From the IMG/VR virus record IMGVR_UViG_3300045825_000531, positions 1 to 56,844 of that record: a stretch of 56,844 bases of DNA; one strand, given 5' to 3'. Source of the DNA: a virus. Of the stretch, positions 1 through 56,844 are shown piece after piece (the first letter of the stretch is position 1; each line of letters begins with the position of its first letter). The notes beneath the pieces are model-generated. The model saw only the letters and a program-made list of their open reading frames with translations. It was not told the DNA's origin and searched no databases. The position numbers and the translations under genes were made by a program.

Positions 1-546
1 GTTGGTCTTGGTATCTACCTTGCACAACGTAACGAGGGTGCATTTAAAAACGTGTGGTGTAATTTCAGCACATCGCCAAAAATTTACCAACTTCCAGAAG
101 GTAAATTGAGTACAGCAGTTGGTGGTATCGATTACAGCAACTGGTCAATGAGTACAGATCTAAATGCAGTATTTGACCTTGTGTTAAGTACTGCAAAACG
201 TAACAAAGTACCAGAATCAGATATGCCAAAAACAATCTTGATTCTATCAGACATGGAGTTCAACTCTGCGTGTGGTCGTTACGGCTCAACATCGAATTTC
301 AACAAAATTCGTGAGCAATACAAATCAGCAGGATATGAAATGCCACTTGTGGTGTTTTGGAATATCAGTTCACGTAGCGGAAACTCACCAGTTCGTTTCG
401 ACGAAAATGGTGTAGTGCTTGTGGGTGGATACAGTCCTGTTATCATGAAAGAAGTTCTTAGTGGTAAAATCACTGGAATGACTCCGGAGAATTTTGTCAT
501 CAATGCGGTGGGTTCAAAATATTCATACCTTAACGACCTAGTCTAA
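1..546 (+). CDS. DUF2828-type VWA protein, C-terminal part (5' end outside window)
   Basis: The reading frame is open from base 1, so the gene begins upstream. The visible 181 residues contain the conserved C-terminal signature of the DUF2828/DUF7788 family: a MPKTILILSDMEF strand, a T-x(4)-I-x-x-x-Y-x-x-A-G-Y helix, PLVVFWN, and a VVLVGGYSP strand before the last helix. This is a von Willebrand A-like fold often found in large phages and related to the C-terminal half of Ro60/TROVE proteins. The MIDAS region would lie upstream and cannot be checked. Function in phage is unknown; RNA binding or chaperoning is only a guess. A TROVE-like gene follows at 5134. Confidence 0.7.
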   Translation, partial: VGLGIYLAQRNEGAFKNVWCNFSTSPKIYQLPEGKLSTAVGGIDYSNWSMSTDLNAVFDLVLSTAKRNKVPESDMPKTILILSDMEFNSACGRYGSTSNFNKIREQYKSAGYEMPLVVFWNISSRSGNSPVRFDENGVVLVGGYSPVIMKEVLSGKITGMTPENFVINAVGSKYSYLNDLV

Positions 547-659
547 AAGGTGTGAGCTGAATAACCTCCTTAAACTGTTTCATATCCCAAAGATATGCGA
601 GCGCTGTTTAAATAGTTTCAGCAAAAATTGTCATGTGATACATGTAAAACATTGTAGAT

Positions 660-806
660 GCACGATTCTTTCGTATAACGCATTGTGTTCTTTATAACCT
701 TTTACAGATCTGTAAAGTTACGGCAACCCAAAAATAATGGATTTGTCTAATGCGAAAGCATAAGGACAAAAAAGCGTTAAAGTTTACGGTTATCTACAAA
801 CCGTTT
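660..806 (+). other. Structured non-coding stretch (possible ncRNA)
   Basis: No credible ORF lies between 547 and 885. The stretch holds several local folds: a 16-bp perfect palindrome TTTACAGATCTGTAAA at 701-716; a hairpin at 743-769 made of TTGTC/GACAA and ATGC/GCAT around a GAAA tetraloop; and a hairpin ACGGTT/AACCGT at 786-804. TAACGC (675-680) can pair with GCGTTA (773-778), and ATAACC with GGTTAT, which would cross as a pseudoknot. I do not recognise a named RNA family. It could be the 3' UTR of the upstream gene or an independent small RNA. Confidence 0.35.
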
Positions 807-834
807 GGATTGGAAGTCGCTCACCCAATCCTTA
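807..834 (+). terminator. Terminator-like hairpin
   Basis: GGATTGG (807-813) pairs perfectly with CCAATCC (825-831), followed by TTATT. It lies just before a late promoter, so it probably ends transcripts from the upstream VWA gene and the structured region. Confidence 0.5.
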
Positions 835-852
835 TTCCTCATTCAAATCTTC

Positions 853-860
853 TATAAATA
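853..860 (+). promoter_or_regulatory. T4-type late promoter
   Basis: Exact TATAAATA, the -10 element read by gp55-type late sigma factors, placed 26 nt before the ATG of the first ART-like gene. The window encodes a gp55-like protein at 25068. It probably drives 886-5676. Confidence 0.65.
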
Positions 861-885
861 TCATAAATTACTTTATGAGATCCCC

Positions 886-1692
886 ATGCAAAAATTCACA
901 TTATTTTTACAAGAAAATTCAGAACGTGTAGAAAGAAACACGCCATTATCAACTGCGGAAGCCACGGCAATGTTGCTAAAAGTATATTCAAAAGATGATC
1001 TTGGTAATATTCTGAGAAAACGCTTCGGGATGGTTCGTGCTGATCGTGCAAATCCTGAAAACTGTTATATCTCATCTCCTTCTAAAAATGTTCGTGTATC
1101 ACCATTCGCATCAAATAATTACTACAATCTATTTTTCTCAAACAATGAAGCTTGGAAAAAATATCCTGTTAGAAATAAATCATTAATATGTGGTTCAAAT
1201 GATTTCATGGTATCAGGTCGTGCAGGTGATGAGTTCATGTTGATACCACTTAATCCAAAATCTAATTTAGGAATCTGTCCTGATGATGATATTTGGACAA
1301 GCTTTAAATCATTGAAACATTCTGACCTTGCATACTTTAGCGCTTTCATTAAAGGATTCATGCATGTATTAGCAGATAAAGAACCCGAGAGATTCAAAAA
1401 AGTTCCTAAAGATACAGATTATCCGGCATTTAAATCATTCCTAGAATTAGTTACTATTGATGATCTTAAAAAATATGCAAAAGATAACGAGATGTTCTAC
1501 AAAGGATTCAAGGATAAGAATTTTTATGAGATATTAACTGATATGTTTAACCCAGATAAAAATGGTTTTATGTTAATGCCGTTTGATAGATATATCAATT
1601 TTGGTAGTAGACCTGATGAAGAACTTTGGATTGAGGACGACTGTATTATGATTCCAATGATATTAAAGGATAACCTACTTCGTGAAATTTAA
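886..1692 (+). CDS. Putative internal head protein, ADP-ribosyltransferase-like paralog 1
   Basis: The chosen start gives MQKFTLFLQE, a T4-type capsid-targeting sequence ending in L-x-E; a TTG 27 codons upstream would bury it. First of four tandem paralogs. Shared blocks in order: a motif at the position of FRG in the other copies (MVRAD here), R-V-S-x-x-x-x-N-Y-Y, W-K-x-Y-P-x-R-x-K-S-L-I-C, P-x-x-x-x-x-x-G-I-C-x-x-D-x-W-x-S-F, and a C-terminal E-L-W. The order Arg motif, Ser-rich strand, late Glu resembles ADP-ribosyltransferases, but the canonical E-x-E is not clear, and this copy is the most divergent at the Arg motif. 268 aa. The ART call is inference. Confidence 0.5.
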   Translation: MQKFTLFLQENSERVERNTPLSTAEATAMLLKVYSKDDLGNILRKRFGMVRADRANPENCYISSPSKNVRVSPFASNNYYNLFFSNNEAWKKYPVRNKSLICGSNDFMVSGRAGDEFMLIPLNPKSNLGICPDDDIWTSFKSLKHSDLAYFSAFIKGFMHVLADKEPERFKKVPKDTDYPAFKSFLELVTIDDLKKYAKDNEMFYKGFKDKNFYEILTDMFNPDKNGFMLMPFDRYINFGSRPDEELWIEDDCIMIPMILKDNLLREI

Positions 1693-1963
1693 AAAACTTT
1701 TTCTTATAATAACTTTTTTGTTAATACTATTAGTCCCTTCTAAATTGAACGGTGCCGAGATTCCATATGTTGACGAGGACCTACTCAACTATAAATATGA
1801 GATAACGAATAATACTGCACAATGGTCAACACGATTAAGATTAGTCACAACTGATTATGGTAATATCAATTTCATTTATTATCAGATGTATAAAATCGAT
1901 GAATATACACTTGATACAAAACAACGTGACAAGAAAATTATCATGTATAACTATAAGTTCTAG
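1682..1963 (+). CDS. Small secreted or membrane-anchored protein
   Basis: 93 aa overlapping the end of the previous gene by 11 nt. It starts MKFKKLFLIITFLLILLVP, a classic signal peptide (basic n-region, 14-residue hydrophobic core) with a possible signal peptidase site after NGA. The mature part is about 68 residues, rich in Tyr and Asn, without a recognisable domain. It is sandwiched between two ART-like genes and probably translated by coupling. It could protect the envelope against the neighbours or act at superinfection, but nothing in the sequence shows that. Confidence 0.6.
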   Translation: MKFKKLFLIITFLLILLVPSKLNGAEIPYVDEDLLNYKYEITNNTAQWSTRLRLVTTDYGNINFIYYQMYKIDEYTLDTKQRDKKIIMYNYKF

Positions 1964-1971
1964 GGGACAAA

Positions 1972-2802
1972 ATGAAAGGCAAATTTAAAAATTTCTTACT
2001 TGAGGTTGATTCATCCGAGTATAAGATGTCAAGATCTGAGGAAGTAGATTCGAAGAAAGTTGTTGAGTTGTTAAATTCTGATTATTCAGAGGCATTTAAA
2101 CAATTCAAAGATGGTAACAAAATATTTCGTGGAACATCATCTGATTGGGATTACATGGTAACAGATCCTTCAATTGGTACACGTGTTTCCGCAAATACAT
2201 TGAACTACTACACATTAATCATTGATAACTGTGATGCATGGAAAGAATATCCTAAACGCTCAAAATCAATTATCTGTACAACAACCACTGACTATGCAAG
2301 CGGTTACGGACGAATATATGCAGTATTTCCTATCAATGGTTCGAATATCGGTGTATGTTCAAAAGAAGATTTTTGGGAGTCGTTTCCTGTTCTAAAAACT
2401 GAATACAGACGTGCAGGTATTCCTATCGACCCAGTTCTAGGTTCATTAACAAGATTACTTGGTGGTCTTGTAGACCTAGTTGGTAAACGTCCTGATGTTA
2501 AGACATTACCTTCATTGAAGAAAGCATTTGATGCAGTTGATACATTCATTACAAATAAAGAATATGATCAAAAATCTAATTTAAATACAGGTATTCTATT
2601 TGACGTTATGAAGATGCTTGACTATAAAGGTCATCTTTATACATCAGTTGAAGATCTACTTAACCCAGTTAAAAACAAATTTCAAATGGAAAAAATTGGT
2701 TCATTCAAAGCAGGAAAAAACAACGAGGTATGGACTGATGGTAAGTGTTTATTGATTGATGTGGATTATATTAAAAAAATTATGAGTAAAATGGATAAAT
2801 GA
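1972..2802 (+). CDS. Putative internal head protein, ADP-ribosyltransferase-like paralog 2
   Basis: N-terminus MKGKFKNFLLE fits a capsid-targeting sequence with an L-x-E cleavage site. Clearest member of the family: IFRGTSS near residue 44, RVSANTLNYYT, WKEYPKRSKSIICTTT, an A-x-G-Y-G segment, INGSNIGVC and NNEVWTDGKCLLID near the C-terminus. FRG, the Ser/Thr-rich strand and the late Glu are compatible with an ART fold using NAD. 276 aa. The SD lies in the preceding GGGGAC. It probably acts inside the host after injection; the target is unknown. Confidence 0.55.
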   Translation: MKGKFKNFLLEVDSSEYKMSRSEEVDSKKVVELLNSDYSEAFKQFKDGNKIFRGTSSDWDYMVTDPSIGTRVSANTLNYYTLIIDNCDAWKEYPKRSKSIICTTTTDYASGYGRIYAVFPINGSNIGVCSKEDFWESFPVLKTEYRRAGIPIDPVLGSLTRLLGGLVDLVGKRPDVKTLPSLKKAFDAVDTFITNKEYDQKSNLNTGILFDVMKMLDYKGHLYTSVEDLLNPVKNKFQMEKIGSFKAGKNNEVWTDGKCLLIDVDYIKKIMSKMDK

Positions 2803-3608
2803 TGAAATTTAGAGACCTTGTATTTGAACGAACAGAGCGCACTACAATTTCAGATATTGATGAGGTCTCTAAAATTTTATTGAAAGAATATTCTCATAAA
2901 GATCTAGATATTATATTGAACTGTAGATCACCTTTTTTCCGTGGTGATTATGCATCAGACCCATATCTTATTATTGATCCTTCGTTAAATAAACGTGTGT
3001 CCCCAAATGCCAGTAATAATTATTATAACAGTTTCTTATCTAATAATGAGAAATGGAAAGCGTATCCTTCACGTGAATATTCAGTTGTTGGGTCAACAGC
3101 ACGAGGCAAAGCAGAAAATTATCATAATTCATTATATATCCTAATTCCTTTAAAAAAATCATCTAAAATATCATTAGCACCTGGAAGTGACCTATGGTTA
3201 TCCTTTTCAAGTGTTGCATGGAAAAATATGGGTAATCTAGACGAATTTGGTGCTGAGTTAGAAAATTTCTTTGATAAATTATTGAAGAAAAAAGTAATAG
3301 AAAAGATTCCATCAGATGTTGATTATAAGGAATTGAAATCTACCCTTAAATCAATTACTCCTGATATATACAAAGAACATGCAACAACATATTTCAAAAA
3401 TTTATTTAAAATTCCTGATGGAAAAACAATGTATGATGTTGTTTCAGTTATGTTATCTCCTGATGAGAACAATTTTAAATTAATTGACACCTTAGATTTC
3501 TTTAATAATCCACCACGTCGTAATGAGGTGTGGACTGATAAAAAATGTGTGATGATTGAAGTAAATCATATTGGCGAAATAAAGAAAAAGGTAGGATTAA
3601 ATGACTAA
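2802..3608 (+). CDS. Putative internal head protein, ADP-ribosyltransferase-like paralog 3
   Basis: Starts MKFRDLVFE (an ATG one codon earlier is equally possible and overlaps the previous stop as ATGA). Carries the family blocks: FFRGDYASD, R-V-S-P-N-A-S-N-N-Y-Y, W-K-A-Y-P-S-R, a short SVVGST strand, and RRNEVWTDKKCVMIEV near the end. It resembles paralog 1 in the N-N-Y-Y region and paralogs 2 and 4 in the FRG motif. 268 aa. Overlapping start and stop codons point to translational coupling through the operon. Confidence 0.52.
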   Translation: MKFRDLVFERTERTTISDIDEVSKILLKEYSHKDLDIILNCRSPFFRGDYASDPYLIIDPSLNKRVSPNASNNYYNSFLSNNEKWKAYPSREYSVVGSTARGKAENYHNSLYILIPLKKSSKISLAPGSDLWLSFSSVAWKNMGNLDEFGAELENFFDKLLKKKVIEKIPSDVDYKELKSTLKSITPDIYKEHATTYFKNLFKIPDGKTMYDVVSVMLSPDENNFKLIDTLDFFNNPPRRNEVWTDKKCVMIEVNHIGEIKKKVGLND

Positions 3609-4395
3609 ATTTAGATCTTTTCTATTTGAAGATAAAAGCAGATCAGTTAGATTAGATATGGATGATTTTATAAAATCCATGGATGATTATTCAGATGCAA
3701 TAAAAAATTATATAGATGGTAAAAGAATATATCGTGGAAATGATAATGCTAAAGGTGAAATATTATTAACTAAACCATCTGAGTTTAATCGGGTTTCTGC
3801 TAACACATTAAATTTTGTTACATTAATCGTTGATAATATGAAGGAATGGGATAAATATCCAAAGAGATCAAAATCTATTATATGCTCATCATCACCAAGT
3901 AATGCAAGTGATTATGGAAATCCTTATATAGTTCTACCTAAAAATGGTGCAAAAATCGGTGTATGTCCTGAAAGCGATTGGTGGTACAGTTTTGGTGAGA
4001 TTATGATTAATAATGTAAATAACCTTATAAGATTGATCTTAAAATCTGTAGATCCTAAACTACATATTGATGCAACAAATCATACATCTGATATAACAGA
4101 TTATAAAGTGTTAATGGAATTAATCAGAAAATTTGATTCCGATGAGAAATATGAAAAATCTATTATGTCTTCAAATTTATCGGGTGTATATAAAAAAATA
4201 AAAGGGTCTAATAAAACATTTGAAGAAGCTATTATTGATTACGTAAGTCCTGATAATTATAATTTTAAACTTATTGATGTTAAAGATTATAAACTTAAAC
4301 GAAAAAATCAAGAGTTATGGACTGATGGCGATAGTATATTAATTCGTGAAAGTGAATTAGTAATTCTCTTAGATAAGGAAGGTATGTTGAAATGA
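3601..4395 (+). CDS. Putative internal head protein, ADP-ribosyltransferase-like paralog 4
   Basis: Starts MTKFRSFLFE, a good capsid-targeting match, overlapping the previous gene by 8 nt. Contains IYRGNDNA, RVSANTLNFVT, WDKYPKRSKSIICSSS, YGNPYIVLPKNGAKIGVC and NQELWTDG, so all family blocks are present. 264 aa. Close to paralog 2 in the central blocks. Its stop overlaps the start of the next gene. Same caveat as for the other copies: the fold assignment is inferred from motif order only. Confidence 0.54.
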   Translation: MTKFRSFLFEDKSRSVRLDMDDFIKSMDDYSDAIKNYIDGKRIYRGNDNAKGEILLTKPSEFNRVSANTLNFVTLIVDNMKEWDKYPKRSKSIICSSSPSNASDYGNPYIVLPKNGAKIGVCPESDWWYSFGEIMINNVNNLIRLILKSVDPKLHIDATNHTSDITDYKVLMELIRKFDSDEKYEKSIMSSNLSGVYKKIKGSNKTFEEAIIDYVSPDNYNFKLIDVKDYKLKRKNQELWTDGDSILIRESELVILLDKEGMLK

Positions 4396-5123
4396 CATTT
4401 AAAGAACTTGCAGAAAGTATTGAGGATAAAGGTATTTTAAAAGCCGTGTTCATGGTAGCAGGCCCAGGCTCTGGTAAGACTTTTATCGGAAAGCAGCTTA
4501 TGGGTGCAATTGAACCAAGAACGGTGAATACAGACAAATATTCACGTGATTATTTCGGTATTAAAAAAGAGGTGTGGGATATCTTTACTACGGAAACTCC
4601 TCAATCAGTTGTAGATAAATCAAAACTAATGACTCAAGAACAACTAACATTAAACATTAATTCTATGTTACCATTGCTTATTGACAGCACATCATCTAAT
4701 ACAACATCGCTATTCAAGCGTGATGGTATTCTTAAATCACTCGGTTATGAGACTGCAATGGTTTTTGTAAAAACATCATTAGAGGTTGCACAACGTCGTA
4801 ATAAAGAACGACTTGAAAAAGGTGATGGTGGTGTTCCTGAAGAATTCTTGATTGAAACATATAAAAAAATTGCTGAGATTGAAGAGTTTTATCGTGATAA
4901 CTTTAAGAATTTTTTTGTGATTCAGAATGAAGATGATAATGCATTTGATATGTACTTAAACAAACGTTTCAAGGAAATACAAAAATTTTATTCAACCCCA
5001 TCAAAGAACCCAATCGGTGTTAATATATTAAAAATATTAAAAGAACATAAAGGTAAATATATATCTGATGTTGAAGAATTTAATTTGGAACGTATTCAAT
5101 CAATCATAAAAGGTTGGTATTAA
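4392..5123 (+). CDS. Zeta-toxin-like P-loop kinase
   Basis: 243 aa with Walker A GPGSGKT at about residues 25-31, followed by VNTDKYSRDYFG (substrate-side Asp), DSTSSN, and V-x-x-R-R-N-K-E-R-L, the arginine-rich lid of AAA_33/zeta-toxin kinases. Such enzymes phosphorylate small substrates such as UDP-sugars or nucleotides. The N-terminus MTFKELAE weakly resembles a capsid-targeting sequence, and the gene sits in the same late operon as the ART-like proteins, so it may also be packaged. An anti-host or end-repair kinase role would fit; no antitoxin is seen nearby. Confidence 0.65.
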   Translation: MTFKELAESIEDKGILKAVFMVAGPGSGKTFIGKQLMGAIEPRTVNTDKYSRDYFGIKKEVWDIFTTETPQSVVDKSKLMTQEQLTLNINSMLPLLIDSTSSNTTSLFKRDGILKSLGYETAMVFVKTSLEVAQRRNKERLEKGDGGVPEEFLIETYKKIAEIEEFYRDNFKNFFVIQNEDDNAFDMYLNKRFKEIQKFYSTPSKNPIGVNILKILKEHKGKYISDVEEFNLERIQSIIKGWY

Positions 5124-5133
5124 AGGAGAGAAT

Positions 5134-5676
5134 TTGGATCTTAATGAACTAAATAGAATATATCATTTTTTAAATAATGCTATTATACATAATGATGTTG
5201 AAGCAACAGATATATGTAATACCATAGTTATGCTCAGTGAGTTACCTATCACAAAAGGTGATAGTGTCTTGAAAGATGTGATTGTAGATGTGATAAAAGA
5301 TCCTCGCTGTATGCTTGTACTTATTAGTGTATGGAACAAAAGAAATCCTGGTAAAATGATACCAAACTCAATACGTCGTGCATTGAAAAAAATGCTTGAA
5401 AATAAATTTTCTGAAAATGCGTTATTAAATGTTAAACCTTTCGAAGGTATATACCTGAAAGATATTATAAAATTATCAAGACCAAAACCATTTATTGTAA
5501 ATATAGAATTATCAGATGTTTCAGATGCATATGACAATTATATTACTGTAGTTGCTCCTGATGGATTAACTATCAATAAAAGAAATCTGGGTGTTTCTTT
5601 TGATGCATTAAATCTTACATATAAACGGTATTATCATAAAGACATATTCAAGATAATAATCGATAGCAATATATAA
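5134..5676 (+). CDS. TROVE-like fragment protein (tentative)
   Basis: 180 aa, TTG start preceded by a strong AAGGAGAG. The middle contains DPRCMLVLISVWNK, then IPNSIRRALKKML and GIYLKDIIKLSRPKP. This order, and in particular L-K-D-I-I-K-L-x-R-P-K-P, resembles the helical RNA-binding repeat region of TROVE/Ro60 proteins (shrDllrlshPKP). No VWA domain follows in the same chain. The last 55 residues are Tyr/Asn-rich and unassigned. Last gene of the first late operon. Confidence 0.4.
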   Translation: MDLNELNRIYHFLNNAIIHNDVEATDICNTIVMLSELPITKGDSVLKDVIVDVIKDPRCMLVLISVWNKRNPGKMIPNSIRRALKKMLENKFSENALLNVKPFEGIYLKDIIKLSRPKPFIVNIELSDVSDAYDNYITVVAPDGLTINKRNLGVSFDALNLTYKRYYHKDIFKIIIDSNI

Positions 5677-5679
5677 ATA
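5672..5679 (+). promoter_or_regulatory. T4-type late promoter
   Basis: Exact TATAAATA overlapping the stop of the preceding gene and 18 nt before the ATG of the next. AAAAAAGGAGAT supplies a strong SD. Likely start of the 5697-10275 operon. Confidence 0.6.
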
Positions 5680-5696
5680 TTAAAAAAGGAGATGAT

Positions 5697-6590
5697 ATGT
5701 TACCTAAATTTTCATCGTTTATAAGCGAGGGTGGTAATGCAATTAAATCATCATCTCGAATTAATCAAGAGAATGTTGCATCAACAGTAAAGTCAATTCA
5801 GGAAAAACTACTACCTAGATTTAAACTCAAAACTACAGACACATCAATGTTAGGTTCCACAGGTAAAAAATTACCCGGTGGATCATCAGGTGACATTGAC
5901 CTTGCATTGTCTATTCAAGCGCTAATCGAAAATAATAATCTCGAAACAACTAAAGATATTTTTGATTTTATCGCTAAAGAATCTGCAAGTCTCTCACATG
6001 AGATTAAAGATATGAGACAGATGGGATTGATTTCAATTGCATGGCCTATCTCAAATGATGACGGCAAACAAGATGGTTTATTTGTACAATTAGATTTGAT
6101 GGTTGTAGATTCAATTGATTGGGCCACATGGGCATATTATTCACCTGCAGAATGGGAAAGTCCTTGGAAAGGTTTGTACAGAAATGAAATCTTGTATTCC
6201 ATTGCAAAGTTCATGGATTATAAGGTTCTTAAAACTGCAATGAACAAAGAGGGTGTTGAAGTAGATGCTGAATGGGAACGTAATTTCTTTGACTTAGGTA
6301 AAGGATTATTGAAAGGTGCCCAATCTGCTATGGGTAAAACAGGTATTACAAAAACTGTTAAAACACTTGATAAAGTTCTTGTAAACAACAATCCTGATGA
6401 TACAGTAAAAATGATGTTTGGTCCTAATTTCACTGCACATACAAATCTTACATGGGAAGATACCTTTAAGAACATTATGTCACCTGATTTCGTTTATAAA
6501 AATAAACTTAAAGAAATCCTCAAGATGACAAAAGATGGTATTATATCAAAAGGATATCCAGTACCTGAAGAATTAGATAAATTGATATAA
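5697..6590 (+). CDS. Polymerase-beta-type nucleotidyltransferase with capsid-targeting N-terminus
   Basis: 297 aa. Begins MLPKFSSFISE, a capsid-targeting sequence with I-x-E cleavage site. Residues around 50-70 read GSTGKKLPGGSSGDIDLAL, the G-S-x(n)-D-x-D signature of the Pol-beta nucleotidyltransferase fold; QLDLMVVD supplies the likely third metal-binding Asp. Such enzymes add nucleotides to RNA, small molecules or proteins (MNT, CCA or OAS-like). The C-terminal half is helical and unassigned. It lies immediately before a ligase-like fusion gene, which suggests RNA repair or modification. Confidence 0.65.
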   Translation: MLPKFSSFISEGGNAIKSSSRINQENVASTVKSIQEKLLPRFKLKTTDTSMLGSTGKKLPGGSSGDIDLALSIQALIENNNLETTKDIFDFIAKESASLSHEIKDMRQMGLISIAWPISNDDGKQDGLFVQLDLMVVDSIDWATWAYYSPAEWESPWKGLYRNEILYSIAKFMDYKVLKTAMNKEGVEVDAEWERNFFDLGKGLLKGAQSAMGKTGITKTVKTLDKVLVNNNPDDTVKMMFGPNFTAHTNLTWEDTFKNIMSPDFVYKNKLKEILKMTKDGIISKGYPVPEELDKLI

Positions 6591-6599
6591 GGAATTTAA

Positions 6600-8222
6600 A
6601 TGACACATCTTTATCAAGACGTTTCTAAAAAAGGTATGAGTTTTCTTGATGTCTTATTCAGTAAAGAATTAACAATATCTGAAAAAATTGATGGTACTGC
6701 ACTAATCTGTAAAAAAACAAAATCAGGTGTAACATTTTTTGGTCGTGAAGGTGCAAAGAAAATCGATAAAGTTGCACGAATGTTCTCGACAATGTATGAG
6801 CCTGGTATTGAACACCTTAAAAAACAAGATTTATCATTCCTTAGAAATGATGAGGAATTGCATTTTGAGTATTTTTCTCCTAAGGTAAATCATATCGTAA
6901 CATACGACAAAATTCCTGAGAATGGTTTAGTTTTGTTATCAAGTACAACAAAAAGAAATATCAATATGATTGCACATGATCTTGGTGTTCTTGCTCCACC
7001 CGTTATATTCAAAGGTAAATTATCAGTTGAGCAAATCGATGAGTTGAAAAAATTCTTGATAATGAGTCCTGAATTACGACAGATAAAATTTAAAACTAGT
7101 TCATTTACTGTTTATATTATAAGTATTCTTAATTCATCATATAAACCTACATTGGGTAGTAATGACATTGAAGGTGTTGTAATTGCAACTTCAGATGGTA
7201 ATTATTTTTCAAAGATTGTAGACCCATTATTCACTGATACTATTATGTCTAAGAAAGACAATGATACAGTTAAGGCCGAGTATTATAAAGATATTTCTAA
7301 ACTAGTAACAAATCTTGATTTATCAAGTGCCGAAACTTATGATAGCGATGAGACTGAACCTGAGGATAGATATATTGATTTCTTAATGCATATCATTATT
7401 GATAATCTCGGTGAACTAATGGAAAAGAAATCTCAATTTGAAAAATATGATTTCGGTACACCTTATGTTGTAACATATACAGATTTTAATTATAATATGT
7501 TCCCAAAGATTATTGCTGATATAATGAAAGAAAATCCTTGGTTTAGAGATTTTGCTCGTTTAGTATTTGGTAATTACCTTAAAGAAAAAGGTCGTGCAAC
7601 AAAGAACTTCACAAAAGATGAAGTTCAGATTATCAATACAAAAATTAAATTAATCAAGAAATATGTACTTCGTGATGAAGATGAACCCGTCACAGAATCT
7701 GAGATGATTATTGAAGATGAAGTTGAAACATATGGTGTCATGTTTGGTAGATTTCAACCATTAACATTGGGTCATATGCGTGGTATTGAACAGATGAGCA
7801 ATGATGTCGATAAAGGAACAGTTTATATTGTAAAAGGTGAAAAATCATCAAAAGACAAAGATAAAAATCCTTTTAGTGCAGAAACACAACTTAAGTTATT
7901 ATCTGAAGTTCTTGGAGATAGGATTGATGCACAAGTTTCAAAATCAGCATTCTATCCTGATATTATTAATGAGATAGATGCAACTGATTTCAAAATATAT
8001 GCAGGTACGGATAGATATAATGCATATAAAAAAATGTTATCATATGTTGATGATGTAAAGACTGCTGAAGTTATTCAGATCAAACGATCAGATGATGATA
8101 TAAGTGCAACTAAGGTTCGTGATGCATTGAAAGCAGATGATGAAAAAACGTTTAAATCATTGACACCTCATCAGATACATAAATTTTATGATGATTTAAG
8201 AAAAGAGATCCTGGAGGCATAA
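6600..8222 (+). CDS. Bifunctional ligase-like / NMN adenylyltransferase-like fusion
   Basis: 540 aa with two recognisable parts. N-terminal: SEKIDGTAL at residues 27-35 is motif I (K-x-D-G) of the RNA/DNA ligase and capping-enzyme superfamily, with Lys29 as candidate AMP-binding residue; FFGREG and HFEYFSPK follow as plausible motifs III/IIIa. C-terminal from about residue 380: GRFQPLTLGH, an H/T-x-G-H-type nucleotidylyltransferase site, and ISATKVRDAL, the I-S-x-T-x-x-R motif of NadM-like enzymes. KVP40-type phages encode NMN adenylyltransferases, but a fusion to a ligase-like domain is unusual. Substrates are unproven. Confidence 0.7.
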   Translation: MTHLYQDVSKKGMSFLDVLFSKELTISEKIDGTALICKKTKSGVTFFGREGAKKIDKVARMFSTMYEPGIEHLKKQDLSFLRNDEELHFEYFSPKVNHIVTYDKIPENGLVLLSSTTKRNINMIAHDLGVLAPPVIFKGKLSVEQIDELKKFLIMSPELRQIKFKTSSFTVYIISILNSSYKPTLGSNDIEGVVIATSDGNYFSKIVDPLFTDTIMSKKDNDTVKAEYYKDISKLVTNLDLSSAETYDSDETEPEDRYIDFLMHIIIDNLGELMEKKSQFEKYDFGTPYVVTYTDFNYNMFPKIIADIMKENPWFRDFARLVFGNYLKEKGRATKNFTKDEVQIINTKIKLIKKYVLRDEDEPVTESEMIIEDEVETYGVMFGRFQPLTLGHMRGIEQMSNDVDKGTVYIVKGEKSSKDKDKNPFSAETQLKLLSEVLGDRIDAQVSKSAFYPDIINEIDATDFKIYAGTDRYNAYKKMLSYVDDVKTAEVIQIKRSDDDISATKVRDALKADDEKTFKSLTPHQIHKFYDDLRKEILEA

Positions 8223-8223
8223 T

Positions 8224-8700
8224 ATGATTACTTATCAACATGATATTGGTAGACCATTAACATCTGATGAATTAGATACAAATCTATCAACCCTATCATC
8301 AAGAATGATCCCGCTAACTAATCAATCAATTAATGGTAAAAAACATTTTGTAAATGGTGAGATAGATAATGTAGGTAATCCCGTTGGATTACAGGCTATT
8401 CGTTCAAAAGATATGCAAACATTTTTACCTACTGCCATTAATATACATAATAATGAAACAAATTTATCATTAGTTTTTTCAACGTCACCAATAAGAACAT
8501 CAAGTATAATTAATGATCTTGATGTAATTACATCTGAATTTGTACATAATAATCTTGTAAAAGGATTAACAATAAGTACAGAATTACCTATTAATCCTGA
8601 TTTAAATCCTATGTCGGATACTTGGTTAGTAACAACTTCAACATCTCCTAAATCAATTAGCAATATATACTACTATACAAATGGTTCATGGAACATATAA
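8224..8700 (+). CDS. Short fibre-like protein
   Basis: 158 aa. The N-terminus reads RPLTSDELDTNLSTLSSRM, the P-L-T-x-x-E-x-D-x-N-x-x-x-L pattern common at the start of T4-like fibre and collar proteins. ILINGKKHFV and a C-terminal S-x-x-Y-Y-Y-T-N-G-S-W-N-I repeat features of the next, larger protein (I-S-G-K-K-T-F; YQYINGRWN). It looks like a short paralog of the N-terminal attachment region of gene 8710, without the propeller. Probably a virion appendage. Confidence 0.5.
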   Translation: MITYQHDIGRPLTSDELDTNLSTLSSRMIPLTNQSINGKKHFVNGEIDNVGNPVGLQAIRSKDMQTFLPTAINIHNNETNLSLVFSTSPIRTSSIINDLDVITSEFVHNNLVKGLTISTELPINPDLNPMSDTWLVTTSTSPKSISNIYYYTNGSWNI

Positions 8701-8709
8701 GGAATAATT

Positions 8710-10275
8710 ATGACTGAATTGATACTACGAAGAAACAAAACAACACCTATAACTAAGATTGAGATGGATAGTAATTTTACTATTTTATCTGATAGAATCG
8801 ATTTATCAACAGATCAAATAATCTCTGGTAAGAAGACGTTCAAGCTATTTCCTATAGTTCCTGAAATACCTAGTAATGACAGTTCATCAAAAATCGCTAA
8901 TAAATCATTTCTTGATACATTACCAAACCCATTTAGCAATATTGTATTATCGCCTAGTATACAAGGTATATCAACAATAAAGACATTTTCATCTGGAATT
9001 ACTGCACCCACAGAAATTACTAGTTCAATGAATACAAATGTAGCAACTAAGAAGTTTTTTGATTCAGTGAATAATAAACCTATCTTAAGCACATCGTTAC
9101 CTGTTAATCCTGATAACAATCCTTTAGGCGATACATGGATGGTTGTCAACGCAATAGGTAATTCAATTGATGAAGTTTATCAATATATTAATGGACGATG
9201 GAATTTACCATTAAAAATTGTCCAATATGAAAGTGGATACAATCATCATATTGTAAAATTAGAAGACGGTACAGTTTGGGTATCCGGTCTGAACAATTAT
9301 GGACAAACAGAATTTGATGGTTCGAACAGACCCTCTTATAATGATTTTCCTGTATTTCAAAAGATATCTAATATATACAATAATCCAAATAAGATTGTTT
9401 GTGCTGGCGATATTTCTATAATAGAACGATCGGATGGTGTTGTGGAATTCAGAGGAGGCACTGGTTATGTATCTGGTAAATATTTAGATTCTAGTTCTGA
9501 TACTATTTTACCATTCACTTTCCCTAAGATAATTGCAACAAATGGTGCCTTTGCAATGTATCAACTATCTGATGGAAAAGTGTATGTGGCAGGTGCAGAT
9601 TATAATATGTTGGGAGTTGGTACAGGCAATGAACATCAAACTTTAACAGAAGTTCCTTTCTTGTTTAATGCACGTAAAATTACAATTGGTGAAACCATCG
9701 GTTTTCTTGATAATAATAACAATTGGAAAGAAGGTGCTATGATATTTTCTGAGGTTGAAAATGGTGATGTTTATGTTATAGGACATCCTAATAATACGTC
9801 ATTAGGTCTAAATATATTTGCTGATTATTTACCATGGACTATTATACCTGATGTAAATTCTCCTAGATTATTATTAACAGATGGTACAGTTAGTTTTATT
9901 CAAAAATCCGATGGTACACTTTTATCATTAGGTGCATCAGATCAATCAGGGTCAACATTTTCTAATCAATCGTATCTTACAGTATTCACAATAATTCCTA
10001 ATTTCTGGGAAGAAGATGGACCATGCGATATTGTATCTTTAAAAACTCTTGGAACAAAGAGTTCTATAACAACGTCAAACGGAACATCATGGATTGCTGG
10101 TACTTACATATGGGACATGGTTTATAATCCTAATTCTACCTTAAGAAGTGACATTGGTAATGTAGTAAAGATAACCAATGCATCATTTTGTTCTCCTTAC
10201 CCACATGGTTATATTGTAAATAATGTATATTATGATTTTAATGACCTACTTAATCATAACACATTGTCATTTTGA
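8710..10275 (+). CDS. Tail-fibre-like protein with RCC1-type repeats
   Basis: 521 aa. Residues 1-165 share the fibre-type N-terminus (PITKIEMDSNFTILSDR) and the LPVNPDNNPLGDTWMV segment with the preceding gene. From about 170 on there are repeats of the RCC1/alpha-tubulin-suppressor kind: DGTVWVSGLNNYGQ, DGKVYVAGADYNMLGVG, NGDVYVIGHPNNTSLGL and DGTLLSLGASDQSG. They predict a beta-propeller at the distal part, probably for host surface binding. The gene ends just before a promoter, so it is last in its operon. Confidence 0.6.
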   Translation: MTELILRRNKTTPITKIEMDSNFTILSDRIDLSTDQIISGKKTFKLFPIVPEIPSNDSSSKIANKSFLDTLPNPFSNIVLSPSIQGISTIKTFSSGITAPTEITSSMNTNVATKKFFDSVNNKPILSTSLPVNPDNNPLGDTWMVVNAIGNSIDEVYQYINGRWNLPLKIVQYESGYNHHIVKLEDGTVWVSGLNNYGQTEFDGSNRPSYNDFPVFQKISNIYNNPNKIVCAGDISIIERSDGVVEFRGGTGYVSGKYLDSSSDTILPFTFPKIIATNGAFAMYQLSDGKVYVAGADYNMLGVGTGNEHQTLTEVPFLFNARKITIGETIGFLDNNNNWKEGAMIFSEVENGDVYVIGHPNNTSLGLNIFADYLPWTIIPDVNSPRLLLTDGTVSFIQKSDGTLLSLGASDQSGSTFSNQSYLTVFTIIPNFWEEDGPCDIVSLKTLGTKSSITTSNGTSWIAGTYIWDMVYNPNSTLRSDIGNVVKITNASFCSPYPHGYIVNNVYYDFNDLLNHNTLSF

Positions 10276-10292
10276 TAATGATAATTAATATC
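10274..10292. promoter_or_regulatory. Fur-box-like palindrome upstream of the nrd promoter
   Basis: GATAATGATAATTAATATC matches the classical 19-bp Fur consensus at 17 of 19 positions. It lies 20 bp upstream of the TATAAT of the nrd operon promoter. It could also act as a weak terminator for the fibre gene, since AATGATA/TATCATT can pair. Fur control is inference. Confidence 0.4.
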
Positions 10293-10295
10293 ATT

Positions 10296-10317
10296 TTAAG
10301 CCATATTATGATATAAT
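10296..10317 (+). promoter_or_regulatory. Promoter for the nrd operon
   Basis: TTAAG (10296-10300), an 11-nt spacer ending in TGA, and TATAAT at 10312-10317. The same TTAAG/TTAAT plus TATAAT arrangement recurs before at least a dozen genes in the window. Confidence 0.7.
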
Positions 10318-10344
10318 GAACAATAAGAAAAATAAAGGAAACTT

Positions 10345-10536
10345 TTGAAATATAAATTAATTACAATCTATGTTAATATACTGGATGCTATGATCAGAAT
10401 GTTAATGTCAATGCGTGAATATGCACATCCATCAATGTCTGCTAAGGTCGAAGAAGGTACTTTTGACTCATTGTTTGGTAATATTAACAATATTGCCGAT
10501 GAAGCTGAATTCGACACAAAGATAGTTCAAAAATAA
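10345..10536 (+). CDS. Small hypothetical protein ahead of nrdB
   Basis: 63 aa, TTG start with AAAGGA nine bases upstream. The first half is predicted helical and moderately hydrophobic (ILDAMIRMLMSM), the second acidic. No family recognised. First gene of the nrd operon; 10 nt separate it from nrdB. Confidence 0.5.
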   Translation: MKYKLITIYVNILDAMIRMLMSMREYAHPSMSAKVEEGTFDSLFGNINNIADEAEFDTKIVQK

Positions 10537-10546
10537 AGGAACAGAT

Positions 10547-11677
10547 TTGATTACAAATCTATATGAGACACGTAAAATTGATTTTACGAAAGAGCCCATG
10601 TTTTTTGGGCAAGGAAAAAACACTCAGCGTTTTGACGTAATGAAATATAAATTTTTCGATACTAACAATGATAATCAACAAGCACGTTTTTGGAGACCAA
10701 CTGAGATCAGTCTTTTAAAAGATAAAAAAGATTTCGGATTGATGCAAGAACACAAGCGTTGGATTATGACAAAAACATTACAAAAACTTATTTTTCTTGA
10801 TTCATTACAAGGAAGATCACCTTTCGCATCTTTTGCTTTAATCACAACTCTACCTGAACTTGAGAACGCAATACTTACATGGACATTCTTTGAGGGTTCA
10901 ATCCACTCAAAAAGCTACTCATGGAATCTTAGAAACGTTTATACAAACCCAGATGAAATTTTTGATGAGACTTTTGATATTGAAATTCTAATGAGACATG
11001 CAGGTAAAATTGCTGGTCCATATAATGAGTTATTCTCATTAGTTATCGATTATCTTTATAAGGTTCAGAATAATATTGAGTTAGATGATGTTTATATGCA
11101 TACTCTAAGAAAATCAATTATAAGAGCATTTATTAATGTTAATATTCTTGAAGGTGTTCGTTTCTATAGCGGATTTGCTAGTGTATGGGCTTTGACTGAA
11201 GGTGAAGGTATTGTTGCCGGTACGTCACGTATTTTACGTCTAATTTGTCGTGATGAAAATCAACATCTCGCTTTGACACAAAAAATAATCAATATTCTAC
11301 GTAAAACCGATTCTGAAGGCTTCAAGGAAGTGTTTAAGGAGATGGAAGATGAGATTATTCAGATGTATGCAGATGCATGTGATCAAGAGTTTGAATGGGC
11401 TGAATTCCTGTTTTCAAAAGGATCAATCGTTGGTCTTAATGCACAGATAATTCAAGATTATCTTAAATACATTACAAACCAACGTATGAAGGCAATTGGG
11501 TTAAAAGCATTGTTTCCTGGGTATACGAAAAATCCACTACCTTGGATTGAAGCATGGATTACTGAGAGTTCAACTGAAGGCACACCACAAGAAGATGAGG
11601 TCACGGACTATTTAAGTGGTAGTATAAACTTAGATGATACAAATTATGATGAATATAGAAAAATGTTTAAGTTTTAA
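10547..11677 (+). CDS. nrdB: Ribonucleotide reductase class I, beta subunit
   Basis: 376 aa, TTG start after AAAGGA. Contains the diiron/radical-site helices: E-G-S-I-H-S-K-S-Y, where the Tyr aligns with the radical Tyr122 of E. coli NrdB, and D-E-N-Q-H-L near residue 240 as the second E-x-x-H. Compared with the usual E-x-I-H there is one extra residue between Glu and His here, so ligand geometry may differ. Works with NrdA to make dNDPs for phage DNA synthesis. A Fur-box-like site lies upstream of the operon, which would suit an iron enzyme. Confidence 0.93.
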   Translation: MITNLYETRKIDFTKEPMFFGQGKNTQRFDVMKYKFFDTNNDNQQARFWRPTEISLLKDKKDFGLMQEHKRWIMTKTLQKLIFLDSLQGRSPFASFALITTLPELENAILTWTFFEGSIHSKSYSWNLRNVYTNPDEIFDETFDIEILMRHAGKIAGPYNELFSLVIDYLYKVQNNIELDDVYMHTLRKSIIRAFINVNILEGVRFYSGFASVWALTEGEGIVAGTSRILRLICRDENQHLALTQKIINILRKTDSEGFKEVFKEMEDEIIQMYADACDQEFEWAEFLFSKGSIVGLNAQIIQDYLKYITNQRMKAIGLKALFPGYTKNPLPWIEAWITESSTEGTPQEDEVTDYLSGSINLDDTNYDEYRKMFKF

Positions 11678-11686
11678 AGGAATTAT

Positions 11687-13966
11687 ATGGCAGTTAATTA
11701 TGTAATGGGTAAGAGCGGTGAAAGAAAACTGTTCGATGCCGGAAAGATAACGGAAAAAACTCTCCTAGCATGTGAGGGGGTTGATGGTGTTTCGGCATCA
11801 GAAATTGAGATTCGTGCAAGTTCACAATTTCATAATGGGATTAGTACGGACGATATTCAAAAAATATTGATCAAAACTGCAGCTGATTTAATTTCTGAGG
11901 AAGAACCAGGTTATGATATTGCATCCTCACGATTGTTAAATCAACAACTTCGTAAGGAAGCATACGGTCAATATACGCCAAAGTCATTATATTCAACCGT
12001 TGTTAAAAATACTGATCTTGGAATTTATGGTGATTACATCTTGAATAATTATACTCAAGAAGAAATTGAGTATTATGGTTCAAAAATTCGTTATGATAAA
12101 GACGATAAATTTTCATATGCCGGTCTTAAACAACTTTATGAAAAATATCTTATTCGTCGTGATGGCAAAGTTGTGGAATCGCCACAAGATGTTAATATGT
12201 TGATTCATCTTGTGGCATTTGCTAAATTGACTGATCGAAGGTATTGGATTATTGAAGGATACAAGATCGTTTCTGATTTTGAAGTATCACATCCAACACC
12301 AACTATGATTGGTATGCGTACACCTTTTCAACGTTATATTTCTTGTAATGGTATTAATTTTGGAGATAGTACAGAATCTATCTCACGTGCTAACTATGCA
12401 ATTACGAAACTCACTGCTTCTCGTTCAGGTCTTGGTATGGGTATTGGTTCTATTCGTGGTTTAGGTGGTGATATTGGGAATGGTCGTGTTAAACATACAG
12501 GTATCATTCCAATTACAAAAGCTGCGGAATCCTTGACAAAATCATTTTCACAAGAAATGCGTGGAGGAGGTGGAACAACATTCATGCCTTTCTTCCATTG
12601 GGAAATTGAAGATTACCTTGTATTGAAAAATAACAAAGGTACTGAAGAAAATCGTGTTCGTGGATTAGATCACTCAATGCAGGTAAATAGATTATTCTAT
12701 AAGCGTGTGATGAAAGATGAAGATATTACATTATTCCACATGAATGATGTTCCTGGATTATATGAAGCAATGGGTGATAACGATAAATTTGAATCTATGT
12801 ATGAAATGTATGAGAATCGTATTCCTAAAAAGAAAAAGAAAACGATGAAGGCAAAAGAACTTTGGAATAAGTTCAAGAATGAAAGATTTCAAACAGCAAG
12901 AAATTACCTTATTAATCAAGATAATTTTAATGAACATAGTGCTTTCAGTATTAACGTTGAACATTCAAATCTTTGTTGTGAGATTAATCTTCCGAGTACA
13001 CCGCTTGATGGATCAAAAGGTGAGCCTGAAATATTTGCATGTATATTGATGTCACATAACTGGGGTTATTTAAAGGATGATCGTATTCCAATTGTATCTG
13101 AGTATTCAGTTCGTTTCCTAGAGGAAATGATTGATATGCAAGAATACGCAATGCCTGAGGTTGAATATGCAGCGAAGAAACGCCGTGCGTTAGGTATAGG
13201 AACTTCTGATGTATTTCATTGGTTAGCTAAAAACAAAATCATGTATAACACCCAAGAGGGTCGTAATGCAGTTCATAAACGTATGGAAGCAACAAATTAT
13301 AATTTGTTGAAAGCAAGTAATCAACTTGCTAAAGAACGTGGTAGATGTGAACTATATAAAGATACAAAATTTAGTAAAGGTTTATTAAATATCGATACGT
13401 ATAAAAGAACAGTTGATGAACTTGTAACTGAGATTTATCATCAAGACTGGGATACATTGCGTAAGGATATTGCTTTGTATGGTTTACGTCACTCGACATT
13501 AATGGCGATAGCACCAACAGCAAATAGTTCACGTGTAAGTAATGCAACGCCGGGTGTGGAGCCTCCTCGTAAATTGTTGAACATTAAAGAAGATAACAAA
13601 ATTATTGTTAAACAACTTGTTCCTGATTACAGTAAATTGAGACATTATTATACAACTGCGTGGGGTGAAGATTTCAATAACATTGATTATTTCAAATTCC
13701 TTGCAGTGTTTCAAAAATTCGTGTGTCAAGCAATATCTGTAAACCAATATGCGGATTTAACACGTTATGATGAAAAAGGTTATCCGGATTCATTACTGAC
13801 TAGGGAATATATGATACATTACTATTACGGTGGTAAATCATTGTATTATCAAAACTTCAGAACAACGAAGAAAGCCGTTACTGAAGATGAAGAAGATTCA
13901 GGTGAACATTCACTTGATATTGAAAAAGAAGATGAGGGTTGCGAAGGCGGCGGGTGTAAGATTTAA
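11687..13966 (+). CDS. nrdA: Ribonucleotide reductase class I, alpha subunit
   Basis: 759 aa, the usual length. N-terminal ATP-cone-like segment (residues 1-90), catalytic barrel with SCNGINFGDS, the RGGGGTTFMPFFHWE turn, HSNLCCEINLP (cysteine of the active site), and the C-terminal redox tail CEGGGCKI, equivalent to the C-x(4)-C shuttle of E. coli NrdA. Follows nrdB by 10 nt with its own SD (AAAGGA). No intron or intein interrupts it, unlike uvsX and the sheath gene in this window. Confidence 0.95.
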   Translation: MAVNYVMGKSGERKLFDAGKITEKTLLACEGVDGVSASEIEIRASSQFHNGISTDDIQKILIKTAADLISEEEPGYDIASSRLLNQQLRKEAYGQYTPKSLYSTVVKNTDLGIYGDYILNNYTQEEIEYYGSKIRYDKDDKFSYAGLKQLYEKYLIRRDGKVVESPQDVNMLIHLVAFAKLTDRRYWIIEGYKIVSDFEVSHPTPTMIGMRTPFQRYISCNGINFGDSTESISRANYAITKLTASRSGLGMGIGSIRGLGGDIGNGRVKHTGIIPITKAAESLTKSFSQEMRGGGGTTFMPFFHWEIEDYLVLKNNKGTEENRVRGLDHSMQVNRLFYKRVMKDEDITLFHMNDVPGLYEAMGDNDKFESMYEMYENRIPKKKKKTMKAKELWNKFKNERFQTARNYLINQDNFNEHSAFSINVEHSNLCCEINLPSTPLDGSKGEPEIFACILMSHNWGYLKDDRIPIVSEYSVRFLEEMIDMQEYAMPEVEYAAKKRRALGIGTSDVFHWLAKNKIMYNTQEGRNAVHKRMEATNYNLLKASNQLAKERGRCELYKDTKFSKGLLNIDTYKRTVDELVTEIYHQDWDTLRKDIALYGLRHSTLMAIAPTANSSRVSNATPGVEPPRKLLNIKEDNKIIVKQLVPDYSKLRHYYTTAWGEDFNNIDYFKFLAVFQKFVCQAISVNQYADLTRYDEKGYPDSLLTREYMIHYYYGGKSLYYQNFRTTKKAVTEDEEDSGEHSLDIEKEDEGCEGGGCKI

Positions 13967-13975
13967 AGGATCTAA

Positions 13976-14500
13976 ATGGTTAGACAAACCGATATGGAAA
14001 TGAACAAGGAGAATTGGGATATTCTCCTTGAGAGGATTCAATATCTCAAGGAAGAAGTAAGAAAATACAAATATGATTATCTTACAGGCCTTAAGATGCG
14101 TAAGGATTTTGATGGTTATTTAAAAACCCTTTATGAGATGTACGAATTTGAAGATAGAACCTTTACGTTAGTTCTAGTGGATATTGATGGATTACATGCC
14201 GTTAATAGAAACGAAGGATATGGAAAAGGTGATGATTTAATTATTCGTGTTGCAAATCAATTACTTCAATCATTTGAAGGTTGTAATGGTAAGGAAGTTT
14301 TTAGGATTGGTGGTGATGAATTCGCAGTTCTAATAAAAGGTTTCGAGAAAGAAAAATTAGAATCACTTCTTCTTTCATTAGATGATGTCACAACTGCATA
14401 CTTAAACATTGATGTAACAAAAGATTATGGGTCACCATCAAATGTATTCAAAATTGTTGACAAAGAAATTATTTCTAAAAAAGCTGGAAAAACAAGATAA
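13976..14500 (+). CDS. GGDEF-domain protein, possible diguanylate cyclase
   Basis: 174 aa. A short N-terminal coiled coil (LLERIQYLKEEVRKYKY) leads into YDYLTGLKMRKDF, the D-x-L-T-x-L-x-N-R-like entry of GGDEF domains; then VDIDGLHAVNRNEGYGKGDD, with the metal-binding Asp, and FRIGGDEFAVLI with an intact GGDEF at residues 112-116. No transmembrane or sensory domain. The catalytic motif predicts c-di-GMP (or related nucleotide) synthesis in the host cytoplasm. The domain is somewhat shorter than usual at its C-terminus (after YLNIDVTKDYGS). Located in the nrd operon, expressed with replication genes. Confidence 0.85.
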   Translation: MVRQTDMEMNKENWDILLERIQYLKEEVRKYKYDYLTGLKMRKDFDGYLKTLYEMYEFEDRTFTLVLVDIDGLHAVNRNEGYGKGDDLIIRVANQLLQSFEGCNGKEVFRIGGDEFAVLIKGFEKEKLESLLLSLDDVTTAYLNIDVTKDYGSPSNVFKIVDKEIISKKAGKTR

Positions 14501-14512
14501 TTTAATTAATCT

Positions 14513-14534
14513 TTAAGGTTCTTTGTGTTATAAT
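14513..14534 (+). promoter_or_regulatory. Promoter for the HU gene
   Basis: TTAAG (14513-14517), 11-nt spacer, TATAAT (14529-14534), followed by an AAGGAAA ribosome site before the ATG at 14568. Confidence 0.65.
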
Positions 14535-14567
14535 GTACATGTTTAAAACATATTATTAAGGAAAACA

Positions 14568-14846
14568 ATGAATAAAGCAGAATTAACAGTTGCTGTAGCA
14601 ACTAAACTCGAAGTATCAAAAGCTGAGGCAGGTCGTATTATTGAAACTGTTCTTGGTGAGATTATTGCAGGCGCAGTAGCAACTGGTGAATGTGTTGTTC
14701 CAGGACTTGGTAAACTCGAAGTTAAAGAAACGGCAGCTCGTAGTGGTGTTTCAAAAATGGGTGGTGTCGAAAAAGCATGGACAAAACCAGCAGGTAAGAA
14801 AATTTCATTGAAACTTTCTAAAGAAGGAAAATCAGTTACTGAGTAA
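14568..14846 (+). CDS. HU/IHF-family DNA-binding protein
   Basis: 92 aa, typical HU length. Begins MNKAELTVAVATKLEVSKAE, the canonical HU helix 1-2; V-V-P-G-L-G-K-L-E-V-K-E-T-A-A-R-S-G replaces the usual G-F-G-x-F before the beta arms, and KPAGKKISLKLSK forms the end. Likely organises or packages phage DNA, or assists replication initiation. Single-gene unit with its own promoter and a strong downstream hairpin. Confidence 0.92.
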   Translation: MNKAELTVAVATKLEVSKAEAGRIIETVLGEIIAGAVATGECVVPGLGKLEVKETAARSGVSKMGGVEKAWTKPAGKKISLKLSKEGKSVTE

Positions 14847-14852
14847 GTAACG

Positions 14853-14890
14853 ATTTTATCAAGGAGTTCATTGGAACTCCTGAATAAAAT
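14853..14890 (+). terminator. Terminator hairpin after the HU gene
   Basis: Two stacked perfect stems: ATTTTAT/ATAAAAT outside and AGGAGTTC/GAACTCCT inside, around an ATTG loop, with a short CA/GA internal mismatch. Confidence 0.7.
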
Positions 14891-14906
14891 TTAAAGAAGG
14901 ATTGAC

Positions 14907-15014
14907 ATGGTTTTTTATACAGAATATTATTGTACTACATGTGGTATATTGTCTAGTTCAATGTACTGTTCTAAATGTGGGAATAGATGTTTCCCATCAG
15001 GTGTACATCTGTGA
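14907..15014 (+). CDS. Tiny zinc-ribbon-like protein
   Basis: 35 aa, ATG with AAAGAAGG upstream. Two C-x-x-C pairs (YYCTTCG and YCSKCG, followed by another Cys) suggest one bound zinc. It overlaps the next gene by 4 nt (GTGA), and that gene also starts with a zinc-ribbon-like segment, so the two may be a split or duplicated module. Confidence 0.5.
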   Translation: MVFYTEYYCTTCGILSSSMYCSKCGNRCFPSGVHL

Positions 15015-15838
15015 GCCCCTTTAAATTCTTTTGTCCTACATGCGAATATATTCATGAGGGCACACAATGCACAAAATGTAAAGGTACCTCCGTCAGAGTA
15101 AGCAAGAATGATATATTTCCTAAACATCCAAAGAAATCTGACTATGAACATTTCACCAATAAATTTGCATATTATTATGATTTCAGTTCAGCATTAAGTG
15201 TAGATAATATCGATTCCGTTTCTATGTTTGTTGCTAAATACGGAACCCGTGACCAACTACAAAAGGTAATGAGCCGGAAAGATACGATAGAAGAATATTC
15301 TAAGAAAATAATTCGTGATGATTTGATTAAATTTAATACTATCTCAAGTTTACGTATATTTGATAAGTTATCTGTTCCATTCAAAGAGTTTCTAAAATTG
15401 ATGGATGAGAAAAAACAGAATTTAAAATCAGCATCACTTCATAAAGAATATTTTGTCACAAATTCTAATATATTTTATGCATCAGCCCATATCAGTAAGA
15501 ATAATGATTTATCAAATGTGTTTAAAGTTCATAAAACTAAACCTTATCGTAAAGCAACATATATAGAGGTTCCAAATTATTTTGATCAATATTGTGTTAT
15601 GATGATAGATAAATCATCAGTACGAGATCCAGATATGAATTCACTCTATATATTCGAAGATAAGAACGATGCATTTACTTTCTCATTTGAGATGGCATTA
15701 TTCATTTCTAGGAATTCGAATTTCCTTGATAAATTCTCTTCTGATAATAAAGATATTATATTAAAATCAGCAATAGATTTTGTTACTAAAAATAAAAGGT
15801 ATTCTACTCATAAAAGATATCCGGAATTTTATCTTTAA
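15011..15838 (+). CDS. Hypothetical protein with N-terminal zinc ribbon
   Basis: 275 aa from the GTG overlapping the previous stop; an earlier in-frame ATG at 14987 is possible but would lie inside the previous gene. F-C-P-T-C at the start and C-T-K-C-K-G 14 residues on form a zinc ribbon. The rest is Lys/Ser/Phe-rich, alpha-beta, with no family I recognise. The following promoter shows it ends its transcription unit. Confidence 0.55.
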   Translation: MSPFKFFCPTCEYIHEGTQCTKCKGTSVRVSKNDIFPKHPKKSDYEHFTNKFAYYYDFSSALSVDNIDSVSMFVAKYGTRDQLQKVMSRKDTIEEYSKKIIRDDLIKFNTISSLRIFDKLSVPFKEFLKLMDEKKQNLKSASLHKEYFVTNSNIFYASAHISKNNDLSNVFKVHKTKPYRKATYIEVPNYFDQYCVMMIDKSSVRDPDMNSLYIFEDKNDAFTFSFEMALFISRNSNFLDKFSSDNKDIILKSAIDFVTKNKRYSTHKRYPEFYL

Positions 15839-15843
15839 TTAAG

Positions 15844-15859
15844 TTTAATATGATATAAT
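15844..15859 (+). promoter_or_regulatory. Promoter
   Basis: TATAAT at 15854-15859 with TTAAG 10 nt upstream and a TGA extended -10. The leader AAGAAAGATAGAAGGA recurs almost unchanged after the promoters at 17952 and 19510. Confidence 0.65.
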
Positions 15860-15891
15860 TATTATAAGAAAAGAAAGATAGAAGGATTATT

Positions 15892-16287
15892 ATGTCAAGA
15901 ACTTATATAAAGCGAAGATCGTTTAATTCAAATGAAGAAGATATGATTGCACAATTTCTTGCAACTAAAGAAGTTACCGTATGTGATACCAGAAATATTC
16001 CTGATACACAAAGAACTGATGGTTACAAATCTCGTCATGAGATAAACGTGGAAGAATGTGAAGGTTTAAAATATGAAGATGTTTATCTTGGTATGACCTT
16101 TATCCGTAAAGGTGGTAAAGATTACCAAGATTATGAAATTACTTGTACTGAGGTAAGAATCAGTAAAACTAAGAATAAAACTTTGATTTATTATTTTGAT
16201 AATAAAAGATCAGGTTTACCAAAATGTACATTTCATAGAATGTTAAACAATGGTAGCATTGTTATCAAGACAAAGGATATGCAATGA
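15892..16287 (+). CDS. Hypothetical protein
   Basis: 131 aa, basic N-terminus (SRTYIKRRSF). Contains YEDVYLGMTFIRKGGKDYQDYEIT, a beta-rich segment. No family recognised. First gene of a run of small genes that ends at 17929; the next gene overlaps its stop by 4 nt. Confidence 0.6.
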   Translation: MSRTYIKRRSFNSNEEDMIAQFLATKEVTVCDTRNIPDTQRTDGYKSRHEINVEECEGLKYEDVYLGMTFIRKGGKDYQDYEITCTEVRISKTKNKTLIYYFDNKRSGLPKCTFHRMLNNGSIVIKTKDMQ

Positions 16288-17159
16288 AAAAAATTACAGT
16301 TGAACGCTATGAATGTAGTGTCTGTGGAAGGCTTCATGATGAGAAGAAAGATGCATCAACATGTGTGAGATCATGCAAAAAAGAACTTAAAGAAAAAGAA
16401 CAATGGAGATTACAACGTGAGGAATTAGAGGATATAAGATTAACCTCCACATCCCTAGCAGAGGTTCTTATACGTTGTAATCGATACCTTGAAAAATACT
16501 TTAAGGTAACCATGGATTATACATCATATCCTGACAAATTAAGATATGAGTCTATAACGCATAATTCACCAGTTGGGGTTAAAACAATATGGGATTCTAG
16601 GAATAATCCAGATAATTTACCTTCATCGTATCTTGCATTTTGTGGTAGATGGATTGGTAAGGTTAAAAAGGTCACCGATGGTGTTGTAAAAACTGGATTC
16701 AGTGATTACATAGGTACATTTGGACAAAAGATTCCATTCCTACATACCGGTACGGGCTCGGGCGGAAGTGGTTTTAGTATCGATGGTTGTATGTTTCTTC
16801 AAGATTTTCCATTAATTGAAAAACAACATAATGAACTTGTAGAATTGAAATTGAAACGTGATGCATACTCAACAAGGGAAACCAATGTTAAAGCAGAATA
16901 TCAGCGAGCAATGAAGGATGCGATTGATAGTGATGCAGAAATTCTTGAGTTAATAGATGTAAAACTTGAACTTGAGAAAAAACTGACTATGTTGAAAGAA
17001 TATCTTGATGAAAAGATAACGGAAAAAACACAATTATATCATCCTAACTATGCACATATCTTAGATATTACGGAGGATTACGGTGAGCAAAGATACCACG
17101 AACTCAGCAGTACGTTTAAGCGATATAAGAGATACGCCATTGTGGAAAAAATTGATTAA
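16284..17159 (+). CDS. Hypothetical protein with Cys-rich N-terminus and C-terminal coiled coil
   Basis: 291 aa. YECSVCGRLHDEKKDASTC with a later C forms a likely zinc finger (C-x-x-C...C-x(3)-C). The centre is Gly/Ser-rich (TGSGGSGFSIDGC); residues 185-265 are a charged coiled coil (KLELEKKLTMLKEYLDEKI). Function unknown. Its 3' end overlaps a possible small ORF in another frame. Confidence 0.6.
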   Translation: MKKITVERYECSVCGRLHDEKKDASTCVRSCKKELKEKEQWRLQREELEDIRLTSTSLAEVLIRCNRYLEKYFKVTMDYTSYPDKLRYESITHNSPVGVKTIWDSRNNPDNLPSSYLAFCGRWIGKVKKVTDGVVKTGFSDYIGTFGQKIPFLHTGTGSGGSGFSIDGCMFLQDFPLIEKQHNELVELKLKRDAYSTRETNVKAEYQRAMKDAIDSDAEILELIDVKLELEKKLTMLKEYLDEKITEKTQLYHPNYAHILDITEDYGEQRYHELSSTFKRYKRYAIVEKID

Positions 17160-17184
17160 ATCAAAACCAGAAATATTGCTATAA
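17083..17184 (+). CDS. Possible small overlapping ORF
   Basis: 33 codons from a GTG preceded by CGGAGG at six-base spacing, one of the best ribosome sites in this region, overlapping the end of the previous gene in another frame. The product is short and basic. Real only if the site is used. Confidence 0.3.
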   Translation: MSKDTTNSAVRLSDIRDTPLWKKLIKSKPEILL

Positions 17185-17193
17185 GGAAAGAAG

Positions 17194-17649
17194 ATGAAAA
17201 TTATTGAAGGTGACATCACTAACGCTACAGAAGGATTTATCATTCATCAGGTTAACTGTCGTGATGCAATGGGTTCAGGGGTTGCTAAGGCATTATTTAC
17301 TAAATGGCCTATTGTTAAAGAACAATATCATTCGTTCAACCAACCATTTGTAGAATGTAATGTTCAAGACAGATTGCTTGGGTTACTGGATATCATTCCT
17401 GTATCTACAGAAACATGTGTAATCAATGCATATACTCAGAACTATTTTGGTAATGATAGTAAGCAATATACTGATTACGATGCTATCAGAAAAGTGTTCA
17501 ATTTTATATCAAATAACATTGATTTAAGTTGTGGTATTGCTATTCCTTATCTTTATGGGTGCGGTTTAGGTGGGGGCGATTGGAATGTTGTCTCACAAAT
17601 TATTGAGGATACATTTGGTGATAATGCCTCTGTATATCGGTTACAATAA
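17194..17649 (+). CDS. Macro-domain ADP-ribose-processing protein
   Basis: 151 aa, a stand-alone macro domain of full length. Key blocks: GDITNATEGFIIHQVN, AMGSGVAKAL (phosphate/ADP-ribose loop), NAYTQNYFG and IPYLYGCGLGGGDW (second loop). Family members hydrolyse ADP-ribose-1''-phosphate or remove ADP-ribose from proteins or nucleic acids. With four ART-like genes, an NMNAT-like domain and a SLOG protein it suggests that this phage manipulates or repairs ADP-ribose marks. Confidence 0.9.
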   Translation: MKIIEGDITNATEGFIIHQVNCRDAMGSGVAKALFTKWPIVKEQYHSFNQPFVECNVQDRLLGLLDIIPVSTETCVINAYTQNYFGNDSKQYTDYDAIRKVFNFISNNIDLSCGIAIPYLYGCGLGGGDWNVVSQIIEDTFGDNASVYRLQ

Positions 17650-17819
17650 TGACTGAAGTAAAAACTGTATTTCAAAAAGTTTATGACGATGAAACACTAA
17701 AAGAACTTGAAGATGATTTATTTTTTCGATTAGGTCTATCAAATCTTCCTATCGATGAAAATGGGTTTACAAAAGGCGAGTTTATTGTTATTGTGAAATA
17801 TTCTGAGGAAGGTTTCTAA
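17649..17819 (+). CDS. Small acidic hypothetical protein
   Basis: 56 aa, start codon overlapping the macro-domain stop (TAATG). Acidic, one short hydrophobic strand near the C-terminus (FIVIVKY). No family recognised. Coupled to its neighbours on both sides. Confidence 0.5.
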   Translation: MTEVKTVFQKVYDDETLKELEDDLFFRLGLSNLPIDENGFTKGEFIVIVKYSEEGF

Positions 17820-17929
17820 TGTTGGTATTACAAAATATGGGATTTACTGGTGTCCATATATTGTCTATAATGGGAGTAATTGCATTAATCATGATAATCC
17901 CTTATACATTTACTAATTCAAAAAATTAA
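17819..17929 (+). CDS. Small membrane protein
   Basis: 36 aa with one predicted transmembrane helix (ILSIMGVIALIMIIPY). Start overlaps the previous stop as TAATG. No family recognised. Confidence 0.45.
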   Translation: MLVLQNMGFTGVHILSIMGVIALIMIIPYTFTNSKN

Positions 17930-17936
17930 TCTTCAT

Positions 17937-17957
17937 TTAATCTTTATCTGATATAAT
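17937..17957 (+). promoter_or_regulatory. Promoter
   Basis: TATAAT at 17952-17957 with TTAAT 10 nt upstream and a TGA extended -10; leader with AGATAGAAGGA before the ATG at 17992. Confidence 0.65.
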
Positions 17958-17991
17958 TATTCTATCAAAAGACAGATAGAAGGATTTCAAA

Positions 17992-18579
17992 ATGCATAGA
18001 TTCAAACAGTCAGAACGTTTTATCCCAACAGGATATGTGTTATCAAAACACGATGATTATACACAAATTGATGTATATACATTTGAACGCAATGATCGTT
18101 TCATTGCAATGACATTTAAAGGTAAAAGTTTAAAATCAGCAGATCATATCGGTTATAAAACTGAACAATCACGAACCGATGCTATCAAACAATACATTGA
18201 GCGTCACACACGTTTTCTTGATGAAAAGAAAGCGTACAAAGCAACACAAAAAATCAAAAATGCTGAAGAAGCACAAAATGTTCAAGTTGGTGATATCTTG
18301 GTTGCAAGTTGGGGTTACTCAATGTCGTTAAATGATGCATATCAAGTAATCGCTAAAAAAGGTGCAAAAGTTACCGTTAAAGAGATTGCAACGGAATATG
18401 TATCAGGTGATTGGGGTGATTGGGGTGGTGGTCGTGTACGTGCGGTAAAAGATGCATTTGTGAAAGACGGTAAGGAAATGAATAAAATTCTTAAAGGAAA
18501 TACAATCAAAATTAGCGATTGTCAATGGGCTAATAAATGTTCAGAGGCAGACACTTTCTACGAAAATCACACGGACTAA
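17992..18579 (+). CDS. Hypothetical protein
   Basis: 195 aa. The C-terminal half (VQVGDILVASWGYSMSLNDA, then IAKKGAKVTVKEIAT) is a beta-barrel-like module also seen in other phage and plasmid proteins of unknown role; GDWGDWGGGRVR is a Trp/Gly loop. The N-terminal half is alpha-beta and basic. Single-gene unit. Confidence 0.6.
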   Translation: MHRFKQSERFIPTGYVLSKHDDYTQIDVYTFERNDRFIAMTFKGKSLKSADHIGYKTEQSRTDAIKQYIERHTRFLDEKKAYKATQKIKNAEEAQNVQVGDILVASWGYSMSLNDAYQVIAKKGAKVTVKEIATEYVSGDWGDWGGGRVRAVKDAFVKDGKEMNKILKGNTIKISDCQWANKCSEADTFYENHTD

Positions 18580-18586
18580 GGGGTAT

Positions 18587-19036
18587 TTAGTTCTCCTTAT
18601 CCTTCACTGTAAGATTGTATTTCTTCTTTAGCAATGCAATAGCAGAAGTTAATGCTTCCTTGTCACCTACATCTTGTGATTTAAGAAAATCATTAACAAC
18701 TTTCTTATCATCAGTATTTAGTTGTGATAAAAGGTTACTATACTCGTCCTGAAGATCAGAAAGTTTATCTGCATTGTTAAAATTTTCTTTCTGATATTCT
18801 TTCCATAATGCAATTACAAAGCGTTTTGCATTACCGAGAGAAAGCTCATTAGTTGATGTCTTAGAACCTTTATATGCTTTATCAGCAGTTATAGATCCTT
18901 TGTAATATCCTCCATCATCAGGGTATCTTTTGATGGTTCCTAATACAGTATCACCTACTGAAACTGCCCATGCATCATCACCTGTTTGTTTAGTAGTATA
19001 TTGTTCATTCTCATTTAAAAATGTAGTGAATTTCAT
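18587..19036 (-). CDS. Putative internal head protein with capsid-targeting N-terminus
   Basis: 149 aa. The start at 19036 gives MKFTTFLNE, a capsid-targeting match; an upstream ATG at 19048 would only add four residues. GAGGT precedes it. The body has a short beta module (WAVSVGDTVLGTIKRYPDDGGYYKGS) and a helical C-terminus. Minus strand, alone, with an exact late promoter upstream. Expected fate: packed in the prohead, trimmed after Glu9. Confidence 0.6.
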   Translation of the reverse strand: MKFTTFLNENEQYTTKQTGDDAWAVSVGDTVLGTIKRYPDDGGYYKGSITADKAYKGSKTSTNELSLGNAKRFVIALWKEYQKENFNNADKLSDLQDEYSNLLSQLNTDDKKVVNDFLKSQDVGDKEALTSAIALLKKKYNLTVKDKEN

Positions 19037-19058
19037 TTTTAACCTCAAGGTTTTATTT

Positions 19059-19066
19059 TATTTATA
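19059..19066 (-). promoter_or_regulatory. T4-type late promoter (minus strand)
   Basis: Reads TATAAATA on the minus strand, 22 nt before the capsid-targeting gene start at 19036. Confidence 0.6.
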
Positions 19067-19075
19067 AGGAAGTGT

Positions 19076-19495
19076 ATGAAAAAATCAATTGTATATAGAC
19101 ATCTTAGATCACGTTTTCTATCATGTAACTCAGTATCATTGCCGGTTATTGTTGCATCAATTTTATTTGGGATTGCATTCTTCTTAGAAAATCCAGTAAT
19201 GATTGTAATTAACCTATTATATTTTATTATTATTCTTGAAGTCACGAGAATGATTGATGAGTATATTAGATCTCCAGATCATAGGGTAAAAATAAGATAT
19301 CTAGTCGATGCCGCTATCATTGCGGCTTTGCGGGAGATAATTATTATAGTAGTTGACTCACATCACTTACATGATAATATCCAATCTCTAGAGATTTATG
19401 GGTGTATTACATTGTCATTGATGTTACTTCGATATATCTCAATGAAAATTTCACCGGATTTATTGGATGTAAAATTCAATAAACACTTGACATAA
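19076..19495 (+). CDS. PsiE-like membrane protein
   Basis: 139 aa with about four predicted transmembrane helices. The segment RVKIRYLVDAAIIAALREIIIIVVD resembles the conserved core of the phosphate-starvation-inducible PsiE family, as does LLYFIIILEVTRM before it. PsiE function is unknown; in phages it could relate to phosphate stress or envelope changes. SD AAGGAAG. The call rests on one motif region. Confidence 0.5.
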   Translation: MKKSIVYRHLRSRFLSCNSVSLPVIVASILFGIAFFLENPVMIVINLLYFIIILEVTRMIDEYIRSPDHRVKIRYLVDAAIIAALREIIIIVVDSHHLHDNIQSLEIYGCITLSLMLLRYISMKISPDLLDVKFNKHLT

Positions 19496-19515
19496 AGAAA
19501 TTTTTCTGCTATAAT
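19487..19515 (+). promoter_or_regulatory. Consensus sigma-70 promoter
   Basis: TTGACA, exactly 17 nt, TATAAT: a perfect match to the bacterial housekeeping consensus and the only one I saw in this form. The -35 overlaps the end of the PsiE-like gene. Confidence 0.8.
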
Positions 19516-19548
19516 TATTACATAAAAAGAAAGATAGAAGGAAAAATT

Positions 19549-19827
19549 ATGAAACGTTCAACAAAAGAGTTAATTGGTGTTATATCAGCAGTAATTATTG
19601 CGTTTGCAGTTGCTGGGTGGGCAGATTCAGATAATACTATTCCTGCACCTGAATATACAGTTGTATGTGGGCAAGGTTCTGAGATCAATAGTATGTGTGA
19701 CATTATCAATGTTGACGGTGTTAAGGTTGATGGCGTAGATATGGAAATTGCATCAGAAAATGAATTTTTTAGTAAACCTGAAAATGTAAAATTGTGGGTT
19801 GAACAAGGGAAGTTGGATTTAAAATGA
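19549..19827 (+). CDS. Small exported or membrane-anchored protein
   Basis: 92 aa. Residues 8-24 (LIGVISAVIIAFAVAGW) form a signal peptide or N-terminal anchor; the exported part has two Cys (VVCGQ, MCDII) that could form a disulfide. No family recognised. First gene behind the strongest promoter in the region; overlaps the next gene by 4 nt. Confidence 0.55.
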   Translation: MKRSTKELIGVISAVIIAFAVAGWADSDNTIPAPEYTVVCGQGSEINSMCDIINVDGVKVDGVDMEIASENEFFSKPENVKLWVEQGKLDLK

Positions 19828-20162
19828 AAATTGCTGTTGTAGGTAGTCGTGGTTTTAATGATTACGATTATATGATTAGTATCTTAAATAATATTGAAGA
19901 TATTACTCTAATAGTATCAGGAGGTGCTCCTGGTGCCGATAGACTTGCGGAATTGTATGCCGATCAAAACAGTATCAATACATTAATTTTGAAAGCTGAT
20001 TGGGACAAATATGGAAAATCAGCTGGGATGATCAGAAATAAAGATATTGTTGATAATGCAGAATATATCATTGCATTTTGGGACGGTGTATCAAAAGGAA
20101 CTAAAAACTCTATTGATCGTGCAAAAAAAGCTGGTAAGCAAGTAGTAGTATTTAAATACTAA
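19824..20162 (+). CDS. SLOG-domain (YspA-like) nucleotide-binding protein
   Basis: 112 aa. Starts KIAVVGSRGFNDY and carries IVSGGAPGADRLAELYA, then F-W-D-G-x-S-x-G-T-K-N-S-I, the hallmarks of the DUF2493/YspA branch of the SLOG superfamily. SLOG domains bind ADP-ribose-like or other nucleotides and occur in many phage and defence systems. Overlaps the previous gene by 4 nt, so probably co-translated. Confidence 0.85.
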   Translation: MKIAVVGSRGFNDYDYMISILNNIEDITLIVSGGAPGADRLAELYADQNSINTLILKADWDKYGKSAGMIRNKDIVDNAEYIIAFWDGVSKGTKNSIDRAKKAGKQVVVFKY

Positions 20163-20165
20163 TTC

Positions 20166-20173
20166 AATAAATA
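20166..20173 (+). promoter_or_regulatory. Late-promoter-like element
   Basis: AATAAATA, one mismatch to TATAAATA, 27 nt before the phosphoribosyltransferase start. Confidence 0.4.
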
Positions 20174-20200
20174 CTTTAATATTTCTAATAGGATTTAAAG

Positions 20201-20968
20201 ATGATATTTAGTGAATTTTTCGATATACAATCAATGCTAGAAAAAATTAGTGTTGATAATAACAAACTGGTATTTGACTACAAGGACATCTCGAAAGGTG
20301 ATAATAAGGAATCTGTAGGTACGAGTTTCGGTAAAGGAAAGCTTAAACCTTTCATGAAATCTAATAGTATACTTGACAAGAAAAAGGTGTATAGTGTATA
20401 TCAATCATCTGGTGCTACAGATATCTTAAAGGCTGTCAAAGGCAAGAATGGTATTGAGATGGATTCTGATGATTATAAAAAATTCATTGATCGGACAGCT
20501 ATATATCTGTCAAAAGTAATGCAGGATGAAAAAGTCGAGGTAATCCTATCACCTAAATCAAGTGCTAAAATGGTAGATGATGTTCTCGATGCAATAAAAT
20601 TGAGATTACCATATATTATAGATTTCAAGGCTGTATTTGAAAAAATATCTGTTGATGATATTAAAAATGTAAGTATGATTGATGACCCACGTGTTACTGA
20701 TAAAATTCGTTTATCATTTGAAGCTATCAAGAAAAAAGCTATCAAAGATGGATATTTTGCAATGGTTAAGGTAGATCCTAAATTTAGACATTTTGTCCGT
20801 GGATTCTTTCAAGATATTGATGAGAAGGTTGTTAAATCATGCGAGAATAAAAAAGTTGCCTTACTTGATGACATTATATCTTCAGGAACAACAATAGCAG
20901 AAATGATGAGAATGATGGGAATGATCGGCGCTTCAGACGTTATTGGTATAACGGTATTCAAATCTTAA
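20201..20968 (+). CDS. Phosphoribosyltransferase-like protein, possible internal head protein
   Basis: 255 aa. VALLDDIISSGTTIAEMM near residue 218 is the PRPP-binding loop of type I phosphoribosyltransferases (hydrophobic strand, D-D, G-T-T). The N-terminal 200 residues do not resemble a standard purine or pyrimidine enzyme. The start MIFSEFFDI is a weak capsid-targeting match and a late-like element lies upstream. Substrate unknown. Confidence 0.65.
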   Translation: MIFSEFFDIQSMLEKISVDNNKLVFDYKDISKGDNKESVGTSFGKGKLKPFMKSNSILDKKKVYSVYQSSGATDILKAVKGKNGIEMDSDDYKKFIDRTAIYLSKVMQDEKVEVILSPKSSAKMVDDVLDAIKLRLPYIIDFKAVFEKISVDDIKNVSMIDDPRVTDKIRLSFEAIKKKAIKDGYFAMVKVDPKFRHFVRGFFQDIDEKVVKSCENKKVALLDDIISSGTTIAEMMRMMGMIGASDVIGITVFKS

Positions 20969-21200
20969 ATATTTCTTTTCTCTCAGAAACGCTCATTCCA
21001 AAAACTTCATTAACATGATGAAACCATATGTAGGAAATATTCCTCATATGTGTTGCATTCCAATGAAAAACCCTTCCTTCATATGGTGTTGTTAATATAC
21101 GTACACCATCTTCAAACACTAACTTAACATATACATTGTCATCATCTTTGTATGGATAGAAGTCTAAAACATCCTTGTTTAAAAACTTTATTATTACCAC
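20958..21200 (-). CDS. Small hypothetical protein
   Basis: 80 aa, GTG start with AAGGAAAG upstream. Beta-rich N-terminus (VYVKLVFEDGVRILTT), aromatic C-terminal half. Converges with the phosphoribosyltransferase gene, overlapping by 11 nt. No family recognised. Confidence 0.5.
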   Translation of the reverse strand: MVIIKFLNKDVLDFYPYKDDDNVYVKLVFEDGVRILTTPYEGRVFHWNATHMRNISYIWFHHVNEVFGMSVSERKEIFKI

Positions 21201-21245
21201 TTTCTTTCCTTAAATCTCTTTAATGAACTAACCATTGTTAATTAA

Positions 21246-21273
21246 GTAAAAAGATTATGCCCGAAGGCATAAT
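21246..21273 (-). terminator. Terminator of the tail sheath unit
   Basis: On the minus strand, ATTATGCC pairs with GGCATAAT around a TTCG tetraloop, followed by CTTTTT. A textbook intrinsic terminator placed right after the sheath stop codon. Confidence 0.85.
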
Positions 21274-21289
21274 TATTTGAAGTCAACGC

Positions 21290-21618
21290 TTATGCGAAGA
21301 TCTCCTTGAAGTCAACCCCAGTTCCTACGGCGATGAAGTTAAGAACTAAGAACTCCGCAGTACGTGTTGGTTTGATTGCAATGTCAGCGATGAATTGATT
21401 AGAATCAACAACATATGCTGTATTGTTAGTTTCGTCACAACGTACATAGTAATCGTAGATACCACGATTTGCTTTGATGTTACGAAGATAAGGCTCAATC
21501 GTAGATTTGAAACGTGAACGAGTATATGCATCATTGTTGGTGAATACATAGTATTTAGCCATTTTACTGATAGCTCTTTCCATTTCATTGAAAAGTCCTC
21601 TAACGTTAATTCGGTCAA
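21290..21618 (-). CDS. Tail sheath protein gp18, exon 2
   Basis: C-terminal 108 residues of the contractile sheath. TRSRFKSTIEPYLRNIKANRG, YDYYVRCDETNNT, then D-I-A-I-K-P-T-R-T-A-E-F and FIAVGTG match the conserved gp18 C-terminal domain. The exon begins in codon position 2. Joining 22967 to 21618 produces PSAFDRINVRGLF, the conserved sheath sequence across the junction. The first ATG in this ORF lies inside the intron and is not a real start. Spliced protein: 556 aa. Confidence 0.9.
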
Positions 21619-22966
21619 CATTTATTTTCACAAAATTCGTTACATTTTGTCGTTATCTGCGAGGACAAATAACTGCTTAATATTTCTATTAAGGGAAGAC
21701 TATATCACCACTTTTTAATTCAAATTTGGTAGGGAATTAAAAAGGCTCACCACTTCGGATTCACTTGAATCCTACTCTACTAAGGCATTACCCGTTCGAT
21801 AGTCGTTGGACCTTCACCTGTACGGTGCTTGGATGCTGATTGTCCAATACTAATAATTTTTAACATTCACGCTTACCTTTTCAAGTTACGTTGTAGTTTA
21901 TTAGTCTCTAAGGATTTTCCAGCAGTTCAATGAGTTTTATGTGCGCCTGAACCGTTTAACATTTTTATTTATTAAAAAAAGATTCCAACAAATCCCTTAT
22001 TTCTATAGAGCTATTTTTATTTTTACTCAAATTTTCTTCCCACGGAATATATTTTAAATTGTTTATAGAACCTATTATGTACGTGGGTATGTTATTTTGG
22101 AACCCATCGTACACACTGACTAAATGGTCTAAATTATATGCACCCTCTATTCCACATCTCCCTCGTTTTTCCCTATCTATAAGTTTATTTTGATGTTTAT
22201 ATGTTTCTAACCACACATAATAAGAATACATCTTAAAATCTTCTCTAGTTTTAGGCTCTAACATATTTCCATTTTTAATTCTAGTTTCCTTCATCTTGTC
22301 TTGAACTTCTTTTAATTTTGCAGGATTAGAAACCCCATATTTTTCAATATTTGTTTCTCTAATGTTTTTAACCATTTTTGATTTTCTTTCTTTAGTCCAA
22401 GGTGTTAATTCATTCATTTGATATTTTGTCATGCATGATGAGGAACAGCAAGAAGAGTATTCGAATCTAGTGGATGAAAATTTAACTTTATTTGTACAAC
22501 ATTTACATTTTACATTTTTAGCTTCAGGAAAAATTAAATCATATATAGTTTTTTGTAAGTTATTTAATGGGAGGTCTAAAGCGATTATATATTTTTTAAC
22601 AGTTTGTGAAAAACTTCTAAGTTTGTACTGTTCAGAAGAAGTTAAAAACTCATTATATAATGATTTTATATTAGATATAATTTTATCTTCACTAATATCA
22701 CATTTTACAGAGCATTTATATCCTCTGTAAAATGAAAGAAATTTCATTTCTTTCCCACATTTAGGGCATTTATTGCTTACGTTAAAATATTCATTGTAAT
22801 CTTTTTCAGATAATATTACTTTATGATGCTTTAAAATACCCGTAGCTTGTTTCGATGTTATGTTTCCATCTATAAAATTCTTTATTACCTGCATTTTTTG
22901 TTCTGATAACATATTCACCTACCACAATGTTTATGTTATTTATTAATACAAAACCAATATTTTTTG
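21619..22966 (-). mobile_element. Group I intron in the tail sheath gene
   Basis: 1,348 nt between sheath exons, minus strand. The upstream exon ends in T and the intron ends in G, as group I introns require. Core elements near the 3' end, in order on the minus strand: a P-like segment CTGCTGGAAAATCC at about 21912-21925, an R-like segment CCAACGACTA (21800-21809) and an S-like segment GATATAGTC (21698-21706). GACTA of R and TAGTC of S can form P7. The endonuclease ORF fills the 5' half, ahead of the core. Subgroup (IA-like) and exact borders are inferred from restored protein homology. Confidence 0.85.
21965..22918 (-). CDS. Intron-encoded HNH-type homing endonuclease
   Basis: 317 aa, GTG start (an ATG follows two codons later). 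Cys pairs CPKCGKEM and CKCC...CCSSSC predict zinc ribbons; EKYGVSNPAKLKEVQDK is a DNA-binding helical module seen in phage homing enzymes; LDHLVSVYDGFQNNI with a following NLKYIPWEEN and a later N-x-x-K form an HNH-like nuclease core. It probably cuts intron-less sheath alleles and spreads the intron. It starts about 48 nt inside the 5' splice site. Confidence 0.8.
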   Translation of the reverse strand: MNMLSEQKMQVIKNFIDGNITSKQATGILKHHKVILSEKDYNEYFNVSNKCPKCGKEMKFLSFYRGYKCSVKCDISEDKIISNIKSLYNEFLTSSEQYKLRSFSQTVKKYIIALDLPLNNLQKTIYDLIFPEAKNVKCKCCTNKVKFSSTRFEYSSCCSSSCMTKYQMNELTPWTKERKSKMVKNIRETNIEKYGVSNPAKLKEVQDKMKETRIKNGNMLEPKTREDFKMYSYYVWLETYKHQNKLIDREKRGRCGIEGAYNLDHLVSVYDGFQNNIPTYIIGSINNLKYIPWEENLSKNKNSSIEIRDLLESFFNK

Positions 22967-24308
22967 ACGCACTTGGCTTACTTTGCAATGTTTTTTGTCC
23001 CCATACAACTGTACCTTGACCGTTAAAAGAAACGATTGGGTTAATCATATTTTTGTACAAGATATCACGTTGAGCTTGGTTTGGATTAATTGCCAATTTG
23101 ATACAGTTTTTAAGTGCACCGTAGTCAAGACCCGCTGAGGCATCCCATGTATTTCTTGATGTGTTCATAGCTGCACGAATACCTGCTACGTCACCTGCAA
23201 CACTCACCCACATATATTCATCCAATTCTGTTGAGTATTGGTATTTGTAGTTTCCGAAGAATGCATTGTATTTACCGATTGGGTCACCAATGTTGAAGTC
23301 AACAGTGATATATGTAACCATGTTTTCAATTGCTATTGCTGGTTTAACACCTACAACATCATCACGAAGTGCACCAAGGAAACCGATACAGTCTTTTCTT
23401 GAACCTGCAAGTGTTGCAGCTGCAGCATGAGATTTTTCATTTGCAATAACAAGATCAATTTCAATATCTTCAAGGTTTGAGAATACGTCATACCCTACAT
23501 TGAAACTTGCAGTATCAAGAACACCATCATTACCTGATGCAAGAACGAAATCTTTGATCACAGGAGCAACATCTGTTGCAGGATAAGTCAATGAGTCGTT
23601 ATCTTTTACATAAATGTAAGAACTTGTACGATTGATTACTTTTTCAATATAGATTGATTTTCCGTTTTTAGAATCAACCGCTGTTTGGTTAACTGAAACT
23701 ACGAATCTTTCTACAATACTTTTACCGTCGAGTACAACTACAACAATTTCACCGTTTGTTTGGTCGATATTTTGAGTATAAAGATCACCCAATACGATAC
23801 CTGAGTTTGGATATAATTCTTGACCTTTTTTAGTCAATGCCGCTTCATTTGCTACAACAACACGAATATTGTTACCCCAATTACCAGGAGTTCTTGCAAA
23901 GAATTTAAATTTAGATGTTGCTACGTCTACAAATGGGTATGAGATATTTGACAACTCATAATCTGCTTCGTTCATAACAAGATTTGGAACTGCTGTAAGA
24001 ATAGTAACACCGTCAGAAGACAATTCTCCTACTGCATTTTTCATATGTACTTCATCGCTTGCACGTGATACATAACATTTGTCGCCGTACTGTAAAAAGT
24101 TATAAACTTGATACCAGTCATTGTAATTTTTTGATGTTGGTTTACCGTAGTAAAGTTTAAGGTCATCTGTGTTAGTGATCAATAGATATTCATTAATAGG
24201 TCCTTTTACGAACTCACCAACAAATGCAGCAATTGCAGTACTAACTGTAGGAACAATGATGCTTAAATCAATTTCGTTTACCTGTACACCAGCCGATAGT
24301 TGTGCCAT
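22967..24308 (-). CDS. Tail sheath protein gp18, exon 1
   Basis: Encodes residues 1-447 and one base of the next codon. Start at MAQLSAG with AAAGGAG upstream; the longer frame from 24362 lacks a good ribosome site. SAGVQVNEIDLS near the N-terminus, YGDKCYVSRAS, and LAINPNQAQRDILYKNMINPIVSF with WGQKTLQSKPSA near the end match T4-like sheath proteins. Without splicing the frame runs 48 codons into the intron and stops. Forms the contractile tail outer tube. Confidence 0.93.
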
Positions 24309-24377
24309 TAAAAACTCCTTTCTTCTTTGAGTGAAATAATTGTTTTTGTAGTTTATCGACATTTACGGTCGTCTTGT

Positions 24378-24385
24378 TATTTATA
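24378..24385 (-). promoter_or_regulatory. T4-type late promoter for the sheath gene
   Basis: Exact TATAAATA on the minus strand, 69 nt before the sheath start, just downstream of the tube gene. Confidence 0.65.
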
Positions 24386-24388
24386 TAT

Positions 24389-24964
24389 TTATTCAACTAT
24401 AGATGATACAATTGCGCCAGTTGTCTTACCGTTTACTTCTACGGCATCCGCCTTAACCGTTGCAATACCATTAACGCTTATAAGATACTTATCATCTTGA
24501 ATTTCCATGTAATCATATTTCAATCCAATATCTAACGTAAGATGTTCATTCATGTTAGAACTTGCGAATGGAAGATCACCTATGCTTGTAATCTGGGCAT
24601 TACGAAACCACACCTTTAAAATATCGTTTCCTTGCGAATCCGTTATAATTACGTATGCATCATGATAGTTCTTATTAAACATCGGTTGAGTTACTTTAAC
24701 CATCTTAAATGCATTTACCATTACTTCTTTCCAGATAGAAAATCCTTCATCAATAATTAATGTAATTTGTAGATCGTTGAACGTGATATTGTCTGCTTGC
24801 CCCGTTATTAATGCACCCGATCTTGATGCAATCTGTGGATGGGAAAAGTCAACACCAGGTAAGTTTACAGATTGCACGTTATATAGTGTTTCTTCTGAAA
24901 ATAATGTAGTGCCGAAATATATCGACGTATCTAAAGCATAGTTTTTACTTGCATTATTAGCCAT
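24389..24964 (-). CDS. Tail tube protein gp19
   Basis: 191 aa, close to T4 gp19 length. Contains VQSVNLPGVDFS, a beta-rich centre (ITFNDLQITLIID) and the F-R-N-A-Q-I-T-S-I-G-D-L-P-F segment, typical of T4-like tube monomers; it lies immediately upstream of the sheath gene in transcription order. Stacked hexamers form the inner tail tube. Late-like element upstream. Confidence 0.88.
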   Translation of the reverse strand: MANNASKNYALDTSIYFGTTLFSEETLYNVQSVNLPGVDFSHPQIASRSGALITGQADNITFNDLQITLIIDEGFSIWKEVMVNAFKMVKVTQPMFNKNYHDAYVIITDSQGNDILKVWFRNAQITSIGDLPFASSNMNEHLTLDIGLKYDYMEIQDDKYLISVNGIATVKADAVEVNGKTTGAIVSSIVE

Positions 24965-24981
24965 GAGATACCTTTTTGATT

Positions 24982-24989
24982 TATTTATC
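24982..24989 (-). promoter_or_regulatory. Late-promoter-like element for the tube gene
   Basis: GATAAATA on the minus strand, one mismatch to TATAAATA, 18 nt before the tube start codon. Confidence 0.45.
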
Positions 24990-24994
24990 GTAAT

Positions 24995-25014
24995 TGATAA
25001 TGATTATCATTATT
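24995..25014. promoter_or_regulatory. Fur-box-like operator between tube and sigma-factor genes
   Basis: TGATAAT-G-ATTATCA (24995-25009) is a perfect 7-1-7 inverted repeat, the Fur-type operator form, and 24996-25014 matches the 19-bp classical box at 17 positions. It lies between two divergent genes, so it cannot be a terminator of either. Confidence 0.5.
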
Positions 25015-25024
25015 AAGGTGTATT

Positions 25025-25045
25025 TAATCTTAAGTATGTTATAAT
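25025..25045 (+). promoter_or_regulatory. Promoter for the gp55-gp47-gp46 operon
   Basis: TTAAT, 11-nt spacer, TATAAT at 25040-25045; the Fur-like site lies 31-45 bp upstream of the -10. Confidence 0.65.
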
Positions 25046-25067
25046 GTAAATGTTAAAGAGAGGATCA

Positions 25068-25964
25068 ATGAACGTAAATTATGCAAATAAAGATGAGATC
25101 ACACATGAGATCATCCAGATACAATTAAGAGAAAAGATACGAACGGTTGACAAAAAACTAAACGAATTACAATTAGAATATGAAAGATCATCAAGTCCTA
25201 TAATATTGGATGAGATAAAAGAATGCGAAAATTCGAGAGACCAACTATTAGAAAAAGGTGCTGATGCAAATTACAGCCGACAAAAATTTGGTGAAATTGT
25301 TATTCTAATCAATGACAATTTACTAAAGAAACCGTGTTTCAGGAACTATTCGGAAAACTGGACAGAGGATTTCAAAAGTAATGCAATTTATAAGATTTTC
25401 AAATATATAAACAATTTCGACCCAGAGAAGATCAGTAAAATTACGGGCAAAAAAATAAGTTCGTTTGCTTACTTAACTCAGATTACATACATGGCGTTTA
25501 TCGAAGTAATCAATAAACGAAAAAATGATACACATGATCTAATGGAAAATATGATTCCATTGCAAGACCTGAAACCTGAACATTATGTTTATAGCAAGTT
25601 CGCAAATGAATCAACATATTATCCGGATGAACATCGAGAAGATGATACAGAATATTTTATATTTCCATCAGTTAATACATTTGTTGTAGACAACTTGATA
25701 TGCGATACATTATATGATGTTCTAAAAACTATCAGAATAAAATTTGATAAGGTTCATGTGACATACCCATCGACTTATCATATATCTATGACTGAATTTA
25801 AGGATATTGATAAACTTGGATTTGATCGTATGAGCCTTGTTAAACAACGGGATAAGATTGAGGAAGAAATCATCGAGGAAGATATTGATGATGAAGCATG
25901 TTTCGCATTTACGGATGAAGAGTTTGAAGATTGGGGTGAATGGACCTCAGAAAGTGAAGATTAA
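25068..25964 (+). CDS. gp55-like late sigma factor
   Basis: 298 aa, longer than T4 gp55 (about 185). The start at 25068 follows AGAGG and gives NVNYANKDEITHEI, like the gp55 N-terminus. Conserved core: IVILINDNLLKKPCFRNYSENW, AIYKIFKYINNFDP, SSFAYLTQITYMAFIEVINKRK (sigma region 2-like). The extra C-terminal 130 residues include a long acidic tail ending in EDWGEWTSESED, possibly for sliding-clamp or core contacts. Predicted to read the TATAAATA promoters found across the window. Confidence 0.8.
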   Translation: MNVNYANKDEITHEIIQIQLREKIRTVDKKLNELQLEYERSSSPIILDEIKECENSRDQLLEKGADANYSRQKFGEIVILINDNLLKKPCFRNYSENWTEDFKSNAIYKIFKYINNFDPEKISKITGKKISSFAYLTQITYMAFIEVINKRKNDTHDLMENMIPLQDLKPEHYVYSKFANESTYYPDEHREDDTEYFIFPSVNTFVVDNLICDTLYDVLKTIRIKFDKVHVTYPSTYHISMTEFKDIDKLGFDRMSLVKQRDKIEEEIIEEDIDDEACFAFTDEEFEDWGEWTSESED

Positions 25965-27079
25965 TGATACTATCCGGTAAACAGATTATTCTTGGTGATT
26001 GTCACTTTGGTAAAGGAAAGTTTTCCCAAAATATGTTTGACACACAGATGGATTTCTTTGAAAAACAACTGTTTCCGTATATGCAAGAGAATGGAATCGA
26101 TACTATTATTCAGTTGGGTGATTTTATCGATAACAGGAAAAATGCAGACATATATTTTCTAAACCAACTTGTAGATAAGTTTTTTGAACCTATGCAAGGT
26201 TATGGGTTCAAGATGATTGAAATACTTGGTAATCATGATATTTACTTCAAAAATACACGTGATGTAAATCTCATGAGGATTATAGAAAAAATGTATCCTG
26301 ATAATCTAACTGTATTATCAGAACGTGAATACGTTTACATAAATGAGAAAAAAGGTTATTTTGTTCCATGGATTCTTGAAAATGAATCTCTTACGGCAAA
26401 GGAACTAAAAGGCGTTGAGTACCTATTTGGGCATTTTGAGATTAGAAATTTTCAGATGGCAAAAGGACATATCGACGAGAAATCTACACTAACATCAGAC
26501 TTTTTTACAAAGTTAAAAATCAAAAGAGTTTTCAGCGGACATTATCACCTGGTAGATAACAAAGCAAACATATCATACATTGGTACACCATATCAATTGG
26601 ATTGGGGCGATTTTGATGACTTCAAATATTTTTATGTTCTTGATACTGAATCAGAAACTCTTGATAGAGTATTCAACCATATATCTAAAAGACATGTGAA
26701 AATCAAATATAATTCTGATCATGAGTACGGTGTTATTGAATTAAGCGGATTATCACCTGATAGACATTTCTATGCAGATGTCACAGAGATTGATACTGAT
26801 GAATTGAAACGTCATAATTTAAAGGCGTATATCAATAAAAAAGATGATACAAAATATCACGAGGAAGTGATGTTTTTATTGCGTGAGAAAGGTTGTGAAT
26901 TTACCGTAACAGATAATCAAGAAATATCAATATTAATTGGTACTGATTATGTTAACGAAGATCATATTGAAGATCACTCAAGCACTAAGGAAATTATCCT
27001 TAAAACCATAGGTGCCGAAGCACCTGAGTTGATCGATCTGATCAACGAATTGTTTAGTGAGATTGCAATAGATGACTAA
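25964..27079 (+). CDS. Recombination endonuclease subunit gp47 (Mre11/SbcD-like)
   Basis: 371 aa. All metallophosphoesterase motifs are visible: GDCHFGK (D-x-H), LGDFIDNR (G-D), LGNHDIY (G-N-H-D), FGHFE and FSGHYH (G-H-x-H). Forms a complex with gp46 for DNA end resection, recombination-dependent replication and host DNA breakdown. ATG overlaps the gp55 stop; gp46 follows by 8 nt, so the three are co-translated. Confidence 0.94.
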   Translation: MILSGKQIILGDCHFGKGKFSQNMFDTQMDFFEKQLFPYMQENGIDTIIQLGDFIDNRKNADIYFLNQLVDKFFEPMQGYGFKMIEILGNHDIYFKNTRDVNLMRIIEKMYPDNLTVLSEREYVYINEKKGYFVPWILENESLTAKELKGVEYLFGHFEIRNFQMAKGHIDEKSTLTSDFFTKLKIKRVFSGHYHLVDNKANISYIGTPYQLDWGDFDDFKYFYVLDTESETLDRVFNHISKRHVKIKYNSDHEYGVIELSGLSPDRHFYADVTEIDTDELKRHNLKAYINKKDDTKYHEEVMFLLREKGCEFTVTDNQEISILIGTDYVNEDHIEDHSSTKEIILKTIGAEAPELIDLINELFSEIAIDD

Positions 27080-27087
27080 GGAGAGAT

Positions 27088-28827
27088 ATGCACATCCAAT
27101 TTAAAACATTGAAGTTTAAGAACATACTATCATACGGTAATGCCATATCAGTATATAATTTTGAATCGGGAATTGATATTATCAGTGCAACAAATGGCGC
27201 TGGTAAATCAACTATTATTGATGCGTTAACATATGCATTATTTGGTAAACCATACAGAAAGATAAATCTTAAAGGTTTGATCAACAACAAGAATAATAAA
27301 GAATTATATACTGAGTTATTGTTTGATATTGATGATATTGAATACATGATTAAACGTGGTATGAAACCTAATATTTTTGAGATTTACTCAAAGGTTGATG
27401 ATGAATATAAGTTGATCAATCAGGACAGTACAAGTCGTGATTATCAGAACATTCTTGAAAACGATATCTTGATGTTAAACGAAACTGTATTTAGACAGCT
27501 GATTGTATTAGGTGCAAATGTAAGTAATTCAAAAAACTTTATGGATCTTAATGCAACAGAAAAGGAAGAGGTATTCCAGGTTGTAACAGATACCTCATTG
27601 TTTAATCATCTTAGTATATTGATTAAAAACAAGAGAAATGAAATTAAAACTATTCTCACGGAACACAATTATAAATTCGATATATTATCAAGTACGATTG
27701 ATAGCGAGCGTCAAAATCTTGTAAAATTACAACGACAAAATGCATATCTCCAGCAGAACAAGGATCAGCGCATTCTTGAGATTCAAAAAGTCATTGATGA
27801 TGGTGAATCAAAATTAATTGAGTATGATCGTGCAATTCAAAAACTAAAAGATTTAAAGTCACAATATGATGAAAAATTGTTAGATCTTGAAAATCAGAAA
27901 GCTATCCTTAAAGATAAAAACAATCAAATAAATGCACTGAATGGTAAGATTGTTGCGTTTGATCATCTAAAAGAGTCAAGTATTTCGTGTGATAATTGTT
28001 CTCACGAGATTATATCAGGTGATTATGATGCAGACCTTCATGATAGTATGAAGAAACATGTAATAACATTAACTGATGAAATTAATTCTCTAAAAGAAAT
28101 TTATCGCAACTCATCTGAGATCGGTGATGGTATGAAAGAGAAATTACTTAACTCAAATCGTATTATTAAAAATAGATCAGAGTTAGTTAACACTATTGCA
28201 CAAAAACGAGATGAATTAAAAGAAATTGATAATTGGGTATTAGTTGATATTGATAAATCTGTTCTTGAACATAAAGAAGATGAGTTATTGACAGTTAAGA
28301 CGATTTTATCAGATGCAGATTCTAAACATAATGCATTGAATCAGTTAATGAAAATCATCGGCGGAGATAATCTTAAAGGTTATATTCTATCAAAACAGAT
28401 TCCATTACTCAACAAATATATAAACTCATATATTGAAAAATTTAGTGATTTTAACTTCAACTTTGTTATCGATAATAATTTCAAAGAACAGTTTATATCA
28501 CGAAATGAAACACAGGAATTCCATTCATTTTCGAATGGGCAGAAACAAAGATTTACATTCGCTATATTGTTTGCATTTTTAAAGTTGATTGAAGAAAGAA
28601 GTGGCGTATCGACGAATCTTCTTGCAATGGATGAAATTTTAGATTCGAGTGCGGATAGTGTAGGTCGTTCTGAATTACTTGATATATTATATTCAAATTT
28701 CTCAGATAAGAAAAATATCATCATAATTTCGCACCAACCGGAGATTAAAGAGCGCATGGAAATCATTAATAGAACATTTGAAGTTACGAACGCAGGTTTT
28801 TCAAAACTTGTTGAAGTTAAATCGTAA
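27088..28827 (+). CDS. Recombination nuclease subunit gp46 (Rad50/SbcC-like)
   Basis: 579 aa. Walker A ATNGAGKSTIIDAL near residue 33, a long coiled coil broken by a C-D-N-C zinc hook near residue 300, ABC signature HSFSNGQKQRF, Walker B LLAMDEIL and a SHQPE switch. Full length for the family. ATPase partner of gp47. Its stop is followed directly by a Fur-like palindrome and the next promoter. Confidence 0.95.
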   Translation: MHIQFKTLKFKNILSYGNAISVYNFESGIDIISATNGAGKSTIIDALTYALFGKPYRKINLKGLINNKNNKELYTELLFDIDDIEYMIKRGMKPNIFEIYSKVDDEYKLINQDSTSRDYQNILENDILMLNETVFRQLIVLGANVSNSKNFMDLNATEKEEVFQVVTDTSLFNHLSILIKNKRNEIKTILTEHNYKFDILSSTIDSERQNLVKLQRQNAYLQQNKDQRILEIQKVIDDGESKLIEYDRAIQKLKDLKSQYDEKLLDLENQKAILKDKNNQINALNGKIVAFDHLKESSISCDNCSHEIISGDYDADLHDSMKKHVITLTDEINSLKEIYRNSSEIGDGMKEKLLNSNRIIKNRSELVNTIAQKRDELKEIDNWVLVDIDKSVLEHKEDELLTVKTILSDADSKHNALNQLMKIIGGDNLKGYILSKQIPLLNKYINSYIEKFSDFNFNFVIDNNFKEQFISRNETQEFHSFSNGQKQRFTFAILFAFLKLIEERSGVSTNLLAMDEILDSSADSVGRSELLDILYSNFSDKKNIIIISHQPEIKERMEIINRTFEVTNAGFSKLVEVKS

Positions 28828-28829
28828 TT

Positions 28830-28848
28830 GATTATGATAATTAATATC
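28830..28848. promoter_or_regulatory. Fur-box-like palindrome upstream of the gp33-like gene
   Basis: GATTATGATAATTAATATC, 16 of 19 matches to the Fur consensus and nearly identical to the site at 10274. Lies 20 bp upstream of TATAAT. A weak terminator for gp46 is the alternative reading. Confidence 0.35.
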
Positions 28849-28851
28849 ATA

Positions 28852-28873
28852 TTAAGCTAAAGTATGATATAAT
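28852..28873 (+). promoter_or_regulatory. Promoter
   Basis: TTAAG, 11-nt spacer with TGA, TATAAT at 28868-28873; starts the small operon 28892-29734. Confidence 0.65.
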
Positions 28874-28891
28874 ACATGATAAAGGAATATA

Positions 28892-29155
28892 ATGAAGAAA
28901 CCGAAGATATCGGGTAATGATAGCAATAGGATATTGAATGAGATTTGGGCATGGAAAGAAGAAATCAATGACCCAAACTTATCAATACTCGACATCATAA
29001 CTGAATATATCGAAAAAAACAATCTGTGTCCCGATACAGTAGGGGAAATGCTTGCACATAATAAAAACTTTGTAAAAATTTTAGAAAACGACCTTGTAAA
29101 AAGTAGAATCTTTAAAACTGAAAAAGAAGTAACAACATTCAACGAATGGGAATAA
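28892..29155 (+). CDS. gp33-like late transcription coactivator (tentative)
   Basis: 87 aa. The pattern L-D-I-I-T-E-Y-I-E-K-N-N-L-C-P-D-T-V-G followed by a short helix and FVKILENDLVKSRIF resembles the core of T4 gp33, which bridges RNA polymerase and the sliding clamp at late promoters. The short hydrophobic/acidic C-terminal end could bind the clamp. The call is weak by sequence but consistent with gp55 and late promoters nearby. Confidence 0.45.
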   Translation: MKKPKISGNDSNRILNEIWAWKEEINDPNLSILDIITEYIEKNNLCPDTVGEMLAHNKNFVKILENDLVKSRIFKTEKEVTTFNEWE

Positions 29156-29164
29156 AGGAAAGAG

Positions 29165-29734
29165 ATGTTAACGTTTAATCAGCAATATGATATAGCGAAT
29201 GGCATCTTTCTAACATTTGATAAAAATCTACCAGTTAGAAAGATGACATCTAATCATTCACAACAAGTACGGGATAAGGCACGAGTTTCCTTCCCGTACA
29301 CAAAATTTGAATCATGGACAAAGGAACGTTTTGCAATCTCAGTAATCTACATCATGTACAAAAAGAATCCACCTTCGTTCAAAAACCTAGGACAAATGTT
29401 GTACGAACTAGACGAGAAGGAGGTAAAATCATTTAAAAGCGATATTGTAAATTATAATTTATATGTTGCTAAGGATGTAGATTACCTTGTACAAATCTAC
29501 AACAGTCTACCTACAATTGAAAATATCTTTTTCGAGTATATTAATGGAAAGATTAAGTTTTATACGTTGTGGTTTTATTTGAAAAAAATCGATGCAGACA
29601 TGAACGAATTGATGGAGTCCCGAATTAAAGGTGTTATCCTGCGAAGGATAAAAAATCTATTATTGTTTGTAACATTTAATGCAGATAAACTTAGCAAAAT
29701 TAATATACTATTGAAAGAGAGATTAAACATTTGA
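29165..29734 (+). CDS. Hypothetical protein near the clamp-loader gene
   Basis: 189 aa, mostly helical, Lys/Phe/Tyr-rich. No motif recognised. Length and position near gp44 would suit a gp62-like clamp-loader small subunit, but I cannot align it with gp62 by eye. Its 3' end overlaps the tail of a converging homing-gene remnant by 12 nt. Confidence 0.55.
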   Translation: MLTFNQQYDIANGIFLTFDKNLPVRKMTSNHSQQVRDKARVSFPYTKFESWTKERFAISVIYIMYKKNPPSFKNLGQMLYELDEKEVKSFKSDIVNYNLYVAKDVDYLVQIYNSLPTIENIFFEYINGKIKFYTLWFYLKKIDADMNELMESRIKGVILRRIKNLLLFVTFNADKLSKINILLKERLNI

Positions 29735-30224
29735 AACATAATACCAATCTTTATATTTTTCATTAGTAGATTTAATTCGATTAGACAATGTGTTGTAGCA
29801 TATATCCATATTAATACATGCATCATTTACTGAACTATATATTACACCAGAAATATGAACCTTCTTCTTATTTTTAGTTCCTATATTTTCACGCTGGGAT
29901 TTAGGCATAACATAACCTTTATGAGATTCAGATAATTTTTTACGTGTCTCAACTGTTATTTTTCTTTCCTTTAATTTTTGACAATGTTCTCTAGCAGTTA
30001 AAAGAACAGAGTTCCAAGGATTTTCATTTAGATTAGAAAAGGGTTGGATTTATAGATTTTGGGATAATATGATGATTTTCATAATATACATAATTTAAAT
30101 CTTCTTTCTTTAGTTTTGAACGTATTTCATTTAATGCACGTTCTATGATAAGAAAGTAGTATTTAGAGTATTTAGTTGGTTCCTGAATGAACTCAGAAGT
30201 GTAGTTTTTGTATAAATATTGCAT
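29723..30224 (-). pseudogene. Frameshifted HNH homing endonuclease
   Basis: Minus strand, beginning MQYLYKNYTSEF. Frame 1 runs to NHHIIPKSINPTLF and stops; a second frame continues SNLNENPWNSVLLTAREHC, the expected H-N-H continuation, through a KKLSESHKGY linker and a C-terminal NUMOD-like DNA-binding module (VIYSSVNDACINM). One extra base near 30031-30037 in a CCCTTTT run accounts for the break. Either a decayed gene or a sequencing error. The start and leader match those of the intact homing gene at 34588. Confidence 0.7.
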
Positions 30225-30295
30225 GCTGCAGATCTCCAGGTTTGTAGAGACTATAGATGTTGGTAGCATCGTGATAGTCATTTTATGTATTTATT
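30206..30295 (-). promoter_or_regulatory. Conserved homing-gene leader, copy 1
   Basis: Minus strand: late-like AATAAATA (30288-30295), then GACTAT, a variable loop, ATAGTC, TCTACAAACC, a short GG element and ATCTGCAGCATGCAATATTTAT over the start codon. Copy 2 lies at 34570-34659. Stem arms are identical, loops differ. Confidence 0.55.
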
Positions 30296-30335
30296 AAAAG
30301 AAAATTTATAATATTTTATTAAAAAAAGGAAAGAA

Positions 30336-31319
30336 ATGCTTCACGTTGACAAAAAACATTATCTATGGGCAGAAAAATACAGACCACAATGCGTTGATGA
30401 CATCATCTTACCGGAAAACGTAAAGAAACAGATGAGAACATGGATTAAGGATGGGCAGATTCCTAATATTGGATTATTTGGTTCAATTCCTGGTACCGGT
30501 AAAAGTACATTTGCTAATGTTATTCTCAAAGAATTAGATGCGGATTTCCTTTGGATTAATGCTTCCGCAGATGGTGGTATCGATAAGATGCGTACTGAGA
30601 TCCCAAAATTTGCACAAAGCGTTTCAGTAAATGGTCGTCCTAAAATTGTTGTTCTTGACGAAGCAGACAACCTAACTGCCGTTACGAATGGAGCACAATT
30701 CGCTATACGTGGTATCATTGAGAAGTATGCAGCCAATTGCCGTTTCCTACTTACAGGTAACTACAAGGAACGTATCATTGAACCTATATTGAATCGCCTT
30801 GTTAATTTTGATCTTGACGAGATGTCTCAGATGTATAAACAAGAAAACGCAAAAGAGATTCTTGGAAGGCTTAAATTCATCTTAAAAAATGAAAATGTAT
30901 CTTATGATCCTAAATCGTTAGGACCTATCATTACTTCATCATATCCAAGTATTCGTGAGATGACTGTAACTATTCAAAAACTCACAGTTGAAAATGATCA
31001 AGGTACATTAGAATTACTCACAAATGATAAAGTGTTTGAAAGTTCACAATTGATGCGTAAGCTTGCTGATGCAATTGTTATCCAGGATTTCTTTGAAGCA
31101 AGAAAAATTATTACTGAATTAGGTGATCATGATGCGTTTTATTCATTCATGTGGCGCCACATTGAAGAATATGTTGAAGAAGCAAGCATTCCACAGCTTG
31201 TATTAATTCTTGCAAACTTTCAAGATCAGTCATTAAGGGCACGTGATAAATCTGTTACATTGGCAGCATTTGTTGCAACAACATTGATGACAACAAACCT
31301 CAAATTTAAGAAAAAATAA
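30336..31319 (+). CDS. Sliding-clamp loader large subunit gp44
   Basis: 327 aa AAA+ ATPase, T4 gp44 length. LWAEKYRPQCVDDIILP at the start, Walker A GSIPGTGKST, Walker B VVLDEAD, sensor-1 LLTGNYKERI and the I-L-N-R-L-V region (in place of S-R-C). Four or so copies with the small subunit load gp45 clamps for replication and late transcription. Own SD AAAGGAAAG. Confidence 0.94.
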   Translation: MLHVDKKHYLWAEKYRPQCVDDIILPENVKKQMRTWIKDGQIPNIGLFGSIPGTGKSTFANVILKELDADFLWINASADGGIDKMRTEIPKFAQSVSVNGRPKIVVLDEADNLTAVTNGAQFAIRGIIEKYAANCRFLLTGNYKERIIEPILNRLVNFDLDEMSQMYKQENAKEILGRLKFILKNENVSYDPKSLGPIITSSYPSIREMTVTIQKLTVENDQGTLELLTNDKVFESSQLMRKLADAIVIQDFFEARKIITELGDHDAFYSFMWRHIEEYVEEASIPQLVLILANFQDQSLRARDKSVTLAAFVATTLMTTNLKFKKK

Positions 31320-31327
31320 TGTTATCT

Positions 31328-31348
31328 TAAGCATTAATATGTTATAAT
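31328..31348 (+). promoter_or_regulatory. Promoter for mazG-clpP-VWA genes
   Basis: TTAAG, 11-nt spacer, TATAAT at 31343-31348. GTTATC and GATAAC flank the element as an imperfect inverted repeat. Confidence 0.65.
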
Positions 31349-31381
31349 GATAACAGTTATCAATTACAAACAAGGAAAATA

Positions 31382-31774
31382 ATGACACCTACAGAATATA
31401 TTTCAAATGTCTTAAAGACAGAGAGCACTAAGGACCCGATTGTATCGGAGTTCGGTGTCAATTCACGTATTTTACATGCTTGCATGGGTACAACAACTGA
31501 GGCAGGTGAGCTTGTCGATGCCTGTAAAAAATCAATGTTCTATGGAAAACAATTAGACAAGGTAAACCTCGCTGAGGAAGCAGGTGATGTTCTTTGGTAT
31601 ATTGCTATTTTATGTGATGAACTTAATGTTACCTTTGAGGAATTATTCGAAGTGAACATCGCAAAATTGAAAAAAAGATATGGTGAGAAATTCTCAGATG
31701 ATAAAGCAGAAAATCGTGATTTAACTGCAGAACGTGAAATTCTTGAGTCCGGGCATTCAAACGTAAAGGAATAA
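31382..31774 (+). CDS. MazG-type nucleotide pyrophosphohydrolase
   Basis: 130 aa. TTEAGELVDACKK and NLAEEAGDVLWYIAIL carry the E-x-x-E ... E-E-x-x-D metal-binding helices of the MazG/all-alpha NTPase fold. Hydrolyses (d)NTPs, and in phages may lower host alarmone or sanitise nucleotide pools. Followed after 1 nt by the ClpP-like gene. Confidence 0.85.
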   Translation: MTPTEYISNVLKTESTKDPIVSEFGVNSRILHACMGTTTEAGELVDACKKSMFYGKQLDKVNLAEEAGDVLWYIAILCDELNVTFEELFEVNIAKLKKRYGEKFSDDKAENRDLTAEREILESGHSNVKE

Positions 31775-31775
31775 T

Positions 31776-32621
31776 TTGAAGAAGAACGATTTTGATTTCC
31801 CACCAATGCCAATGCCACATAATGATAATATGAAGAACAATGAGTTTCACACCTTGTTCTCAAAGGATGTTCCTGCAGAATCAATGATGATTTCACCAGG
31901 ATATAAAAAACATACATTCTACCTAACAGATTTTGCTGAGTATGGACGTGGTTTACATGAGGTTTACAACTCGCTTCGTGATGCAGGTGAAAATGACTTG
32001 CTTGAAATTCGTATTAGTTCACCAGGTGGATTCGTAACTGAAGGTCAAACATTATATAATCTTATTCAAGAAATGTTTACTGACCGTTGTATAACAATCC
32101 TTGACCCTGAAGGTTATTCAATGGGTGCATTAGCATTCTGTATGGGTGATTATCGTGTATGTTATGAGAACAGCTCAATCATGTATCACAACTATAGTGC
32201 GGGTACGGGTGGAAAAGGTCATGAGATTATTGCACATGTTAAACACATGGACAAGTCACTTAAAATGTTCTTTGATACAATCGTAATTGGTTTATCCGAT
32301 GAGGAAAAAGAAGTACTTTATGCGGGTGGTGATTTCTGGTTTGATACTCAAGAAATGTGTGAGCGCAAAATCTGTACTGCAGTTATGGTAGGACCTCACA
32401 TTTTTTCAGCGGAAGAATATCTCATGTTGATTAAGCGTATGAACAAGGAAGCAAAAAAATTAGGAATCAAAAAACCTAAAACATTGATGCAGGCAAAGAA
32501 ATTTCATGACATTGATGTTATTACACCATTCCTTGAGGAACAAGAAGAAAAAGAACGTCGTGAACATGAAGAACACGAGAATCCAAAAAAGAAAAAAACA
32601 AAGAAAAAGGATAAAGAATGA
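31776..32621 (+). CDS. ClpP-family serine protease
   Basis: 281 aa, TTG start. S-S-P-G-G near residue 81 (oxyanion region), catalytic Ser115 in GYSMGAL, His138 in MYHNYSAG, and Asp186 in GGDFWF as the likely third residue. The core aligns with ClpP through residue 200; the tail after 250 is a Lys/Glu-rich extension ending in a poly-Lys stretch. Phage ClpP homologs usually serve as head proteases; here it lies in an early-type operon, away from capsid genes. It could also work with a host Clp ATPase. Confidence 0.85.
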   Translation: MKKNDFDFPPMPMPHNDNMKNNEFHTLFSKDVPAESMMISPGYKKHTFYLTDFAEYGRGLHEVYNSLRDAGENDLLEIRISSPGGFVTEGQTLYNLIQEMFTDRCITILDPEGYSMGALAFCMGDYRVCYENSSIMYHNYSAGTGGKGHEIIAHVKHMDKSLKMFFDTIVIGLSDEEKEVLYAGGDFWFDTQEMCERKICTAVMVGPHIFSAEEYLMLIKRMNKEAKKLGIKKPKTLMQAKKFHDIDVITPFLEEQEEKERREHEEHENPKKKKTKKKDKE

Positions 32622-33232
32622 GTGATATTATTGAACCACAGGAAGTTAGTGCTGACCCAGTACAAATTATTTGTATCCTAGACCGTAGTGGGTCTATGGG
32701 TTCGTTAGCATCTGATGTAATCGGATCGTATAATACTTTTATTGAACAACAAAAAAATGAACCAGGTGAAGCCGAAGTTACCCTTGTATTGTTCGATACA
32801 ATGTATGAAGTTGTTTATGATAAAATTGATGTCAAAAATGTTCCTGAATTAACAAAAGAAGTTTATTTTGCTCGTGGTGGCACAGCATTGTTGGATGCAA
32901 TTGGTCGTGCTGTTTCAACATGTACAGCTAAAGATGCAATGGTTCTTATTCAAACTGATGGTGAAGAAAATTCAAGTCGTGAATATACTAAAGATATGAT
33001 TAAGAAATTGATTGATGAAAAAGAAACTGCGGGTTGGGATTTTATTTTCCTTGGTGCTAACATTGACGCTATTTCTGCAGGTGATTCTTTCGGTATGAAA
33101 ATGGGTAAATCAGTTCAATACACTGCAAATTCAGTTGGTATGAAAGTTGCCTTTGATACTATGTCCAATGCAACTTCATTATATCGCTCAAGTAAAATGG
33201 ATAATATTTCAAATTTAGTTGCGAAGTCATAA
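32618..33232 (+). CDS. VWA-domain protein
   Basis: 204 aa, a single von Willebrand A domain with intact MIDAS: DRSGSMGS near residue 22, G-G-T-A-L-L-D in the middle and QTDGEENSS as the third site. A C-terminal GDSFGMKMGKSVQYTANS segment is common in TerY-like VWA proteins. Such proteins accompany Ter clusters and can act as metal-dependent scaffolds. Overlaps the ClpP-like gene by 4 nt. Confidence 0.85.
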   Translation: MSDIIEPQEVSADPVQIICILDRSGSMGSLASDVIGSYNTFIEQQKNEPGEAEVTLVLFDTMYEVVYDKIDVKNVPELTKEVYFARGGTALLDAIGRAVSTCTAKDAMVLIQTDGEENSSREYTKDMIKKLIDEKETAGWDFIFLGANIDAISAGDSFGMKMGKSVQYTANSVGMKVAFDTMSNATSLYRSSKMDNISNLVAKS

Positions 33233-33237
33233 GACCT

Positions 33238-33258
33238 TAAGTGGTTTTATGATATAAT
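33238..33258 (+). promoter_or_regulatory. Promoter for the queD-like gene
   Basis: TTAAG, 11-nt spacer with TGA, TATAAT at 33253-33258. Confidence 0.65.
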
Positions 33259-33282
33259 TAACAAACTAAATAAAGGAAATAT

Positions 33283-33846
33283 ATGAAATGGATTATTGAT
33301 AAAGTAGTTGGTGAATTTGATTACGGTCATAATGTTTGGACTCAAGAACTCGATGAAGAGTTGAGTTGTGGTAGTCAATGTAAATGTAAATGGCGTCATG
33401 GTCATAGAGGAAAAGTAGTAGCTTATTTAGAAGCAAATGAATTATCCGGATCTTCAAAGAACATGGTGGTGGATTTTAATGATATGAAGATAATGACTAA
33501 ATTCATTGACAGTACTTTAGATCACAAATATTTAATTGATATTAATGACCCAGCTAATTTTGATACCTTTTCACATTTTTGGGTTGATGGATCTTTCAAA
33601 CAGGTTTTAGTTAAAATGCCGGAAGGTCATTACTTAATAGATCCTATTTTTTGGAAAGATTTAGACCCAATTCTTCAAACTAAATATGAAAGTTATGTGA
33701 TTCTCGATTTTGTTCCAACATCTGAAAATCTTAGTAAATGGATGTTTGAAGTTATGTCTATGAAAATAGATAGCACTGGAGTTAAAGTTCATAAAATTGA
33801 ATGGTATGAAACACCAAAATCTCGTGCTACTTATTATGGGGATTAA
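33283..33846 (+). CDS. QueD-like 6-carboxytetrahydropterin synthase
   Basis: 187 aa. DYGHNVW (zinc His), C-K-C-K-W-R-H-G-H-R-G-K (catalytic Cys and zinc H-x-H), VVDFNDMK, LDHKYL and PTSENLSKW match the PTPS/QueD family throughout. QueD makes the pterin precursor of 7-deazaguanines used in queuosine or in phage DNA modification. Other pathway genes are not in the window. About 50 residues longer than minimal QueD because of an insert after residue 85. Confidence 0.85.
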   Translation: MKWIIDKVVGEFDYGHNVWTQELDEELSCGSQCKCKWRHGHRGKVVAYLEANELSGSSKNMVVDFNDMKIMTKFIDSTLDHKYLIDINDPANFDTFSHFWVDGSFKQVLVKMPEGHYLIDPIFWKDLDPILQTKYESYVILDFVPTSENLSKWMFEVMSMKIDSTGVKVHKIEWYETPKSRATYYGD

Positions 33847-34588
33847 CTCTTTTTAATTCATTTATTTTCCATCCTAAAAGTTTTACTTTAGATGGAAATA
33901 TATGGAAACTATTATCTTTTGAGCTTGTAGGCGATATTATTCCTCTATTAACCCAATTTCTTAATATGTTTATAGATAGCTCATTTTCTTCTGCGAAAGA
34001 TTTTAGATTTCCGTGAATGAAGTAATCATTATTTTTATTATCGGTTATAATATAAATTTTCGCCGAAGGATTAGAAGAACCTTTGACTCTATTAGACAGT
34101 TCTAATTTTCTTTGTTCTCCTTTTTTGCTATCCCATTGTTTAGTTTTTATCATATCAGATAAATGTGCTCTATTTTCGTCATTATCCCAAAATGTATTAT
34201 TCCATATTCTCATATCTTCAGAACCTCTTCCATCTCCTCCGTCGGTTATATTGGTGAGAGGGCCTGAGTCAAGAATAAGTCTACCTATTTTAGATATTAA
34301 ATATTTTTCTTTGTCTTTAACAAAGCCATTTTCACTATCTTTATTTAGGAAGATAGTAATATCTTCTATAGAAAAATGTTTTAAACAATTTCTAAGTTTA
34401 TTAGATTTTCTTGTTCTAGAATGAGGTAACTCATATATGTGATTTTTGTATCTATTTAATTTACCTTTCCCAACATAGAAAGGTTCATAAAGAAAAGAGA
34501 AATTTAAACCTTCGTAATGATAATTTCCTGGTTTATTCAAATCTACGAATATATAGTTATAGTATGAGTTTTGTGATAAATATTGCAT
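33827..34588 (-). CDS. GIY-YIG homing endonuclease (Seg-like)
   Basis: 253 aa, minus strand, inserted between queD-like and uvsX. YYNYIFVDL and PFYVGKGKLNR form the GIY-YIG core, with H-I-Y-E-L downstream and DKEKYLISKIGR carrying the catalytic Glu region. The C-terminal half has a NUMOD-type DNA-binding module (N-L-K-S-F-A-E-E-N-E-L-S). Late promoter and structured leader upstream. Overlaps the queD-like 3' end by 20 nt. Free-standing, so it probably promotes its own spread into flanking loci. Confidence 0.85.
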   Translation of the reverse strand: MQYLSQNSYYNYIFVDLNKPGNYHYEGLNFSFLYEPFYVGKGKLNRYKNHIYELPHSRTRKSNKLRNCLKHFSIEDITIFLNKDSENGFVKDKEKYLISKIGRLILDSGPLTNITDGGDGRGSEDMRIWNNTFWDNDENRAHLSDMIKTKQWDSKKGEQRKLELSNRVKGSSNPSAKIYIITDNKNNDYFIHGNLKSFAEENELSINILRNWVNRGIISPTSSKDNSFHIFPSKVKLLGWKINELKRVNPHNK

Positions 34589-34659
34589 GCTGCAGATTCC
34601 TTGGTTTGTAGAGACTATAGTGAGGCCTAATTCACGTGATAGTCTTTTTATTATTTATA
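34570..34659 (-). promoter_or_regulatory. Conserved homing-gene leader, copy 2, with late promoter
   Basis: Minus strand: exact TATAAATA at 34652-34659, then GACTAT, variable loop, ATAGTC, TCTACAAACC, an AGG element and ATCTGCAGCATGCAATATTTAT over the start codon. Near-identical to the leader at 30206-30295 except in the loop. Confidence 0.65.
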
Positions 34660-34679
34660 AAATTATTTAAAGGAATTTA

Positions 34680-35534
34680 ATGTCATTAATCGACAGACTA
34701 AAAAAGAGTTCAAAAATCGACCAAGTTGCAGTATTTAGTAAATCTACAATGTGTTTACCAAAAGATTTTATTCAAACCAAGATTCCACTGTTGAATCTTG
34801 CGTTATCAGGTGATGTAGATGGTGGGTTAACATCAGGATTAACAATCATTGCAGGTCCTAGTAGACATTACAAATCAAATTATGGGTTGTCAATGGTATC
34901 GGCATTCCAAAAGAAATTCCCCGAAGGAATTGTTATTTTTTATGACTCAGAATTTGGTAGTACTGAGGATTATTTCAAAGCAAATGATGTAGATCCTGAG
35001 CGTGTATTGCATTGTCCAATTACTAATATCGAAGAACTTAAATTTGATATTATGAATCAGATTGATACTTTTGAAAAGAATGATAAAATCATGTTCTTTA
35101 TTGACTCAATTGGTAACCTTGCGAGTAAGAAAGAGGTTGAAGATGCGTTGAAAGAAAATGCTGCTGCTGATATGACCCGTGCTAAGCAGTTCAAATCATT
35201 GTTCCGTATGGTAACTCCTCACCTCACGCTAAAAGATATTCCTATGGTTGCGATTAACCATACTTATCAATGTGGGACAGAAAAAATGACCGTAACCACC
35301 CCAGACGGTAAAGTATCTATTAAAGATATTAAACAAGGTGATATAGTTCTTACGACTAACGGTTATGAAGAAGTAATGTTCACCACTATTGGTGAGAATG
35401 CTTTTATAACCGAAATAGAACTAGAGAATGGTGATATTTTAGAATTTACCGAAGGTCATAGATTTATGGTTAATGGGGAATGGAAATATGTAGCCGATTT
35501 AGAAGTAGGTATGAGTATTGATAGTGTTTCATAA
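34680..35534 (+). CDS. uvsX: UvsX recombinase N-part fused to split-intein N-half
   Basis: 284 aa. Residues 1-197 are T4 UvsX/RecA-like: Walker A GPSRHYKSN, Walker B MFFIDSIG, ending in VAINHTYQ. Residue 198 is Cys1 of an intein N-half of 87 residues: CGTEKMTVTTPDGKVSIKDI (block A), TEGHRFMV (block B with T-x-x-H), then WKYVADLEVGMSID and stop. The other half lies at 36386. Trans-splicing would restore HTYQ-TQEMFSKT, the order of T4 UvsX, giving a recombinase of about 349 aa. Confidence 0.93.
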   Translation: MSLIDRLKKSSKIDQVAVFSKSTMCLPKDFIQTKIPLLNLALSGDVDGGLTSGLTIIAGPSRHYKSNYGLSMVSAFQKKFPEGIVIFYDSEFGSTEDYFKANDVDPERVLHCPITNIEELKFDIMNQIDTFEKNDKIMFFIDSIGNLASKKEVEDALKENAAADMTRAKQFKSLFRMVTPHLTLKDIPMVAINHTYQCGTEKMTVTTPDGKVSIKDIKQGDIVLTTNGYEEVMFTTIGENAFITEIELENGDILEFTEGHRFMVNGEWKYVADLEVGMSIDSVS

Positions 35535-35544
35535 GTATGATTAA

Positions 35545-35552
35545 CATAAATA
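35545..35552 (+). promoter_or_regulatory. Late-promoter-like element
   Basis: CATAAATA, one mismatch to TATAAATA, 27 nt before the homing gene inside the split uvsX locus. Confidence 0.4.
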
Positions 35553-35578
35553 ATAGTATATAAAATTAGGAGTATACT

Positions 35579-36376
35579 ATGTTTAGGTTAATGATTAAAA
35601 CCTCAAATCAAGGTTTAAAATATCTATGTGTTACAAAAAGAGATGATTATGAGGAATATAAAGGTTCTGGTAGAGATTGGAAACAACATTTATCCATCTA
35701 TGGAGATGATATAACTACTTTAGTTTTATATGAAACGGAATCTTCTATTGAACTATCAGATGTTGGGATGTTTTATAGTAATTTTTATGACATAGTAGAT
35801 TCCAAAGAATGGGCTAATGTTGTTAAAGAAGAAGGATATAAACATTTTAATAGATTTAATCATTGGTGTGTTTATGATAATTCTGTTAGTGATAAGATTT
35901 CAGAAGCACAAACTAAGATGTTTCAAAAAATGTCCAAAGATGAAAAAGCTGAATATACTTCTAGGTGGAGAAAAGGTTCTGAAATATGGAGAGAGAATTT
36001 ATCTCAGGAAGAATATGTGATATATTGTTTGAAGTTAAGCGAAGCTCAGAAAATGTATTATCAAAATATGGATGAAGATGAGCGAATTAAGCTATCCGAA
36101 AAAAATAGGAATATGCGTTTAAATATGTCTGAAGAAAGTAAACAATCAAGGAAAGAAAAAATTCAAGAAGTTTATGCTACAGGTAAACATCAACATATTT
36201 TCGATAAATTTAGTGAGGAGAGACAAGGAGGTAACAACCCTTGCTCTAAAAAAGTATCTATCCAAGGGGTTGTTTATGGATGCATAAAAGATGCTTGCGA
36301 CGAGTTGAATATAACAAGGGCAATCTTAAATGGTAGATTAAAATCAGAAAAATATCCTGATTATATAAGAATTTAA
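35579..36376 (+). CDS. Homing endonuclease-like gene inside the split-intein locus
   Basis: 265 aa with a good ribosome site (AGGAG). KYLCVTKRDDYEEYKGSGRD with WKQHL resembles the short N-terminal domain of phage Seg/GIY-YIG-related enzymes; a Lys/Glu-rich helical linker follows (KLSEAQKMYYQNM), then a C-terminal NUMOD-like module (VSIQGVVYGCIKDACDEL). No catalytic motif is certain. It sits between the intein halves, the arrangement described for fractured genes with split inteins (Dassa and colleagues, 2009). Confidence 0.65.
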   Translation: MFRLMIKTSNQGLKYLCVTKRDDYEEYKGSGRDWKQHLSIYGDDITTLVLYETESSIELSDVGMFYSNFYDIVDSKEWANVVKEEGYKHFNRFNHWCVYDNSVSDKISEAQTKMFQKMSKDEKAEYTSRWRKGSEIWRENLSQEEYVIYCLKLSEAQKMYYQNMDEDERIKLSEKNRNMRLNMSEESKQSRKEKIQEVYATGKHQHIFDKFSEERQGGNNPCSKKVSIQGVVYGCIKDACDELNITRAILNGRLKSEKYPDYIRI

Positions 36377-36385
36377 AGGAATAAA

Positions 36386-36949
36386 ATGAAAATTAAAAGT
36401 ATTACTCACAATAAACGAAAAGAAACAGTTTATGATTTTGAGACTCCATCTCATTCATATATTTTAGGAAATGGATTAATTTCTCATAATACCCAAGAAA
36501 TGTTCTCAAAAACAATTGTATCAGGTGGTACGGGTATTATGCTTTCAGCAAACACTGTATTGATTATCGGGCGTTCTCAGAACAAAAAAGGAACTGAGTT
36601 AGAAGGTTATACATTTACTATCAATATTGAAAAATCACGTTTCGTTAAAGAAAAATCTAAGTTTCAAATTGAAGTTGCGTTTGATGAGGGTATTGTCGAA
36701 TACAGTGGTTTATTGGATGATGCAGTCGAAGGTGGTTATGTTGATAAACCTAAAGTTGGTTGGTATACTCGACCATGTGTTCCTGATGATAAAAATTATC
36801 GTGAGAAAGATACAAAAACTGAAGAATTTTGGACACCGGTATTTGCAAACACAGATTTCAAAAAATACCTAACGAAAAAATATAAACTATCAACAGATTT
36901 TTTACCTTCATTAGAAATTGATGAAATTGTTGATGAAGATGACATTTAA
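36386..36949 (+). CDS. uvsX: Split-intein C-half fused to UvsX C-part
   Basis: 187 aa. Residues 1-35 are an intein C-half: ETVYDFETPSHSYILGNG (block F, with catalytic Asp) and LISHN (block G, terminal His-Asn). Residue 36 is Thr, the +1 nucleophile, followed by TQEMFSKTIVSGGTG and the rest of UvsX to its acidic tail (EIDEIVDEDDI). It has its own SD (AAAGGA) and ATG, so it is a separate protein. The C-extein of 152 residues is full length compared with T4 UvsX. Confidence 0.93.
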   Translation: MKIKSITHNKRKETVYDFETPSHSYILGNGLISHNTQEMFSKTIVSGGTGIMLSANTVLIIGRSQNKKGTELEGYTFTINIEKSRFVKEKSKFQIEVAFDEGIVEYSGLLDDAVEGGYVDKPKVGWYTRPCVPDDKNYREKDTKTEEFWTPVFANTDFKKYLTKKYKLSTDFLPSLEIDEIVDEDDI

Positions 36950-37406
36950 AAATCTTGTAACTGAAAAAGGTACATATGCAGCTGTTAAGGTTTCTCCTAC
37001 AGCTGCCGGTAATATTATAGACACAGCAAAAAATTTAGGAATTCCTAATCTAATAAACCCCTCAGATATTCATTGTACATTACTTTATTCAAGAAAACAC
37101 GCTCCTTTATCTGGTAGTATTGATGTTGATTATGATGCATTGATTTCAAATTTTGAATTGTTTGGTGATAACAAAGAAATATTAGTAATAAAACTATTAT
37201 CAAGTGATATTAAGGAAAGACATAAGTTTCTAATGGATACATATGATGCAACTTATGACTATGATGAATATATACCTCATATCACATTATCTTATAATAT
37301 TGATAAATTTGATGTTAACAGTATTGATATAAATGCATTTAATAATTCAGATTTTAAATTCATATATGAATACTATGAAGATTTAGATCTAACAAAAAAT
37401 TTATAG
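36939..37406 (+). CDS. Acb1-like 2H phosphoesterase (anti-CBASS candidate)
   Basis: 155 aa. Two H-x-T motifs, DIHCTLLYS (His45) and YIPHITLSY (His114), 69 residues apart, plus GTYAAVK near the N-terminus. Length, spacing and flanks resemble phage Acb1, which degrades cyclic nucleotide signals of CBASS defence. The start MTFKNLVTE also fits a capsid-targeting sequence, so the enzyme may be injected with the DNA. Overlaps the end of uvsX by 11 nt; an ATG two codons earlier is possible. Confidence 0.62.
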   Translation: MTFKNLVTEKGTYAAVKVSPTAAGNIIDTAKNLGIPNLINPSDIHCTLLYSRKHAPLSGSIDVDYDALISNFELFGDNKEILVIKLLSSDIKERHKFLMDTYDATYDYDEYIPHITLSYNIDKFDVNSIDINAFNNSDFKFIYEYYEDLDLTKNL

Positions 37407-37417
37407 AATTTTTTATC

Positions 37418-37425
37418 AATAAATA
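37418..37425 (+). promoter_or_regulatory. Late-promoter-like element
   Basis: AATAAATA, one mismatch to TATAAATA, 26 nt before the start at 37452, with a GAGG ribosome site between. Confidence 0.45.
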
Positions 37426-37451
37426 CAGAAAAATATATGTGAGGAAACCCT

Positions 37452-38012
37452 ATGGTTCAATTTAGTACATTTAAAGAACAGACAGAATATAACGAATCAG
37501 TTCAAAAATTGATGCTTGCAATTCATTTTTCTGATTCTATGAATGAGTCAGAAATTAATGAGGCATCAATCGGTGATTATGCTAGTAAAATCGGCTTAAA
37601 GATTTCAAAAGGAAATGGATTAATCGATTATCTTATTAAGTTTACTTCAGGAGCTGGTAAAATGTTGATGGCAGCAATCAAAGGTGATGAACCAAAGGTA
37701 CGTGAGATTTCAGGTCAAATGAGCAAAGCAGATTTTGTTGACTTCCTATTGAAACTAGATACTGTTACAATGCATCTTGTTACTGGACCTATTCATATGA
37801 TTGATGCAATTACTGGTTGGGATATTTTGGCAAATATTGCACACGGAGCACATGTTGCTAAAGAAAAAGTTGTAAAATCTTTCAAAGATGCGCTTGATTA
37901 TGTTAAAGACAAGATTGATAATTTTATGGCACCTGGCGATAAAAAATCTGAGATGGAAAATCACGTTGATATTATTGCAAAACTAGCAGATCCTGCCTTA
38001 CTTGCAGTATAA
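37452..38012 (+). CDS. Putative internal head protein
   Basis: 186 aa, starts MVQFSTFKE, a capsid-targeting-like end. Helical, with a Gly/Ala-rich hydrophobic middle (LVTGPIHMIDAITGWDILANIAHGAH) that could insert in membranes or self-associate. S-E-I-N-E near residue 33 offers another possible prohead-protease site. No enzymatic motif. Behind a late-like promoter. Confidence 0.5.
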   Translation: MVQFSTFKEQTEYNESVQKLMLAIHFSDSMNESEINEASIGDYASKIGLKISKGNGLIDYLIKFTSGAGKMLMAAIKGDEPKVREISGQMSKADFVDFLLKLDTVTMHLVTGPIHMIDAITGWDILANIAHGAHVAKEKVVKSFKDALDYVKDKIDNFMAPGDKKSEMENHVDIIAKLADPALLAV

Positions 38013-38015
38013 ATA
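38008..38015 (+). promoter_or_regulatory. T4-type late promoter
   Basis: Exact TATAAATA spanning the stop codon of the preceding gene, about 42 nt before the proposed start of the Ntn-hydrolase-like gene. Confidence 0.55.
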
Positions 38016-38056
38016 AATAAATTCAATTAAAGATATAAAATCGAGGATGGTGTATT

Positions 38057-39073
38057 ATTTGTGTTATAGTAGCGGTGAAACTCCCAAGAAATAAAAAAAC
38101 AGGTCTTCCTGAAAAAGATGCACAATGGCGTATAGCCAAAATCCGTGATAGAACTTATGCCCCAACATATAGACTTAAACGCTATACAGTTTCAGAAGTA
38201 GGTGCCTCACAGATTTTCCTAGTTGACCTTGATACGGATTGGACCGAGGGACTTTCTGTACACGAAGATGGTTCATACTTAGGTATGGTAAATTCCGCAT
38301 TGAATAATTCAAGCGACAAGAAAGACGATGGTTCATCAAAAGCAAAGAAATCTGGCGAAGGTGTTACCTCAGTAAACGGTAAAGCAATTCGTCGTGCATT
38401 AAAGCAACATAATATCGAAAAAGCTGTAGATATTCTTAAGGAATATAAATTCGACGGTAACACATTCTTGACAGATGGTAAACGTCTGTTTATTATGGAA
38501 ACATACCTTCCTTCTGATGTTAAAGACAAATATAGAGATAAAATCGAAGGTACTGATAAGAGATTTGAAGATGTAGTTCCTGCTGATGAATATATAGTGT
38601 CTACAAAGGAAATTAAAAAAGATTTCCTAGTTGTACGTGCAAACTCAGGTGTTCTTGATTCTGATGGTGGTTATGTAGAAGTCGATGGTGATAGTTTTGA
38701 GTCAAGCCAAAAACGTCGTGAATATGCAATGAAGTTCGTAGAAGAACAAGTTTATGAGCCAATGGATTTGATTTCTACATTGAGTCACCTTGGTAGAGAT
38801 ACTATTGATAAAAACCCATTCTTTAGACCAGTTCGTTTGAAAGGTAAAGCATTATCTAAAGATAATCCAGATGTTCAAATTTTCAGTACATCAATTGTTC
38901 AATTAGACCCAAGTGGTGTAATGTTCTTAAAACCAATTGAATGTAAAGTAGAAGATGTGAGTATCAATAAACTGGTATCTGGAAAATATCTGGCAAACTT
39001 AGTTATACTACCTGACCGTAATAAATTATTTGAAGGTGTTAAATTCAAATCATTCGTTCTTATACATGATTAA
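38057..39073 (+). CDS. Ntn-hydrolase-like protein with probable ATT start
   Basis: About 338 aa. The frame contains AKIRDRTYAPTYRLKRY, DTDWTEGLS with LGMVNSALN, VVRANSG, and SSQKRREYA, resembling the N-terminal-nucleophile acyltransferase/C45-type families (K-N-R-D-R-x-Y, E-G-x-N-x-x-G, N-S-A). These need a Cys right after the initiator Met. The usual start (GTG, 38075) lacks it, but six codons upstream the frame reads ATT-TGT-GTT, i.e. start-Cys-Val, with GAGG at 38043-38046. I therefore choose ATT at 38057; 38054 is possible. Substrate unknown. Confidence 0.6.
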   Translation: MCVIVAVKLPRNKKTGLPEKDAQWRIAKIRDRTYAPTYRLKRYTVSEVGASQIFLVDLDTDWTEGLSVHEDGSYLGMVNSALNNSSDKKDDGSSKAKKSGEGVTSVNGKAIRRALKQHNIEKAVDILKEYKFDGNTFLTDGKRLFIMETYLPSDVKDKYRDKIEGTDKRFEDVVPADEYIVSTKEIKKDFLVVRANSGVLDSDGGYVEVDGDSFESSQKRREYAMKFVEEQVYEPMDLISTLSHLGRDTIDKNPFFRPVRLKGKALSKDNPDVQIFSTSIVQLDPSGVMFLKPIECKVEDVSINKLVSGKYLANLVILPDRNKLFEGVKFKSFVLIHD

Positions 39074-39791
39074 TCTTCCATTGTTCTCAAAATTTATAAT
39101 CGAGGGCGGTGGTGAATCCGCAGGTTCCAATGAAGTATTATCAACTTCATTGGAACAAGCCCGTGATCTTTTAACACGTGATTTACTTGCATTAGGTCTA
39201 ACGTTAGATTCTATTCCAGAATTTGATAGTAATTATAATCAATTGAAAAAATATGTACAACATGGATTTGCATCAAGAAAAGTGATGCCAGTAGTTTCAG
39301 CAAAACAGGTAAAAATATTGAAGGATGATTTATTAAAAGGTTCAGTTGATATCTTGAAACCGTTTAACCTTAAATACAAAGATTACACTGCAGGAAATGC
39401 AGATCTTGAAAAAGCAGATGCACATACAAAAGCGGAATATCAAGTTGCAGGTAAATTTGATGGTGATGTGAAAGATGATATTGTTGAGGCATCATATGAG
39501 TTTGTAAAGGTATCAAAACTTTTACCAGTTCAGAAACAAATATATCTTAGTAAGTTTTTAAAGAATATCGCAAAATTTGGGATAATCGATGAGCATACAA
39601 AGATGTTACAAAAATCTTTAATAGTATCACGTAATTATGAACTAATAGATGGGCATCATAGATGGATGTCAGTTATGTTATGTAATCCTGATCTAAAAGT
39701 AAAAATTCTTCGAATTCATCTTGAAACCACTGAGGTTCTCAAGGTTGTTAAAAATTTCGGAATATCACTAGGAAACCAATCGAATGATTAA
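39066..39791 (+). CDS. ParB/Srx-like domain protein with capsid-targeting N-terminus
   Basis: 241 aa, start overlapping the previous gene by 8 nt. Begins MINLPLFSKFIIE (I-x-E cleavage site). SRNYELIDGHHRWMSVML near residue 195 is the D-G-H-H-R motif of ParB/sulfiredoxin-type folds, which can act as CTPase, nuclease or ATPase. N-terminal helices unassigned. Same late operon as the Ntn-like gene. Confidence 0.6.
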   Translation: MINLPLFSKFIIEGGGESAGSNEVLSTSLEQARDLLTRDLLALGLTLDSIPEFDSNYNQLKKYVQHGFASRKVMPVVSAKQVKILKDDLLKGSVDILKPFNLKYKDYTAGNADLEKADAHTKAEYQVAGKFDGDVKDDIVEASYEFVKVSKLLPVQKQIYLSKFLKNIAKFGIIDEHTKMLQKSLIVSRNYELIDGHHRWMSVMLCNPDLKVKILRIHLETTEVLKVVKNFGISLGNQSND

Positions 39792-40545
39792 TTTAAGCAA
39801 GTTCAGTACATTTGTTGCAAGTAATGATTATACACTATTTGTGGAATCTGTTGATGCTTACCTAATAAACTCTGAATTGATAGAATCACGTATCGATGAA
39901 GGCCTTATGGATTACTTCAAAGATAAACTTGATTTTATTAAAGAATTAGCATCAAAGTTCCTGATGAATGTTACAGATCTTCTTATTGCATTTAAGGATA
40001 AATTTATCTTTGATATATTTTCAAAGGTAGGATGGAGTCTAAAAAAACTTGCATTATTAGTTCGTGATGGTTATAAACTATATACTGAATTGCATAAGAT
40101 TATTTTCAAATACCTAAAAGAAAAAGGTATAACTAAATGGACAGATAACGTAATAAAAGAACTCGATGATTATCTTGCTTCACATCCTTTTATTAAACAT
40201 GCATCAGGTATAGTAATTGCAGGTTTTCTAATATATCAATGGACACACCTTATTGCATTTACAGGAGATATTGATTTTGATTTTGATCAAACTACATTAT
40301 TTCAAGCACTCGGTGGAAATTTCAGTTTAATGGACCTATTTGGTGGTGAATCAGGATTGAAATTATTAGCATATATTGCATCAAATGTTCTTGGTGGTAT
40401 TACGTTTCCTTGGACGACAGTGACCGAAGGAAGTGTATTATTTGCGTTTAGTATTATATACACCGTTGCAAAACATAAGTATCCAGTGGTAGCAAAAAAT
40501 ATGCACCCAATACTATCAAATATATCAAAATTAAAACATGCATGA
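39784..40545 (+). CDS. Putative internal head protein, membrane-active candidate
   Basis: 253 aa, overlaps the previous gene by 8 nt. Starts MINLSKFSTF, a capsid-targeting-like end without an immediate L-x-E; S-R-I-D-E near residue 39 may be the cleavage site. Two or three hydrophobic stretches (GIVIAGFLIYQWTHLIAF; LLAYIASNVLGGI; SVLFAFSIIYTVA) suggest membrane insertion. Could assist DNA entry after injection; speculative. Confidence 0.5.
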   Translation: MINLSKFSTFVASNDYTLFVESVDAYLINSELIESRIDEGLMDYFKDKLDFIKELASKFLMNVTDLLIAFKDKFIFDIFSKVGWSLKKLALLVRDGYKLYTELHKIIFKYLKEKGITKWTDNVIKELDDYLASHPFIKHASGIVIAGFLIYQWTHLIAFTGDIDFDFDQTTLFQALGGNFSLMDLFGGESGLKLLAYIASNVLGGITFPWTTVTEGSVLFAFSIIYTVAKHKYPVVAKNMHPILSNISKLKHA

Positions 40546-40562
40546 TACCTTTGGGTATCTTT
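40544..40562 (+). terminator. Terminator hairpin
   Basis: GATACC/GGTATC around TTTG, followed by TTT. Overlaps the stop codon of the preceding gene and ends the late operon. Confidence 0.55.
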
Positions 40563-40597
40563 AAAATGTTATTTTAGAATGATATTTTAATGAAGAT

Positions 40598-40618
40598 TTA
40601 AGTTTTATATGATATAAT
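40598..40618 (+). promoter_or_regulatory. Promoter
   Basis: TTTAAG, 10-nt spacer with TGA, TATAAT at 40613-40618, leader with AAGAAGGATAG before the ATG. Confidence 0.65.
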
Positions 40619-40646
40619 TGTTGTATATTAATAAGAAGGATAGATT

Positions 40647-41069
40647 ATGTTTAACCCATCAGCTGTAAAATACGTATCAATTGAAGTTCCTGTTAGCGAT
40701 GATGAAGATATTCCCAATGATTTTCCTGGGCGTAAAGGAAATATGTTAAAGTTTGTAATTGAACATCCTACAGGTAAAATTGTAGATTTCGATACAGGAT
40801 ATAAGTTTTCCAATGATTGGTTATTGATGACTTCTAATTCCGGAATTTCACCATTTTTGCTTTTTATGAAAGTAACAGATGAAGGTACATATATACTTTT
40901 AGACAAAGATAAAAATCCTATTGCATCAATTGAGGAGGATTATGTTCCTGATAAAACATCTATTCCTGGAGAATATGGTGATTATTTGGATCTATCTATT
41001 GACCTAGAAAATGGCATAATCGAAAACTGGTACGGTGAACGTGCAACATTCGATGAATTTCAAAAATAA
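40647..41069 (+). CDS. Hypothetical acidic protein
   Basis: 140 aa, beta-rich, acidic (pairs and triplets of Asp/Glu throughout). Segments KFVIEHPTGKIVDFDTGYKF and GTYILLDKDKNPIASIE suggest a small beta-barrel. No family recognised. Twelve nt upstream of the RlaP-like gene and probably co-transcribed with it. Confidence 0.55.
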   Translation: MFNPSAVKYVSIEVPVSDDEDIPNDFPGRKGNMLKFVIEHPTGKIVDFDTGYKFSNDWLLMTSNSGISPFLLFMKVTDEGTYILLDKDKNPIASIEEDYVPDKTSIPGEYGDYLDLSIDLENGIIENWYGERATFDEFQK

Positions 41070-41080
41070 GAAGGATTTCT

Positions 41081-42076
41081 ATGACAACTACATCTCAATT
41101 TAAAGATCTATTACCTGATGGTTACACCTTACTATATGTAACAAAATCAGGTTCAAAATTATATGGCACTGATACACCAGCATCTGATACGGATTATAAG
41201 GGTGTGTATGTTGCATCGAAAGAATCGTTATTCACAAAAACTGATCTTGATGAAGTTACCTCAAATACAGCATCACATAAACAAAAAAACACAGCGGAAG
41301 ATGTTGATTGTACGTTGGACTCATTACACAAATTTTTCCGTTTACTTAAGAAAGGCGAAACTGGTGCATTAGATTTGCTATTTAGTATGTTTAGTGAAGA
41401 TACTGTTGTATATGCAAATAAAGAGTTTGTACAGTTCATGAAAGAGAACTACAAAGATTTCTTGAGTTCAAATACAAAAGCATTCATGGGTTACTGTTTT
41501 CAACAAGCAACTAGATATGGCCTAAAAGGTAAACGTTATGACTCATTGATGAAATTATTCAATGATACATTACCATTGAAGAAAGTATCTAATTCTGATA
41601 CTGTTAGCGATTGGTTAGGTGATCTCGATTTCACAACATTTGATGAATCTCATGTTAAGGTAACTAATCACGAAGGTTTTGATTACCTTTATGTTCTTGG
41701 AAAAGAATTCAATATGAAGATGCCTATGCGGGATGCAACACCTGTTCTAACAAAGATGTCAAATATGTATGGTGAAAGAACTAAAGCTTCATCTGAATCA
41801 ACAAACGGTGCAACAGACTGGAAAGCATTGAGTCATGCTGTACGTGTTGTTGATGAAGCTAATGAGTTATTGTCTGAAGAGTTTGTCACGTTTCCATTGC
41901 GAAATGCACAATACGTGAAAGAGGTAAAGATGGGATTACATCCAGTTGAGGATGTAATGACTAAACTTGAAGATGATATGAGTGTGGTTGAAAATCTATT
42001 ACTTTCAACAAAGCTTCCACTTCAAGTAAATGAAGAATTGGTTATGCGATTATTACTTGAGGTAGTATCGAAATAA
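41081..42076 (+). CDS. RlaP-like nucleotidyltransferase
   Basis: 331 aa. SGSKLYGTDTPASDTDYKGVYV near residue 25 is the G-S-x(2)-Y-G-x(4)-S-D-x-D core of the Pol-beta nucleotidyltransferase fold in the RlaP (PF10127) style. The helical remainder (F-L-S-S-N-T-K-A-F-M-G-Y, Q-Q-A-T-R-Y-G-L-K) fits that family. RlaP relatives are linked to RNA repair. Second Pol-beta-type gene in the window, unrelated in detail to the one at 5697. Confidence 0.7.
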   Translation: MTTTSQFKDLLPDGYTLLYVTKSGSKLYGTDTPASDTDYKGVYVASKESLFTKTDLDEVTSNTASHKQKNTAEDVDCTLDSLHKFFRLLKKGETGALDLLFSMFSEDTVVYANKEFVQFMKENYKDFLSSNTKAFMGYCFQQATRYGLKGKRYDSLMKLFNDTLPLKKVSNSDTVSDWLGDLDFTTFDESHVKVTNHEGFDYLYVLGKEFNMKMPMRDATPVLTKMSNMYGERTKASSESTNGATDWKALSHAVRVVDEANELLSEEFVTFPLRNAQYVKEVKMGLHPVEDVMTKLEDDMSVVENLLLSTKLPLQVNEELVMRLLLEVVSK

Positions 42077-43120
42077 TCAATACTCGCAGTTAATTACTAG
42101 ATTAACTGGTTCAAACCCAATCAATGACATTAAACTGTCTTTATATTCTGCTAGTTTTCTCAACAAAATATTCCAAACTTTCTGTACAAACGATTTAAAT
42201 GAGTCAATAACACCCTCGTTTATCATCGTAACAGCCTCACTACATGACTCTGTTATTAATCTGAAGGTATTCCATTTATTCTCGTGTGAACTTTTAAACG
42301 CAAAATCAATCTTGATGTTACTTGCATAAGCATTAACAATGTCATCGATTGGTTTAAATTTTTTGATTGTTTTTCCATCATTATCTAACACAAGCAAATA
42401 TTCAGCAACAGCGTCGCCCTTACCAAATTTAATCTCTCCTGTCATTGCTTCTTTTACGATTGATTGTTTAATATCATCATGAGTTTTCAAAAAATTAACA
42501 AGATCATCTTTGAATGACTTGTTGTTTATAACAGTATCATAAATTTCTTTCTGCACGGAATCCATCTCAGACGGTTTCATTTTTTTAATATCACCGACTT
42601 GTGAATCAGATTTAAAACGCTTCATGTTTTTCTTAATATCATCAAGAATATAACTATCAACAACATTTGAGTTTTCATCAAGTGCAGATTTAAATGTTGC
42701 ATATGTATCAGGAATTCCTGCAGACATTAGTTGTGATGCACCTTTTTTAACTGATATTCTAACACTTAGATCTGATGATATAATATCTGTCTTTGGTGTT
42801 GTATCAGCACGTGACCCACCTGACTCGTCAACATATGACTGCCATCTTGATGTTACTGGTGATTTTTTACGACCATTTTCTTCTAGTATTGTTGATGGGT
42901 TTAAAAAGGAATATCCTTCAAGTGATGGTATTAGTGTTTCTTTTACCAGTTCAACTTGTTCTAATACTGCTTTCTTATTTTCTTGTTTTCCTATCTTTGC
43001 AAGGTCCCAAGCTTCATCAATATTATCAACACTTCTTAGATTCTGAGAAACACAGATAACACCTTCAAAATATTCAGCCTCTAATTTTTCGTTCATAAAT
43101 GTTGAAAATTTAAATGTCAT
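42077..43120 (-). CDS. Putative internal head protein with nuclease-like core
   Basis: 347 aa, minus strand. Begins MTFKFSTFMNE, a strong capsid-targeting match. PVTSRWQSYVDESGGS and TPKTDIISSDLSVRISVKKG, followed by SQLMSAG, resemble a PD-(D/E)xK-type arrangement (Asp, then K-K-G on the next strand) found in phage proteins of this shape. C-terminal helices unassigned. If a nuclease, it could be injected to attack host DNA or plasmids. The catalytic assignment is tentative. Confidence 0.5.
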   Translation of the reverse strand: MTFKFSTFMNEKLEAEYFEGVICVSQNLRSVDNIDEAWDLAKIGKQENKKAVLEQVELVKETLIPSLEGYSFLNPSTILEENGRKKSPVTSRWQSYVDESGGSRADTTPKTDIISSDLSVRISVKKGASQLMSAGIPDTYATFKSALDENSNVVDSYILDDIKKNMKRFKSDSQVGDIKKMKPSEMDSVQKEIYDTVINNKSFKDDLVNFLKTHDDIKQSIVKEAMTGEIKFGKGDAVAEYLLVLDNDGKTIKKFKPIDDIVNAYASNIKIDFAFKSSHENKWNTFRLITESCSEAVTMINEGVIDSFKSFVQKVWNILLRKLAEYKDSLMSLIGFEPVNLVINCEY

Positions 43121-43274
43121 TGTTGTTTCATTCCTTTTAATATCTTTAATAATTCTTTATATGTCTTTATATCCGAATCAGATGGTATTCTTACATAATA
43201 ATACGAATCTGCTGGCGAATAGTTTCAAAATTGCCAGTAAAATCATTCTCCAATACAAACTGTTTAAAATGCAT
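43117..43274 (-). pseudogene. Frameshifted small capsid-targeting gene
   Basis: Minus strand. MHFKQFVLE opens a 27-codon frame that overlaps the previous stop (TAATG) and ends early. A second frame, one base back, continues SPADSYYYVRIPSDSDIKTY to a TGA overlapping the next start (ATGA). Both junctions look like normal gene borders, so a 52-aa product was probably intended; a -1 shift or one missing base separates the parts. Confidence 0.45.
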
Positions 43275-43477
43275 TATTTCTCGCCTACGCCTTTTTCCCA
43301 ACCATCTGAAACATCATTAAAGAATTTTTTCATATCCTCTTTGCTCAATTCTGCTGGCGAACCAATCTTGTATTTTTTTAACATACCTTGGAAGTATTCT
43401 TGATACTCGTCCATAAGCGACTTTTCTTCTGCGATTACAACGTCTTTTGATACATACTTTGAGAATTTAAATTCCAT
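43274..43477 (-). CDS. Small internal head protein candidate
   Basis: 67 aa, minus strand. MEFKFSKYV at the start, then DEYQEYFQGMLKKYKIGSP and ELSKEDMKKFFNDVSDGW, a pattern I associate with small head-associated proteins of marine T4-like phages. Lys/Glu-rich and helical. Late-like element CATAAATA upstream. Possible prohead core or internal protein. Confidence 0.6.
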   Translation of the reverse strand: MEFKFSKYVSKDVVIAEEKSLMDEYQEYFQGMLKKYKIGSPAELSKEDMKKFFNDVSDGWEKGVGEK

Positions 43478-43495
43478 GATGTTTCCTTTTATTTT

Positions 43496-43503
43496 TATTT
43501 ATG
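43496..43503 (-). promoter_or_regulatory. Late-promoter-like element
   Basis: CATAAATA on the minus strand overlapping the lysozyme stop codon, 19 nt before the 43477 start. Confidence 0.45.
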
Positions 43504-44035
43504 CGTTTTGAGTGCGTGATGACCAACCAGCAAGAAAGATCTTCTGTGTTGGGTTATTCTGAACAATCTTGTTTAAGAAATCCATACGTGATTTTTTATA
43601 TTCACGAACAAATGATTCTGCGCCAAATGTGTTGATTAAACCAATTGTATGAGGTCCCATCTGACCGTCTACGGTAGTTTTGACAATTGTCTGTGCATAT
43701 TTAACGGCACGACTCACACCACTGTTTACGGCAAAATCATAGATATTATTTGCGACATTTTGATCAGTTATAAGATCGCCTTTCATAATATCCCAGAAAT
43801 TTTTCTTATAGAAAGACATTACACTGCTTACAAGTTTTATATCATGCATCAATAATGTCTTAAAATTTGTAGGATTAGATTTCTTTAATGTATCAACAAC
43901 AGACCATCCATCCCATGCAGGAAACATATTACGAGCGATTCCACGAAATGTTTCGCCGCCTTTATCATTCGGGTTAAAAGCATATCCGCCTTCAAATACG
44001 GATGTTTTATCAAATGCTATTTTAAACGTAGCCAT
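43499..44035 (-). CDS. GH108-type lysozyme (endolysin)
   Basis: 178 aa, minus strand. FEGGYAFNPNDKGGETFRGIA places the catalytic Glu in the E-G-G-Y motif of glycoside hydrolase 108, followed by the usual W-x-G-W-x-x-V-D and, near residue 120, a C-terminal peptidoglycan-binding-3-like turn (DGQMGPHTIGLIN). No signal peptide, so it needs a holin; a candidate lies at 46367. Exact late promoter upstream. Confidence 0.9.
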   Translation of the reverse strand: MATFKIAFDKTSVFEGGYAFNPNDKGGETFRGIARNMFPAWDGWSVVDTLKKSNPTNFKTLLMHDIKLVSSVMSFYKKNFWDIMKGDLITDQNVANNIYDFAVNSGVSRAVKYAQTIVKTTVDGQMGPHTIGLINTFGAESFVREYKKSRMDFLNKIVQNNPTQKIFLAGWSSRTQNA

Positions 44036-44059
44036 ATTTACTCCTTTCAGTTATTTAAT

Positions 44060-44067
44060 TATTTATA
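44060..44067 (-). promoter_or_regulatory. T4-type late promoter for lysozyme
   Basis: Exact TATAAATA on the minus strand, 25 nt before the lysozyme ATG. Confidence 0.65.
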
Positions 44068-44085
44068 CAAAAATTTAAGCTATCT

Positions 44086-44107
44086 TTAATAATAAATATG
44101 TTATAAT
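44086..44107 (+). promoter_or_regulatory. Promoter for the tmRNA gene
   Basis: TTAAT, 11-nt spacer, TATAAT at 44102-44107, placing transcription start a few bases before the tmRNA 5' end at 44121. Confidence 0.65.
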
Positions 44108-44120
44108 CTATATGTTCAAT

Positions 44121-44404
44121 GGGAATGACAGGATTTCGACAGGATGATTGTGTAGCTAATGAATCAGGCACTCCGGTATGAGTTAAAATATACACTTAAA
44201 TATAACTGCAAATAGCACAAATTATAACCGTTCTTACGCACTAGCGGCGTAATCGGTGCCGTGAGCATGCAACGGTATTACCAAATGTATGTATGCCTCC
44301 CCTTTTATTTTTTCGAATAGAATTAAGATTTTTCGATCAAGCCTGTATAAATTTGTTAGTGAGAGTTGTCTTGGAACTGGGTTCGAATCCCAGCATTTCC
44401 ACCA
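44121..44404 (+). ncRNA. ssrA: Transfer-messenger RNA (tmRNA)
   Basis: 284 nt, complete one-piece tmRNA. The 5' GGGAATG pairs with CATTTCC near the 3' end, with G3-U70 wobble as required for alanyl-tRNA synthetase; T arm CTGGG-TTCGAAT-CCCAG; encoded CCA at the 3' end. The 5' region has the conserved GGATTTCGACAGG element. The tag frame starts at GCA (44208) and reads ANSTNYNRSYALAA, then TAA (44250-44252). The ALAA ending is a Clp-type degradation signal; N-Y-x-x-x-Y-A and 14 residues recall Campylobacterota tags. No SmpB is seen in the window. Confidence 0.95.
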
Positions 44405-44459
44405 AGAATTTATTTTAGAGTATTAATAAAATCTTCTAAAATGTATTTAAAGGAACATA

Positions 44460-45290
44460 ATGACCAATAATGATAAAGTGTTAGAGATTGTTAATAGATT
44501 TTCTAATCTGGGAAATAATGTATTAATCGACTATGATAAGATGGGCAATTTCTGCGACTTTCTATTAAATAATAAACGGGATATATTTGAGATTCCTAAT
44601 CTATCTGTTAACGAATTAAAAAGTGCAATACTTGAACCACTTATCAATGCATCATTACAATATTGTTTCTGGTATGGGGAGTCATCATATCGACCATTTG
44701 ATAATCATAGTGGAAAGATGGATGGGTTTATTGTAGGGAATGATAATATTAACTCATTCAATGATCTTAGAAAAGAGATTCGTAAATCTAGATTTGTTAT
44801 GATCGAAGAACGAATGAGAACTATTGATGAGTTAGACAATCCTGATAAACTTCAAGAATTTTTAAATGTGGTATATGATACTCGAGATGTTCATAAAGTT
44901 CTTGATTTTATTGTAGAAAATTATGACTGTTATTCTGATGATCTATTTCTTAAAAAAGCATACTTGTGTTTAGGAATGATACATCAAAGAACGGGAATCT
45001 TTACAAATCCTGAAGAAATATTTGTACCAGTTGATTATCAGATTCCTAAAATATTAAATCATTTTAAAGTAACAGCATACAAAAGTGATCTTGAGAATGA
45101 TATAAGAAATAATATTCTCATTCCTAAAAATTCAATGAAAGAGATTGAGATTCGTGCATGTGCAATGAAGGTTGTACAGAAAGCATCTGAAATAACCGGT
45201 ATAAATCAATTTGATATTGATCAAATACTTTTCCTGCAAAAAGGTAAGTTTACAAATAAACATCACCTAACATATACTACTGCCTATTAA
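44460..45290 (+). CDS. Qng1/DUF2419-like queuosine glycosylase candidate
   Basis: 276 aa. LQYCFWYGESSYRPF resembles the F-C-F-W signature of the Qng1 (DUF2419) queuosine salvage family; VDYQIPKILNHFKV, SMKEIEIRACAMKVV and NQFDIDQILF fit the C-terminal helical core with conserved Asp residues. Qng1 releases queuine base from nucleosides. A QueD-like enzyme elsewhere in the window makes a 7-deazaguanine link plausible. The alternative is another helix-hairpin-helix DNA glycosylase relative. Confidence 0.45.
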   Translation: MTNNDKVLEIVNRFSNLGNNVLIDYDKMGNFCDFLLNNKRDIFEIPNLSVNELKSAILEPLINASLQYCFWYGESSYRPFDNHSGKMDGFIVGNDNINSFNDLRKEIRKSRFVMIEERMRTIDELDNPDKLQEFLNVVYDTRDVHKVLDFIVENYDCYSDDLFLKKAYLCLGMIHQRTGIFTNPEEIFVPVDYQIPKILNHFKVTAYKSDLENDIRNNILIPKNSMKEIEIRACAMKVVQKASEITGINQFDIDQILFLQKGKFTNKHHLTYTTAY

Positions 45291-45295
45291 TCTTT

Positions 45296-45303
45296 GATAA
45301 ATA
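45296..45303 (+). promoter_or_regulatory. Late-promoter-like element
   Basis: GATAAATA, one mismatch to TATAAATA, before the 45327-46861 group that includes the holin candidate. Confidence 0.4.
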
Positions 45304-45326
45304 AAATAAAAATCAAAGGCATGTGT

Positions 45327-45710
45327 ATGAACCCAGATACTAAAATGTCTATAATGCGTTGCATTATAGATCCCCTGTCTGTTTACTACAAGAAACCAAT
45401 CAGTATCATTGACACATCGACACCTAAGCATGCTAAAGTAATGTTCAAGGTTGATGGTATTGAAAATCTAGATGTATTCAGCGATATTTGTGAAGGCAAA
45501 ACTGGACTAAATGTTTACATTATAAGTCAACTTATTCTTGATAAAGAAAACCTCGAAGTTGGTTATTTCACGACAACTTACGCAGGTGTTCAAAATACAT
45601 CAGGAGGACGCTCAGATCGTTTCCAACGTATCTTTGTTGACTCGAAAGGAAAGTTACGTGAGTATCACCCAAGTTTAAATACAAGGGAGGATTTACGTAA
45701 TGCAATGTAA
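45327..45710 (+). CDS. Hypothetical protein
   Basis: 127 aa from the ATG at 45327, with AAAGG at suitable spacing; in-frame starts at 45321 and 45294 (TTG) also exist. Alpha-beta, with a conserved-looking GVQNTSGGRSDRFQRIFVD segment. No family recognised. Overlaps the next gene by 11 nt. Confidence 0.5.
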   Translation: MNPDTKMSIMRCIIDPLSVYYKKPISIIDTSTPKHAKVMFKVDGIENLDVFSDICEGKTGLNVYIISQLILDKENLEVGYFTTTYAGVQNTSGGRSDRFQRIFVDSKGKLREYHPSLNTREDLRNAM

Positions 45711-46362
45711 CCTCCCACGTGTAATGATATTTCTAAAAAGAATTAAGTTTATATTTCCTATAATTATATTAATTATAACTGTAAGTTTAAATGAACTTCT
45801 TCTTTATAGTGTCGAGATGAAAGCTCGTGCAGAAGCACGTTCTAATATAACTGCGGTAATAACATCATTACCGCAGTTAGAATCACATAATCTTTCAACG
45901 AAAGAATCCCTTGATATTATTGCACGAAATGTGAGAACATTTGGCGAAACTGGTGATATGCACTCATATAATGTAGTTCATCTTGTCGACTGGGATAAAT
46001 CGATAATTTTCTTTGATGCATCACAGGATTGTACAACAGAAAAAGCACTTAATTTAGGTGAAGTTGTACGTATGTTCTCAAGACCTGATACTGCGGAAAA
46101 AGCATTTAAATATATCTTGAATTCACGAAAAAGTTCTGAGAATACACGTCTTTCATGGCAATTTGATGATGTACCTGAGTGGCTTGAATGGCAGACGTAT
46201 GATGACCCAAATATGGGACCAATTGTAATAGTCGCAGGGGTTCAGAGTGACGAAGCGATGGATGGTTTCAGAAGTCTTTCAATCTTTATGCAGATATCCG
46301 GTTTCATTGCGCTTGTATTGATTATGTTACTTAATATACAAATAGCTCGAAAGGAGAGGTAA
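45700..46362 (+). CDS. Membrane protein with periplasmic sensor-like domain
   Basis: 220 aa, GGGAGG ribosome site. TM1 at about 14-34, a periplasmic domain of about 150 residues (SYNVVHLVDWDKSIIFFDAS; WQTYDDPNMGPIVIVAGVQS) resembling Cache/PAS-like sensors, and TM2 near 195-215. It ends right after TM2 with a short basic tail, so no kinase, HAMP or cyclase output is attached. Next to the holin candidate: a signal-sensing or antiholin-like role is possible but unproven. Confidence 0.55.
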   Translation: MQCNLPRVMIFLKRIKFIFPIIILIITVSLNELLLYSVEMKARAEARSNITAVITSLPQLESHNLSTKESLDIIARNVRTFGETGDMHSYNVVHLVDWDKSIIFFDASQDCTTEKALNLGEVVRMFSRPDTAEKAFKYILNSRKSSENTRLSWQFDDVPEWLEWQTYDDPNMGPIVIVAGVQSDEAMDGFRSLSIFMQISGFIALVLIMLLNIQIARKER

Positions 46363-46366
46363 TGAA

Positions 46367-46861
46367 ATGCTGGAAAATGTTAATGTACAAAGGGTGTATG
46401 ATTTAGCCTTGGGATGTGTCGGAGGAAGTGTTGCAACTGTTTACGTAGCACGAAAATATGGCGCAGCGGCTTTTAGTTTATCATTACTTGCTTCGAACAT
46501 TTCCTTAGGAGCGTTCGTAGGTTACCTAGTAGGAGGTGTAGTTCCCGCAGAATGGAACATGCACGACGTAATAGTTAGTTTTTCAGGTGTAACAGCATAT
46601 TCAATCATTGAGATAGGTGAGACAAAATTTGCGAAATACATCTATGAAAGATTGTTTAATTTTAGGGATATTCAAAATCCTGAAGCAGTATTAACATCAG
46701 ATCCTGTTCATACAGAACCTGCACCACAACCACCTATCATTATAAGAAATGAACCTGAGATAATTAGAAATGAACCTATTATTATTGTAGACAGACGAAG
46801 GATTGATTTACCTGTTGTTGGTGGAGACAGACGTACACAAGAACCTGAATATATTGATTAA
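46367..46861 (+). CDS. Holin candidate
   Basis: 164 aa. Three hydrophobic helices in the first 95 residues (LALGCVGGSVATVYVA; FSLSLLASNISLGAFVGYLVGG; VIVSFSGVTAYSIIEIG), then a hydrophilic tail rich in Pro/Glu/Arg with a repeated I-I-R-N-E-P. Topology and size resemble LydA-type three-helix phage holins. Late-like promoter upstream of the group supports a lysis role. The endolysin is encoded at 43499-44035 on the other strand. Confidence 0.5.
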   Translation: MLENVNVQRVYDLALGCVGGSVATVYVARKYGAAAFSLSLLASNISLGAFVGYLVGGVVPAEWNMHDVIVSFSGVTAYSIIEIGETKFAKYIYERLFNFRDIQNPEAVLTSDPVHTEPAPQPPIIIRNEPEIIRNEPIIIVDRRRIDLPVVGGDRRTQEPEYID

Positions 46862-46882
46862 CTTTTATAATGTATTATCTTT

Positions 46883-46904
46883 TATAGAACCTTAAGGTTC
46901 TATA
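46883..46904. repeat. 22-bp perfect palindrome at the Ter-side promoter
   Basis: TATAGAACCTT followed by its exact reverse complement, ending 3 nt before TATAAT. It contains the TTAAG box of the promoter. It could be an operator or, on either strand, a loop-less terminator hairpin. Confidence 0.6.
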
Positions 46905-46913
46905 TTGTATAAT
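46892..46913 (+). promoter_or_regulatory. Promoter
   Basis: TTAAG, 11-nt spacer, TATAAT at 46908-46913; the palindrome covers the upstream half. Confidence 0.6.
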
Positions 46914-46939
46914 ACATCATTAAACGTTAAAGGAAAGAC

Positions 46940-47215
46940 ATGAATAAGTTAGAAGGAAATATGATTACCACTACAAACTTACGGTTTGCACATTATGAAC
47001 GAGAACTCTCAGAAGGTGAGCAAAATTTTGGTCATATTATGTATAAGGATGGAATGTCCTTATTCTATACGCCTATATATGTGGATAATAGATCAAGCAT
47101 AAACAACGCAAGATCTTCATTACAGACATCAACGGTTATCAGTTCTTCAATCGAAGGAAATGTATTAACGGTGAATACGTTAAATTCGGTTTACACATTT
47201 AGTTTGAAACAGTAA
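46940..47215 (+). CDS. Small hypothetical protein
   Basis: 91 aa, AAAGGAAAG ribosome site. Beta-rich with Ser/Thr/Asn; STVISSSIEGNVLTVNTLNS looks like a beta-hairpin repeat. No family recognised. Single-gene unit between two promoters. Confidence 0.5.
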   Translation: MNKLEGNMITTTNLRFAHYERELSEGEQNFGHIMYKDGMSLFYTPIYVDNRSSINNARSSLQTSTVISSSIEGNVLTVNTLNSVYTFSLKQ

Positions 47216-47225
47216 GGTTTTTTTA

Positions 47226-47244
47226 ATACAATTTATTGTATAAT
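47226..47244 (+). promoter_or_regulatory. Promoter for the first terD genes
   Basis: TATAAT at 47239-47244 in an AT-rich run; the upstream box is poorly defined here. Confidence 0.5.
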
Positions 47245-47277
47245 TCAATATAAATCAAAACAAAGAAGGAAAGTAAC

Positions 47278-47907
47278 ATGACAGGCATTAACCTAGTAAA
47301 AGGTCAAAGCATCAACTTATCAAAAGAGGTTCCCAATTCGGGATTAAACAAGCTACGTGCAAGTATCGGTTGGGACAATAATAAGTTCAACACAGGTGGG
47401 AAGTTTGACCTTGACATCAGTATCTTTGGACTCGAAGCATACCCACAAGATCCGGAACATCCATATAAATTGGTAAACGTAACAGATTTCTGTTTCTACA
47501 ACATGAAAGAATATAACAACGGCACATTTACGTGTTGTAACGGTTCATTGACATACAGCGGTGATAATCGTACTGGTGAAGGAGAAGGTGATGATGAGTT
47601 TATCAATATTGACCTTTCAAAAGTTCGTCCAGATATCATCAATCTTTCAATTGTTGTTTCTATATCTAACCCTAACAACGAAGGAACAACATTTGGTCAA
47701 GTAGCAAACTCATATGTAAAACTGACAAACATGGAAAGCAATGAAGTGGTTTGTAATTATGATCTAGGAGAAGATTTCAGTACAGAGACAGCGGTTCAAT
47801 TTGCATCGATTTATCGATACAACGGTGAGTGGAAATTCAAAGCTTTCGGTTTGGGTTATTCTGCAGGTATTGATGCATTTATCGAAGAATATAACTTCGT
47901 AGCATAA
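47278..47907 (+). CDS. TerD-family protein 1
   Basis: 209 aa. INLVKGQSINLSKE at the start, FDLDISIF, GDNRTGEGEGDDEFINIDL (calcium-binding loops of TerD) and FGQVANSYVKL are the standard TerD blocks. TerD-like proteins bind calcium and form membrane-associated stress complexes. Closest in length and blocks to the fourth copy at 54405. First of four in the cluster. Confidence 0.9.
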   Translation: MTGINLVKGQSINLSKEVPNSGLNKLRASIGWDNNKFNTGGKFDLDISIFGLEAYPQDPEHPYKLVNVTDFCFYNMKEYNNGTFTCCNGSLTYSGDNRTGEGEGDDEFINIDLSKVRPDIINLSIVVSISNPNNEGTTFGQVANSYVKLTNMESNEVVCNYDLGEDFSTETAVQFASIYRYNGEWKFKAFGLGYSAGIDAFIEEYNFVA

Positions 47908-47968
47908 ACAATCATTTAGGTGGTTGTTCATCAACCTGACTTAGTAATTTAAAAACAAGGATAGAATC

Positions 47969-48574
47969 ATGACAGGAATTAACTTAAAGAAAAATGAGTC
48001 AATCAATTTGACAAAAACAGCTTCAAAAGGCTTAACATCGGTATGTGTCGGTCTCGACTGGGGTATGATTACAAAAGGTGGTTTATTTGGTATGGGTGCT
48101 TCACAAGAAAGTGTTGACCTTGATGCATCAATCATCATCTATGATGAGAACAAATCAGTTATCGATACAATATATTACGGTAATAAAACTGGAAAAGGTA
48201 TTCGTCATTCTGGCGATGATCGTGGTGGTGATGCAGTTGCAGATGACTCAGATAATGAAGTAATCACATGTGACCTTACAAGCGTGGATCCACGTGCAAA
48301 AACGTTAATGGTTGTTCTTCATTCGTTCTCAGGTCAAAAATTTGATGCGATTCCTTATACTCGTATTCGTGTATATACTGGAACAGCAAATCGTCCATCA
48401 GAAGTTCTCGGTCGCCTTGATCTTGCAAAAGAATCGGCGTTTGCAGGTAAAATAGCAATGGTTATGGGTGCAATCGAAAAAATCAATGGTGAGTGGAATT
48501 TCCGAGCAATTGGAAAAGAAACAAACGATGGTTCACTCGGTGATACAAAAACAACTGCAAAACAGTTCATCTAA
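47969..48574 (+). CDS. TerD-family protein 2 (TerE/TerZ-like)
   Basis: 201 aa. INLKKNESINLTK, VGLDWG, VDLDASIIIYD, HSGDDRGGD and DDSDNEVITCDL are all present, the most canonical TerD copy here. Begins with the same MTGINL as copy 1, showing recent duplication at least of the N-terminus. Ends in a strong terminator. Confidence 0.92.
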   Translation: MTGINLKKNESINLTKTASKGLTSVCVGLDWGMITKGGLFGMGASQESVDLDASIIIYDENKSVIDTIYYGNKTGKGIRHSGDDRGGDAVADDSDNEVITCDLTSVDPRAKTLMVVLHSFSGQKFDAIPYTRIRVYTGTANRPSEVLGRLDLAKESAFAGKIAMVMGAIEKINGEWNFRAIGKETNDGSLGDTKTTAKQFI

Positions 48575-48596
48575 TCGGGCAATGCCCGATTTAATT
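48573..48596 (+). terminator. Terminator hairpin
   Basis: AATCGGGC/GCCCGATT around AAT, followed by TAATTT. GC-rich stem in an AT-rich setting, directly after the second terD gene. Confidence 0.75.
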
Positions 48597-48651
48597 TAAT
48601 CTAAGAATTCAAATGAATTTTTATATCAACTTAAAAAACGAAGGATAACAA

Positions 48652-49899
48652 ATGGCATTAGGCGCACCAAAACAAGCAGGCGAAGGACGTCCAGAAACAA
48701 AACAAGCTACACAAAATCGTGTAATTGAACAAGTTGCTGCTCAAACAGCTCAAGATACAGTTACAGTGGGTTACACTGGACGTGATGTAATGGAAGCACC
48801 AATCGTAAATGCACCATTTGTTCCTGAAACATTTAATGCACAAGTAACGCCAACAGATGATTTCATGCAAAATATTCCACCTGAATTGCGTGCTGAGGTT
48901 GAACGTCAAAAGAATTCAATCGTATTCGGTGATACAAGTACAATTCAAAAGTTCGGGTTTGAGATTGCATCAAATTCTGCTAAGTTTACAAATGATAGTA
49001 CATCATTAATCAAACTTGGTAATGCCGGTTCAATTGGTGATAAACTAAATAACATGATTAAAGTGACAAAATCGCTTGATACATCTGTTCTATTGAGTGA
49101 TAAGAAACCTGGTTTCTTTGGTTCATTATTCGGTAAAGCAAAAGACAGTATTGAAACATTCCGTAACAATCAAAAATCAATCAATGAAGCACTTGAGCAA
49201 ATTGGTCGTAATCTTCTTACTGACCGTGATAACCTTATGGGTGAAAACAAAAAACTCAGTCAGATGTTCGTTGTTAATCAAAAAAATATCAAGATGTTTG
49301 ATGTTATCGTTGCCGCAGGTATGATCAAACAATATGAGATTACAAATCAAGTTCTTCCATCACTTGAGCAAAAAGCACGTGAAAGTGGGTTACCTGAAGA
49401 TGCTAACCAATTTCGTGCCGGACAGAACTTTTTACGCCAACTTGAAGTACGTGTAAGTAACATGAACACAGCTCGTAGCCTTGCAATTCTAACTGAACCA
49501 CAGTTACAAGATATGCAAGACAGTAACAACATGCAATGTGAAAACATTAGTACTATGATTACAGTTGGTTTACCAGCATGGAATCAACAACTTGCAATGT
49601 ATATTTCACAACTTGAGACACGCAAATCTGTTGAGATGACTAATACACTTGGAACAAATATCAATGAGACAATGCGACAAAATGCTATACTTATGGGACA
49701 AAACTCATCAATGATCACAGAAGCGGCAAATCGTCCTTTGATCGAATTGGATACACTTGTTACGATTCAAAATGAGTTGTTCAGTACAATGGACAAAAAC
49801 AAAGCAATCAATGAGCAAGGTAAAATCAAACGTCAAGAATTGGCAACAAAACTTCTTGCAATGGAAAGTGACCTTAAACAAAAATTGTTGAGCAACTAA
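48652..49899 (+). CDS. TelA-family toxic anion resistance protein
   Basis: 415 aa, long helical protein with an N-terminal Ala/Gln-rich tail. The blocks FFGSLFGKAKDSIETF (hinge), LEQIGRNLLTDRDNL, FVVNQKNIKMFDVIVAAG and M-N-T-A-R-S-L-A-I-L-T-E-P-Q-L, and the final NINETMRQNAILMGQNSSMI, follow the TelA/KlaA (PF05816) order. Partner of TerD/TerC in tellurite and phage-stress clusters. Ribosome site ACGAAGGA. Confidence 0.9.
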   Translation: MALGAPKQAGEGRPETKQATQNRVIEQVAAQTAQDTVTVGYTGRDVMEAPIVNAPFVPETFNAQVTPTDDFMQNIPPELRAEVERQKNSIVFGDTSTIQKFGFEIASNSAKFTNDSTSLIKLGNAGSIGDKLNNMIKVTKSLDTSVLLSDKKPGFFGSLFGKAKDSIETFRNNQKSINEALEQIGRNLLTDRDNLMGENKKLSQMFVVNQKNIKMFDVIVAAGMIKQYEITNQVLPSLEQKARESGLPEDANQFRAGQNFLRQLEVRVSNMNTARSLAILTEPQLQDMQDSNNMQCENISTMITVGLPAWNQQLAMYISQLETRKSVEMTNTLGTNINETMRQNAILMGQNSSMITEAANRPLIELDTLVTIQNELFSTMDKNKAINEQGKIKRQELATKLLAMESDLKQKLLSN

Positions 49900-49909
49900 A
49901 GGATAAACT

Positions 49910-50317
49910 ATGAGATACTTTGCATACGGAGCAAATCTAAACCCATCAAATTTTTGGTATAGATGTCCTGGTGCACAATTCATAGGTCCTACAAAATTAC
50001 AAGATCATTCATTCTTCATCGACACTTTTGGTGTTGCATCAGTTAAAAAATGTATTGGATCTGTTGTATATGGGGTCACGTGGGAAATATCAAAATCTGA
50101 TGAAGAATCGTTAGATAATTATGAAGGTGTATCACAAGGACATTATACAAAAGAGATCATAAAAATTGATGATATTGATACCTTAGTTTATATATCATCA
50201 GATAAAAGAACGGGTTCTGGAAGATCTAGTTATATGCGAGACATAATCATTAATGCAGATACACATGATTTTCCTATTGAGTACATAAGATATCTAGAAA
50301 AGTTATTTAATACTTAA
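49910..50317 (+). CDS. Gamma-glutamylcyclotransferase-like protein
   Basis: 135 aa. YFAYGANLNPSNF is the Y-G-S/A-N-x-N substrate loop of the AIG2/GGCT fold; GVTWEISKSDEESLDNYEG provides the acidic catalytic region (Glu near the L-D-x-Y-E). Acts on gamma-glutamyl amines or glutathione-like peptides. In a Ter setting it may bear on thiol stress. Ten nt after telA, same operon. Confidence 0.85.
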   Translation: MRYFAYGANLNPSNFWYRCPGAQFIGPTKLQDHSFFIDTFGVASVKKCIGSVVYGVTWEISKSDEESLDNYEGVSQGHYTKEIIKIDDIDTLVYISSDKRTGSGRSSYMRDIIINADTHDFPIEYIRYLEKLFNT

Positions 50318-50338
50318 TTAAGACTATTATGATATAAT
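50318..50338 (+). promoter_or_regulatory. Promoter
   Basis: TTAAG, 10-nt spacer with TGA, TATAAT at 50333-50338; leader AAGAAAAAGGATAG. Confidence 0.65.
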
Positions 50339-50360
50339 TATGTAAAGAAAAAGGATAGAT

Positions 50361-50522
50361 ATGTTCTATATGAGAATCCAACGTGCGAGTGGACCTGACC
50401 TTGAATATACCGAGGATACCGTTGGTGCATTAGTTAAAATTGTTGTAGAATATGCAAAACATTGGCAATTCCTATATAAAGGTCATTTTATCATTCGACA
50501 TGATGGTAAGGCTGTGTTTTGA
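50361..50522 (+). CDS. Small hypothetical protein
   Basis: 53 aa, with GGATAG before the ATG. Alpha-beta (ALVKIVVEYAKHW). No family recognised. Overlaps the next ORF by 4 nt (TTGA). Confidence 0.5.
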   Translation: MFYMRIQRASGPDLEYTEDTVGALVKIVVEYAKHWQFLYKGHFIIRHDGKAVF

Positions 50523-50674
50523 ACGAAGCAAAAGAATTAGTACTTGATATAATTAAAGATTATAATCTAATTGATATCTACAAGTATGATGAACGAAAAA
50601 CTGAACGTGAAAATTTAAAAGGTATTATTAATTACTTGATTCTATCTGAACAAGATGAAGATACCTGGATATGA
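50519..50674 (+). CDS. Small acidic hypothetical protein
   Basis: 51 aa, TTG start overlapping the previous stop. Helical and acidic (ELVLDIIKDYNL; ILSEQDEDTW). No family recognised; the start overlap supports coupling. Confidence 0.4.
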   Translation: MNEAKELVLDIIKDYNLIDIYKYDERKTERENLKGIINYLILSEQDEDTWI

Positions 50675-50686
50675 AGGAATGAATGG

Positions 50687-51706
50687 ATGGAACCTACTGC
50701 ATTAAAACTTGGTAACAAAACACCAAAATCAATAGAACCAGCTACTGAGTTCGTCCCTTCATCTCTAAAGATGACAAATATTACTATCGAGGCACCATTA
50801 CCTATATCTCGTCCTATTATGAATGAGTCGTGTGGTATCGAACCGTTTGCGCCATCGGCATTATCAATGAAACCAAAAAAAGTTATCGATTCTGGACCTA
50901 ACCCACTTGAGATTAAAAATCCACATGATCTACGATTCATGTATTATGTTCAAGAGAAAAAATTTGATTTAAGTATCGAGTATATCAGATCAAAAATTCC
51001 AGGATTTACTACTTTTATGTATTCACAAATCCGTCCTATCCTAGATAATCTTGAGAGAACAAATGTGAATAATCAAGATATTGATGTTCTAGATTTAGGA
51101 AAATTCCTGCAGGAAACCATTGCGACAAAATCACTTGAGATTAATCGTATTAATGGGCATGAATTAATCGCTGAGATTCAGATATCACATAACATGATTG
51201 TTGAATGTGTAGAAATGAGTGCAAAAAAATCATTCTTTGGTTCGATTACGGATACATTATTTGGTAAGACAATTAAACATGATGATGTTCAAGGAATTAT
51301 CAAGAATGAGATGTCTAAGAATAAAGCATATAGGACACAGATTTCTGAACTGATGCAAAAATATCCACGTTATGAAGATCAATTAATTAAATTACGTTCA
51401 GAAATGATGATGTATATTGAAGTGGCAAAACTTCTTATTGCAGAATTTGAAGCTGAAGGTTTCATGTCAAATATTGATTTAATCAATCGTCGTATATCAT
51501 CATTGTTTAATTCAAACGCAGTTCTTGAAACGGCAATAGGTATTGCAAAAATGAATATACAAAAACTAAGTCTTTACGGAGATAACATTGATAATATCCT
51601 AAATGTTCTTATGCCAACATTATTAACTAAAATGAGTCTTGCACAAACAAATGATGAGGATTACATTATCTTATCAGAACAAATTATTCAGAAACTGAAA
51701 GGTTAA
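50687..51706 (+). CDS. TelA-associated helical protein
   Basis: 339 aa. Pro/Ser-rich disordered first 80 residues, then helices with KSFFGSITDTLFGK at about 185-200, which mirrors the FFGSLFGKA hinge of the TelA protein upstream. Followed by long amphipathic helices. Probably a distant TelA paralog or a partner. First 80 residues could bind another Ter protein. Confidence 0.55.
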   Translation: MEPTALKLGNKTPKSIEPATEFVPSSLKMTNITIEAPLPISRPIMNESCGIEPFAPSALSMKPKKVIDSGPNPLEIKNPHDLRFMYYVQEKKFDLSIEYIRSKIPGFTTFMYSQIRPILDNLERTNVNNQDIDVLDLGKFLQETIATKSLEINRINGHELIAEIQISHNMIVECVEMSAKKSFFGSITDTLFGKTIKHDDVQGIIKNEMSKNKAYRTQISELMQKYPRYEDQLIKLRSEMMMYIEVAKLLIAEFEAEGFMSNIDLINRRISSLFNSNAVLETAIGIAKMNIQKLSLYGDNIDNILNVLMPTLLTKMSLAQTNDEDYIILSEQIIQKLKG

Positions 51707-51707
51707 T

Positions 51708-52004
51708 ATGGAAAAGAAATATGGGTGGAGAATTGGAACAAGCAGAGATGGTGAGTATTCACTATGGAAAATTCGTGATAACGAGGTATTACAACTCGCA
51801 AGACATACGTTTGACTACGTGCAACTTGATGAATCTGAGTGTCCTGATTATGAAAAATTAAAGAGATATGGCACTAGAACATTCATGCAGGTAAGAATCA
51901 AAGCATTGAAAAATGAGATAAAAGATAAAGCTAATGAATTAGATAGGTTAGAAGAAGAACTTACAAAATTTGATTATGGTATAGAGGAAGAAAATGACAC
52001 TTAA
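51708..52004 (+). CDS. Small coiled-coil protein
   Basis: 98 aa. YGWRIGTSRDGEYSLWKIRD forms a beta module; residues 60-90 are a charged coiled coil (IKALKNEIKDKANELDRLEE). No family recognised. Overlaps the next gene by 11 nt. Confidence 0.55.
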   Translation: MEKKYGWRIGTSRDGEYSLWKIRDNEVLQLARHTFDYVQLDESECPDYEKLKRYGTRTFMQVRIKALKNEIKDKANELDRLEEELTKFDYGIEEENDT

Positions 52005-52362
52005 AGAAAAATTACGAGATATAGATTTCTATATTGAACGTATCATGGAAAATACACCTGTTGAATATCGGGATGATGTTGTAAAACATATCATCAAAAA
52101 AATTGACAAACAAGAACCTAATATGATGTCTGCAAGCGAGATGTCTGAGAATGGATTGATAGTTTTGATCAACTATAGATTTCTTCACCCCCTTGGTCTT
52201 GCATTAGCGTGGAATCCTGATAGAAATAGAATCTCAGGATGTATCGTTGCACCTGATTTTAAATGGGAATATGATGAACAAACACTTGAATCTAATCGTG
52301 AAAAATATAATAATTTCATTGATAATCAAGAGAAAATTCTTACAACGATATTGGAGAGATAA
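51994..52362 (+). CDS. Hypothetical protein
   Basis: 122 aa. Helical N-terminus, then FLHPLGLALAWNPDRNRISG and APDFKWEYDEQT. The G-L-A-L-A-W-N-P motif resembles FLMWNPG in gene 52491, so the two may share a small fold. No family recognised. Confidence 0.5.
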   Translation: MTLKEKLRDIDFYIERIMENTPVEYRDDVVKHIIKKIDKQEPNMMSASEMSENGLIVLINYRFLHPLGLALAWNPDRNRISGCIVAPDFKWEYDEQTLESNREKYNNFIDNQEKILTTILER

Positions 52363-52363
52363 A

Positions 52364-52498
52364 ATGAACGAGAAAGAAAAGATCAAAATCCAACAAGTGA
52401 TTATGTTAAACACTAATAACTATTATTCTTGTTGGATTTTGATCTTTCTTCCAGTACCATTTTTGATTATAAATTTTATATGGAGTAATTATGAATAA
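52364..52498 (+). CDS. Small membrane protein carrying a 20-bp inverted repeat
   Basis: 44 aa with GGAGAG upstream. One C-terminal transmembrane helix (SCWILIFLPVPFLIINFIW). The coding sequence holds a perfect 20-bp inverted repeat, so its mRNA would form a very stable stem. Overlaps the next gene by 8 nt. Confidence 0.5.
   Translation: MNEKEKIKIQQVIMLNTNNYYSCWILIFLPVPFLIINFIWSNYE
52378..52447. repeat. Perfect 20-bp inverted repeat
   Basis: AAAGATCAAAATCCAACAAG (52378-52397) and its exact reverse complement (52428-52447), separated by 30 nt. The longest perfect stem I found in the window; lies wholly inside a small gene. Confidence 0.9.
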
Positions 52499-52928
52499 CC
52501 TATATCCTTGGGATACAGCACCAGATGGTGGAAGTATGAGTGAGCAATATCCATGGGACATAACACCAGATATGTCTGCAAAAGAAAAATGTGATGCATA
52601 TGCAGAATTCATGGAAAAACGATATGGTAGAATCTTTGAGTACATAGTACAATACAAATGGCCTGAGAAATGTAGACCTACAATTAATCCTGATCATGTA
52701 TTTACTACAATAGGTTTCTACAAGAGTATTGGTGAGTTTTTGATGTGGAATCCTGGTCTCATAAATTATTCAATGTTTGAACTTGTAATGAATACAGAGA
52801 AGGAACGACCAAGGGAAATGGATCTTTATAAGAAAGAAACATATTATCAGGCAATTGAGAACGGTTATAAAGTAGAGTTTGAAGAACTACTTAGGTGGCA
52901 CCTGATGGCTATTACTATGAATTCTTAA
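52491..52928 (+). CDS. Hypothetical protein
   Basis: 145 aa. The first 27 residues contain a repeated L/Q-Y-P-W-D-x-x-P-D motif (two copies, 16 apart). Then helices and FYKSIGEFLMWNPG, similar to the W-N-P element of gene 51994. No family recognised. Last gene before the next promoter. Confidence 0.5.
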   Translation: MNNLYPWDTAPDGGSMSEQYPWDITPDMSAKEKCDAYAEFMEKRYGRIFEYIVQYKWPEKCRPTINPDHVFTTIGFYKSIGEFLMWNPGLINYSMFELVMNTEKERPREMDLYKKETYYQAIENGYKVEFEELLRWHLMAITMNS

Positions 52929-52935
52929 ACTTCTT

Positions 52936-52956
52936 CTAAGTTTAATATGATATAAT
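52936..52956 (+). promoter_or_regulatory. Promoter
   Basis: CTAAG, 10-nt spacer with TGA, TATAAT at 52951-52956; leader with AAAGAAGGA before the ATG at 52989. Confidence 0.65.
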
Positions 52957-52988
52957 TGTTGTATCAAAAGAATGAAAGAAGGATATAC

Positions 52989-53162
52989 ATGGAAGCATTA
53001 GCAAACGTTGGAATTAGTTGGTCATTATGGGTGACTTGTGCATTTTGGTTTCTCTTAGTTGGTGTTAACTGGAGTTCTCGTAATTTAGATCCTGTTAGAT
53101 TGTTTTTCTTTATCTTCGCACCAGTACCAGTCATTTTATTCGATTTCCTGTTAGGAAAGTAA
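52989..53162 (+). CDS. Small membrane protein
   Basis: 57 aa from the ATG after AAGAAGGA. Two hydrophobic helices (LWVTCAFWFLLVGVNW; LFFFIFAPVPVILFDFLLG). No family recognised. First of four small genes before terD copy 3. Confidence 0.5.
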   Translation: MEALANVGISWSLWVTCAFWFLLVGVNWSSRNLDPVRLFFFIFAPVPVILFDFLLGK

Positions 53163-53255
53163 ATGGATATATTTAAGGGAACAGTGGCAATCATGTTGAG
53201 TATTGCCTTGTATCAATTGATTATTACTGTAAGGAAACATTATGAGAACAAGTAA
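53163..53255 (+). CDS. Tiny membrane peptide
   Basis: 30 aa, ATG directly after the previous stop. One hydrophobic helix (TVAIMLSIALYQLIITV) and a basic tail. Real only if coupled translation occurs. Confidence 0.35.
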   Translation: MDIFKGTVAIMLSIALYQLIITVRKHYENK

Positions 53256-53493
53256 TGATGTAATAGCAGATTTGACATTCAACGATAAAGTCCAAATCTT
53301 GAAAGAATACAAAACGTTACAAGAGACAGGTGCATTAGGTGAATCTATGATTAGAACGCTTGCGGGTGATGAGGTTTTCGGCTTCGGTGGTATTGTCCTT
53401 AATATGATTAATGTTGCAAACATTGTAGCACATCAACTTGCAGACGAGTATATTACAAAAGAAATCTACGGAACAACTAGAGTAACCCGATGA
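53242..53493 (+). CDS. Small hypothetical protein
   Basis: 83 aa with AAGGAAAC upstream. Helical, with a Gly-rich hydrophobic stretch (GDEVFGFGGIVLNMINVANIV). No family recognised. Overlaps the next gene by 4 nt. Confidence 0.5.
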   Translation: MRTSNDVIADLTFNDKVQILKEYKTLQETGALGESMIRTLAGDEVFGFGGIVLNMINVANIVAHQLADEYITKEIYGTTRVTR

Positions 53494-53732
53494 GTACAAC
53501 AAAAAATATCGCTTTATTGGCGACGGCGCTAGCCACAGGTGCATTAACAGAAAGTGCAATTGAAGATGAATTTGGTTCAGGTGTTCTTTCAACTGTTCTT
53601 GCATATACAGGTGGTTCGGTTGGTGCAGGTTTGGCAACAGCAGTTGTGTCAGGTGTTCTTGATACTAATATTGGTCGTGGAGTAACATCAACAGTTGATG
53701 ATGTTGTCGGCGGATTCTTCGATTTATTTTAA
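53490..53732 (+). CDS. Small Gly/Ala-rich protein
   Basis: 80 aa, Ala/Gly/Thr-rich throughout (ALLATALATGALTE; YTGGSVGAGLATAVVSG), with a glycine-zipper-like pattern that suggests membrane association or oligomers. Precedes terD copy 3. Confidence 0.5.
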   Translation: MSTTKNIALLATALATGALTESAIEDEFGSGVLSTVLAYTGGSVGAGLATAVVSGVLDTNIGRGVTSTVDDVVGGFFDLF

Positions 53733-53742
53733 AAGGAAAGTC

Positions 53743-54408
53743 ATGAAGTTAAATAAAGGTTCGTCAATTCATCTTGCAAAAGATGATGACAATTTATCAG
53801 AAGTAACGGTAGGGTGTTCATGGGGCGAGTATGGTCATAATGTTGACGTAGACGCAATGGTATTTTTCTTGGACGATAATAGTTCACATAATCGTTTGGT
53901 TGATGTTGTATATTACGGTAATCGTACTGAGAGTCGTGAATACGTTAAACATTATGGTGATGATACCACGGGTTCAAATAAACAACATGAGTCAGATAAT
54001 GAAGTTATCTTCTTGAAACTTGATAAGATTCCTGCAAGAGTTACTTCGGTTGCCGTTGTTCTTAATGCATACACTGGTGAAAAACTTTCACGTGTTCCTA
54101 CGCTAAAATGTCGTGTATATTCAGGTAAACCAGGTGAGGTTCAAGATGTCCTCGGAACGTTTGATATATCTGAACAAGGTAAACTTAATACAACATCAGT
54201 TGTAGTTGGTTATTTTGAAAAAGATTCTGCGAATGAATGGAACTTCCGTGCAGATGGTGAAGCATTACAAGCACATCGTATTGAACAATTAAAACATGGA
54301 TTCAACCAACCAAGAACTATTGAAGCACAATATCAAGCAGCAGTTACCTCCCAACCAGTTAAACATGATGGAAGTGTTATTGGTTTTATTAAAGGATTAT
54401 TCACATGA
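53743..54408 (+). CDS. TerD-family protein 3
   Basis: 221 aa from the ATG after AAGGAAAG. KGSSIHLAKDD, VGCSWGEYGHNVDVDAMVFF, HYGDDTTG and ESDNEVIFLKL are TerD blocks. Extra 35-residue C-terminal tail with Gln-rich linker and a final hydrophobic V-I-G-F-I-K-G-L-F, possibly an amphipathic membrane anchor. Overlaps copy 4 by 4 nt. Confidence 0.88.
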   Translation: MKLNKGSSIHLAKDDDNLSEVTVGCSWGEYGHNVDVDAMVFFLDDNSSHNRLVDVVYYGNRTESREYVKHYGDDTTGSNKQHESDNEVIFLKLDKIPARVTSVAVVLNAYTGEKLSRVPTLKCRVYSGKPGEVQDVLGTFDISEQGKLNTTSVVVGYFEKDSANEWNFRADGEALQAHRIEQLKHGFNQPRTIEAQYQAAVTSQPVKHDGSVIGFIKGLFT

Positions 54409-54986
54409 AACTAACAAAAAACAGTTCAATCAAATTGACAAAAGACTCGGATTCATTACGTCGTGTACGAGTTGTGCTTGATTGGCAAGCACCAGATAAT
54501 ACTAACTTAGGTCGTTTTGACCTTGATGCTGAGTGTTTCGGGTTGGTAAAAAGTGAGATTGCATCAGGATATGAGTTGTTTGAAGATGATTACTTCGTCT
54601 TTTACGATAACTTGTCTACTGATAACAAAAGTGTTGTTCATTCCGGTGATGATAAAACAGGTGCAGATGGTGAGACAATTACGGTTGATCTTACAAAAAT
54701 TCCAGATGCAATTGACAATCTTACATTCTTTGTAACGATTCACAAAGCGTTCAAGCGTAAACAATCTTTTGGTCAAGTTCGTGATTCAGTTATCCGTATC
54801 TTTGATGACATTGAAGGTGATATGATTGCAGAGTATAAACTCAATGAGATGTTTAATGATGAAACAGCAGTACAATTCGGTACAATCTATCGTTCAGAAG
54901 ATGGTTGGGATTTCAAAGCAATTGGTGTCGGGTATCGTCAAGAATTACAAGACATTCTTGAAGCTTACGGCGTAGAAATAGAATAA
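54405..54986 (+). CDS. TerD-family protein 4
   Basis: 193 aa. KNSSIKLTKDSDSLRRV, FDLDAECFGL, HSGDDKTGADGETITVDL and FGQVRDSVIRIFDD match TerD; D-E-T-A-V-Q-F-G-T-I-Y-R is nearly the same as in copy 1. So copies 1 and 4 form one pair and 2 and 3 another. Confidence 0.9.
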   Translation: MKLTKNSSIKLTKDSDSLRRVRVVLDWQAPDNTNLGRFDLDAECFGLVKSEIASGYELFEDDYFVFYDNLSTDNKSVVHSGDDKTGADGETITVDLTKIPDAIDNLTFFVTIHKAFKRKQSFGQVRDSVIRIFDDIEGDMIAEYKLNEMFNDETAVQFGTIYRSEDGWDFKAIGVGYRQELQDILEAYGVEIE

Positions 54987-54996
54987 AGGAAAAATA

Positions 54997-55086
54997 ATGA
55001 ATATTGTGGATACAAATGATGATTTCGATGTTTATTTTGAGCTTACATTGGTTAAAGATGGCGAAGCAAACTACATAGAATCTTAA
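54997..55086 (+). CDS. Tiny acidic peptide
   Basis: 29 aa with AAAGGAAAA before the ATG. Acidic, beta-like (FDVYFELTLV). Last gene of the terD 3-4 unit; support is only the ribosome site and position. Confidence 0.35.
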   Translation: MNIVDTNDDFDVYFELTLVKDGEANYIES

Positions 55087-55094
55087 AGCTTATT

Positions 55095-55115
55095 TTAAGA
55101 TTCTTCTGATATAAT
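55095..55115 (+). promoter_or_regulatory. Promoter for terC
   Basis: TTAAG, 10-nt spacer with TGA, TATAAT at 55110-55115; leader with AAAGGAAAG. Confidence 0.65.
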
Positions 55116-55144
55116 TATCGTATAAAAACAAAAGGAAAGAAAAG

Positions 55145-56203
55145 ATGGGTAATACAAAAAGTACAGCATCGTATTTTACGATGAGTGGAATTGTCACATT
55201 AGTGGCAATGGTGTTAGGTTATGTGTATGGGTTGTATATCACCAATGGTGATGTAGGTAAAGCATTAGAGATGACCACGTTGATTGGTATTCTTGGTATT
55301 CTTGAGGTGTCACTATCATTTGATAATGCTATTGTAAATGCGAAGGTTATCGCAACTATGGATACGGTGTGGCAAAAACGTTTTGTTACCTGGGGTATGT
55401 TAATTGCAGTGTTTGGTATGCGTATCGTTTTTCCATTAGGAATTGTAGCGGTTATCGGTCATATGGGTATTTTCGAAGCAGGTCAGTTAGCGTTTAGTGA
55501 TCCTGCAGAATATGCACGTGTATTAACAGCATCACATATTGAGATTGCCGGTTTCGGTTCAATGTTCCTTTTGCTTGTAGCACTTGGATTCTTCTTTGAT
55601 GCTGAGCGTGATGTTTATTGGATTGCTTCACTTGAAAAAGGTTTACAAAAAATTGGTGCATTACGTTCGTCAGAAATTATCGTTACTTTCGTAGCGTTAC
55701 TTATCGCAACGTTCTATGTTCTTCCTGAGAATGAGCAACTTCGTTTCTTATCAGCAGGTGTAATCGGTATTCTTGCTCATGAGTTGGTTAAAGCATTAGG
55801 TGATCTTATGGACGCCGGTGAAGATGCAACAGTAGCGGTTGCAAAAGCAGGATTGGCAACATTCCTTTACCTTGAAGTACTTGATGCATCATTCTCATTT
55901 GATGGTGTTATTGGTGCGTTCGTTATTACAAACGATATTGTTGTAATTGCATTAGGACTTGGTATTGGTGCAATGTTCGTTCGTTCACTTACTTTGATGT
56001 TCGTAGCAAAAAATACACTTACTGAGTTCAAATATCTTGAACACGGTGCATTCTGGTCAATCCTTGCACTTGCAGTTATTATGTGTTTATCAACAGTACA
56101 TGAGATTCCTGAGATCGTAACTGGTGGATTAGCGGCACTCTTGATTGGTGGTGCATTGATCTGGTCAATCATCAAAAAAGAAGCAGACGAAATTCTTGAA
56201 TAA
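55145..56203 (+). CDS. terC: TerC-family integral membrane protein
   Basis: 352 aa with about nine transmembrane helices. EVSLSFDNAIVNAKV in an early helix and EVLDASFSFDGVIGAFVITN in a later one are the paired S-F-D-N/S-F-D-G-V motifs with intramembrane Asp residues that define TerC. Family members support metal export and Ter stress complexes. Single-gene unit. Confidence 0.93.
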   Translation: MGNTKSTASYFTMSGIVTLVAMVLGYVYGLYITNGDVGKALEMTTLIGILGILEVSLSFDNAIVNAKVIATMDTVWQKRFVTWGMLIAVFGMRIVFPLGIVAVIGHMGIFEAGQLAFSDPAEYARVLTASHIEIAGFGSMFLLLVALGFFFDAERDVYWIASLEKGLQKIGALRSSEIIVTFVALLIATFYVLPENEQLRFLSAGVIGILAHELVKALGDLMDAGEDATVAVAKAGLATFLYLEVLDASFSFDGVIGAFVITNDIVVIALGLGIGAMFVRSLTLMFVAKNTLTEFKYLEHGAFWSILALAVIMCLSTVHEIPEIVTGGLAALLIGGALIWSIIKKEADEILE

Positions 56204-56210
56204 ATTGAAC

Positions 56211-56230
56211 CTTGACCTTTCTGGGTCAAG
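56211..56230 (+). terminator. Hairpin after terC
   Basis: CTTGACC/GGTCAAG around a 6-nt loop, 8 nt after the terC stop. No immediate T-run follows, so it is a weak terminator at best. Confidence 0.4.
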
Positions 56231-56255
56231 ACTTGAGTTTATTAAAAGGATAGAT

Positions 56256-56441
56256 ATGGAATGGTTGTTAATGATTATATTGGTAAGCGGTGAAACAGAT
56301 AATCTTGTTATCCAGCAATATGAGAAAAAAGAAGAATGTGCTCAAGCTAAGCAATGGTTACTCACAAATGAAACAAGTACTGCAAGAATACAATGTTTTC
56401 CTCATACAAAAGTAATAGTTCTAAATAAGGCGGTAGATTAA
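56256..56441 (+). CDS. Small protein with hydrophobic N-terminus
   Basis: 61 aa, AAAGGATAG ribosome site. MEWLLMIILVSG may be a short signal; the rest has two Cys (EECAQAK, RIQCFP) that could form a disulfide. No family recognised. Next gene starts on its stop. Confidence 0.45.
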   Translation: MEWLLMIILVSGETDNLVIQQYEKKEECAQAKQWLLTNETSTARIQCFPHTKVIVLNKAVD

Positions 56442-56800
56442 TGGATATTTTAAAACTCACTGATGTAACAGATGGAATATCAGATGAAAAATTCCTAGAA
56501 TTTTTCGGTGGTAAGGTTGATAATTCAATCGTTGGATTAGATGATAATGCGTTACTTACAGGTGATGTAATTTTACTTAAAGTATTAAAAAACAAAAATG
56601 TAACTTTATATGCAAGTGTAAGCAATGATATAGTACGAATCTCGGGACATCTTAGTTATGAAGATTCATGGTCTGATAAAGATGAACGTATCGGAGTTCG
56701 ATTGATCAAAGGATTGATCAATGGTGAATATGAAACTGCAGTTATTGAAAAAACACCAACTGAATCTATTATTATTCTTATACCTAAAGAAATTCTTTAA
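56441..56800 (+). CDS. Hypothetical acidic protein
   Basis: 119 aa. Acidic N-terminus, beta-rich centre (NVTLYASVSNDIVRISG), C-terminal TESIIILIPKEIL. No family recognised. Coupled to the previous gene. Confidence 0.5.
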   Translation: MDILKLTDVTDGISDEKFLEFFGGKVDNSIVGLDDNALLTGDVILLKVLKNKNVTLYASVSNDIVRISGHLSYEDSWSDKDERIGVRLIKGLINGEYETAVIEKTPTESIIILIPKEIL

Positions 56801-56807
56801 TTATATT

Positions 56808-56829
56808 ATAAGCTTCTTTATTGTATAAT
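56808..56829 (+). promoter_or_regulatory. Promoter leading out of the window
   Basis: ATAAG, 11-nt spacer, TATAAT at 56824-56829; its gene lies beyond the window. Confidence 0.55.
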
Positions 56830-56844
56830 TATTGTATAAGAAAA

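What the first reader, a model, noticed from the sequence alone, without database searches (positions are those of the whole stretch)
34680..36949. uvsX broken into two genes by a split intein with a homing gene between them
The N-gene ends with a 87-residue intein N-half (Cys1, T-x-x-H) and the C-gene begins with a 35-residue C-half (block F Asp, terminal His-Asn, +1 Thr). The exteins join exactly as in T4 UvsX (HTYQ/TQEMFSKT). A complete homing-type ORF with its own ribosome site separates them. This is the fractured-gene layout known for gp41-1, NrdJ-1 and IMPDH-1; a UvsX case with naturally short halves would be a useful new split intein.
Basis: partly seen in the sequence, partly recalled or inferred. 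Interest (0 to 1): 0.9.

Follow-up and report, generated by a model that had tools for sequence, protein, structure and literature searches.

The report
Phage recombinase split by trans-splicing intein
In this uncultured T4-like phage the recombination gene uvsX is broken into two genes by a split intein, with a homing-endonuclease gene lodged between them; it is a real and well-formed new case of a known arrangement, and its relatives show that the same gene is broken at several sites, sometimes twice, in many other phages.

Summary
Window 34680-36949 encodes UvsX residues 1-197 plus an 87-aa IntN, a separate 265-aa endonuclease ORF with its own ribosome site, then a 35-aa IntC plus UvsX residues 198-349. 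Best PDB match of the joined halves is the gp41-1 split intein (E 1.3e-7), split at the same point. A close relative (L081/L082) has the intact gene and empty site; synonymous divergence from it peaks over the N-extein and first 32 codons of the C-extein, as gene conversion around a homing element would leave it. The same site carries split inteins in seven other contig lineages with other endonucleases (HNH, canonical GIY-YIG), one with the endonuclease deleted but the gene still split. The window's endonuclease has a GIY-YIG-like predicted fold and an I-TevI-like DNA-binding end. Novelty is smaller than claimed: fractured uvsX is common at a second site 13 residues downstream, including about 19 cultured phages, and the halves are of ordinary size. 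Beyond the window: alleles of one intein that are split with endonuclease, split without, and re-fused; and contigs with uvsX in three pieces, one with an 11-residue middle extein. Trans-splicing itself is inferred, not shown.

The parts
34680..35270 (+). UvsX N-extein, 197 aa (SD AAGGA 34670-34674)
   Evidence: phrog_97 E 9e-63; 96% aa identity to the intact UvsX of L081
35271..35531 (+). Intein N-half, 87 aa; Cys1, block B TEGH; net charge -11; stop TAA 35532-35534
   Evidence: 64-65% identity to site-a IntN of L083 and L001; gp41-1 match; charge
35568..35572 (+). Shine-Dalgarno-like AGGAG of the endonuclease gene
   Evidence: read directly
35579..36376 (+). Free-standing homing-endonuclease-like gene, 265 aa: GIY-YIG-like N-domain, I-TevI-type DNA-binding C-end
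   Evidence: Pfam I-TevI_DNA-bd 34.5 bits, above cut-off 27; PDB 1i3j E 2.8e-4; N-domain model pLDDT 76 matches GIY-YIG/Seg-like viral models; homologs within other split uvsX inteins
36376..36380 (+). Shine-Dalgarno-like AAGGA of the C-half gene, touching the endonuclease stop codon
   Evidence: read directly
36386..36490 (+). Intein C-half, 35 aa, block F VYDFETPSH, ends His-Asn; net charge +2
   Evidence: TIGR01443 intein_Cterm 19.3 bits, above cut-off 15.6; 74-76% identity (with 20 aa of extein) to L083/L001
36491..36946 (+). UvsX C-extein, 152 aa, +1 Thr; stop 36947-36949
   Evidence: Pfam T4_UVSX_C E 5e-15; 3io5 alignment
33827..34588 (-). Second GIY-YIG-type gene just upstream of uvsX, absent from L081/L082
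   Evidence: Pfam LEM-3_GIY-YIG E 7e-5, below cut-off; in L081 the PTPS gene is followed directly by uvsX

Best explanation
uvsX has been invaded, at the codon after HTYQ in the loop-L2 region of the RecA fold, by a class-1 intein that is split. The two UvsX pieces are translated separately; IntN (acidic) and IntC bind, fold into one Hint domain and trans-splice, giving a 349-aa UvsX and two free intein fragments. The endonuclease gene sits where a contiguous intein would carry its endonuclease domain; it is translated on its own and probably cuts intein-free uvsX, so that repair copies intein plus endonuclease (with flanking DNA) into the recipient. Shown by sequence: anatomy, intact motifs, empty-site relative, mosaic tract, same-site relatives, endonuclease turnover. 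Inferred: trans-splicing, cleavage and homing.
For: All catalytic positions present; motif tally at this site 7/7 TxxH, 7/7 HN, 7/7 +1 Thr (Cys1 was part of the search pattern there, so not an independent tally). Joined halves match gp41-1 with the same split point. Exteins under purifying selection against the intact L081 gene: dN about 0.04 with dS saturated in the N part. Fraction of synonymous sites changed against L081: 0.63-0.70 over the N-extein, 0.64 over the first 32 C-extein codons, then 0.22 and 0.13; nearest flanking genes 0.32-0.40 upstream and 0.21 downstream, i.e. a foreign tract around the element. Site-a inteins are one clade (100/98), and the window groups with L083 and L161, which hold HNH-like endonucleases; so the endonuclease was most simply exchanged while the split intein stayed. 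L001/L002 (99% identical) keep uvsX split with the endonuclease reduced to a remnant or deleted. At site b one intein exists split with endonuclease, split without it, and fused in frame, hard to explain unless both states give working UvsX. T4 precedent: SegA, a GIY-YIG enzyme beside uvsX, cuts uvsX (PMC2988022).
Against: No biochemical or expression data. Endonuclease catalytic residues are not recognisable: GIY and YIG motifs are degenerate (LMI, YLC) and the catalytic Arg and Glu cannot be placed, so it could be inactive. Profile comparison with a canonical GIY-YIG protein was inconclusive and no PDB fold match was significant. The foreign tract also abuts the second endonuclease gene upstream of uvsX, which may share responsibility for it; further upstream (gp44 and the next gene) synonymous divergence is again high (0.54-0.56), so the genome is mosaic in general.
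Confidence: 0.87

Rival explanations
1. The two UvsX pieces work as a non-covalent two-chain enzyme, and the intein halves are decaying passengers that no longer splice.
For: Split phage enzymes can work unspliced: the MobE-split NrdA of Aeh1 and split gene 43 of phage 25 (PMC2988022).
Against: All splice-site residues are conserved here and at this site elsewhere. The break lies in the DNA-binding loop region, and unspliced protein would carry 87 and 35 extra residues there. At site b, fused alleles of the same intein exist.
Confidence: 0.07
2. Pseudogene: the insertion inactivated uvsX and the phage relies on host RecA or another recombinase.
For: T4 uvsX mutants are viable with reduced yield (own knowledge), so loss is conceivable.
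Against: Both exteins are open, have ribosome sites and show few amino-acid changes (dN about 0.04) despite saturated silent sites in the N part; the arrangement recurs in independent lineages and in cultured phages at site b.
Confidence: 0.03
3. Assembly artefact: an endonuclease gene joined wrongly into a contiguous intein.
For: The window is a metagenomic contig; no reads were available.
Against: Split inteins at the identical site with separate genes between them in L083, L161, L165, L167, L168 and L171; each gene in the window has a start codon and ribosome site, and IntN has its own stop.
Confidence: 0.02
4. The split intein is real and splices, but the endonuclease no longer cuts; the element is now inherited only vertically or by general recombination. 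(A variant of the best explanation, so the confidences overlap.)
For: Degenerate catalytic motifs in the N-domain; endonuclease loss with retention of the split is seen in L001/L002 and L200-L205.
Against: The ORF is intact, and the family recurs, full length, at other uvsX intein sites in other phages, which suggests recent mobility.
Confidence: 0.3

Closest known systems
Fractured genes with split inteins of Dassa et al. 2009 (gp41-1, NrdJ-1, IMPDH-1 class)
   Same: Conserved phage DNA-metabolism gene broken by a split intein with a free-standing endonuclease gene in between; same split point as gp41-1.
   Different: The gene is uvsX; the endonuclease is GIY-YIG-like with an I-TevI-type DNA-binding end, not Vsr-like. 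The paper is not in the held library, so whether uvsX was among its eight enzyme types is not verified.
uvsX site-b split inteins of cultured T4-like phages (e.g. ELT1, HY03, TG1, PM2, PspYZU05)
   Same: Fractured uvsX with an endonuclease gene between the two parts.
   Different: Insertion 13 residues downstream (VSGG/TG); separate intein clade, IntN about 30% identical; block B is SxxH instead of TxxH.
VidaL and other atypically split inteins with a short IntN
   Same: Naturally split. Own recollection, not verified here, is that VidaL inteins were found in uvsX.
   Different: VidaL has a 16-aa IntN (PMC13014065); the window has the canonical 87/35 split. The P-loop-site inteins of L102 and L246 (IntN 14 and 12 aa by my annotation) look like that type.
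T4 SegA
   Same: GIY-YIG endonuclease adjacent to and cutting uvsX (PMC2988022).
   Different: Free-standing beside the gene, not inside a split intein. The window has such a neighbour too, on the minus strand at 33827-34588.

Membership tests
Class-1 intein (Hint), naturally split | Cys (or Ser) at intein position 1 | tested here: met
   Cys198 of the N-gene, codon 35271-35273
Class-1 intein (Hint), naturally split | Block B T-x-x-H and C-terminal His-Asn with a nucleophilic +1 residue | tested here: met
   TEGH, HN, +1 Thr; conserved in 7 of 7 site-a inteins tallied
Class-1 intein (Hint), naturally split | Homology of the whole Hint domain to a known intein | tested here: met
   gp41-1 6qaz E 1.3e-7 over residues 5-122. 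Each half alone is below the Pfam cut-off; IntC passes TIGR01443
Class-1 intein (Hint), naturally split | Trans-splicing activity | not testable with these tools
   needs expression
Fractured gene (split intein with free-standing endonuclease) | Enzyme coding region broken exactly at an intein site, intact exteins on both sides | tested here: met
   3io5 alignment runs through the junction; intact allele L081
Fractured gene (split intein with free-standing endonuclease) | Separate endonuclease gene between the halves with its own start and stop | tested here: met
   35579-36376 with AGGAG
Fractured gene (split intein with free-standing endonuclease) | Vsr-like endonuclease (seen in about half of the original loci, from memory of the abstract; optional, not defining) | tested here: not met
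   I-TevI DNA-binding domain and GIY-YIG-like fold
GIY-YIG homing endonuclease | GIY-YIG domain fold | tested here: met
   Model pLDDT 76, beta-beta-alpha-beta-alpha; named BFVD matches at E<1e-3 are NUMOD3, Seg-like, group I intron and GIY-YIG endonucleases, TM 0.64-0.74; no significant PDB match
GIY-YIG homing endonuclease | GIY and YIG motifs, catalytic Arg and Glu | tested here: inconclusive
   Motifs degenerate (LMI, YLC); relatives L163 and L167 have YFG; catalytic residues not assigned
GIY-YIG homing endonuclease | Site-specific cleavage of the empty allele | not testable with these tools
   needs purified protein

The most novel reading that the evidence does not exclude
uvsX of T4-like phages is a hot spot where endonuclease-driven gene fracture is recurrent, reversible and cumulative: separate split-intein clades at neighbouring sites, endonuclease families that move between them, re-fusion of split inteins into contiguous ones, and genes in three pieces assembled by two trans-splicing reactions. 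L193 would be a natural case of an IntC-(11 aa)-IntN middle protein, which must avoid pairing with itself and being cyclised.
Probability: 0.6. Interest if true: 0.75.

Novelty: new member of a known kind. Interest (0 to 1): 0.5.

Why it matters
It adds a clade of canonical split inteins at a uvsX site not found in the cultured phages searched, with natural sequence diversity for protein-ligation tools. More broadly the surrounding alleles show gene fracture by homing elements in stages (empty, split with endonuclease, split without, fused), which bears on how split inteins arise and disappear. The interrupted gene is the recombinase that phage homing itself uses (PMC2988022), so spread of the element and function of its host gene are tied together. 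Cultured phages with the sister arrangement make it testable in E. coli K-12.

Tried and rejected
Promoter and terminator scans were at chance level and carry no weight; the T4-late motif TATAAATA is not above chance over the window (9 found, 11.35 expected). Searching IMG/VR with the endonuclease alone found no relative, and its N-domain alignment was too variable to search with; its homologs came through intein searches. No site-a IntN relative was found in bacterial/archaeal genome contigs. The full-length endonuclease model was poor (pLDDT 60), so only the N-domain was remodelled. Profile comparison of its N-domain with a canonical GIY-YIG protein was inconclusive. Literature: no held paper joins 'split intein' with 'UvsX'; the key 2009 paper is not held. 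Considered and rejected: chance motif match, assembly error, pseudogene.

Full report
WHAT IS THERE. The reading is correct at the stated coordinates. Gene 1 (34680-35534, 284 aa) is UvsX residues 1-197 followed by an 87-aa intein N-half starting with Cys and containing T-E-G-H. Gene 2 (35579-36376, 265 aa) is complete and has AGGAG six bases before its ATG. Gene 3 (36386-36949, 187 aa) starts nine bases after gene 2's stop, with AAGGA overlapping it; it opens with a 35-aa intein C-half ending in His-Asn, then Thr and the UvsX C-extein. Family searches agree: UvsX-like phrog_97 (E 9e-63) for the N part, T4_UVSX_C (E 5e-15) for the C part, intein_Cterm above its cut-off, and I-TevI DNA-binding domain for gene 2. 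Joining the halves in silico gives 122 aa whose best solved relative is the cyanophage gp41-1 split intein (6qaz, E 1.3e-7), with the break at the same place. Joining the exteins gives 349 aa aligning across the junction to T4 UvsX 3io5 at E 1e-114; T4 has HTYE where this phage has HTYQ.

EMPTY SITE AND FOREIGN TRACT. L081 and L082 are the nearest relatives found. They have an uninterrupted uvsX of 350 aa between the same neighbours, a PTPS-family gene and an Acb1-family gene. N-exteins are 96% identical in protein. Synonymous change against L081 is uneven: 0.32-0.40 of sites in the three genes just upstream, 0.63-0.70 across the N-extein, 0.64 in the first 32 codons of the C-extein, then 0.22 and 0.13 in the rest and 0.21 in the next gene. 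The intein with its gene therefore lies in a block from a more distant donor that ends about 100 bases downstream of the insertion. That is what co-conversion during homing leaves. Two cautions: the block begins next to a second GIY-YIG gene (33827-34588, minus strand, absent from L081), which may have contributed; and further upstream (gp44-type gene and the next, 0.54-0.56) divergence is high again, so the genome is mosaic in general. Protein change across the block is small (dN about 0.04), so the exteins are under purifying selection.

SAME SITE ELSEWHERE. Split inteins at the same UvsX position occur in L083 (142-kb contig), L161, L165, L167, L168, L171 (a diverged RecA-like recombinase) and L001/L002; L166 holds the C side only. 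L083, L161, L165, L167 and L168 have related HNH-like genes between the halves (Pfam HNH matches for L161 and L083 are weak); L171 has a canonical GIY-YIG gene. L002 keeps only the tail of the HNH-type gene and L001, 99% identical around it, only a short spacer of under 70 bases between N stop and C start, yet both remain split. Site-a inteins form one clade (100/98) in which the window is sister to L083 and then L161, so the window's endonuclease most simply replaced an HNH gene at an existing split. No contiguous intein was seen at site a in this sample. The site-a IntN has no uvsX match in 50,697 phage records at E<=0.01.

THE ENDONUCLEASE. Homologs of the window's gene (38-42% identity, nearly full length) lie inside split inteins at other uvsX sites in L193, L225, L244, L246, L250 and L251, and an N-domain homolog lies just upstream of an intact uvsX in L095/L096. 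Its N-domain is modelled as beta-beta-alpha-beta-alpha (pLDDT 76). The named viral-model matches at E<1e-3 are NUMOD3, Seg-like, group I intron and GIY-YIG endonucleases, though no PDB match is significant. The motifs are degenerate, so activity is uncertain.

SITE B AND THE ALLELE SERIES. Thirteen residues downstream (VSGG/TG) a second intein clade is common: 47 distinct split sequences in the tree and about 19 cultured phages, eight of which I checked and found as a recombination-type gene, an endonuclease-type gene and a second recombination-type gene. The search that supplied the contigs kept the best 80 of 165, so this is a sample. One set of near-identical contigs shows all stages: L198, L199, L204, L213 split with endonuclease (1146 nt); L200 (450 nt) and L201, L202, L205 (466 nt) split with the endonuclease deleted; L206, L207, L211 (420 nt) fused in frame, where the former ribosome site and ATG of the C-half gene are read through as EEIM. 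The last step is therefore best read as split to contiguous. It also supports function of the split form, although indirectly.

TWO FRACTURES IN ONE GENE. L193 has uvsX in three coding pieces: N-extein plus IntN, a homolog of the window's endonuclease, then IntC-SMFPTAVISGG-IntN, a second GIY-YIG gene, then IntC plus C-extein. A sibling contig, L262, has only the first fracture, with site b empty, which suggests the order of events. If both inteins work, an 11-residue middle extein is joined on both sides; if its own IntC and IntN paired, it would be cyclised, so the two inteins should be orthogonal. L246 and L250 combine a P-loop-site split (short IntN, 12 aa) with a site-b split. The three-piece reading rests on metagenomic contigs only.

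HOW IT WORKS. Best account: trans-splicing of the two UvsX pieces (about 0.87), with a separate endonuclease that spreads, or once spread, the element by cutting intein-free uvsX. Anatomy, motifs, empty allele, foreign tract and turnover of the endonuclease are shown; splicing and cleavage are inferred.

NOVELTY. The kind is known (fractured genes; key paper not held). A uvsX instance is not singular, given cultured phages. This is a new member: a site-a clade with a GIY-YIG/I-TevI-like endonuclease. The wider picture of uvsX as a multi-site, reversible fracture hot spot is the more interesting result; closely spaced intein sites in one gene are known from haloarchaeal MCM (PMC10643990, abstract).

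Noticed in passing
L193:1900-5865 (sibling L262:2038-4570): uvsX broken twice: three coding pieces, two endonuclease genes, a middle protein of IntC - 11 aa extein - IntN. L262 has only the first fracture.
   Followed up: partly
L246 and L250 (1645-5642): uvsX with a P-loop-site split intein with a very short IntN (12 aa) plus a site-b split intein whose endonuclease is a homolog of the window's.
   Followed up: partly
L198, L199, L204, L213 / L200, L201, L202, L205 / L206, L207, L211: Near-identical site-b inteins as split with endonuclease, split without it, and fused in frame with the old ribosome site and ATG read through as EEIM.
   Followed up: yes
L252-L255, L257-L260: Cultured T4-like phages (UFV01, PspYZU05, HY03, PM2, TG1, VmeM-32, Thanatos-1, ELT1) with site-b split-intein uvsX, annotated only as recombination or hypothetical genes flanking an endonuclease or hypothetical gene.
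   Followed up: partly
window 33827-34588 (minus strand): A second GIY-YIG-type gene between the PTPS-family gene and uvsX, absent in L081; a TATAAATA (T4-late-like) motif lies at 34652-34659 upstream of its start.
   Followed up: partly
window 36945-37406: Acb1 (anti-CBASS) family gene directly downstream of uvsX, E 2.7e-30, also in L081.
   Followed up: no
window 21965-22918 (minus strand): 317-aa ORF with cysteine pairs overlapping the 3' end of the tail-sheath gene by about 100 bases; no Pfam match, possibly another homing-type gene.
   Followed up: no
L102 and L104: Split intein at the UvsX P-loop (GPSRHYK/C) with a 14-aa IntN, an atypical split.
   Followed up: no
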